This document shows, piece by piece, positions 1 through 64,000 of a stretch of 64,000 nt of DNA. This DNA comes from Mytilus galloprovincialis. Its lineage: Eukaryota; Mollusca; Bivalvia; Mytilida; Mytilidae. A model generated the notes under the pieces. The model was not told the origin of the DNA, searched no databases, and was given only the letters and a program-made list of their open reading frames with translations. The translations under genes and the position numbers were made by a program. The stretch spans positions 34,817,102 through 34,881,101 of the forward strand of contig NC_134850.1 in assembly GCF_965363235.1 (NCBI RefSeq), given 5' to 3'. Position 1 is the first letter of the stretch. Each line of letters starts with the position of its first letter.

Positions 1-1195
1 ACTTAAAGTTCAAGTTTCATGACTGAAAAATTATAAGTCTTCATTAAACCATAACATTTTAGTCCCTATAGGAATAGTAGAAATAAAAAAAAAATGTTTT
101 GGCCGACATCTGTCAAAGTCTTCAAGTAATTTTGTATGTGCAGTTCAACATGATATTTTTTTTAAAAGTATACATGAGGGATATTTATCACTTTAGCAAG
201 GAAATTCATGTTCTGAATAGTATTGCACTAATATTGACCTGAGTAGTATATCCTATTAATCCCTGAGGAAAGAATAGAATCTTTAAAACGGAGACCAGTA
301 AAAATATAGGAAAATATGGCATTTGGTTTACAGTATATTATATAATTCATACTACATATTATAAGTTTGAATAGTGCGTGCTTGATTGATTGATTGATTG
401 TTTCTTAATGCTGACTTAGCACAAAATGACTGGATCATGGTTTGGTAAAATGAAAATGATTTATGATCCGAAATAGGGAAATGATTTGAAGTTATATTTA
501 CACAATTTATTATGTTCATGTACATGTGAAATGATAGCTTTTACACTATATATTTTGCTCTTACATTCCAATCAGATTTAATTATAAACATTTTTATGTA
601 TTTATTTAGTCAGTAGGACACATTCATTACAATATTTATATTTATGATTGTTTATGTGAATTAAAAAATTAATTCTAAATATTCCTTTTGTGCTGTTTTA
701 TTGTTTTCTTATATTACAATTTCCGGAATTATAAATCTTTGACCACATAATTGCCAATTGACTGTTGTAGAGTTGTTGCCCTTAAATGTTGATTTGTCCC
801 AAATTTAGTGTTCATAAATATTGTCTTGACAATTAAAATGGAAAAATGAAAATAAACCTTATGAAAATAGTGCATACAAAGTGCTTTTTATTGATTTACC
901 TTGATCACAAAGGCACACACTGAAATTTTAAAACCAAAGTTTATAAACACTTGGATATGACAGGAGTTATATGACTAAAAGAGACTGAAAATAAAAATCA
1001 AATTAATCACTGGTGAACTTTATCTGATATATAAATGAAGTAATCAAATCTATGTCAAGTCACTAATCTTTGTCAATTTCTCAGATCTGTGGCCTGTGAT
1101 GTCATGACTCGCAAACCTGTGGCCTCTTGTCCAGCCTTAAATCTGTATGATTTCTTTAGGTCTGTGTCTCTTTATTGATTGCAATCCGTGTCATG
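1..1195. other. AT-rich stretch, no gene recognised
   Basis: No open frame with splice signals and no repeat family seen elsewhere in the window was recognised here. It holds only short simple runs such as a TGAT tetramer run near 383-400. Confidence 0.5.
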
Positions 1196-2290
1196 TCATA
1201 AGGTAGAAATTTTCAACTTAGTTGGAAAGGGCTTGATTTACAAAATCACAAAAAATCAACTTAAAAGAAAAAACGAAAAACAAATTACTGATCTAAAAGT
1301 AATCATATTTCTGTTTAAACGTTAACATTTGGACTTTAAATGCTTCATAAGTTATTGAACGACACCACCCCCCCCCCCCCAAAAAAAAAAACCGAACCAC
1401 AAACAAACACTCACTCAAAAAAACAAAAGGATTTGATTTATGTTTATGTGTACTATCCAACATAGTTATGTATGAGTTTTATCCAAAAAAATAATGAAAG
1501 GCTTGATTAGCCAAATAAACACAAATAACAAAAATCTACTAACAAGAAAGACAAAGGAAACAAATTACTGATCTATAAAAAAGGGACGAAAGATACCAGA
1601 GGGACAGTCAAACTCATAAATCGAAAATAAACTGACAAAGTCATGGCTATAAGTAACCATCTTTCTGTTTTAACGTTAACATTTGAACGTAAAGGCTTCA
1701 TAATTTATTTAATGACCCCTACGTACAAAAAAAAAAAAAAAATCAAAAAGAAAATGTTGACTAGTTCAGAGCACCTTAATGGATCATAATCTCGTTTTAT
1801 ACAGTCGTAATGTAAATGTTTAGTTTCTGTGTATCTATTATCTAAAATAGTAATGAATGTGTTTTATTCAAATAATAATGAAAGGGATTAACCAAATCGA
1901 CACAAATCACAAAAATCTACTAACAAAAAAAGACAAAAGACACAAATTACTGATCTTAAAGTAATCATCTTTCTGTTTTAACGTAAACATTTGAATGTAA
2001 AGGCTTCATAAGTACTTTAACAACAAACAAAAAAACACCAAACAAACACAGCAAAACCACAAGGAAATGTTGACCTGTTTAGAGCACCTTAGTTGATCAT
2101 CAATCTCGTTTTAAGCGGGGTTCGTGTTGATGGTTTAGTTTTCTGTGTATATGTATTATCCAACATAGATAGCAATGTACTAGTATGTGTTTTATTGAAA
2201 TAATAACGAATGTGTATAAACCTGCATAATAATGTTGTCATTTTAGCTGTATTGTTTACATTATCATATACATTTATAAGAGTTGCCAAT
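1196..2290. repeat. Three-copy tandem repeat, unit about 300-380 bp
   Basis: Three diverged direct copies can be aligned by shared blocks: ACAAATTACTGATCT near 1281, 1560 and 1943; CTTTCTGTTTTAACG-like near 1310, 1661 and 1967; a GGCTTCATAA block ending each. The first copy is followed by a poly-C/poly-A run at 1365-1392. The second copy is split by an insertion of dispersed repeat family D at about 1578-1645, so the array is older than that insertion. Confidence 0.7.
1578..1645 (+). repeat. Dispersed repeat family D, fragment
   Basis: Contains GGGACGAAAGATACC and the block ending in ACTCATAAATCGAAAATAAA. It matches 55180-55375 and, more weakly, 27925-28200. It interrupts the middle copy of the 1.2-2.3 kb tandem repeat. 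Confidence 0.6.
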
Positions 2291-2329
2291 TTTTTTCTTT
2301 AAATTTCACGTACTATTCAGTTATATGGC

Positions 2330-3080
2330 AGGTGTTATCAAATAGATAGTTTCAACGCACGTTGTAATTGTAGCAGTTCAATGTTTCTGTTGTTCCGTTG
2401 TTTTTCTCTTATAGTTAATACGTTTCCCTCGATTTTCGTTTGTAACCCGGATATGTTTCTCTCAAGGACTTATGACTATTGAACAGCGGTATACTACTCA
2501 GTCTACTGTTGTCTGTATCTTACGTTAGTTTTCTGTGTTGTGTTTTGTGGACAGTTGGTTTTCTTTCCATCTTTTTTGTTTTTGTCTGTTGTTTTATATG
2601 TATATGTTTTTCTTAAACTTTAAGTTTTTAACCACCACTTCTTCCTGTTTCTCTCCCCCCTTAATTGTTGCAAGGATACAACGTGTTTCACTGCATAGTT
2701 CTCGTTCTGAGTTGTAGAAAGCACACTGGGTGCATATTTCACAATATTTTCAATTTTAAACAAACGGATTTGATTTTCGATTGAAGTATTAACATATTAT
2801 TTAAAGTACATGCATTTTTCAACTTTACCATGTTTACTAATTTTTAATTTTGAAAAACAATTTTAAGTATTTTAAAATGCATTGATTGATAGATTGATGC
2901 TTGCCTAACGTCTTTTGAATGATCTTCTTCCACTGATCTATTCTCGAGGATCTATTATTGAAATAATAGCAAATGATGAAGGAACATGTGTTTTGTCATT
3001 TGATTTTGCCATGTGATTATAGGGACTTTCCGATTGAATTTTCCTCGGGGTTCTGTATTTTTGTCACAGTGATTTAACTT
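2330..3080 (+). repeat. Decayed pieces of dispersed repeat family B
   Basis: The block around 2380-2510 (TTTCTCTCAAGGACTTATGA, then AACAGCGGTATACTACT) resembles 37365-37460 and 43035-43075. The block around 3000-3075 (GGGACTTTCCG, then TTTTCCTCGG) resembles the 3' half of the family B copies at 19794-20115 and 38935-39245. This is the upstream region of AGTRAP copy 1; no convincing core promoter was picked out. Confidence 0.45.
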
Positions 3081-3422
3081 TTTGTTATCTCCTTAACTTT
3101 TTTAATTCCTTCCTCAGAGACGTAAATATTTGAATATATGTCTCTGATTTCATCAAACATTTTTGGCTTAATCTAAATCGTGAAATAATTTTATTCCACA
3201 CATGTACAAGATAACTGTTTACCTCCGTTTATAATTGTGTGTAATATGTACTTCCCTTTGAAGAGACCACCTAATAATATATCGTACATAATTTTGTGTA
3301 TATGTACTTCGGGAAAAACCGGAAAATTGACAATTGCGTCGAAAAAAATTTCATCTTATGACAATGATAACATCATTTTGAAGGGATTAAGGATACTTAT
3401 ATCAACATATGACTAAAGGACA

Positions 3423-6400
3423 ATGGAGTCGTCTAAACTTTTATTGAAGGTAATTCATATATTTTTGTTTGTATAATTCCTCAAATATGTATCTTAATGT
3501 AAAATACAATAATTGATTAAGTTGAAACTGAAATAGCTGTCTTAAACATGTGAAATGCGGAAATTAAAACAAGGAAGGGTAATTTATATATTTTGTTGTT
3601 ATTGTTGAATTTTATTACCAGTCAAGCATGGTAATTTATATTGTCATGACTAACACAAAATAAACATGTAAATATACCTTTCTGTTTATTATCAATATAA
3701 GTTGGCAAATCAATATAAAAATAACGAGGAATCAGTTTCTGGATTTTCAACATCAGGAACGTTTAAACTCAAACATTTGAAAGCGAGGGCTGTATATAAA
3801 TACCTGGAAACATAAGAAGTTAACAGACCTAAATTAAATGGAGAATACATGCTTACAATACACTAGCCCTGCATATCTTCATGCATATAATACACATTCA
3901 ACCGCTAAATACAAAATAAATTATTACACATGCAGGCTCTAGATCTGCAGGTAAATTCATTCAAACAATACGCAGGCTCTGCACAAAATACACGAAAACA
4001 ATACATAAGCCCTGTACAAATATATGATGACAACATGGACAATACACAGTGGCTACACGAATGCATTAGTTATGCATAGATGTATCAATATTATTTTCGC
4101 TCGAGCTGGTCGCTGTAAGCGTTTCTTCTAATCACTTCCTGTGAATTTTGACGTCCTAATTTTGTCATGCTACAATTGTCTATGGATAAGCCATCACAAC
4201 TAAATCAATATCCGGTGATCCAAATTCAAAGTACACATGACTTTAAAGACAAAATAATGTTTAGTGATGTCTGCGAATGCCAATGCTGGTGGAGTTTCCC
4301 CCCGAGGGTATTACCAGCCCAGTAGTCAACACTTCTGTGTTGATGTGAATTATCATTGATATAGAGATAATCATAAATTAACTGTTTACAAAACTTTTTT
4401 TTTGAAATACTAACTAAAGGCTTTTCTACCTCAGGAATAGTTAACCTTGCATGTATTTGGCAAAACTTATTGGACTTTTGGGTCCTCAATGCCCTTCAAC
4501 TTCATACTTTGTTTGGCCTTTTTAACTTTTTTTTATTCGAACGTCACTAGCGCAAATACAAAATGTCTATCCGGGTATCTCTGCTGAGTTTATTTACAAT
4601 GTTTAGCAAAGTTATGTACAGTAATGTCTGCGCAAAAAAGTTTTATCTCATCCAAATAACAATAAATGCCTTGCACCTAGCTTGTCACACAAACATGACT
4701 GTTACAACTGCAACGTTCGTAACAAATAATCATATATGCTCATGAAACATGTTCAAATCCGTTTTTTTTCACATTCTTTATTATGTCAATTACCATATGG
4801 TAAAAAATAAATTATTTAATGCCCAAAAAGGCGCAAGCCAGGGCCGACCGTACAAGGGCTGTATATCCAGCTAAGGTAATTAAAACTTCCATTTGTTGAA
4901 ATCCGTCTTGAATAGTTGAGTATCACCGAAAATCTACAAAAGTATCATGAAGACAGGATTTTTTTCACATTACAATTGAAAATTTTCAGTTTGAAATCGT
5001 AAGTTAATCCTGAAATGAGAATGCACAATTTTTATTTTTTTTATTCAGTTCTGTTGTATATCTGTGATGGATCCCAATTTATTGTCAAATTAACTAATTG
5101 CTTACCTACTTCTGTCAATATAACGGAACAATAAACAACTGTCATACAAATTAAAGGTTTAGCTAGCTGTAAAACTCGGCTTTAATCCACCTTTTTGTCA
5201 GATATATGACAGTTATCTTCCATGCGTCCCGTTGGTTGATGTAGTCTAACATTTGAGTTTAACATTATAAATGGACTTTTTTTCTAATTTACCTTGCAGT
5301 TTGGTATTTTTGTTATTATTTGTGTTTTGTTTGTTCCAGTTTATAAAAACTGATTCAGAAATTCTATATGCATTAAAGTAAATTATATCGGTATAAAAAA
5401 AAGTTACCTGCAGTGTATAGGTATATTTTTTTAATAAAGTATATAATACATACAAAAACCATGTTTTTTCTTCATCATCTGAGAAAATTTTATCATCATT
5501 TATATTATTTATGAATGCGACGCCGAAGGTGATAACGTTTATTGTAATTTGTGTGTTTATCATTACAGATAACAGTGATTATACACTTTATTTTAACGGT
5601 GTGGTAAGTATTGTATTTTAATTCTTGTATGCGTATTTTACTTGTGAATGGACTCAGTTTTATCCTAGATTTTTACCAAACTTGGACAGAAGCTTCTTAC
5701 AATCGAAGATAGTATCGACTGGAATATTTTTATTAATTTTTTTCTCTCACTTTTGTTAAGCCAGCGATTGACAGCAAGAGTAGGTAAGACATCGGGTTCC
5801 GCGGAACCCTTACAAACTTTTTTTATGGAGCATATTTGGATCCTGCTATGCTTCGAAGATGCCACCATTACGATCTTGAACGTTAACGATATAAGGACAA
5901 GTTTCTGTACAATTTACCATACAAATACAATTATAATATGTATAATACGATCAAAGTTGTAGACGCAATTTTCTTGCATTTAGAAAAAAAATAACTTGTG
6001 AATCATTTCTACAGATATTGTAGTATCAATTTAGCTAACATAAAAAAAAGTATTTATCTAAGTTACTTACTGTGCCGTTAAATATCGGGCAAATTCTGTA
6101 AAAAAAAATGAAATAAAGCAATGTTTTATCTATTGATACAGGGCCACAACATCCAGCTTCTTACCGGATTCTTACATTTATATGAATTTGTTTGTTTTGC
6201 TGATTGGTATATTTTCCATTGTACATAATGAATCTTCGGAAGCAGTTTTCATGGTTTGTTTATTAAATTTAGGTCATGGTGGCCTGATGCGGTTCTTTAT
6301 CGTTTTCCAAATTTGACATGTTTTTCGTTTTCGAATTTGTGTTTAAGCGTTTTCTCGTGTTCGCGATTTTTTATTTTCAAATATCTGGTCACCATACTTG

Positions 6401-9400
6401 CCTTTTTTTTTCATTTTATATTTGTCAGGTTAAGCTTTTTATAACTATATTAACGATGAGCCAGGTCATGATGAAAAGCACATAAGGAAAATGAAAAACA
6501 CTTGTTTAATCTTATTAAACTTTGTACAATTTTTTTTCGGAAAGTCAAGCAGTTGAATCAATAGTTTAATATGTCTTGAAGAGAAATACAAATTAGTATA
6601 TATTTTGTTCTATTTTGAACCAAACAGACTTACGAACATTTATATGACTTATTTAACTCCTTATTTTTGAAAGGTGTGGTAGTGTTAGTGTTTGACTTAA
6701 GACATTATACCATTAAAACATAGCAGAATAGGGGGATGATTAACATAAGCTTTTTTACGGACATGAGTTGGTAGACCTTTTTTTGATTATACATTGTATA
6801 TGTTTTACATGTTTTACATGGTTCACAAGTTTAACATGTTCTTAATGTTAAATTGTTCCAACTGTCCAATTATTCCAACTGTCCAATTAACTGTCCAATT
6901 ATTCCAAATGTCAAATTGTTCCAACATGGATATGAATGTCTGTTTAGAATCGTCTGCATCCTCTCTTCTCAATAAACAAATTTGTTCATATTAAAAACTA
7001 ATAGTATTAAAAAACGCTCTTAAGAATAATGCATGCAATCTGTCTCACCAAAGGAATAATTTATATACGACTGAAGATATGTACAAGTAAGGATTAAAAA
7101 AAGATATATTTATAAAATTGACAAAACAGATGTAAAATTCAAAGCACTAATAGCAATCTTGATTATTTCTTAGTTTTTAGTTCTCCACTGCTTTACCATT
7201 GTACAGGACATGATATTTCTAGGTATATATCAACCTATAGCAGACGAAACTGTCGAGGTACCTCATCAACGTGGTAAGTATATACTAATATAGACTAATG
7301 GAAGAGATAGTTTCCTGATTTACTGCAAATTTAGAAACCTGGGATATAAAAAAAAACCCCAGTAAAATCAAATGTTCCAAAAGACAACAACAAAACACAC
7401 ATGCCACAAGGTTTACTTATTAAACACTACAGTTGAGTGAATTAACGAATTAGTGAATTAAAACACGGCAACATTATTTTTAAAAAAGATAAACACATCT
7501 TCGTTTTATATTTTAGCAACATTATACAGAAACTAGTATAATTTCAGTCATTTATATTACCCATATTAACATTTTAACGACTTAATTACCAGAGAAATTA
7601 TTTTTTTATGAAAATTTCAAGGTTTTCAATATGCATGATTTTCAAGATGTGATATGAGTGCCAATTATTGAGACAACTCTCCATCCAAGTCATTATTTGT
7701 AAAAGCAAACCATATTGGTCAAAGTACGGTCTTCAACACGGAGCCTTGGCTAAACATGGACCAAACATGACTAGTGTATAACCATTCAAACGCTTAAACC
7801 AACGGTCTACTGTATATAAGTAACGAGAACATTCATGAACCACACCAACAAACGACAACCACTGAATATCAGGTTCATGAGTTAGTGCAGGTTTATGCAA
7901 ACAAATACATTTTTACATTATACATGCATTTATGCCCTTTTTATTTGTTGTTTCGCCTATCTGAAAGGTTGATGTTGATAAACCCTGTGTATATCAATAT
8001 TTGCGTATGCGTTGTTCAATTGTCTAGTAAATATCGATATATTGGTAGAAGAAATACCAGAAATACGAATCTCGTTTTGAAAAATGAAGAATTATTAAAA
8101 AGAAAATGCGAATTTTGTGCACAGGTTCGTGTATAAGAAAAAGGTTATGGTTTGTATCAGTGTTAACAAGTGCATCACTTGCCTCCTTTGAAATGAGTTG
8201 ATTTGATATTTAAAATGTTGCTTTATCTTTCAGATAGTGTGAAGAATAGGTACAGATTCAGTCTGGGGTATCCTTTGGACATCAATTATTTATCAGTATT
8301 TGATCATTAACATATCATTTTCTTTCAATTCACCTCAATTATATTACCTGTATTCCATAATATTAATGAAAAATTAAAAAGGAAAGTCCCTTATCAAATC
8401 GCAAAATCAAAAGCTCAAACACATCAGACGACTGGATAAAAACTATCGTACACCTGACTTGGTACAGGTATATATAGATATAGATCGTCATTATAAATAC
8501 TAGAGCCCATACAAAAACAACCAGAACCATGATTGACATTTGGATCGAGTTGTTGTATATATATATGTTTTATATATATTTTTTCAACCAGGCTCGTTAA
8601 TTCAAAATATATTGCTATCAATTAAACTGTCAATTTAATGATATTGTTACTTTAGATCTGAATCAACTCACCGTTTTAAAATCAAATATAATTTTGGAGA
8701 ATATGTTGCGATTTGCTTACAACACCACAAACAATTGAATATAAATAATCTCTTCATATATAACAGGATTAAATTTTGTATTAACGCCAGACGCGCGTTT
8801 CGTCTACAAAAGACTCAACTGTGACGCTTGAATCCAAAAAAGATAATAAAGTACGTAGTTAAAGAGCATCGAGGACAAAAGTTCCTAAAAGTTATGCAAA
8901 ATACGGCTATGGTCATCTATTCCTTAGGTAGAAATGCCTTAGTATTTCAAAACTTCAAAAGTTTGGTAAAAAGTTAATTGAAAATGCAACTAATGACATT
9001 ATTTTCCTCTCGCGACATGAACAATCAAATACCAATGGTCCTTTAAATTTTGAAAAGACGAATTAACCATTATGAAATATTTTTCCTCACCTGTGTAATA
9101 GTATGTGCATTACAAACCTGATAATAAAACCAGTGACAGCTTTCTTTCTGTATAAAGTGTGGCAAGAAAGACAGGGGAATACAGTTAACCTTCCATTCAA
9201 CATTCCTGGATTTGGTATGCATATTTTATATGATTCGAAGTTGTTGAACAACCCCGCAAGTCGTTGATTTAGAACATGGATCTCGAAGGCATTTTTGTTT
9301 ATTATTTGAATTTAGCCATGATAGATTTAATATGAGAATCAGTATGTTCGAGTAACTGTATAAGTAACACAAATGTTAAATGTATGACACGTTCAACACG

Positions 9401-10357
9401 TGTTTGTAGATAGAACTTCATTAGGTTGTTTTTCTAAAAACTTAAGAAAACGGTAAAAAATTTAGAGCTAAAAACCGAAAAAGAGCAAACAGTATAAGGC
9501 CCATTTTGCGTGACCACGTTTGCACAGAGTTTTAATAACTGTAAATACTTATCAAAGTTACCAGGCTTATAAATTAAATTTACAGACACATATATCATTC
9601 GAATACTGCGTCTTCGTTTTAAAAGTTCCAACTTATCACAGGAAAAAATCGATGCAACTAAACTTAATCACATGTTACTATAATGCATATTTGAGGTTAT
9701 GATTTTTGATCACCGAGGATATTTGTTTAACAAATCTTTAAAATTAAGTAAGACTTATTGCCATTCGGAACAATTATAGAGGGTGCGGATGGAGGTTTAA
9801 AAAAGAATAATTAGAAAAATGGCCTCTTTGGTCGGGTTGTTGTCACTTTGACACACTCCGCCTTTCCTTTCTCAATTTTAAACACCTGCAGAAAACAGAA
9901 ACAAATGAACCCCATTCAGACCCTCATACTAGTGTAATGGATAAGAAGCATCAATAGTTTTAAAATATCCAAACATTGCAGTCATGTTGAACCCAAAGAC
10001 CAAAAGAAAATACATATGGGAATTATATAGACTCAAAACGGAAATATTCAGGTTGGGCCGATACAGTTAGGTTAGCAATGCAAAACGAGAGGAAAGGGGA
10101 TAAAAATTATTCCTTCAATAAAAAATATTTTCACCAATAGAATTGTTTATTACAGAAATTAAGACAATTAACGCTTATTTTAAATCGAAAGCACTGTTTC
10201 GCTTTGATTGAAAATTGTATTGATATAGTTTATTTAATTTGTAGGAGGAGATGGAAACCCTTACAGACCTTATCATGACATTGACAGGTCGTCCGAAGGT
10301 CATATAGAAACAGCATCAACTCCAAGAGTAATGGAAGACAGTCGCTTGACGTCATAA
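3423..10357 (+). CDS. AGTRAP: AGTRAP-family four-helix membrane protein, copy 1 (7 exons, intact)
   Basis: Exons 3423-3449, 5569-5603, 6142-6253, 7174-7273, 8234-8267, 9102-9214 and 10245-10357 join with consistent phases, each with AG acceptor and GT donor, into 534 nt (177 residues plus TAA). Human AGTRAP has 159. It starts MESSKLLLK. Hydrophobic segments lie near residues 10-28, 33-49, 55-77 and 104-122. Best family matches: a Trp at 21 after the first helix, an RFSLGM stretch (human RFGVGM) directly followed by a helix with IIKPVTA (human LLKPLS), then YKVWQER (human YHMYRER) and a cytosolic tail with a YxxIDxx-like motif. In mammals this family sits in internal and plasma membranes and binds the AT1 receptor tail, promoting its internalisation. 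Whether a mollusc protein has that role is unknown. Paralogue: 23515-37608. Confidence 0.88.
4280..4552 (-). repeat. Dispersed repeat family A, minus-oriented copy in intron 1 of AGTRAP copy 1
   Basis: Read on the minus strand it follows the full-length copy at 38105-38455: CGTCACT..., a TACAAAGT/GAAG block, TGCCAAATAC, and at the far end CCAGCCCAGTAGTC and the CCCTCGGGG block. The GACGCGCG end is missing, so it is truncated. Confidence 0.6.
5070..5240 (+). repeat. Dispersed repeat family B, partial copy
   Basis: Shares GTCAATATAACGGAA, ACTGTCATACAA and GGTTTAGCTAGCTGTAAAA with the copies at 19794-20115, 31275-31400/37167-37350 and 38935-39245. Lies in intron 1 of AGTRAP copy 1. Confidence 0.6.
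6838..6925 (+). repeat. Short tandem repeat, CAATTATTCCAACTGTC-like
   Basis: Four to five imperfect repeats of a 17-18 bp unit within intron 3 of AGTRAP copy 1. Confidence 0.6.
7640..7885 (+). repeat. Dispersed repeat family C, diverged copy
   Basis: Begins with a TGCCAATTATTGAGACAACT-like block, followed by AAAGTACGGTCTTCAACAC and ending with ACAAACGACAACCACTGAAT. The same order is seen at 18800-19250 and 44245-44600. Lies in intron 4 of AGTRAP copy 1. Confidence 0.65.
8763..9000 (+). repeat. Dispersed repeat family A in intron 5 of AGTRAP copy 1
   Basis: CAGGATTAAATTTTGTATTA is followed by CGCCAGACGCGCGTTTCGTC and the usual body (GAGCATCGAGGAC, GCAAAATACGGCTA, CCTTAGTATTTC). The copy ends about 100 bp before exon 6. 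Confidence 0.75.
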
Positions 10358-10406
10358 AGTCAGAATTGATAATTATATCACAGCGCATACCTATTCTTCA
10401 TCTGAC

Positions 10407-10412
10407 AATAAA
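10407..10412 (+). terminator. Candidate poly(A) signal of AGTRAP copy 1
   Basis: AATAAA 50 bp after the TAA stop. A second AATAAA-like site lies near 10580, so the true 3' end is not decided by sequence alone. Confidence 0.4.
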
Positions 10413-10479
10413 CAGCATTTATTGTGCGAAATTGTGACGTTGCAGCAGTATAATTTTAGTATTCTAAGTACTATCTTTC

Positions 10480-10735
10480 ACAAAAAGATTGTACGACTTC
10501 CAATAATTGCTCATTTTTATGAAGTTTAAACTCGTGTTTGAGAAAATGATGATGATAAAGTTTTAGCATAAAGTAATTGAATAAACGATATCACACAATT
10601 ATAATGATTTTCTTGCAAACAGTCCGCTTGTTGTAACACTATTCTTTTTTATTTAATCCAAAATTTACAAATCTTGTAAATTGACATATACATTTCTAAA
10701 TTGTGCACAACACAATACACCTCTCCTTTAAAAAA
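10480..10735 (+). repeat. 3' flank of AGTRAP copy 1, duplicated at 16360-16700
   Basis: CAAAAAGATTGTACGACTTC, the GAGAAAATG.TGATG.TAAA block, the run GCTTGTTGTAACACTATTCT and the GTGCACAACACAATACACCT block recur in the same order at 16360-16700. The second copy carries an extra segment of roughly 90 bp. Confidence 0.75.
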
Positions 10736-10739
10736 TATA

Positions 10740-11330
10740 AATCTTTTTTTTTTTATTAATTTTTTTTGGATTTCAGTAATGACATGAAAGGTTTATGTTG
10801 TGTGGTTTTTGCAAATACTGTCTGATCTACACTTTGTGTCTTTTGTGTCTTTTGTTGATTGTTAAATGTTTTGGTTTCGATATGACATCGGAGTGATTAG
10901 GGACCCAGATTTGTAAAAGTTTTTCCAAACTTGTTTCCGAATTCCATATTTGAATGTTCTGGTTTTTCAAAACTTGTTTCCGAATCAATATTTGAATGTT
11001 CTGTTAAATTGTAACACTGCATTGTTATAATTTTCAATAATAAATATTTTTTTATAATTTGTGTGCCGGTACACCATTGTTCTATGTGGAGGAGGGGGGA
11101 TGCACTCACAAACATGTCTATTTTCATTCTTTGTGTGTCTGTCAAAATTCAAGAGCCTATAATTGATTGATTGCATGGCGTTTGTTTCTGGTTATAACAT
11201 TTGTTTTCGTTTATTGTTTTGAAAATAAATAAATCAGGCAACAAGATTGTTTGCATTTGTCATTTAAGGGCATTTATAGCTTGCTATTCTGTATGAGTTC
11301 TGCTCATTGTCGAATAGATACGAGGATACA
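10740..11330. repeat. Intergenic repeats: local 35-bp duplication and decayed family C (minus)
   Basis: AAACTTGTTTCCGAAT plus ATATTTGAATGTTCTG occur twice within 10925-11005. From about 11080 to 11330 the order of blocks (GAGCCTATAATTGATT, GTTTCTGGTTATAACATTTG, TTTATAGCTTGCTATTCTGT) follows family C on the minus strand, heavily diverged. Confidence 0.45.
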
Positions 11331-11569
11331 ACTTTTATGGAGTATCAGACCAAATAATTATAACTTTAATATATAGTTAGGAAACCCTATTATTTAGAGG
11401 TTGAATATATATTTTCGGATATTTTAAAAACACATTCTTGACCTAGTCTTTATTGATGTATTGACTTTGTAAACACTAAGTTTACATAGTTGACATTATC
11501 TTTATTGTTCTAGATGAAATGCTGAAAACATAAACCCATTACTCAAAGATAGTTATACCTTAAGTAAAC

Positions 11570-11910
11570 ACCTTGATTCATAAGGAAGTTATACACTTTT
11601 ATCAAAGATTCTACACAAGAAATGAATATTTATATACACAAAATAGTTTCCTGTCAAAATATGGAACAAGAAAAAAAAACCTAAAGACATGGATTAAGAA
11701 TTTTACAAGCAACTTTTATTCAGAATTACTTAGGAAAAATACACATTTTAAACGAAAATAACAAACTTTTTCTTCAAGTTTTAACTTACAAAAATATTAG
11801 CCTAAAGTCAAACAAGACCAAGAATTTTATCTAAGATTTCCAAATTTTGACACTAGACGTTTATTAACAAAAATTAGAATAAGTGACCATAATTTACTAG
11901 ATATCTAAAA
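11570..11910 (+). mobile_element. Possible decayed LINE 3' coding fragment
   Basis: A frame with several stops reads WIKNF, then FYLRF and RRLLTKIRISDHNL. The L-T-K-x-R-x-S-D-H pattern is typical of the segment just before the C-terminal zinc-binding region of many LINE reverse transcriptases. No zinc-binding Cys/His cluster survives. The call rests on this one motif and is tentative. The downstream 11910-13100 holds nothing recognisable. Confidence 0.35.
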
Positions 11911-13100
11911 TACCTCGGGACAATAGAACATGTTTTAGTATCCAAGAAATGACACAAAGACCTAACTGAAGCAATGATCGAAGAATGAGGTCGAGGTCAG
12001 GTGACCACAGTCAGAGATACAAGTAGACCTAGCAAGGATCCCATTTACCAAATACCACATTACTCACAAGTGAGAGCTTCCAAATTTCCAAATGTATTAA
12101 AGCAGCTATAGCTTCAGCTAACAAATTTAAGCAGACATATGAGAGAAACAATTCTAACTGAGATTACAACCTACCTGCTAAACTACAAAACAATGATAAA
12201 AAAATCTAATAAGACAGATTTCAACAAATTACAACCACTGAAAAAATATACTAGCTTGGGATTATAATATTTGTGTGAACACTCAACCCTTCTTACCTTA
12301 TATATATAGTCAGCGGCCAAACAGCACAACATAAGAACAAGTTCATACATCAGTTAACTACAGAAAATTATAAACAAATCAAACTTGTTCCTCTGATGCC
12401 ATTTCTTGACCCTGAGGATTAGTATATCTATGTGTTATAACATTCCATGAAGGTTTAAACAAAATTTTGACATATTAAATTTAATTCCAGGCATATAATG
12501 AATGTAAAAGAAAACAATAATTTCACTCCTAACCTTAATAAAGCTTTATCAAATTCTGTGAATATGACATAAATGTTGATGTCTAACAAATTGAAATTCA
12601 GACTGCATCTAAAGTCTAAACGTATCATGTGTTAAGTCTGACTAGCTGTTTGTTCTTTACATACTTTAACAATGTTTAATGTCTGCCAAGTTATCTTAAA
12701 ATAATACAGGTGTTTAATAAGACGAGCCACATCTGCTATGCTTTCTTCGTTAAAATTTTGTAACTTTAAAAACATTTAGGATGGTGGATGTACTGGTTAC
12801 CGGAACTTTGGAAACACAAAAACAGGTATTTTGAATCTGAGAAACAGCCAATTTATACCCTCAATTTTAAAAGACACAGTAAAAATACAAGCTTTCAAAT
12901 CATTGGGCGTCTTTATATTTATATATGTTCTGCAGATTGTAGTTATCTATAGTTATTATGGAATGGATTTGCACTCGTATCAAAAATTTAAATAAAAAGA
13001 CATCCAAAAGAGCTTGCATAGTTCATTTATGGTGGTATATAAATAAAGTACCCATCAATGTTCCAATAAAAGAAAAGAATAGAAGAACATGTATATCAAA
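11911..13100. other. No gene recognised
   Basis: AT-rich with scattered short blocks that look repeat-derived (for example 11985-12060). No coding exon with splice signals was found on either strand. Confidence 0.4.
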
Positions 13101-14530
13101 TATTACGATCTGTGATTTGAACTCCCCAAAAATTAGAAACAATGATTGCCTCTAATGGTCCTGTTCTTCACGAATGATGAATTTTTATAACTTCCATTGG
13201 TCGTGTTTTCATCAAGTAAAGATTGCATGTGAAGGTGGTAAAAACCTTTATCTATAAGAATAAAAAATTGCCCTAAATAAACTCATCACAGATACCAGGA
13301 TTAAAAATTTTATTATACGCCAGACGCGCGTTTCGTCTACAAAAGACTCATCAGTGACGCTCTAATCCAAAAAAGTAAGAAGCCAAATTAAGTACAAAGT
13401 AAAACAGCATTGAGGACCAAAATTCCTAAAAGTTTTGCCAAACACAGCTAAGGTAATATTTGCCTGAGGTAGCAAAGCCTTAATACTTTAAAAATTCAAA
13501 ATTTTGTAAACAGTTAATTTATAACTATAACCATATTAATGATAATTCATGTCAGCACCAAAATAAATATGCTGACTACTGGGCTGGTGATACCCTCGGG
13601 GAAATAAATCTCCTAAGAGTTCTGATTCTTCATCAATAAGTATTAAATATTGTCATTAATCATCTATTAGAATTTAAGATTTTGTTTAGTAGTCGGGTTT
13701 AGTTATCATCTATGTGATACTTGTATAAAGATTGTTTCTAATAGTCAAATTCTTCATCAATTATAATCAAAAAGGGGGTCAGGTGGTTGCATATATAATA
13801 TATGAGAGTTGATGAATGACTATAGTGGTCACGATCTTAATCTATCAGAATAAAATATTGCCGTAGTTATCGTATTTTTTGTATTAATTATTATTCAAAT
13901 GTGTATCTGGAGGCCGAGTTCTTAATTGTTAAGAATTAAAGATTGGCTCTGACGGTCGAATTCTCTATATATTAGAATTAAAGGTTGCCTCTGACGGTCG
14001 AGTTCTCTATATATTATAATCAAAGATTGCCGATATTCGTCGCAGTCTTCATCTATGACAAATAAAGATTGCCTCTAGTGGTCACAATTATCATCGTTTA
14101 GAATTAAAGATTGCCCTAAGAGTTCTGATTCTTCATTAATAAGTATCAAAAATTGTAGCAGGTGGTCATTATCATCATCTTTTAAAGTTTAAGATTGTGT
14201 TTAGTAGTCGGGTTCTTCATCATTTAATATTAAAAAAGTGACTCTGGTGGTTACATATATCACCTATGAGTATTAATAAACGCCTCTGGTGGTCGAAATC
14301 TTCATCTCTTACAATAGATTGTCTCTAGTTGTCGTTTTTTTAATAATTATATTTCAAATATGCCAATGACGAAACGGAAATAAAGGTTTCTCAGTTGGTA
14401 TTGCTCTTTGTTATTCATTATACAAGTATACCTCTGTTGGTTGCGTTCTAAATCTGTTCATACAAAAGATTGTTCCTGATTATCGTGTTCTTCAACTGGT
14501 CAGAACCAAATGGTAATCATATCAATAAAA
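13100..14530 (+). repeat. Diverged minisatellite, unit about 42 bp
   Basis: Best seen at 13981-14190, where successive units begin AAAGATTGCC or a close variant at 13981, 14022, 14064, 14106 and 14148. Each unit contains a GTGGTCG/GGTCGAG block and a TTCTTCATC block. More decayed units extend on both sides to about 13100 and 14530. A family A repeat (13278-13615) has inserted into the array, with minisatellite sequence on both sides of it. Confidence 0.75.
13278..13615 (+). repeat. Dispersed repeat family A, near full length, inside the minisatellite
   Basis: Runs from ATACCAGGATTAAAAATTTT through CGCCAGACGCGCGTTTCGTC to TGACTACTGGGCTGGTGATA and CCCTCGGGG. Both ends of the family are present. 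Confidence 0.75.
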
Positions 14531-15890
14531 ACTTATAATGACATCATTTCTGCCAAGTTTTGTAGGAATTGGCAAAGACTTATATGATATAACGGCAAAT
14601 GCTAGCCCCCAATTTTGCCATGTTTGCAATCCAATACTTCTTAAAAAATTATCATTTACAGAAGGTGTTTAAATGATCAATATATCTATATTTGCTTGGA
14701 AAGAAAATGACAAAAGTAAATAAATTATTTTACAACCGAAAGAAAAACGAAACAAAGTGTAAACATTAAATTTTAACTTTGTAATAATTTATCAATATGA
14801 GATGCAACCAATTAAAATAGATTCTTGTTTGATGGAAATCAAATTTCTTCCTTTGATTTCATCATGGAATTTATAATCCTTTTTGCATATGCCTCCGTCA
14901 CACCATATGCACATATGTGTATTTCGAACTTTTACAGTTACATGCTTTAAAACCTTTGTTTGCTTCGTTAATTTTATTGACAAAATTTAAAAGTAAAAAG
15001 ATGTAAAATTATCAATAAAATGGCTTTGCAACACAGACCAAATAGCGTAAAAGTTAGCATCTATAGATGTACGTACGTCCTTCAACATTTAGTAATCTAT
15101 ACAAGGCTTACATGAAAAATGTAAAACAATTTACAAAACTACAAAACTACTGGCCAGATGTATGTACAAAACGATAAAAAACATGTTGTACAGAAAAGAA
15201 TGACAACCACTGGTTTAGGGTCTTCTACATGTAACTTGTTACACATATACAGATTGTGACAGGGTTAGACGTGTTAGCGGTATAATGGAAAATATAGTCA
15301 TCTCTAACATAAACAAAACAAGAACTATCTTTAAAAAAGATATCCGACGTATTTAAATTTGAGTATATGTCATTTCGATAACCTTCAGAAGCACAAAGAT
15401 ACCATTTAAATAACATTTTCTCTGTTTGTGTTCAGTATTCTCGGTCATCGTATCTTTCTGTTTACATTCACCAAAACCCCGCGGAAATCTCACATGCGTA
15501 GGTGCGTTCTAAAAGTCATATACGTTCGTACAATAAAGTTTACATTAAAATGATATAATTGTCCCGAATAAACAGCTGTCACGGATGCAAAGAGCTATTG
15601 GAGAAACAATTATTTTAATAAAAATATAAATCTTTGTAAGATCTAGTTCAAATATTTATAGTTTTACACTTGCTTTCCATCACGATATAATTAACGAGAC
15701 GTTTCTTCAAACACAACCAAATCACCCACCATGACAGCATTTTGTCCAATCACAGAAAGGATTTTCGAGCATGCGTATTTTGTTGCCATAGTTAAGCGTC
15801 CTTAATTTCAAAGGGCACAAACCGAAACTATACCGACTACGTTGGAAAAATATGACTGTTAAATACAGGGGCACATAAAGCAGAGTACAA
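14531..15890. other. No gene recognised
   Basis: About 1.3 kb of AT-rich sequence. Short open frames here lack splice signals and any recognisable motif. Confidence 0.4.
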
Positions 15891-16375
15891 AGACACGTTA
15901 TATTGCATCCACGCAGCGCAGGATACACACTCCGCAATCAATATCATATGTAAGTCAAATGCATTTGTTGTTTCTTTATGTATCATAAATAAACATCTAA
16001 CCGGACAGGCAACAAGCCCTGCAATAAATAAAGAATTTAAGTCAAACGAATTTGCTTTCCATTTAGGTATCAAACACGTGCATCTTCACAGCGCAGTCAA
16101 CTTACTCTAATATCAATATAAAAATTAAGACAATTTAATTTGTTGGTTCTTTATATATCGCAATGCATTCACAAAAAGCACGCAACACACCCTGTAATCA
16201 ATTCAAAAATTAAGTCAAATGAATTTGTTGTTTCTAAGAGGTATCATATGCTTCCACACTGCGCACGCAACAAAACCTGAAAGAATATTAAATAAATCTC
16301 CGAAGTATTTTGTTTCTTTTTGGTATGAAACATATGCATCCACACTACGCAGGCAACAAATCTTTCACAAAAAGC
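15890..16375 (+). repeat. Minisatellite, about four units of 110-120 bp
   Basis: Each unit has a GCATCCACAC.GCGCA.GCAACA-like block followed by a TAAGTCAAATGAATTTG/TTGTTTCT block and a TATCAT/TATGAAAC block. Units begin near 15900, 16015, 16145 and 16245. It directly abuts the duplicated AGTRAP 3' flank at 16360. Confidence 0.65.
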
Positions 16376-16700
16376 TTGTACGACTTCACAAATAGTTGCT
16401 CATTTTTATGAGATTTTTACTCGTGTTTGAGAAAATGTTGATGCTAAAATCTTAACATAAAGTAATTTAAAAAAACGATTACACAATTATAATGATTTTT
16501 GTTTTGCAAACAGTCGCTTGTTGTAACACTATTCTTTTTTTCATTTAATACAGAAACCAGAAGTGTAATAAAAAACCTGTGACTTTGAAAACATAATTTA
16601 TTAAGTATAAAGTGAAATCTATTTTACCAACAAATCTCGTAAAATTGACATATACATGTCCAAGTTGTGCACAACACAATACACCTCTTCTCCAAAATTA
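16360..16700 (+). repeat. Second copy of the AGTRAP copy 1 3' flank, without the gene
   Basis: Matches 10480-10735 block by block, from the ACAAAAAGCTTGTACGACTT block to GTGCACAACACAATACACCT. An extra insert of roughly 90 bp lies near 16550-16635. No AGTRAP exon is recognisable upstream of it. Confidence 0.7.
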
Positions 16701-16984
16701 TAAAATTGAACTGTTTGAGTGAAGAAATAAAGTATTACAGTCGATACAGGTGTATAATTTATTTCTACATATTTAAAATCATTCTATATACAAATATATT
16801 ATACTACCTGTTTTAAACATTGAAAAAAATGAGTTATTTAGGTCCACTAAAGTGTATCAGTGTTTTTGACAAAAAATAATTTCTTTGTTGACACTGTAGA
16901 TTTAACAGCGTCGTGAAGAAAAAAGTTTGTTTTTTTGCAAAAGAATATAGAAGAAATTCATTGTAGACATTGGCAAGTTATTCT

Positions 16985-17500
16985 AACATTAAGCTACGTC
17001 AATGTATAATCAGCACTTCGGTGTTGACATGAATATCAATTATATGGTCATTTTTATTTCCTGTTACAAAACATTGAATTTTTCAAAAAAAAAAAAGATT
17101 TTCAGATCCCAGGAATAGATTACCATTTCTACCTCAGGCATAGATTACCGTAGCTGTATTTGGCAACACTTTTAAGAGTTTTGCTCCTCAATACTCTTCA
17201 ACTTCGTACTTTATTTGGCCTTTTTAACTTTTTTGGATTCGAGCGTCACTGGTGAGTCTTTTGTAGACAAAACGCGCGTCTGGCGTATATAGAAAATTTA
17301 GTCCTGATACCTATGATGAGTTTATTACCTTAGCCGTATTTGGCTCAACTTTTTGCAATTTTGGGTCCTCAATGATCTTCAACTTTGTACTTGTTTGGCT
17401 TTATAACTATTTTAATCTGAGCGTCACTGATGAGTCTTATGTAGACGAAACGCTCGTCTGGCGTATTAAATTATAATCCTTGTACCTTTGATAAAAATAT
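16985..17500 (-). repeat. Two adjacent family A copies, minus-oriented
   Basis: The first (about 16985-17310) runs from the ACTTCGGTGTTGACATGAAT block to CGCGCGTCTGGCG. The second (about 17310-17500) begins again at CCTTAGCCGTATTTGGC and ends with GACGAAACGCTCGTCTGGCG. The arrangement mirrors the paired plus-strand copies at 38105-38650. Confidence 0.7.
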
Positions 17501-17574
17501 TTTGCACTTTGTAATATATATCCTATTATAAGATATCAATCATTATTCTGCAAGATCTATATTATCTTTTGATA

Positions 17575-17710
17575 GCTACGCGAACTTGACAGCTGTAGTT
17601 TGACTTGTTGTCTATACAGCTGTCGTTGTGAGCCAAGTCTCCGTGTTGAAGATCGTACTTTGACCTATAATGGTTACTTTTACAAATTGTGTGGAGTCTT
17701 CTTATATATA
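17575..17710 (-). repeat. Dispersed repeat family C, minus fragment
   Basis: GTCTCCGTGTTGAAGATCGT and ACTTTGACCTATAATGGTTA are the reverse complement of the family C block at 7700-7745. Confidence 0.55.
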
Positions 17711-17800
17711 TAAGTACTTACCCATTCCAGGAATTCCCAGAATGTTAAATGGACTATCAAACGCATGGCCTGTCGGAAAATACGCGAAGTACAAACATTA

Positions 17801-17827
17801 CGCTATGGTAACATTGTTACCATAGCG
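17801..17827. repeat. 27-bp palindrome
   Basis: Perfect 13-bp arms (CGCTATGGTAACA and its complement) around a single T. No other part of a transposon is recognisable around it. Confidence 0.8.
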
Positions 17828-18129
17828 CTTTACTCTGTGACGTTATATTATATGCTTTAGCTATCACGACGATTAAACGTATAGAAAAACACAACGCAAG
17901 ATTTATTAAGATTCTTCAACATGGCCTTGTCTATCCTGCCAGATACGGTACAACAATATGGCCGTCAATGGTTTTAAAAGAGAAAAAATTATGACAAATG
18001 CAATGATTTGGTTACAAATAATGAACACTTCTTTTTCAAGTACCAAAATACTATCAATGTATGATGTAAGCTTATTACAGATGGTTCCTCTTTTTAAACT
18101 GTTTTCTCGCTGCGTTGATGACCCATTGG

Positions 18130-18215
18130 TGGTCTTCCCCTGTTATCTGCTCTTTGTGGTATGTTGTCTCCTTGACATATTCCCCGTTTCCATTCTCAAT
18201 TTTAATTGCTTATGC
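18130..18215 (-). repeat. Dispersed repeat family E, fragment
   Basis: The GTTGTCTCCTTGACATATTC and CCCGTTTCCATTCTCAATTT blocks are the reverse complement of the start of the copy at 48437-48600. A third trace lies near 9805-9890. Confidence 0.5.
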
Positions 18216-18409
18216 TGACTATTCATGTCATAAGTGACATCTATGATGTTAAGATATTTAAGTTCTTGTTATTATATACTTGAAATATGATTAATTACCA
18301 GACAACCAAGCAATACCATTGTTATCACATGCATGTGATAAGGAAAACTTCTTATTGAACAGCTGGTTTAATTCTTCGTTTTGTTTGTTTTTTGTATAAC
18401 GACCAGTAG

Positions 18410-18584
18410 GAAACATTTTCTTGATTTTGAGGACGAAAAGAATTTGGCAATAAACAAAATAGGTAGCTTCTGTAAGGTGTATCCATTGGGAAGAAGGGTG
18501 ATAATTTTAGTTCCGGCAGAAAATGAAGGCATGTTGGATAATGGAAAAAAAACTTGTGTCGGGCGAGATGCCACTTTAAAAGAT
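18410..18584 (+). pseudogene. Orphan candidate exon, 175 nt, function not recognised
   Basis: An open stretch of 58 codons lies between a good acceptor (a T-rich tract, then GACCAGTAG) and a good donor (AAAGAT|GTAAGG), with entry phase 2 and exit phase 0. Its composition is richer in GC than the surroundings. It would read HFLDFEDEKNLAINKIG and later VYPLGRRVIILVPAENEG, a mix of charged and hydrophobic residues like a soluble domain. No family was recognised, and no partner exon was found within several kb on the plus strand. It may be a captured or relic exon, or a real exon of a gene whose other exons were missed. Confidence 0.3.
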
Positions 18585-18789
18585 GTAAGGATTTTTATCA
18601 TTCAAAGAACGAAGAACTTGACACTCCATACACGATGAATCTGACTTATCGTCTAGTTTCCAACAGAGCTATTTCGTGAATTCATTCATTCAACCAAAAC
18701 TTTTCTTTTTCATGCGTTTTACTGTCGCGTTTGAGGAGTCAAGGGATTGCTTTACTTCTATATCCGAGACAACCGTTAAGGTCGCTATC

Positions 18790-19270
18790 AATATCTATTC
18801 ATATAAAAAAAAAAGAAGATGTGGTATGATTGCCAATGAGACAACTGTCCACGAGAGACAAAAATGACACAGACATTAACAACTGTAGTTCAGCGCACGG
18901 TTTTATTAATGAGCAAATCCCATACCGCATAGTCAGCTATAAAAGGCTCCGATATGACAATGTAAAACAATTCAAACGAGAAAATTAACGGTCTTATTTA
19001 TATAAAAGAATGAACGAAAAACAAATATGTCACACATAAACAAACGACAACCACTGAATTACAGGCTCCTGACTTGGGACAGGCATATTCATAAATAATG
19101 TGGCGGGGTTAAACATATTAGCGGGATCCCAACCCCCCTATCCTGGGGCAGTTGTAAACCAGTACAACATAAGAACGAACTTCAACAATCAGTTGAAATA
19201 GGCTTAACTCATCAATATAAAAGAAGACGTGGCCGGGTACTTATACATCCCGCCAACAAAAAGACAGTTG
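18790..19270 (+). repeat. Dispersed repeat family C, long copy
   Basis: Starts at a short A-run followed by AGATGTGGTATGATTGCCAA and GAGACAACTGTCC. It continues through CATAGTCAGCTATAAAAGGC, the ACAAACGACAACCACTGAAT block, the GGCGGGGTTAAACAT block and the ATCCCAACCC block. It matches 44245-44600 over its whole length. Confidence 0.8.
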
Positions 19271-19559
19271 GGACAGATCTGAGAGTACTCGCAGTTATCT
19301 GACAGCTAGTTCAAAGCCACTAACAACTGATAAAAAAATCATACATCTAAGACTAAACTATCAATCCGTACACATCCAACATCCAATGGATTTAGTGTAA
19401 AGACCTCATAAACAGTCAGAGAAAAACATGACCTTGTGCAATGCCAAATTAAAGGTTTACGCCTATTTGTTGGTCCGTTAACTTCTTGTTTTAATTGTGA
19501 ATACGTGCTTTGCCTGCTGATTTGTCTACTGATTTGTTATTTCCTCATTTAAGGTAGGT

Positions 19560-20460
19560 TAATCGACATGTATAAAGCGTTAGATAAACCGTGCCAGTGG
19601 TTCTTTCAGGATTTAAAAAAATGGTGAATAAGTGTGAGTGAGTCCGATGCAAAAGTTTTGACTTGCACTAGTACATCATGCGATGGATAACAAAATATTT
19701 ACCATGCAGGGTCTCGTCATGTTTTGTCAGCTGAATAATGATGGTTTCTTGTAATTAAGTGTAAACAAGTTTCTTTATTTAAACGTGTCTTATAGTGATT
19801 AAGATGATAACACAATGTTGACTTCTGTACCCTTATTTTGAAATTTTTACCAATTGTGTCTGTTTGTTTTGTTCTTGCATAATTGTCAATATAATGGAAT
19901 TTTATGTGACTGTCATACAAGCAAAAGGTTTAGCTAGCTATAAAATCAGGTTCAATCCACCATATTCTACATAATAAAATGCCTGTATTATGTCAGATAT
20001 ATTACAATTGTTATCCATTCGTTTGATGTGTTTGACCTTTGATTGTGCCATTTAATTAGGGACTTTCCTTTTCGAAATTTCTTCGGAGTTCCGTATTTTT
20101 GTGCTTATACTTTTTACGTTATACATTAAACATGTTGAATAATTGATTTGCTATATAGGTATTGCCTACCATTCGAAAGCACTGACATTGTAAGTACTAG
20201 TATATACATTGGTTGACAAGAGTGATCCCATGAAATACACGGAAACCAATACATGTTAACTGTGACAAATGTTAATTTCCTTGTTTTAAAAACATCACTT
20301 TTTGTCATGCCGTGATCTTGATAACTTACTTTCCAACATTTATTGTCTCTTTGCAGGAAACCGTACACTATATTCATGTTTTTTTTTAATCCTCGCCCGA
20401 CGGTGTATGGTGTATAGGTGTCCCATTGGTAATCTTCTATTTTTTTAAAAACTTTTTAAA
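19560..20460. repeat. Segmental duplication flank, matches 38690-39580
   Basis: Shared in order: GTGCCAGTGGTTC.T.CAGG, GAGTCCGATGCAAAAG, GACTTGCACTAGTACA, CTGAATAATGATGG, a family B repeat (19794-20115), CATTCGAAAGCACTGACATT, TACTAGTATATAC, and TGGTGTATAGG.GTC.CATTGG. It lies just 3' of the IgGFc-domain relic, exactly as 38690-39580 lies 3' of the intact gene. Confidence 0.85.
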
Positions 20461-20487
20461 GCAAAAATGATACACATTTATTTAATT

Positions 20488-21632
20488 AAAACAAATCCAC
20501 CTGGATATCCGTAGGCCGCACGATATTTATAACCATATACCAGGAGACAAAATTTGTCAATATGTGAAATTGTGAATGAAGTATCCTCTATATTACATCC
20601 AAGCTGGCAGATATACTCTTATAAACAGTATTGAACATCTCAACTGGTGGTACATTAACCGCATGAAATAACAAATTACCGCCATTAAGACGAAGACCAT
20701 CTACATTATCATTTAAACGTTTTACTGTAAACCAACTAATTTTCGCGAGCGATTTAATTTCGCGACTTTCGCGAGGAGACTAATAACGCGAATTTAAATA
20801 GTCGCGAATATGTATAACTTGAACCTTTTCTTATCTAACTACCTCAAGTCAATTAGATAATCGCGAAATTTAATCGCCGTGAAGTGGATTAGAAAGGGCT
20901 AAACGCGAAATAAAGTATACGCGAAAATAAGTTGGTTCACAGTATCACAATGGTGTAATTGGTAAAGTCGGACGACGTGGTTTGTGTGGTAATGATGTAG
21001 TTGCTAGAAAAATGGTCGACGGCGGGCGGTAAAGTCATGAACGGATTGACAGTAACATTTGACCATTCTTACATTGTTGCAAAGTAACCATGACTGGTCA
21101 CTGGGCGTATCCATCATTTGATAATTCTAACTGATTTACATATTGCTTGAATGTGTTCTTATAGAACCCATTCTTCCCCTAGATATATAAAATCGTAAAC
21201 TGATTTCTTGCAACTATTCAAAGAACAATATGTTTGGCTATTTTCGGAACAATATATATCTGAGGAACTTGAACTGTCTGAGCATTTCTATTTGGAAATT
21301 TCTTTCACCTAAATTAATGGGAGAATCCATATTTACAGACAGTACTGCGATTAGTTTGTCACCTTTTTTTGTTCCATCAGTTTTCGACATCTTCCGATGT
21401 AAATAATACTCCTCAAAAAGCATTCTTTATAAGAACGTCCGTAGTATTGTTTCCAGGTTTTAACTTTTTCCTTACGGAAGTGTTGCCTTTTATTGTTATA
21501 AAACCCACCGATTGGGTGCCGTTCGATTATAGTGCAATAATGTAGTTTCTCCCGATGTCCTTAACAGAAAACTGGAGTGTTTGGTAGGTGTGTTCGAATG
21601 ATAGAAAAAACGGTTCAGTAAGCACAGTTAGT
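20488..21632 (-). pseudogene. IgGFc-binding domain relic (paralogue of the last exon of 39601-50766)
   Basis: Aligns with 39601-40736 over nearly its whole length. In the minus frame, pieces such as SVNMDSPINLGERNFQ (SGNMDSPINLGERNFQ in the intact copy) and the tail encoded next to the stop are plain. It is dead: several frameshifts, a stretch deleted near 21100-21210, and a 218-bp MITE (20725-20942) inserted where the intact copy reads through. The 5' splice junction region and all upstream exons (signal peptide, LU domains, linker) were not found between 21632 and 23500. It therefore lost its 5' half or was duplicated without it. It is the downstream half of the first AGTRAP/IgGFc unit. Confidence 0.88.
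20725..20942. mobile_element. 218-bp MITE with TA target duplication
   Basis: Terminal inverted repeats CTGTAAACCAACTAATTTTC and CTGTGAACCAACTTATTTTC, both continuing into GCG, are flanked by TA on each side (20723-20724, 20943-20944). The interior is rich in CGCGA motifs. TA duplication and length fit a Tc1/mariner-type non-autonomous element. Alignment with the intact paralogue at 39841-39868 shows a clean insertion into coding sequence. Confidence 0.88.
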
Positions 21633-21639
21633 ATCAAAT

Positions 21640-23510
21640 TTATATTAGAAGTGAATAGTGCTGCATGCTTAATTTTGAGAAACAAGCATATATGCATTAG
21701 AAGTTGCCCTTGAATTCGTCAAAGTAATTCTGCCGAAATAAATAGATATAATTCTTTACGTCACTATTGGAAATAGTTGAAGTTTGTTTTAAACGAAATT
21801 GTATTTTTAATTTGCATTTATATAATCACGATGTCCATATTTAGCATGCATGTACTTGCTGCAGGAAAAACTATCTATAAACATTGACTCATAAATAATA
21901 CAAAGGGTTGCAAAACATCACGGACATATGGAAAAAAGAGGAGTGAATATCTTTAAATATGAATTTAGTTTTAAAGTGAAGTGATTCATATAGAACATCG
22001 CAATGTAAATAAATCATCAATAAGATTACGAATGAAATGAGTTTACCAAACGGCATAGTTAATATAAAAATGAAACGTGAATTTTGAAACTCTTTCATTG
22101 CATTTTTGTATTCAACTTACTTAACAAAGTAAATATAATAACCTGTTAAATAAAAGTAGGCATAAATGATAAAAAAACCACGGAAAAATTATATAACAAT
22201 AAGAATAACAACCGAATCCACTGACAGCAAAACACAAACAACTACAAATTGGTGAGGTACATAAGGCAATGTAAATGCAATGATTTCCTAAAAAGAGACC
22301 ACCAAAGATAAATAAATTATCTTCGTCTGCCATGAAATGTGTGGACTCCCGTATAACAATACGTGAATATTGTCAACCGTGAAAGCTCTATACATACGAT
22401 ACCGTTATGTCGTTTTTGTAAGCTTACTGTTTATGTTTGCTTGAATTCAATTGTGTTGTTTGTCTGTAATGTATATTTACACAGTTTTGACTTGTAAATC
22501 CGAATCATTGTTACATTAACTTTTAATATCAGCTTGGGTTGCTTACCAAAGCTGTAAACATAACAGAACTATGAAAAACTAGCATACAAGTAAGCTGTTA
22601 AGTTTTCTATAAATAAACTCATCATAGACACCAGGATGGAAATTTGTATTTGCGTCAGATGCGTAAACCAGGTTTGGCCTGACATTTTCTTCCCTAAATT
22701 CCTGGACAAAGTCGGTAGTATAGCAGTTGTTTTCACTTGTTCCGTTAATTGACAGCGTTTGTTATTTTTTATGGACTTTCCGCTTTTAAATTGACGAATA
22801 CTTTACCCTACCGTCCTTTGAATACTCTTCTCACACTGACCTTTTATTGAAGTAAAAATAAATTATTGATAAACATCAGTCGCATAGCTTGATCTATGTT
22901 ATAACAAAAGATTTAATCCCCCATAAGCGATCGAGGGGAAGAATTTGAAGAATAGATAAACAACCTATCAAAATGAGTAGCTGTCGTTTAAGTTATGTTA
23001 CTTTTTTGTATACTATGTTATGCTCCCAAATAAAGAATAGAGAAACGAATACTTGATTAGCATAAACAAATGTTTCCTAAATCACTAATTTTTCTCTCTT
23101 TTGACATTTTTCTCTAAATCTATATCATTGTAAAATAATTACATTGCCACACACGTTCCAGCTTATTGATTACTTTCGTCTATAATAGAGTAAAATATGC
23201 ACTTGTACTTGAAGAAATTATCAAAGGTTCCAGGATTATAATTTAGTACACCAGACGCGCGTTTCGTCTACATAAAACTCATCATTGACGCTCATATCAA
23301 AATATTTATAAAGCCAAACAAGTACAAAGTTCAAGAGCATTGAGGAGAGACAGGATATCATACTTATTTCTGTATTTTTAGATAATTGTTGATTTCCTCA
23401 CCAAATAACCAGGATTACTTCATTATTTATTTTATTGAAGGGTTCTTGGAATACTTACATGTATAAAGGATTCTGAGAATACTTTACATGTTTAATGTAA
23501 ATGACAACAG
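21640..23510. other. Spacer between IgGFc relic and AGTRAP copy 2
   Basis: No exon was recognised. A family A fragment lies at about 22615-22665 (plus), a decayed family B-like tail near 22690-22860, and a family A copy truncated at its body at 23219-23345 (plus, with CGCCAGACGCGCG-type core written ACCAGACGCGCGTTTCGTCT). The last 165 bp before the ATG are the presumed promoter region of AGTRAP copy 2. Confidence 0.5.
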
Positions 23511-23514
23511 AATA

Positions 23515-37608
<14,094 letters not shown>

Positions 37609-37687
37609 TGTATTATTTTTTCTAACGAATCTGTCCATCTGACAATATTAAGTCTATTGAAAATAATGTTCTCCTTGCAATAATAAT

Positions 37688-37693
37688 AATAAA
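37688..37693 (+). terminator. Candidate poly(A) signal of AGTRAP copy 2
   Basis: AATAAA 80 bp after the TAG stop, in an AAT-rich run. Confidence 0.35.
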
Positions 37694-38104
37694 AAAAGTA
37701 CTAGCTTTCCGTAACGGCTTACACCACTTTACGTATGATTGTTCTTTTGTATAACATTGTATAATGTTAATATTCGCATTCGTGAAAAATGTAAATGATA
37801 AAGTCCTTGCATACAGTCATTCAATTTACGATTATACAAATATTTTAATTATCCTGCATGTAGTTCATCCTCATGATTATGATACGGATAATTATAGAAT
37901 AACTAACCGAAGAATTTAAAAAGAGAAAAGTATTCAACGAGTGACCGAACAGCACACTAATTCACAAAAGCGTGTAGCGCATGAGTTAATTATCAGTGTT
38001 AATTGGTCACGAGTTGAATATCTTTCGATATTTGTTATTCTTTTTATTACATTGGGAAATGTCTTTTCGTTTTAAATAAAAGTAGAAAATGTAAGGAAGT
38101 ATAG

Positions 38105-38650
38105 TTATCATAGGTACCAGGATTATAATTTAGTACGCCAGACGTGCGTTTCGTCTACATGAGACTCATCAGTGACGCTCATATCAAAATATTTATAAAG
38201 CCAAACAAGTACAAAGTTGAAGAGCATTGAGGATTCAAAATTCCAAAAAGTTGTGCCAAATACGGCTAAGGTAATCTAAGCATGGGATAAGAAAATCCTT
38301 AGTTTTTCGAAAATTCAAAGGTTTGTACAGAGGAAATTTATAAAATGACCACATTATTGATACTCATGTCAACACCAAAGTGACTACTGGGCTGGTGATA
38401 CCCTCGGGGACGAAACGTCCACCAGCAGTGGCATCGACCCAGTGTTTTAAAAAGATATCAAAGGTACCAGGATTATAATTTAGTACGCCAGAAGTGCGTT
38501 TCGTCTACATAAGACTCATCAGTGACGCTCATATCAAAATATTTATAAAGCCAAACAAGTACAAAGTTGAAGAGCATTGAGGATTCAAAATTCCAAAAAA
38601 GTTGTGCCAAATACGGCTAAGGTAATCTTAGTATTTCGAAAATTCAAAGT
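38105..38650 (+). repeat. Two head-to-tail family A copies
   Basis: The first copy (38105-38455) is the most complete in the window: TACCAGGATTATAATTTAGT, CGCCAGACGTGCGTTTCGTC, CAAACAAGTACAAAGTTGAA, GCCAAATACGGCTAAGGTAA, then TGACTACTGGGCTGGTGATA, CCCTCGGGGACGAAACGTCC and GTGGCATCGACCCAGTG. The second (38456-38650) restarts with TACCAGGATTATAATTTAGT and breaks off in the middle. Both lie between the convergent ends of the second gene pair. Confidence 0.85.
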
Positions 38651-38689
38651 TTTAAGTATATCTTTTCCTACGCATTCACGATTTGTTTT

Positions 38690-39580
38690 GATCCGACTTG
38701 ATCGTCTTAAAGATAAACAGTGTCAGTGGTTCCTACAGGTTTAAAAAAAAAAGTGAATAAGGGTGGGTGAGTCCGATGCAAAAGGTTCGACTTGCACTAG
38801 TACACCATGCGATGGAACAAAAAATATTTGCTATGCAAGCTAGGAGAATCGTAATTTTTTGTCTGCTGCTGAATAATGATGGGTTCTTAAGGCATACACA
38901 CGTTTCTTTAGTTAACCTGTTTTATAGTGATGTTAATAGATGATAACGCAATGTTGACTGCTGTACCCCTTTTGGGGCATTTTTACCTGTTGTGTCTGTT
39001 TTACGCATCGTTGTCAGTATAATGGAATTTAATGCGACTGTCATACAAGTGAGAGTTTTATCTAGCTATAAAACCACGTTCAATCACCCATTTTCTACAT
39101 AAGAAATGCCTGTACCAAGTCAGTAATATGACAGTTGTTATTCATTTATTCATGTGATTGAGCTTTTAATTTTGACATTTAATTAGAGACTTTCCTTTTT
39201 GAAATTTCTTCGGAGTACAGCATTTTTATGAATTACTTTTTACGCTAGCACGTTGATATAATAAATACTTAATTTACTGAATCAGTCTTGCGTACTATTC
39301 GAAAGCACTGACATTGTGAGTACTAGTATATATACAAGTGTGGTCCCATAAAATACACGGAAATCAATAACTGTTTACTGTGACAAATGTTATTTTCCTA
39401 CTTTGAATGATTCCACATTTTGTCATGCCGTGAACTTCATAGCTTACTTTACAAAATTGATTGTGCTCTTTGCCGGAAGCCGTATATTTTGGGGTATTTA
39501 AAGGTCGTCCGTCGGTTTATGGTGTATAGGCGTCTCATTGGTAATTTCTAATTTTTGTACATTCAACCAAAATAAAGAAA
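38690..39580. repeat. Segmental duplication flank, matches 19560-20460
   Basis: Contains a family B copy at 38935-39245 and the blocks listed for 19560-20460. It is the intergenic 3' side of the intact LU/IgGFc gene. Confidence 0.85.
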
Positions 39581-39600
39581 AAATAGATACTAGTACATAT

Positions 39601-42600
39601 TTATTTATTTAAAACAAATCCACCTGGATATCCGTAAGCCGCACGATATTTATAACCATATACCAGGAGACCAAACTTAACATTTTTGTCAATGTGGGAA
39701 ATTGTGAATGAAGTATACCTTACATCCAAGCTGGCAGATATACTCTTATAAACAGTATTGAACTTCTTAACTGGTGTTACATCAACCGCATGGAATAATA
39801 AATTACCGCCATTAAGACGGAGACCATCTACATTATCATTTGAATTTATAATCACAGTGACGTAATTGGTAAAGTCAGAAGTGGTTGGTGTAGTAATGAC
39901 GTAGTTGCTAGAAAAATGGTCGATGGCGGGCAGTAAGGTCATGAACGGGTTGACAGTAACATTTGATCTTTCATACATTGTGTACAAAGTAACCATGACT
40001 GGTCTCTGGGCGTTGATAAAGTATCCATCATTTGGTAATTCTAGCTGATTTACATATTGCTTGTAGGTGTTCTTATAGAACCCATTCTTTCCCGTGATAT
40101 AAACAGTCGTAAACGGATCTCTTGCAACTATTCGAAGAATGATATGTTTGGCATTTGCTATTTTAGGAACCATATATGTCTCGGCAAATTGATTTGTCGG
40201 TATAAGCATTTCTGTTTGGAAATTTCTTTCACCTAAATTAATGGGAGAGTCCATGTTTCCAGAAAGTACCGCAATTGGTTTGTCACTCTCGATTGTTCCT
40301 CCAGTCGAAATATTAATATCATCTGATGTAAATAATAATCCTTCAAAAGCATTCTTTATCAGAATGTCCATAGTGTTGTTTCCTGGTTGTAACTTTGCCC
40401 TAATGGAAGTGTTGTCTTCTATCGCTACAACGCCCACCGATTTGATTTCCTTCGGGTATGTTGCAATAATGTAGTTTCTCCCAATGTCCTTAACCGGAAT
40501 AGCACTGAAAGCCTCTCCGGAACAACATGAGTATTCATTTATTGCAGCGACAAATATAGGCTTATTCGAAGAGATGGTAATTCCGGTGTCATAAATATTA
40601 TATTTAGCGTTGTCAGACCGTTTACTAAAACTGTGAAGTGTGTTTGGTACGTGTGTTCGAATGACATGTCCATTAGCCTGTCCAGTAAGTTGAAGTCCAT
40701 TGTGCTTTGAGCTAATTTTAACATTATAGTTAGTATATGGTGACGTTATAAGAATCTCAAGGCTTATGTTGGTATTCGTACGTTGATGATTTGGCATGAA
40801 GAAAATAGCGAATAAATTCCCATAGTGACCTGTAAAATGGATTAAACTGTATAGACAATATTATAACTTTTTATGCATCTTGTTTTATACTTAGAAAAAA
40901 AGAGAGTCGGAGATCTGGGGACATAAGTATTGTTGTAAAATTTATCAACGAATGAAGTGCTGTTTTCATTTTTAAAATGGCAAACATGAATGACCATGTG
41001 TTAATGGAAGAAACCCCATGCAGTTAAGTGAAGAGCTTATGGTTATGCAAAATTATAATCTCTACTTAACTACTTTTTGAACACTTGAGGAGAGAGCCGG
41101 TCTTTTAAATCAAGGTAATGTATAAACTCCAGAAGCTTGTCAATCTATTGTATTAAAAGCAATTCTGTTTCTTTTTATATAATTTGAGAATCTCTGTTTT
41201 TAACATGTGGCCTTCGACCTATCATTTGACGTTTATAGTATAGAAGATATTTTAAATGCCAATCGTGTCGTTTGCAGAGAGTTTATAAATACTAAGGCTG
41301 TTCTACTACAGGAATAGATTACCTTAGTTGTATTTGGCAAAACCATTAGGAATTTTTGTCCACATTGCTCTTCAACTTCGTACTTTATTTGGCCTTTTTA
41401 ACTTTTTTGGATTCGAGCGTCACTGATTAGTCTTTTGTAGACGAAACGCGCATCTGGCGTAAACACAAAATTTAATGATTAATTTATTTTAAGACCAACA
41501 GACTGGAAGGCCATTCACATTAAACATTATTTGCAGAACCAAGGGTCCTAATCAAGACAGCCAAAATAATCTAACATTAATTGTGCTTTGATGGAGTAGA
41601 AGAATTATAAATGCGTGTTGCAAATTACATCATTCAAGACACAAACAACAAAATAATAAACAAAGTACTATATGTCTTAACAAAATGCTGCTATCTGAAA
41701 AGTGTGTTTTTGATCTGCATGACATTTATAAGAAAACACTACTTACCACTCGCAGCAACAAATTCTAAAAGAACGATAAATACTCAAGATAACAAATATT
41801 ATGTCACAAAAGCAAAATATAGGTTTCAAACCGTATGGATATCCCATATCTATCCTTGTGAATATTAAAATAAATAATAAAAGATCAATGTGCCTGTGGA
41901 ATGCCCATGCTCAAACATTGCTATTTTCTAAGTTAAATATGAACATAACGTCAGAACGGTATATACTGTTCAAATTCCAACTTCGTTTGTGTGTTGTGGT
42001 TCTTATTTTTTTACAGAGATTCTGTATTCAACTAACTCAGCAATGGCTGCCGAGTTCAAATTTGGAATATTTTAAATTCTTCGTAATAATATCATCACCA
42101 AAAATTACTAAAGAAAAAAGTTCGGAAACAAATCCTCATACATAACAAGAGCAGCGTAAAATATATTAAAGATTAGATTTAATGTAAACTGTTTTCAACT
42201 ATATTTCACCCTTAGTTAGGCTACCTATAAAACCAGGTGTAATCCAACATTTTCCGCATAACATAGATTGACGATTACTTTGACATTGGTCAAAGTGAAT
42301 TCGCCTATAAATAACACTAATGCAGAACAGAATATAAATGGAAATTACCTGATTGTGTCGTGGTGCTGTAATTTCTCCAACCCTTTGTTGTATAAGAAGT
42401 AGTATTGTACATTGGTAAAGTGGTCCAGTGATGATGAGGTTCAGTGGTTTCATAGTGCCATGGTCGTGTACTGTTATAATGATTACTTGTGGTGAATGAG
42501 ATACTGTTTTTGTGACCTATATTGAAGTGTATTCAACATTTATAAGTTTAAGACGACAAAGGACCCATTACTGATTCGATTAATATGTTCACATGCTAAT

Positions 42601-45600
42601 ATTACGATGTGATTGCATCTTGAAATTAATGGCCCTTACTAACGTGCCCGTAGTAAACTAACAAGAAAGGGAAGCTTTTTTGTTGACATATTCGAAAAGA
42701 ACAAAAATGTAAAACGGTTATTAATCTGTGCTCTAAAATCAAACTGTGCAATCATCACCATAATACTGCATCTGTATTTTTTGAAATTGTTGGATTTAAA
42801 GCTTTTCGTCTTGATTTACCCTTCAGTATTGATGAGTCGAGTGTCACTAAGGGTGTCCTATGAAGACGAAAAGCGCTTCTTTCGTAACAAATTATAAACC
42901 TGGTATCTTTGACCAGTTTACCTGCGATTTTATATTCATGCATATTTATAGCTATATCAGAGACACATACCCATCTGCAGTTTCCGGTGGCCATGTCGAT
43001 AGTTAATGAAATAAAAAGCGCTTTACAGATCGATTTATGAGTTTCGAACAGCGGTATACTACTGTTGCCTTTATTTACAACGTGTGCATCCATTGTTTAT
43101 AGTTTCCTATAAATATTTTTTTTCTGATTTTATATTCTTTTCAGTATAGAAATGACAGAAATCTTATAAATAAAATTTTAGCAAATGTGTAATTTCGATA
43201 GGTATGGATTTGGCACCAATGAGTTTTTTAAAACTACATTATTTGACTACCCATGCATGGTCCGCGCTGTCCTACTTTTTTTGTGCATTTGAATAAAAAA
43301 TACCTATAGAAATTGATATAATTTAGATTTGCCCGCTTAAAGAAATATGTGAATAACACGGCAGTATTTCAATGTTCTGCTTATAATCTTTATGGAACCA
43401 AAATAAAAAATTCATGTAAAAATAACCAAATCAAAAAGATTTTTTATTAAATAAGATTAACATTAATGTATATGTACTTATCAGTAATACAAGTACTGTA
43501 AATCGGATAATCACAGAATAATTATAGATTATCGTTGATCATCTCGTCGAGATTCATTTTCTCGCTTAAGCCGGTACGACGAAAGTGAGAAAAGCAACCG
43601 AGTTGAGATGACCAATGATAACCTGTTTATCACTATTTTACCTACATGTATGACGCCACGTGCCCCTTTAGTTTGTAGCGATTTTTTCATATCACTAGAC
43701 TCCGCTAGAAAATTTTGTAAAATAGTGATAATAGTATATATGTCATAATGAGCTTACAATTCTTATTACACAAGTCGCTCGTGCAACACGCTGAACATAA
43801 CGTGTTTCTTTTACCATTACGTCTATTTCCGCTGCGTTTACCAAATATGCTGCCACCATTTATAGAACACAGCTACAATTGTAATAATCTGTAGGCACAA
43901 AAATATATATCTCGCATATATGCAATTTTATAGCATAAAGCAAATGTTGCAATCAAAATGGCAATATTTCAACATTTAGACTATGCAAACCATTTAAAGT
44001 GAATTAACGCTAATTGAAGATTCAGAGCTTAATATCCTACTATGCCAAATTGAAAACAATATTAAAAGAAACGCTACTGCAACTGCAACTGCATACCAAA
44101 TACCATCACCTTATCATAAGCGGGTCACATTAAACTGACATCATCAAACAAATTAATAAATTATCCAAATCAAAGTTTTATAAGTTTCTTATCAGTTCTA
44201 TATAATTTTTACTTTTTTGACTTAACAATCAACAAATATTATATATAAAAAAAAGAAGCTGTGGTATGATTGCTTATGAGACAACCCTCCACATGAGACC
44301 AAAATTACAAAGAAGTTAACAACTATAAGTCACCGTACGGCCTTCAACAATGAGCAAAGCCCATAACGCATAGTCAGCTATAAAAGGCCCTAATAAGACA
44401 ATGTAAAACAATGCAAACGAGAAAACTAACGGCCTATTTCATGTATAAAAAATGAACGAAAAACAAATATGTAACACATAAACAAACAACAACTACTTAA
44501 TTACAGGCTCATGACTTGGAAAAGGCACATGGTGGGGTTAAACATGTTGGCGGGACCCCAACCCTACCCTTAACCTGGAATAGTGGAATAATAGTGCCAC
44601 ATAAGAAAACCATTTATATCTGATAGTAAACAGATACCGTATATGTTCAGCAACGATTGAATACAAAGCTATGGACATCTGATAATTAGTCCCATCAGGT
44701 TAGCGTGTTAGAATGGCCTTTTACTATTGAGACTGCCAATTATATAATGGAAAGTTGATACCGTACATCTGTTGCAAAGAATTTGCAAGCATTTTTCGGA
44801 CATTTTATTATTTTTCATAGCAGGTTATAGTGACGAAATTCCTGTTATTCAACGACAATGAACATAGTTTTAGTAGCAGCCAAATATATCAAATTGATTT
44901 TTCCTCATAATGTCGTTTTGTTTCTAAGAACTATTAATCGGTAGAATAATGAGAGTATGTATTGATAAACTGCTATAAGTATTAATATCCTTACGTGCTT
45001 TGAAATACATTTGGTTGCGTAAAAGATATCACCAAACTCTTCTTGCTGTTCAATATGACATGACTGGAAATGAAAATAAAAGAAATATATTTACTATAAT
45101 TTTGGAGAAACGAATTTTTAGTTGTATAGTTCCATTTCAAACCATTATCTGAAAACATAGATAGCTACATGCAGATACAAAACAAAATGACTATCACCTT
45201 CATGCAATTAGCAGTGCATTGTAGAAAAAGCACTCTTACCAGTGTGTGTATTATCAAAATCAATGTGATTGTATTGGTCGTTTGGGTTAAAAACTCATAT
45301 GTATAATAAAGGTGCTAAAGATTTTGTGAAAGTTTTATTTAAATCTGGTCAATGATTTAGTGAGGATCTCAAAAACATGATGCCTTGCTCTTGTGGTAAC
45401 TATAGCAAGGGCTACCATAAATCATATTCAATAAATCCTAAATTTAAAAGGGTTCCTATACTGTCAGGTTTTAAATATATCATGCACACGGACAAACTAA
45501 CAAAACGGTAGTACGGACAGGAGAATGAAAGGCCGACCGCTTAAAAACATATTGATCACTTAAGTCTACATTGTATATAACCCTAACTGAATGTAACTGA

Positions 45601-48600
45601 CAAATTGACTGTGTAATTCGCCTTTTCAGAATCTATATGACTATCTTGAGGACAATTGGTAACTTTATTGTTATTACTCTTAAATGGAAATTTACGTCTT
45701 ATCATTGGTGGAACTTCCATGTAGGCCAATCACAATATTTTACGGTACACTTTTGAAAATATAATAACCATAATGTATAATCTTCTGAAATTTCGAATTA
45801 TAGATCCTGCATAACCACGGTCGACACTCAGATGTGTTGATATACTTTGTTTGACCTATTTCTTTTAACTTTTATATTGTGTTTTAAATTATATTGCCAT
45901 TATCCTTTCCCTTTTGAGTGCCTTAATTTGTACATTGAAGTTTATTGAAAATGCTGGCACCATTTTCATTAGTCATGTTGTTAGCCAAAGCTACCTACAT
46001 CATCTCTCCCACAAACAGTAATCGAGTCGCACTTCTCAGGATTCCGTGCCTGTTGACAGTTATAACAAATAGGACCTCTATACGTTGGGAAACCTGAATA
46101 AAAACAGATGTACATAATTTTATTAGAATACTACAGTTGAATAGTTGACAATGCTATATTATGAGTAACAGGAAGACTGGTTGAACTTTCAATTAGTTGA
46201 TATTCATATTGTTCCCGTATTTAAATGTACTGTAACGGACTTTGATAACGATCCTGTTCCCCCAAGTTGACCTTAGGATGTTAGGTGCATAAGTATTTTT
46301 TTCTTTTTTGGTCCCGTTTGTCATATAACTTTCAAGTTACCAAATGTTTCTCTTTCAATTTGTTGAGAGCTTCTTATAGACGTAAATAATGTTCTTATCA
46401 ATATGTTTTATAATAGATGAATTCTTTATATAATGTTTTTAATGTTATAGTCTCATATAATTCTGTACAGAATGGCCCTCTTTTTATATCTATATATTAT
46501 TTGATTTCATGTAATGTTGTATTATATATTATTGAGAGATGAGACTTAAATAAAATATTGAATTGAATCTTTATATCTTTGGTAAGCTTTCTTGTTAGCT
46601 GAACCGTGAAATCATTATAAGGTAAGGTATACTACCATCCTTTCGGAGTAGTCTAGTCCTACAGAACGATAGATTGGTCCAGTCAAATTAGAATATAGAT
46701 CTCTAATTTCGTTATACTACACTGCATATGTAATATAGCAAAATCAGAGATCTATATTTTAAATTAATTGAGATTGTTCTAGTCAATTCTAATAAATGAA
46801 GGCCTGGGTATCATGCCTAACTTATCATTAACTTCACAGTTTAGCTATCAAACAAGCTAACCAAGCATATAACCTTTACCTAAACAATCAAAACATTTGC
46901 TGTAAATTAAAAAAAAAGTATACCTTGTTCTCCACAGCCTTTTGCATTACACAAATCACCAGAACAACACCTAGAACATGTCTTTGTCCCTGCCTGAGCT
47001 GTCGATCGTAGTCCAGGTGTTGTATTGGTGCAAAGCTTCAAATATATGGAATTTAGGGTTCACGAAAATGTAACAATATACATAATAACTCCGTTTGAAA
47101 TTGTTTTTACTATTGTTATGACGTATGAAAATTAAGCACCACTTCATAAATGGTGGGCTATCGAGCGAACTTCTTCAACAACGCTATTTAAGTAAAAAAA
47201 TATAGACCATGTATGTAGAAGTCCAAGAAATATCGAAGCTACATATGATGATTAAAGGGGGCATAAACTAAAAAAATCGTGTAAGGTCATCCTTGCTTGC
47301 GGGAGATTTAACCTTAATTTCTTCATAACGTAATTACAAATCAACACGTCGAATGAACGGCAATACTAGACATCTTTACATACAATCTTGCTTTGTTTTT
47401 ACATTTTATCTGTCACAGTATATTTTCACACTTAGTGCCTGTGTATATATCATAAAACGGAACGATCCTGCTCGGAAATAAAAGTTAGAAATAGATAAAT
47501 AAGTATAATCTATCTGTATTCAACCAAAACCTGCTCGCAAACGTAACCAAAAACCTTCGCGCAAACTCAATGAATTCTTGTGCGCAAGTTTTATAGTAAT
47601 GCGCGCAAAAATAATGCACCGATATTTGCCATTCTACATTTAGCACATTAAAATCAATTTCCAATATCTTATGAATTAAACACGAAAAAAAATAAATAAA
47701 AAAATTAATTTACAACAAATGCTTGTCACTGTTAAGACAAATACAAGCAGGTCATGTTTGGGTGCCTTATTTCTATATCCTTAAATGTTTTAGACCATTT
47801 CTTCAATTCTGTATTTAATTTTCCCTTTAATCAAAATCTCTCTATTCTTTATATTTCAGCACCATACTATTCCTTATGCTTTAGTTTGATGTTTTACCCA
47901 TTTTTCTCTTTTCTATATATTATTTTTAATAATTTATTTATCGTTTTTGTTCATTATTCTCTATTCTGTTAACCCCATCTAGACCCTTATAAAATCTATA
48001 CAAATCAATTAATCATATATTGCGAAATAGAGTTCTTAATTTCTTGATTACTAAATACTTTGTTTCATCGCTTTCACATTGTTGAAATAGCACGATTATT
48101 GTAGACGGATTTGAAATGAATTTTATTAAATAATAGAAAACCGACCTCTTTTGACCTACATCCAACATCGTACAAAAGCTCCCCGTCTAGTCCTGTGTAT
48201 TGATCCAAATAGCAAGTCTGAAAAGAAAACAGAATAAAAAAAAGCTGATTTAAAAGAGAAGGTGTTTTCATATGGTGACCTTAAACATGAAAGTGTTTGT
48301 GAAAACTATGGTATTTCTGTATTAAAGAATATTTGTAAATTATATTTTCATAAAATTATCGATGGCCTATTTCGTTGGTTATTTTATTGGTCATTTAAAA
48401 TAAATGTTATGTTACAAATGTATATTAATAAAATTGAGAATGGAAATAGGGAATGTGTCAAAGCGACAACAACCCCACCATAGAACAGCGTCAGCCGAAG
48501 GCCACCAACGGGTCTCCAATGTAGAGAGAAACTCTTGCACCTGGAGGCGTCCTTCAGCTGGCCCCTAAACAAATATGTATACTAGTTCAAAGATAATGGA

Positions 48601-50766
48601 CGTCATACTAAACTCCGAATTATACACAAGAAACATAAATTAAAAAGCATACAATACTGACGGGGTTGAAATGTATGTTTTGTATAGGAATTTATTTAGA
48701 GGTATTGACATTAAAAAAACCGCTGAAAGCAAACCATACAGTCCAGCGAGGTCTTACAGTATAAGAACATTACCATAGCGTGTAAAACATGAAGTAGCAT
48801 GTCATAACCTTTTTCTTAAAGATACTTGCATTCCTTCTATCGGCCTCATTTGATTCATAGCTAAAAAGCACTAGCCTTAAGGAGGCTTGTGAGTATAAGA
48901 TTTTCAGAAAAAAATTGAACATTAATTTGTCATTACAAATTTTATTTATTACCTTAAGTAATTGTTACTTTATCATATGGTACACAAAATTCATTCCAAG
49001 AAAATGAATTCGTGTTGGCCCCAGGTGACTTTTAAAATGCAGATATCATTGAAAAGCTCCAAATTATCTCCTTTTAGTGCAAAAATGCCATTTTTTTGGC
49101 ATTAAAATTGAAATATCTTTTTTAACTCATCGGTGACCTATACTTTTTATTGTTGTTTTCGAATAAGCTGTACAAAAACTAGATAATTGTAAAATGTAAG
49201 CGATTTCTGTAATTAAGTTCTTTTTTTTATTTCGATATTACCGCTATTTCTCCTATTAGTTCAACAGAAAAAAAGGACATGAACAAAAATGTATGCTTCT
49301 TTCGAAGGCAGATTTTGAGCGTAAATGAACGGTGACCTCATTTTTTATTTCATTTTTCAATTAAGTATAAGATAAAGTTCATCTAAAGAAAAATATAGAG
49401 AAATCTTATATTAAATTAAAAAAAAAATGATTTAGACCCGCGAGCCTCCTTAAACATATATTTATAACGAAAATGTATTATCAGCTACACAATGTGCAGG
49501 AAATAATTGTGCAATCGGAGGTGGAAATAAGCCGTACTAGCCAGATGAAAATAAATGCTCAGTACGTCATAAATTCCCATGACCTCCTACCCATATTACA
49601 CTTCTGAAAATCATCTCTAGTGAACTGGTGAACGCCACTTGAAGCGAGTAGTTTTCGACTCTGATATTAGTTCGATATGAACTATCGAAAATTGCAAGAT
49701 TTTCTGTGATGGGTCGTTTGGTGCCTTTCAAGTTTTTGCGCAACCTCAACTAATAATGGGAGCCATGATATATCAAAGTTTAGTGAATAAGGCAATAAAA
49801 TGTAACACCAAAAAATCCAAGCAAAATAAAATACCTCATGAGAGTCGCATGTTGTTTTTCCATGACAATGTCGTGGTGAGATAACTCGATCACAACGTAA
49901 ACACTGTAAGGCGTAAGCATCTGTCAAAAACATTCAATAAAAACATTATTGAAGATCTGGGTGTAGGGTGGAGAGGTGTCTTCAACTCCTTTGTCTATAT
50001 TGTTATATCATTTTTCTGTCTTCTAGAATTATAATGCCCATTCTCTATTCGTTATATCTTAAGTCCTTTTATTCTCGGTTCATTATATATTTTTCCTTAT
50101 TTATCCCTATTTCATATATTTCCCCCTTTATTCTATTTTTGTTGCCAATTATTCTCTATTTTGTAAATCAAGAACCTCGATCATTATTTACAATGTGATT
50201 AAAAATACACGTGTACCGTCGTAAAATTAATTTATCATTTCTGAATAATGTTTGTAGTTCTTCTTGTCGATATTCGACAATTGTAAAAATCTAATAAAGT
50301 TAGAAATATTTCGAAACTAAAATTGTTCATCTGAAATAAATTGAATTCAAGGCGAACCTCCAATCTCATTTCTTTGGGAAATTGATTTCAGAACTTATTG
50401 GGCGTTTTGATCAAATGACTTTTAAATTGGAGTGACCAGTTCCAAAAATATAAGGAATGATGTGATAAATTAGCTTAAACTGTAAATATATAAATAAGTA
50501 ACATAATGATTTTTTTTCAGTTTGAAAGAAAAATATTACCATGCAAAATGTTATTAACCAAGTATTTCACAGAAAAAAAAATCAAAGATTTTCACAATAA
50601 AAGTCCAACTTGCACACACAAGTTACTCCTCAAAGCGGATATTTTTCGAAATGAATTTTAAAGACGATCATTTCAATATGAATTGGTTATCATAATATGT
50701 TTTCTGAAGGACTATACTCACTGAATGTTGCCTCCTGTAGAAGAAAACCAAGGAGAAGATGAATTC
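39601..50766 (-). CDS. Secreted protein: signal peptide, two Ly6/uPAR (LU) domains, Thr-rich linker, IgGFc-binding domain
   Basis: Nine exons on the minus strand: 50766-50722, 49920-49835, 48217-48146, 47035-46924, 46093-45999, 45063-44995, 43872-43758, 42516-42349, 40829-39601. All junctions have AG/GT and all phases agree. A first exon with the ATG lies further upstream and is not settled. The exon at 50766 encodes a hydrophobic leader (IHLLLGFLLQEA). Exons 2-4 and 5-7 each encode one LU domain: exon A LxCxxC...PxxC...C, exon B with Cys at both ends around a G-[ED]-[LI]-[LF]-Y core, exon C ending C-x2-CC-x2-DLCN. Exon 8 is a 56-residue Thr/His/Tyr-rich linker, phase 1 at both ends. Exon 9 (408 residues) matches the FCGBP N-terminal IgGFc-binding domain: GNLFAIFFMPNH at its start, then YNIYDTG, SGNMDSPINLGERNFQ and LPAIDHFSSNYVI. 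At least 663 residues. Likely secreted, disulphide-rich and adhesive or recognition-related; the role is inferred. Confidence 0.85.
40830..42348. other. Intron 8 of the LU/IgGFc gene
   Basis: Contains a minus-oriented family A copy at 41275-41480, which includes both TTTGGCAAAACCATTAGGAA and a GACGAAACGCGCATCTGGCG end. The rest is AT-rich without a recognised element. An open frame at 41611-41868 has no splice context. Confidence 0.6.
42517..43757. other. Intron 7 of the LU/IgGFc gene
   Basis: Contains a truncated minus family A copy at about 42790-42910 (GAAGACGAAAAGCGCTTCTT), a family B-like tail near 43035-43090 (AACAGCGGTATACTACTGTT), and a small fold-back at 43529-43621. The fold-back arms are 23-bp imperfect inverted copies with TCATCTCG/TTGAGATGA cores. 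Confidence 0.6.
43873..44994 (+). repeat. Intron 6 of the LU/IgGFc gene with a family C copy at 44245-44600
   Basis: AGCTGTGGTATGATTGCTTA, GAGACAACCCTCC, CGCATAGTCAGCTATAAAAG and the ACCCCAACCCT block are in family order, plus strand, matching 18790-19270. The remainder has no recognised feature. Confidence 0.75.
45064..46923. other. Introns 5 and 4 of the LU/IgGFc gene
   Basis: Mostly unassigned AT-rich sequence around exon 46093-45999. At about 46370-46568 a segment ends AATAAAATATTGAATTGAAT, the kind of short 3' tail seen on LINEs, so it may be a LINE 3' end (weak). At 46693-46757 two inverted ATATAGATCTCT-type arms enclose about 40 bp. Confidence 0.4.
47036..48145. other. Intron 3 of the LU/IgGFc gene, nothing recognised
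   Basis: AT- and pyrimidine-rich. A T-rich open frame at 47754-47972 (plus) is low-complexity and unsupported. Confidence 0.4.
48437..48625 (+). repeat. Dispersed repeat family E
   Basis: The GAGAATGGAAATAGGGAATG and CAAAGCGACAACAACCCCAC blocks, then GCCACCAACGGGTCTCCAAT and GCACCTGGAGGCGTCCTTCA. Reverse-complement fragments occur near 18130-18215 and 9805-9890. Confidence 0.6.
48877..49453. mobile_element. piggyBac-like MITE, 569 bp between TTAA duplications
   Basis: TTAA (48877-48880 and 49450-49453) flanks an element with inverted ends GGAGGCTTGTGAG and GGAGGCTCGCGGG. TTAA target duplication is the piggyBac hallmark. No transposase frame is present, so the element is non-autonomous. It sits in intron 2 of the LU/IgGFc gene. 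Confidence 0.75.
49921..50721. other. Intron 1 side of the LU/IgGFc gene, nothing recognised
   Basis: AT-rich. A T-rich plus frame at 49968-50198 has no motif or splice context. Confidence 0.4.
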
Positions 50767-50819
50767 CTGTAAAAAAGACGTTTTTTTTTTTTGTCTCAGT
50801 GTTTAATATAGATTGTGTG

Positions 50820-50965
50820 ATAAACAAAACTCATCATTGCTAACATGCAGTCTTTAGTTTTGTCCACCGGACGGACGTTTTGTCTACGAAACACTCATTA
50901 GATACATGCACTCTTAATACAAAAATTTTAATAGAAAAATAAAGTACGAAGTCGAAGACCATTAA
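50820..50965 (+). repeat. Dispersed repeat family A, diverged fragment
   Basis: GACGGACGTTTTGTCTACGA, the ACACTCATTAGATACATGCA block and AAAGTACGAAGTCGAAGACC follow the family order. It lies just upstream of the signal-peptide exon of the LU/IgGFc gene. Confidence 0.6.
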
Positions 50966-51286
50966 AATGTCAATTGATTAAAAATTATCAGATAGTAGTA
51001 TAATATATATATATATTGTTTTATTAAAGTGCAGCCTGATATAACATAATAATACAAATAATACATATTTTATGTCAGCCAGCCTTTATAGGCTTACGAT
51101 GCACTGTACTTCTAAAATTCCAATAGTTATCTGTTATAATTATCAAATATCAATTTAAATGTACGATAAATAAGTTACTGTAGTTATTTTTTTTTCTCAT
51201 CAATGTTTGTGTTCTAATATCAAAAATGTTAGTGATGATTTGACACTAATTTAACACCGGCACAAAGTAAAATTTTTAATTTATTT

Positions 51287-51328
51287 AAGACAAGACAAGA
51301 CAAGACATGTCTTGTCTTGTCTTGTCTT
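51287..51328. repeat. Perfect 42-bp palindrome of AAGAC/GTCTT repeats
   Basis: A 21-nt arm of four AAGAC units plus A is followed directly, with no spacer, by its exact reverse complement. An AAGAC microsatellite therefore flips strand at its centre. Confidence 0.95.
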
Positions 51329-52196
51329 GTCATAAACCTTTTTTCTCTCTCTAGCTACAGATTAATTCAGATCACAGTTCAAATTATCCCCTTATTGGCT
51401 TCTGAAATTTGTTTGTTTGTCGTCATCATTTTAGCCGCATCAACATTGACGTATATGCATGGGGTATAGCAGTGCACTCGCAGGAACGGACTCGATAACC
51501 CATCTTGTTGAAGAACGACTTTGGAACCTTTGTTCTATGTCTTAAGAATTTTGCATAAGGGTAAATGCCACTACGCTAGGTATCATAATCATGGGTCCGG
51601 TTTTTGTGACAGGTCTTTCTGCAGCCTGGTAGATTGTAATGAAAAAAGAAGTATGTAATTTCAAGTCGGATTTACTGTATCGGTTATTTGAATAGAATAT
51701 TTATAGAGAAATGAATTCAAACATATTTATTTATAGCGGATTTGGAAAAAAATTATTGCAACTTATATTAATCCCTTTCCACTGTGTGGGTGCGAGTGCT
51801 GTCTTGTAGTGGCATAATATTATCCTGCAGTCTTATCGAAAGGGGTGTCTTTTACATGCAAGAGATAGGCCAGCCGCTCTCTCTTAACCATGTTAACATG
51901 CACGGGTCAGCCATTTATCGTCCAATTCCGACGGACTATATCATCGTATCTCATGTCCATACTCGCAAATGGTGTCAAGAGAGCGCCGAAAATTCAGTCC
52001 ATGACATTTAATTTCTCCTTATGTTAATATGTTAAAAACAGTGCTCAAAATTGCAATGCAAACAAATATTACACTTGAATATTCGTTTTAAAAATACTTC
52101 AAACATACACAAACCTTTCATGTCTGATAATGCCGTATAGTATTTCGAAATAAAGTCCTTATCTTATCTCGAATACATTATATTACATTGTATGAC

Positions 52197-52604
52197 ATTT
52201 TAAAATCCCAAGAGAGGAACGACTTTGCCATAAATGTAAAATACTAGAGAATGAGAAACATTTTTTACTCTATTGTGAGTATAATAAAACTCTAAGAAAT
52301 GATTTTTTTCATCACATATGTACTGAAAATAATAACTTTAATAATTTAAATGAAGAAGAAAAAATTCAATATTTACTAAATCCATCATCGCCTTTACAAA
52401 CAAATAAGTTAGGATCCTTCTGGAAAAAGTCATTAGAACTGAGGGCAGGGGACTCTTAACAACTTGTTTGTTGTTAAAAAAAAAATTGATGCTGTTGTTA
52501 TTGTGTATGTTTAATATGTATGTTTATTGTGTTTATTGTGTTAATATATGTTGGTCACAAACTGTAAAGTTTATATGACAATAAAATATTTGATTTGATT
52601 TGAT
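52197..52604 (+). mobile_element. LINE 3' fragment, 408 bp, inside the left 360-bp repeat
   Basis: An open frame reads RLCHKCKILENEKHFLLYCE: the C-x2-C...H-x4-C zinc-binding end of a LINE reverse-transcriptase protein. It ends WKKSLELRAGDS and a stop. The 3' tail is (TTTGA)n. It is flanked by TATGAC at 52191-52196 and 52605-52610, a target-site duplication. The right 360-bp repeat lacks it, so it inserted after that duplication arose. 5' truncated. Confidence 0.85.
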
Positions 52605-52674
52605 TATGACACCGCCAAAGAAATAACGAAAATGTTATACACTGTCATACATTTATTTCGTTATGATTCAGGTA

Positions 52675-53767
52675 TCAAAAAAGGGAGGCAGTTTAATTTA
52701 TCAATTGAATGCCGATTAGAGTTATTTGACAAACTGGTGAAACCAATTCTTTTATACGGATGTGAAGTATGGGGATTTGGAAAAAATGACATTATTGAAC
52801 AAGTTCATCTCAAGTTTTTAAAGCATTTACTTCACCTCAAGAGATCTACCCCAAGCATGATTGTGTACGGTGAAACTGGACGATACCCATTGGAAATAAG
52901 CATTAAATGTCGAGTGATATCATATTGGTGCAGGCTGCTTATAGATGAAAATAAGTCATCATCAATCTTATATATTATATTCCCGATATCACACAAACAA
53001 TGATGATATTTTATTGATAAAGAACATTAAAAATATATTGGATTTTCAAACTTATTTTATATGCAAAATACCGACCTCACCAAATGGTTACCAAAAAAAT
53101 ATCAAACTTAGATTGGAATTCAGCTATTCAGAACACATCAAAATGCACTACTTATAGGCTCTTTAAGGAAAATGTTGAATTTGAGAATTATTTCAACATC
53201 ATAAATGACCGAGATACATATACACTTTGTAAATTCCGAACATCGAATCATTCACTGCCAATAGAAAAGGGGAGATGGCATAACATTGACAGAAGTGATA
53301 GAAAATGTTCAATATGTACGAAAAGAGATATCGGAGACGAATACCACTATATTTTTGTTTGCCCGGCTTTACAAGATGAAAGAAGAAGATTTATTCCAAA
53401 TGAACTAATTCCAAGACATAACATTATTACATTCAACAAACTGTTTAATTAAAAAAAAAAAAAAGACACTAAGAAACCTCTGCAATTTTATAAGATGTAT
53501 TAATAGTCAGCTCACTCCTTCTTAACAACCATACTTTATTTACCATACTTATACTTATAGAAATTTAGAAATGTATTTCTTTATACAATTTTAACTTTTA
53601 CATTTGACTATATAAGTCTATATATATATATATTCTTTTATATGTTATCTCATCCGAAATTTTGAATTTTATGCATTTTTAATGCATTTTTTTATTTTTA
53701 TGTATATTATTTTTTAACTTCTCTGTTACCTTTGCACTTGCATAGTTTTATGAGAATAAACTATCAA
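52675..53767 (+). mobile_element. 5'-truncated LINE, 1093 bp
   Basis: Two frames (about 52675-53003 and 53084-53452) encode the C-terminal part of a LINE reverse-transcriptase protein: KKGRQFNL, LFDKLVKPILLYGCEVWGFG, then CSICTKRDIGDEYHYIFVCP, a C-x2-C...H-x4-C zinc-binding end. One frameshift near 53000-53090 separates them. The 3' part contains an A-run at 53453 and ends TGAGAATAAACTATCAA. The clade was not fixed by eye; the YGCEVWG block is shared by several LINE groups. Both ends abut the 360-bp direct repeats. Confidence 0.85.
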
Positions 53768-54128
53768 CACGGGTCAGCCATTTATCGTCCAATTCCGACG
53801 AACTATCATCGTATCTCATGTCCATACTCGCAAATGGTGTCAAGAGAGCGCCGAAAATTCAGTCCAAGACATTTTCTCCTTATGTTAATATGTTAAAAAC
53901 AGTGCTCAAAATTGCAATGCAAACCAAATATTACACTTGAATATACGTTTTAGAAATACTTCAAACATACACAAACCTTTCATATCCAATAATGCCGTAT
54001 TGTATTTCGAAATAAAGTCCTTATCTTATCTCGAATACAATATATTACATGGTATGACACCGCCAAAGAAATAACGAAAATATTATACACTGTACATGTC
54101 ATACATTTATTTCGTTATGATTCAGGTA

Positions 54129-54830
54129 CGGAAGACAATAGGTTAAGACAAAAAGAATACCGTCACTTTTGCAGCAGAATAATTTCAAAACTTCTAAAAC
54201 AGATTATATAATGCTTGAAAGTCTAGTTTTTAGACCGATGTTTTTTTTTCTGTTCTATATATTTTTCTTCGGAGACCATTATTTATTTTAGGGTTTTCCA
54301 ATTACATTTTTTTTTATATATCTAGAAAAATAAAGGACTTATTTTTTTGGTTATAAAGTATACAATTTTCTGGACATGTATGATTATTTTCCTTAATTCG
54401 TCATGGTTCTGTGTCTACGTTAATATGTTATACTTTCTTGTATTATATAGAACATATTAACACAAATCTAAGAGGGTAATAAGATCTAATAGAACAGCCT
54501 GGAATACAGAGAAAACAATGTTATTTTTTTCAAGGGATAACAATTTGTGGAACTTTTGTGCTTTTTTCACGCTTTTGATTGGTGTGAAGAAAATATTTCT
54601 CCCCACTAATGAAAAATTTGCTCTCGGCAAATCATTTGTCGAAATTCTATTATTTTCTTATTTTTTCTGAATTTTCCTATTGTGACGTTATGAAAGGCGA
54701 CCATGCCTATGTCGAACTTTATATGTATATCTTCAAATATTGAAGTATGATACACTTGTGGCTTTCATTTTTTTTAAATTTTTGAGCCTGAGTTCATAGC
54801 CGCCGGTGAACTTGACTGTCCTTCTTATGA
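54129..54830. other. No gene recognised
   Basis: AT-rich; contains only T-runs and unassigned sequence. Confidence 0.4.
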
Positions 54831-56265
54831 TTAGGGACTTATCATTATTTACCTGGGAGGGGGGGGGGGGGCTGGTCATTTTGAAATCAAAAGTATAAAA
54901 TGTGACCCCCCCTCTATTAAACATGCCAAAATTTTTACATGCAAAACACTTATCATGTTATTTCACAGAAATATTGCAAACATGAAATATTTTCAGTGAA
55001 TGAGTCCAAAACCATATTTGAAGGAAAATTGCCTTGACATAGGACTCTTTCATGAATATTAATGGGTAGAGCAAGCCAGTGCTTTGGGGAGCTATTTTTT
55101 TCTAATTTCCTTTATTGGGCTATTAAAGAAACTTGTTGAGACAGTAAATGCACATTATTTACTAAGAAGGATCTTTTAAAAAAGAGGGACGAAAGATACC
55201 AAAGGGACAATCAAACTCATAAATCGAAAATAAACTGACAACGCCATGGCTAAAAATAAAAACGAAGACAAACAGACACACAATAGTGCACATGACACAA
55301 CATAGAAAACTAAAGAATAAGCAACACGAATCCCACCAAAAACTAGGGGTGATCTCAGGTGCTATTACATTGTCCCTCTCTTATATGCTGCCTAAACTTA
55401 AGTTTTACGTGAATTTTGATACCTGTATGGATAGTTTATGCTTTCAGCTTTCAGAACAATTCAATTACTAATTTGTTGTCATATTTCATATAAATGTGTG
55501 ATATAGTAACCCCAAAATTTTGACTCATTAGCCTTAAAAGTACAAACTTTGCAATGAGAGGTATAAATGGACCCAAAGGGGTCTGATAATGAAAGCAAAA
55601 AGGTGCATTAGTGGTGTTGTCATCTCAGAATCATCTTTTGTATCAATATTCAACTGGTTTTATGCAGAATATTTGATCATTTATTGGAGAACTTATTGCT
55701 CTGTGGACACTATATATTCTTTCATGATGCAGCGTGATTTTATTTATTTGACAAAGTTTTGCACAAATCGCTGTAGATTTCATTTTAATTTATACTTAAT
55801 TTCTCTCAAACTTTTAGCTTATTATAACATAAGTTGACACCGTAATGCTTGTTAATGTACGTAGTGATCGAAGTGGGTGTAATATAACGACTGAATTAAT
55901 CGGGTTATGAACATGGCGAAGCACCTATGCATTCTAAATGGGACAAAATGACACAAAATGACAGCTTACTATATCACCACCAAGTCTTGTGATGTCTTAC
56001 TTAATTGTATGAATGGTGGTACAAATATATTTCCATTCCGAATTTGAACTGTTGTAATGTTCTTTTTGGCCACGGTCTGTTGAAGTATTTTAACTACTCA
56101 GTTTCATGTGCAAAAAAATATTGATCTCCACACTTTGAATTTATATAAAATTTGAACCCCCCTTTTCCACATAGTATTACATAAAAAAAACTTGATCCCC
56201 CCTGATTTTGACCAGCCCCCCCCCCCCCCCCCCCCCTAATCAGATAAATAATGATAAGTCCCTTA
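54831..56265. mobile_element. Inverted-repeat element with poly-G termini, 1.43 kb
   Basis: Left end TTAGGGACTTATCATTATTT, then a 13-G run and CTGGTCA. The right end, read as reverse complement, is TTAAGGGACTTATCATTATT, then a G-run of about 20 and CTGGTCA. Runs of G/C (GACCCCCCC, GATCCCCCC, GAACCCCCC) recur just inside both ends. No transposase frame was found, and no clear target duplication. A family D repeat (55180-55375) is inserted inside. Superfamily not assigned. Confidence 0.75.
55180..55375 (+). repeat. Dispersed repeat family D
   Basis: GAGGGACGAAAGATACCAAA, GACAATCAAACTCATAAATC, AAACTGACAACGCCATGGCT and GCAACACGAATCCCACCAAA are in order. It ends at GATCTCAGGTGCT. Confidence 0.8.
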
Positions 56266-57178
56266 ATAAGAAAAAAGCATTCAAGTTTGGCGCATCAAAT
56301 TTATATAGTATAAATTTCATTTACTATCCAGAAACAAACTAATTTACTTTAAATACACGAGAAACGAATACTTGGAATTGTTTTATTTATATTTAAATGG
56401 GCAATAGTCCAAATATGTATGTTATAAAACCATAGCTAATCATTTTCTCCTATATGTATATCCTGCCGTTAAGGAGCACCAAGACATTTCTTGTAACAGA
56501 ATTAAAGTATACATTATATACAGGTTCTCCGTGAGTCATCATAGAAATAATCATGTATGCATAACCATAATGTCATTCTAAATGTTTCTAAATTTGACAA
56601 AAGCTATTTCGAACATAAAATAATTTTGCGAAGAGACTATATTTCCGGAATCTGCTCATTTCTAGACCAGATTTGTTCATACGGAAGTGATGTTTTCTTA
56701 CACGAGCCAAAACAAAGACGAAAATTCCTGAAGATTTCCTTATAAGAAGTAAAATATAGACCATATTACACCTGAATGAAGGAATTGGAGTATCAAACTA
56801 ACTAAATGAAGCATTAGATAAAAGCTTGCTACAGGTACAGAACTTATTGTCACAAGTTTAGACTCCATAAAGAACTCACCTTAGGTTCACAATTTTTTTC
56901 TAAAGAACAAACAGCTGACATGACGAGTAGATTTATGGCCGTGTTTTTACATTACACAATCTCCACTGAATATAGACAAACTGGTGAAGTTATTTAGGCA
57001 TGACTAGAGCTAGATAAATAAAAGTTATGCATTTATGTTTCAGACAAAAAAAAATACGTAACCTGCATTTGGATGTGTGTTCTTTTTAATCAGCATACAT
57101 TGTAGATGATAGAGCCTAGAGAGCAAAATATGCACACACTGGAGTTTCTGTAGTCCAAATAATTATGACTTCTTGAAA
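56266..57178. other. No gene recognised
   Basis: AT-rich, with a short plus frame (56557-56745) that has no motif or splice context. Confidence 0.4.
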
Positions 57179-57224
57179 GTAAAGTAAAGTAAAGTAATCT
57201 TTATTTAAAGTCGGGTTGCATATT

Positions 57225-58054
57225 TATGTAGGACTCTAAAGTGCGATGGTCACGCTAAAGTGCGATGGTGTATGCTAAAGTACGACGGTGTCTCACGCTA
57301 AAGTGCGATGGTCCTTTGTTCGCTAAAGTACGATGGTGTCTCACGCTAAAGTACGATGGTTGTTTGTTCGGTAAAGTACGATGATGTATCACACTAAAGT
57401 GCAATGATCCAAATGGTAAAATTCGAAGATTAAAACATCGAGGTTCAAAAAGTCTTTTTGTAAAAGCTAATATGCTAAGGTTTAACATATGTGATAGGCT
57501 TTACAATTTACCGGTAGGCTGAAGTGATTGTTTCTAAATTAACAAGTCCGACCATGTTCTAATTGCTATTAAGGTAATTTATGTTTTGCAAAATATTATT
57601 TTTCATGTAAAATGAATTTTTAACAATTTGAAGCATATTGAATATTTGGATAATTGGTGTAGATTGCTGTTCACACTACATGTAATGTTACAACCTATTT
57701 TACATTTGTCATTGAAAATTAAAAAAACACTCGAAAAAAATATACATTGTGATTCAGCCGACAAAGAACACGGTTAAATTAAATCAATTACTAGTAAGTA
57801 ATGGACATTTGATGTAAAAATTGTTACTCAAAATATTGCTCATCTATCTTCCGGCATATTCATATTTAGTTTGTATAAACGACTGTTAACGTCATAATCC
57901 AACTACGTTTCTAACGTCTATACTTTTGCGGACCATTGCACTTTAGCGTATACCATCGCACTTTAGCGAGATCATCGTACTTGAGCGTATACCATCGCAC
58001 TTTAGCGAGACCATTGTACTTTAGCGTCCCCATCGCACTTTAGAGTCCTACATA
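57225..58054. mobile_element. Foldback element with subrepeat arrays in its termini, 830 bp
   Basis: Both ends read TATGTAGGACTCTAAAGTGC inward. The left terminus (to about 57425) has eight or nine units and the right terminus (from about 57928) about six units of CTAAAGTGCGATGGT or its GTACGATGG variant, at a spacing of 18-25 bp, in inverted orientation. The middle 500 bp is AT-rich without a coding frame. Arrays of short repeats inside long inverted termini are the hallmark of foldback transposons. Flanks resemble each other only loosely (ATATTTAT and ATATATAC), so the target duplication is uncertain. Confidence 0.85.
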
Positions 58055-58125
58055 TATACATAATAACAATGGACATGAGCTCTTAAGAGCTCTTAAAACC
58101 AGTCAGGGGTACTACTTGTACAAGT

Positions 58126-58966
58126 CAGGGTTGGCAAAGTATTACCCACCCTGGAATTCCCGGTCGGGAAAAAACGGGTTTTCCCGGCCTGGGCAATACT
58201 CCCAGAAATGGGTAATAGTGGGCATTACTGGGCAATATAATTTTTTAAGCTTATTTTAACACAAAATAGTAAAGACTTGTTGTAGTTTCATAGTATAACA
58301 GCTAAATATATACTTTTTATACAGATAACCATTGACAGTCATTTCTAGAAAATTCCATTTCATTCTCTTCTCTATTAATTTTATATATTGGCAGAATACA
58401 AAATTTGCACATTTAAAGATACCTTTTAATTACCAAGTATTGTTTCAATAATCTGAAAAATGCATTTTATTGCAGTGTTTAAGTGAATTGTTAATTTTAA
58501 TTGTTATACATTCATATTGCTAAATAAACACCCTACAGGGTCATGCCATTAACACTTATAAAATTGAAAGGACTGATTATTGTTACATAAACAAATCTGT
58601 GTTCTAACATGTCTAATCTGAATAATTACTTATTAATTAGTGACAGTATATATACATTATTTAAATGTGATGTTTCTTTAATACATGTAATTGTTAATTC
58701 TTAATAGGAGCTATATTCATTTGAAAAAAAAATATTTATTTGCTTTTATTTACAGTTTGCCAATCTAGACAAATGCTAAACAAACAAAATATAAATATCT
58801 TATTAAATGTATTGCATTTGTGTTTATCACTGAATCCTCTTTAAAATTCAGACAAATATTTTATAGTACCCAGTATTACCCACTAAAACCCAGTAAAACC
58901 GGGTTTTCCCAGTATTTCCCACTGGGCTGGGCAATACTCATCAAACCCGGGTTTTTGCCAACCCTG
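58126..58966. mobile_element. hAT-type MITE, 841 bp, perfect 8-bp target duplication
   Basis: Inverted ends CAGGGTTGGCAAA on both sides, flanked by GTACAAGT at 58118-58125 and 58967-58974. Just inside both ends are many TATTGCCCA/GGGTAATA and CCCGG blocks that let the termini pair further. An 8-bp duplication with CAGGG ends is diagnostic of hAT. No coding frame is present. It is inserted in the left terminal repeat of the 58100-63407 element. Confidence 0.92.
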
Positions 58967-59279
58967 GTACAAGTTATTTTTATTTACTTGAATAAGTAAA
59001 AAAAATATACTTATATAAGTAAATTATAATGTTTAAATAATCTCCCCTTAATTTTCTTAAAAATTTACTTACATGTATCATGCTTATACCATGTATACAA
59101 GTAAAAAAAAAATGCAATCCCACCACAATTCTCAAGTTTGAGATAAAAATTCATGCCTGTAATGATTTTTATACGACCGCAAATTTTGAAAAAATTTTCG
59201 CCGTATATTGCTATCACGTTGGCGTCGGCGGCGTCGTCGTCGTCGTCGTCCGGCGTCCGAATACTTTTAGTTTTCGCAC

Positions 59280-60030
59280 TCTAACTTTAGTAAAAGTGAA
59301 TGGAAATCTATGAAATTTTAACACAAGGTTTATGACCACAAAAGGAAGGTTGGTATTGATTTTGGGAGTTTTGGTCCCAACATTTTAGGAATTAGGGGCC
59401 AAAAAGGGCCCAAATAAGCATTTTCTTGGTTTTCACACTATAACTTTAGTTTAACTTAATAGAAATCTATGAAATTTTGACACAAGGTTTATGACCACAA
59501 AAGAACGGTTGGGATTGATTTTGGGAGTTTTGGTCTCAACAGTTTAGGAATTAGGGGCCAAAAAGGGCCCAAATAAGCATTTTCTTGGTTTTCGCACAAT
59601 AACATTAGTTTAAGTAAATAGAAATCAATGAAATTTAAACACAATGTTAATGACTACAAAAGGAAGGTTGGTATTGATTTTGGGAGTTTAGGTCCCAACA
59701 GTTTAGGAATTAGGGGCCAAAAAAGGGCCCAAATAAGCATTATTCTTGGTTTTCGCACAATAACATTAGTTTAAGTACAGTGTAAATAGAAATCAATGAA
59801 ATTTAAACACAATGTTAATGACTACAAAAGGAAGGTTGGTATTGATTTTGGGAGTTTAGGTCCCAACAGTTTAGGAATTAGGGGCCAAAAAGGGACCCAA
59901 ATAAGCATTTTTCTTGGTTTTCGCACCATAACGTTAGTATAAGTAAATAGAAATCTATGAAATTTAAACACAAGGTTTATGACCATAAAAGAAAGGTTGG
60001 GTTTGATTTTGGGAGTTTTGGTCCCAACAT
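59280..60030 (+). repeat. Tandem repeat, unit about 165-180 bp, five copies
   Basis: Each unit has GAAATCTATGAAATTTTAAC, ACAAGGTTTATGACCACAAA, TTGATTTTGGGAGTTTTGGT, TAGGAATTAGGGGCCAAAAA and CAAATAAGCATTTTCTTGGT. Units end near 59435, 59600, 59755 and 59925. A single further unit occurs at 61336-61510. Confidence 0.85.
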
Positions 60031-60600
60031 AATAAGGGGCCCAAAGGGTCCAAAATTAAACTTTTGTTTGATTTCATCAAAATTGAATAATTGGGGTTCT
60101 TTGATATGCTGAATCTAACTGTCATGACTGTGTATGTAGATTCTTAACTTTTGGTCCCGTTTTCAAATTGGTCTACATTAAGGTCCAAAGGGTCCAAAAT
60201 TAAACTTAGTTTGATTTTGACAAAAAATGAATCGGTTAGGTTCTTTGATATGCTGAATCTAAAAATGTACTTAGATTCTTGATTATTGGCCCAGTTTTCA
60301 AGTTGGTCCAAATCGGGGTCCAAAATTAAACTTTGTTTGATATCATCAAAAATTGAATAAATGGGGTTCTTTGATATACCAAATCTAACTGTGTATGTAG
60401 ATTCTTCATTTTTGGTCCTGTTTTCAAATTGGTCTACACTAAAGTCCAAAGGGTCCAAAATTAAACTTAGTCTGATTTTAACAAAAATTGAAATCTTGAA
60501 GTTCTTTGATATGCTGAATTCAAAAATGTACTTAGATTTTTTATTATGGGCCCAGTTTTCAAGTTGGTCCAAATCAGGATCTAAAATTATTATATTAAGT
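60030..60600 (+). repeat. Tandem repeat, unit about 120-130 bp, GGTCCAAAATTAAACTTTG type
   Basis: Four to five units alternate a two-state pattern (GTTTTCAAATTGGTCTACAT against GTTTTCAAGTTGGTCCAAAT). They recur at 61520-62040 in the second half of the dimer. Because unit lengths are near multiples of three, open frames persist across it on both strands. Confidence 0.8.
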
Positions 60601-60790
60601 ATTGTGCAATAGCAAGTCTTTTCAATTGCACAGTATTGCGCAATGGCAAGAAATATCTAATTGCACAATATTGTGAAATATCAAAAAGAAATTTAATTAG
60701 AGTTATCTTTCTTTGTCCAGAATAGTAAGCAAGAAATATCTAATTGCAAAATATTGTGCAATAGCAAGATTTTTTTTTAATTGGAGTTAT
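60600..60790. repeat. Palindromic TTGCACAATATTGTGCAA-type tandem repeat
   Basis: Three to four units of a self-complementary TTGCACAATATTGTGCAAT block spaced by AGCAAGAAATATCTAA. The same kind of array is present at 62045-62145. Confidence 0.75.
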
Positions 60791-63700
60791 CTTTCTTTGT
60801 CCAGAATCAACTTAAATCTTTGTTATATACAATATACAATGTATATTCACTTTTTACTACCAACTGATAAATTAAAATAATCTTTACCATTCAGTGATAA
60901 CAAGCAGTTTTTTTTACATCTTAATATTTTATGATGTATTTAAATGAGTAGTTATTGTTGTAAACTCCATTAGAAATTTTAATTGAGATTAGTTTTGGAA
61001 TAAGGGAAAGGGGGATGTGATTAAAAAAATTGGGTTCAATTTTTCTCATTTGAAATTTCATAAATAAAAAAGAAAATTTCTTCAAACATTTTTTTGAGAG
61101 GATTAATATTCAACAGCATAGTGAATTGCTCTAAGAGAAACAAAAATTTTAAGTTCATTAGAACACATTCATTCTGTGTCAGAAACCTATGCTGTGTCAA
61201 CTATTTAATCACAATCCAAATTTAGAGCTGAATCCAGCTTGAATGTTGTGTCCATACTAGCCCTAACCGTTCAGGGTTCAACCTCTGCGGTCGTATAAAG
61301 CTACGCCCTGCGGAGCATCTGGTTTGAGTTGAGGTAATAACAGTTTATGAATTAGGGGCCAAAAAGGGGCCCAAATAAGCATTATTTTTTGTTTTTGCAC
61401 CATAACTTTAGTATAAGTAAATAGAAATCTATGAAATTTAAACACAAGGTTTATGACCATAAAAGGAAGGTTGGGTTTGATTTTGGGAGTTTTGGTCCCA
61501 ACAGTTTAGGAATAAGGGGCCCAAAATTGAACTTTGTGTGATTTCATAAAAAATTGAATAATTGGGGTTCTTTGATATGCCGAATCTAACTATGTATGTA
61601 GATTCTTAATTTTTGGTCCCGTTTTCAAATTTGTCTACATTAAGGTCCAAAGGGTCCAAAATTAAACTTAGTTTAATTTTAACAAAAATTGAATCCTTGG
61701 GGTTCTTTGATATGCTGAATTTAAAAATGTACTTAGATTTTTAATTATTGGCCTAGTTTTCAAGTTGGTCCAGATGGGGGTCCAAAACTAAACTTTGTTT
61801 GATTTCATCAAAAATTGAATAAATGGGTTTTTTGATATACCAAATCTAACTGTGTATGTAGATTCTTAATTTTTGGTCCAGTTTTCAAATTGGTCTACAT
61901 TAAGGTCCAAAGGGTCCAAAATTAAACTAAGTTTGATTTTAACAAAAATTAAATTCTTGGGCTTATTTGATATGCTTTATCTAAACATGTACTTTGATTT
62001 TTGATTATGGGTCCAGTTTTCAAGTTGGTCCAAATCAGGATTCCATATCAAGTATTGTGCAATAGCAAGAAATTTTCAATTGCACAGTATTGCACAATAG
62101 CAATAAATATCTAATTGCACAATATTGTGCAATAGCAATTAATTTTCAATTGAAGTTATCTTTCTTTGTATAGAATAGTAGTTGATAATATATGTTGGAA
62201 ATTTGCCAGACATGACTATGATGTCATTTTCTATTTTTTTTTGCCAATAACTTTATGTAAATAACTTCATTGGAAATTTGCCAATATAAAATGTTGCTGA
62301 TGAAGCTTTTTTCCTTATTTTATCTAAAATGTTTTTAGATAATGTATGTTGGACATTTGCCAGACATGACTATTTACATTTTGGATATTGAACCATTATA
62401 GTTTAATATTAAATTTAAAAACTTTAAATTCTAATTTTCATTTCTTAAACCAAATTCATAATGTGACATAAACCTATGTTGTGTCAACTATTTAATCACA
62501 ATCCACATTTATAGCTGTATCAAACTTAAAAGTTGTGTCCATACTTGTTCTCATTTCAGATTTCATAAATAAAAAGAAAATTTCTTCAACCATTTTTTTG
62601 ACAGGATTAATATTCAACAGCATAATGAATTGCTCAAAGGCAAAAAAATTTTTAAGTTCATTAGACCACATTCATTCTGTGTCAGAAACCTATGCTGTGT
62701 CAACTATTTAATTTTAGATTTAAATAAGTTTGAAGAAGAAATCTTTAATTGATTTGTAAAATCTTGACATTTGTTTTGTGTAAAAAACCCATATAATGTC
62801 AAAAATTTGATCACAATCCAAATTCAGAACTGTATCACGCTTAAATGTTTTGTCCATACCTGCCCCAACTGTTCAGGGATCGACCTCTGCGGTCGTATAA
62901 AGCTGCGCCCTGCGGAGCACCTGGTTCCCAGGTAATTTGTTGAATTAATGAGATGAAACATTGATCTCTAATAAAAAATTTCAAAGAAACTGATTGCACA
63001 AAGATCTTAAGTATTTGAGCAAAGCCTTCAAAAATTGCTCCTTTGGGGCTTGTAATGACCAGTGTTCTGAAGATAACAGACAAATGGGATTTTCATTGTC
63101 CATGAAATTACACTTAAATGATTAGTAAAGGCATCTGCAATGGACAGACAAATTAAAATTCTAGTAGAGCAAAGAAATCCTAAGAATTTAAGAAATAAAG
63201 ATAAGATGACCTTTTCACTAACATGCATATAAGTAAAAAAATCTGAATGTCTAAGGGACATAACTACAAGTCATTTTTTTTACCTAAAAATAACATTTTC
63301 TTGTATACATGGTATAAGTACCCTACAAATTTACTTATATGAGTATAAATTTTTTTTTACTTCTCCAAGTGAATAAAAATTACTTGTACCAGTAGTACCC
63401 CTGACTGTAAATCGACTGATATTAATAAACAAAACATACATGTTATAACATCAGATACACATACACCACAAACATACAGACAGACAGCACATACATGTAT
63501 TAATACATAGATAGCACATGCAGAATAAAAGCTAAGCAAGATATATATCGGAGTAGAACATGCAAAATTAAACACTATAAGCACAAACAAAAGACTGCAT
63601 GCAGCTATAGCAAAGGTAATGCATAAGCAAAAGAAATAAAAAGCTAAATAAAAAATAAAAATAACTGCAAAAAGATAAAACATAAAAAGAACAAACAGCA

Positions 63701-64000
63701 GGCTTCGAGATCAAGTTATGAATGTATGAGGCAGCAAGTAAGTACATTATTTACAAAACTGCATGTACATTTTTCTGAAAAACACCATTTTGAGATAAAA
63801 ATTTTGAAATGGCCAAAAGTTGATAAGCTCCTTGCCTCATTTGGTAAGGAGTTCCAGAGTTTTGCTGCCTCATAACTAAAGCTTTTCTTACCATACCTTG
63901 TTGTTTTAGGCTGTGGTATATCTGCTATGCCTTTATACCTGAAGTGGTATGAATTTTCTTTAATATTTACTAAATTATGTAGGAATTCTGGACTTGATTT

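Follow-up and report, generated by a model that had tools for sequence, protein, structure and literature searches.

Results

A predicted nine-exon gene on the minus strand

The window, a 64-kb stretch of mussel DNA, carries on its minus strand a chain of nine exons that runs from 50766 to 39601 (Table 1). Reading of splice sites and frame showed that the exons join in frame through eight GT-AG junctions and that the frame stays open through all nine, the first stop being the TAA at 39601. Such a chain had been proposed in the first-pass annotation and was borne out here, as was the phase pattern: the three exons of each LU domain read 1-0, 0-0, 0-1, followed after LU2 by a linker exon of 1-1. 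The predicted product is 662 residues long and partial, without the first coding exon. It consists, in order, of a hydrophobic N-terminal stretch, two LU domains (LU1 and LU2), a linker rich in threonine and a C-terminal part of 409 residues. On the evidence of the DNA sequence, we consider the observation of a nine-exon LU-LU-linker-IgGFc gene confirmed.

Table 1. Predicted exons of the gene, in coding order, with exon phases and the evidence for each. E values are those of profiles built from paralog pieces only; coordinates in the last column are those of the best-ranked window ORF.
Feature	Position	Strand	Phase	Evidence
Exon with hydrophobic part of presumed signal peptide	50722..50766	-	1-1	GT-AG, open frame
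LU1 exon 1	49835..49920	-	1-0	Exon chain; ranks third, E 0.21, not significant alone
LU1 exon 2	48146..48217	-	0-0	Exon chain; E 4, not significant alone
LU1 exon 3	46924..47035	-	0-1	Exon chain; top of LU1-type exon 3 profile (46996-46922), E 1.2e-9
LU2 exon 1	45999..46093	-	1-0	Exon chain; top of exon 1 profile (46076-46002), E 8.5e-6
LU2 exon 2	44995..45063	-	0-0	Exon chain; top of exon 2 profile (45063-45007), weak, E 0.12
LU2 exon 3	43758..43872	-	0-1	Exon chain; top of LU2-type exon 3 profile (43854-43759), E 8.9e-5; read-through past donor gives short tail and stop
Thr-rich linker exon	42349..42516	-	1-1	Exon chain, composition
Possible microexon of 18 bases, optional	41747..41764	-	1-1	Splice sites and frame alone; inclusion keeps frame
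IgGFc-binding domain exon with stop codon	39601..40829	-	1-stop	Pfam PF17517, 2e-30; own-genome match of 109.3 bits; alignment with own-genome members and a bacterial one

For LU2 exon 3, an acceptor at 43888 was rejected because it breaks the frame, which is restored by 43872. The linker is a 56-residue segment with 14 threonines and begins at the last LU2 cysteine, the codon for which is split across the LU2/linker junction. A straight reading past the LU2 donor also yields a cysteine, followed by a 17-residue tail to a stop, so that a shorter LU-LU product is possible.

The region from 56000 to 50766 was scanned for a first coding exon, taken to be an ATG exon under 160 bases long, in matching phase and with a donor scoring 4 or more out of 6. 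No convincing candidate was found in this range, where only two weak 'MK' candidates occurred (52121-52115 and 53983-53977); an ATG exon near 51455-51465 that had been suggested earlier was not among the candidates with this length, phase and donor score. The protein had also been described as secreted. The N-terminal stretch is hydrophobic and no strongly hydrophobic stretch follows it (the highest 19-residue hydropathy further on, in the product without its first exon, is 0.86), but the first exon is missing from this product; we regard secretion as likely.

Several other features were seen in the window. ORFs of a BEL/Pao-type LTR retrotransposon lie about 2.7 kb downstream of the gene on the minus strand (31687-36941) and include DUF1759, DUF1758, a Pao A17 peptidase, RVT_1, integrase parts and DUF5641. 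Two plus-strand ORFs at 52599-53452, with no Pfam match up to E 0.01, presumably resemble the tail of a LINE reverse transcriptase. A perfect (TGA) microsatellite of 71 copies is present at 24913-25126, and dense tandem repeats occupy 57236-62152, with units of 19-48 bp at about 57.2-58.0 kb and of 35 to 261 bp at about 59.3-62.2 kb.

The LU domains

LU1 and LU2 each contain 12 cysteines at nearly identical spacing (2-8-5-5-17-5-17-2-0-4-4 in LU1 and 2-8-5-5-16-5-23-2-0-4-3 in LU2) with a CC-x4-CN end in both. Such a spacing with a CC-x4-CN end is a hallmark of LU domains. The first-pass annotation attributed the pair to duplication of a three-exon unit, a proposal supported by the shared phases, by the near-identical spacing of the 12 cysteines and by 33% identity between LU1 and LU2 over 83 residues (E 5e-11 for that single comparison). 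In Pfam, LU1 alone scored just over the cut-off for Toxin_TOLIP (PF00087; 22.2 bits vs 21.2) and under that for UPAR_LY6 (PF00021; 20.6 vs 24.8). LU2 alone was below the cut-offs (Toxin_TOLIP 16.6 vs 21.2; UPAR_LY6 13.8), and in the scan of the whole protein both families were as well (19.0 vs 21.2 and 18.3 vs 24.8, respectively). Up to E 1 the LU part gave three PDB matches, all weak: LYPD1 (E 0.026) and LYPD6 (E 0.26 and 0.34). These LU/Ly6-uPAR proteins have a similar cysteine pattern, ending C-x2-CC-x4-CN. Many proteins of this group are small, stand-alone and often GPI-anchored; here, in contrast, two putative LU domains stand ahead of a large IgGFc-binding domain. We treat the LU labels as weaker than the IgGFc label.

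The cysteine pattern also bears on whether the gene is a decayed or untranscribed copy. That reading would account for the failure to find a first exon in 56000-50766 and would have company elsewhere in the genome, where some IgGFc matches are split or contain stops. The nine window exons, however, are open and have GT-AG sites, and 12 cysteines are kept in each LU domain at nearly the same spacing; we give it very little weight.

As a further check on the LU exons, the window was translated in six frames and its 2,908 ORFs were searched with four profiles made exclusively of paralog pieces. An exon of the window gene ranked first with all four, and each of the two exon 3 profiles picked its matching window exon (Table 1). 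The paralog pieces had originally been found by their likeness to the window exons, so the test is not fully independent and provides support rather than proof.

The IgGFc-binding exon

The C-terminal part matched the Pfam family IgGFc_binding (PF17517) at 2e-30, with 106.5 bits against a cut-off of 25.6, over profile positions 2-297 of 297. It was the single IgGFc match stretch in the predicted protein, and no vWD was found in the Pfam scan of that protein. The exon had no PDB match by sequence up to E 1, and in NCBIfam one match far below the cut-off; PHROGs gave none. An AlphaFold model of the exon alone was rejected at a pLDDT of 36. No relatives were found in viral contigs or, up to E 1, in phages.

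A plasmid of Bernardetia (Bacteroidota) contains a stretch, L001:2501-3562, whose translation is 24.5% identical to the window exon (weak, E 0.09); the alignment covers much of the exon and includes the C-terminal YGY motif. The stretch has no listed gene; the gene table of the plasmid is incomplete.

A search of the mussel's own genome (1.38 Gb, 331 contigs) gave 95 IgGFc matches at E 0.001 or better, many of them clustered. The counts are lower bounds on matches, and since some matches are two pieces of one exon, the number of loci is slightly below 95. The window copy scored 109.3 bits and the best copy 225. Seven aligned relatives, six from the own genome and one bacterial, had 22-28% identity to the window exon. 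Other invertebrates possess modular immune families; together with the size and clustering of this family and the low identity of its aligned members, these would suit an immune role in which the IgGFc domain is a variable microbe binder in the haemolymph, with the LU pair as its spacer or as a docking site. Divergence alone is, however, not proof of immune function, and we consider this alternative possible but doubtful.

LU exons upstream of other IgGFc exons

For each of 26 further IgGFc exons, roughly 6 to 9 kb of upstream DNA was examined, which with the window makes 27 loci; eight loci with flanks of only about 1.5 kb (L002-L009) were excluded from this count. LU exons were found upstream of the IgGFc exon and on the same strand at seven of the 27, namely the window, L019, L022, L024, L025, L035 and L036. 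This tally is a lower bound because the LU match of L021 sits 14 kb upstream, past the range examined. On the antisense strand of the loci outside the window there was no LU match with E below 0.1.

The paralogs retain the LU exons to different extents. All six are present in L024, although its two exon 2 pieces, until included in the profile, were either weak (E 0.054) or not detected. L022, L025 and L035 each have LU1 exon 3 and the three LU2 exons, to which L025 adds a weak LU1 exon 2 (E 0.035). L035 was also found by profiles that did not contain it, at E 0.0018 to 4.8e-6. Only exon 3 was found in L019 (E 6e-6 with a profile not containing L019) and in L036, where it is weak (E 0.037) yet plainly similar to exon 3 of L035. 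Paralog LU exons with readable splice sites have the phases of the window gene, 1-0, 0-0 and 0-1; no donor above the score limit was found at L025 LU1 exon 2, L022 LU1 exon 3, L022 LU2 exon 3 or L035 LU2 exon 3. Four of the five paralog LU domains tested were over a Pfam cut-off. LU2 of L022, L024 and L025 each exceeded one cut-off and LU2 of L035 did not.

The linkage was then measured over the whole genome with one 32-residue query, LU1 exon 3 of L025, at up to E 10. Of the seventeen matches obtained, 11 have a same-strand IgGFc exon located at most 30 kb downstream of them (10 of 16 if the query locus is discounted). By chance 0.0175 of the 17 would be expected in this position, an estimate that assumes independent matches, which duplicated loci are not. 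None of the 17 has an opposite-strand IgGFc exon within 30 kb; for two, which sit in clusters, a further IgGFc exon lies on their other side within that distance. The 11 linked matches (E 4e-15 to 3.6) include the query's own locus, the window and an ambiguous one, C10:89164095, for which another LU match lies nearer the same IgGFc exon. No IgGFc exon lies near the remaining six (E 0.07 to 6.8).

Taken together, LU exons precede the IgGFc exon at ten or more further loci, the six named above on sequence evidence and four on position only (C10:11.285 Mb, C12:31.348 Mb, C12:31.430 Mb and L021). The LU plus IgGFc arrangement singled out in the first-pass annotation is therefore real, but it is not isolated, and the same-strand linkage at other loci makes the window gene a member of a modular family.

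The same data bear on the alternative that the exon chaining has merely joined two neighbouring genes, or two products of a single locus: a tandem-LU protein terminating after LU2, perhaps membrane-anchored, and a separate IgGFc gene. The frame past the LU2 donor does run 17 residues to a stop, the read-through ends of L024 and L025 are strongly hydrophobic (mean hydropathy 2.2 and 2.6, respectively, whereas 4% of 818 random read-throughs reach 1.5), and six of the 17 LU matches have no IgGFc exon nearby. Yet the linker and IgGFc exons join LU2 in frame, LU exons stand upstream of IgGFc on the same strand at seven of 27 loci and in 11 of 17 genome-wide matches, and hydrophobic character is missing from the read-through ends of L022 and L035 and only mild in those of the window (0.79), L019 and L036. 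Two separate products are, in our judgement, improbable. The hydrophobic ends in L024 and L025 might belong to a shorter membrane-anchored product or be just T-rich intron.

Composition and history of the family

Modules other than LU were also recognised upstream of the IgGFc exons. The window gene and L025 have an LU pair and a Thr-rich stretch with no EGF by pattern; LU is accompanied by EGF in L019, L024, L035 and L036, and L022 has an LU pair with ShK-like and EGF modules. EB-like modules, with or without EGF, occur in L016, L017 and L026-L028, and EGF precedes IgGFc in L033 and L039. Thr-rich stretches follow LU2 also in L022, L024 and L025, where they continue the open frame of exon 3. 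Pfam scores exceeded the cut-off for EGF in L022, L024 and L035 and for EB in L026 and fell slightly short of it for the ShK-like piece of L022 (20.5 vs 20.9); the remaining module names were assigned by eye. The ShK-like piece is a double module at L022:4866-5229 (reverse complement), between the LU pair and the EGF exon. At C12:31.35-31.47 Mb several IgGFc matches have internal stops or are split in two and are likely decayed members of the family.

A small LU tree places LU1-type rows apart from LU2-type rows at moderate support (85/87), although two rows are less than half filled and long branches meet. This separation suggests that the LU duplication is probably older than the gene copies. 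The IgGFc tree has 27 rows, five of them LU rows (L035 and L036 are not included and L021 is not labelled LU), and supersedes a 20-row tree with only two LU loci. In it the window groups with L020 and the C11 cluster, the other four LU loci lie on the other side, and at least three changes of the LU label are forced. The IgGFc sequences nearest the window, those of the C11 cluster (L010, L012, L013 and L014), had no recognisable LU over 7.7 to 18 kb of upstream DNA. The LU cassette may be old and have been frequently lost or missed, or it may have moved between copies.

Discussion

Comparison with known IgGFc-binding proteins

In FCGBP, a secreted mucus protein of vertebrates with an IgG Fc-binding domain, an N-terminal IgGFc domain is followed by vWD-C8-TIL units, according to the available text of PMC10206775. 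The mussel product, probably secreted as well, differs in that its IgGFc domain is C-terminal, encoded in one exon that ends in the stop at 39601, and follows LU domains without a Pfam vWD. PRIT proteins of frog glue and other skin secretions have repeated IgGFc domains, have lost vWD and carry disordered glycosylated repeats (PMC11237159, available in part). They resemble the mussel model in having IgGFc without vWD, joined in PRIT to the disordered glycosylated stretches; their IgGFc domains are in tandem, whereas the model has one stretch, and neither 'Ly6' nor 'LU domain' occurs in the text available of that paper.

In the same text (PMC11237159), the database hits of a frog IgGFc-domain protein are reported to include a Bombina peptidylaminoacyl-L/D-isomerase. 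This would be in line with a role of the IgGFc domain as an enzyme, a peptidyl L/D isomerase working on secreted peptides. We think this role very unlikely.

Closer to the mussel, the accessible part of an oyster study describes secreted IgGFc-binding proteins, some with EGF, that were selected at the pediveliger stage and larval settlement (PMC6337334). These too are bivalve secreted proteins annotated as IgGFc-binding, but EGF, vWD and Cys-rich regions are described in that part and LU is not mentioned. Limpet adhesive proteins have blastp similarity to this group (PMC7333891, in the portion available). In the text available on FCGBP, PRIT and the oyster and limpet proteins, LU domains are nowhere mentioned. 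The terms 'IgGFc-binding' and 'uPAR' both occur in a study of mouse colon (PMC10444815). No description of the LU plus IgGFc-binding combination was found in the open-licence literature, parts of which were accessible, a weak test of its absence in print.

A proposed modular glycoprotein with an LU head

We favour, with somewhat more confidence than doubt, the reading that a real gene lies here and that its product is a secreted glycoprotein of modular build, with an IgGFc base that docks and an LU pair that binds, within a family that swaps cassettes. The frame, the exon phases, the domain matches and the LU-IgGFc linkage elsewhere in the genome are observed; a single mRNA, secretion, docking and binding are inferred. 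Weighing against this reading are the sub-threshold Pfam scores of LU2 and of the whole-protein scan, the possible shorter product that stops after LU2, the six LU matches distant from IgGFc exons, the C11 sequences with no LU over 7.7 to 18 kb upstream, and the three or more label changes in the IgGFc tree. The product, made from one mRNA, would begin with a signal peptide, carry its two LU domains ahead of the Thr-rich linker and end in the IgGFc-binding domain. Across the family, an IgGFc domain that is mostly a single open frame would follow cassettes that are flanked by phase-1 introns and can be exchanged, whether LU pair, EGF, EB-like or ShK-like.

By analogy with FCGBP in mucus and PRIT in frog glue, the IgGFc domain may anchor the protein in a secreted gel, mucus or matrix. 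To our knowledge, the roles of IgGFc-binding domains outside vertebrates are poorly known; IgG binding is not expected in an animal without IgG. The LU pair, again by analogy, may be a specific head for a partner protein or a microbial surface, and different heads would then give different binding. A mucosal or haemocyte role, as suggested in the first-pass annotation, is a guess.

A broader proposal, to which we lend only limited credence, is that molluscs possess a large and so far undescribed family of secreted proteins with swappable heads, in which LU pairs or EGF, EB-like or ShK-like modules have been added by phase-1 exon shuffling to an IgGFc base, and that this family forms a diversified recognition repertoire in mucosa or haemolymph. 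If this is true, its logic would be comparable to that of other invertebrate multi-domain immune families. The 95 IgGFc matches, with at least 11 loci that have LU upstream (four by position only), offer natural variants for questions about base and head. If transcripts confirm the gene, three-finger domains would serve as exchangeable heads on a large secreted protein.
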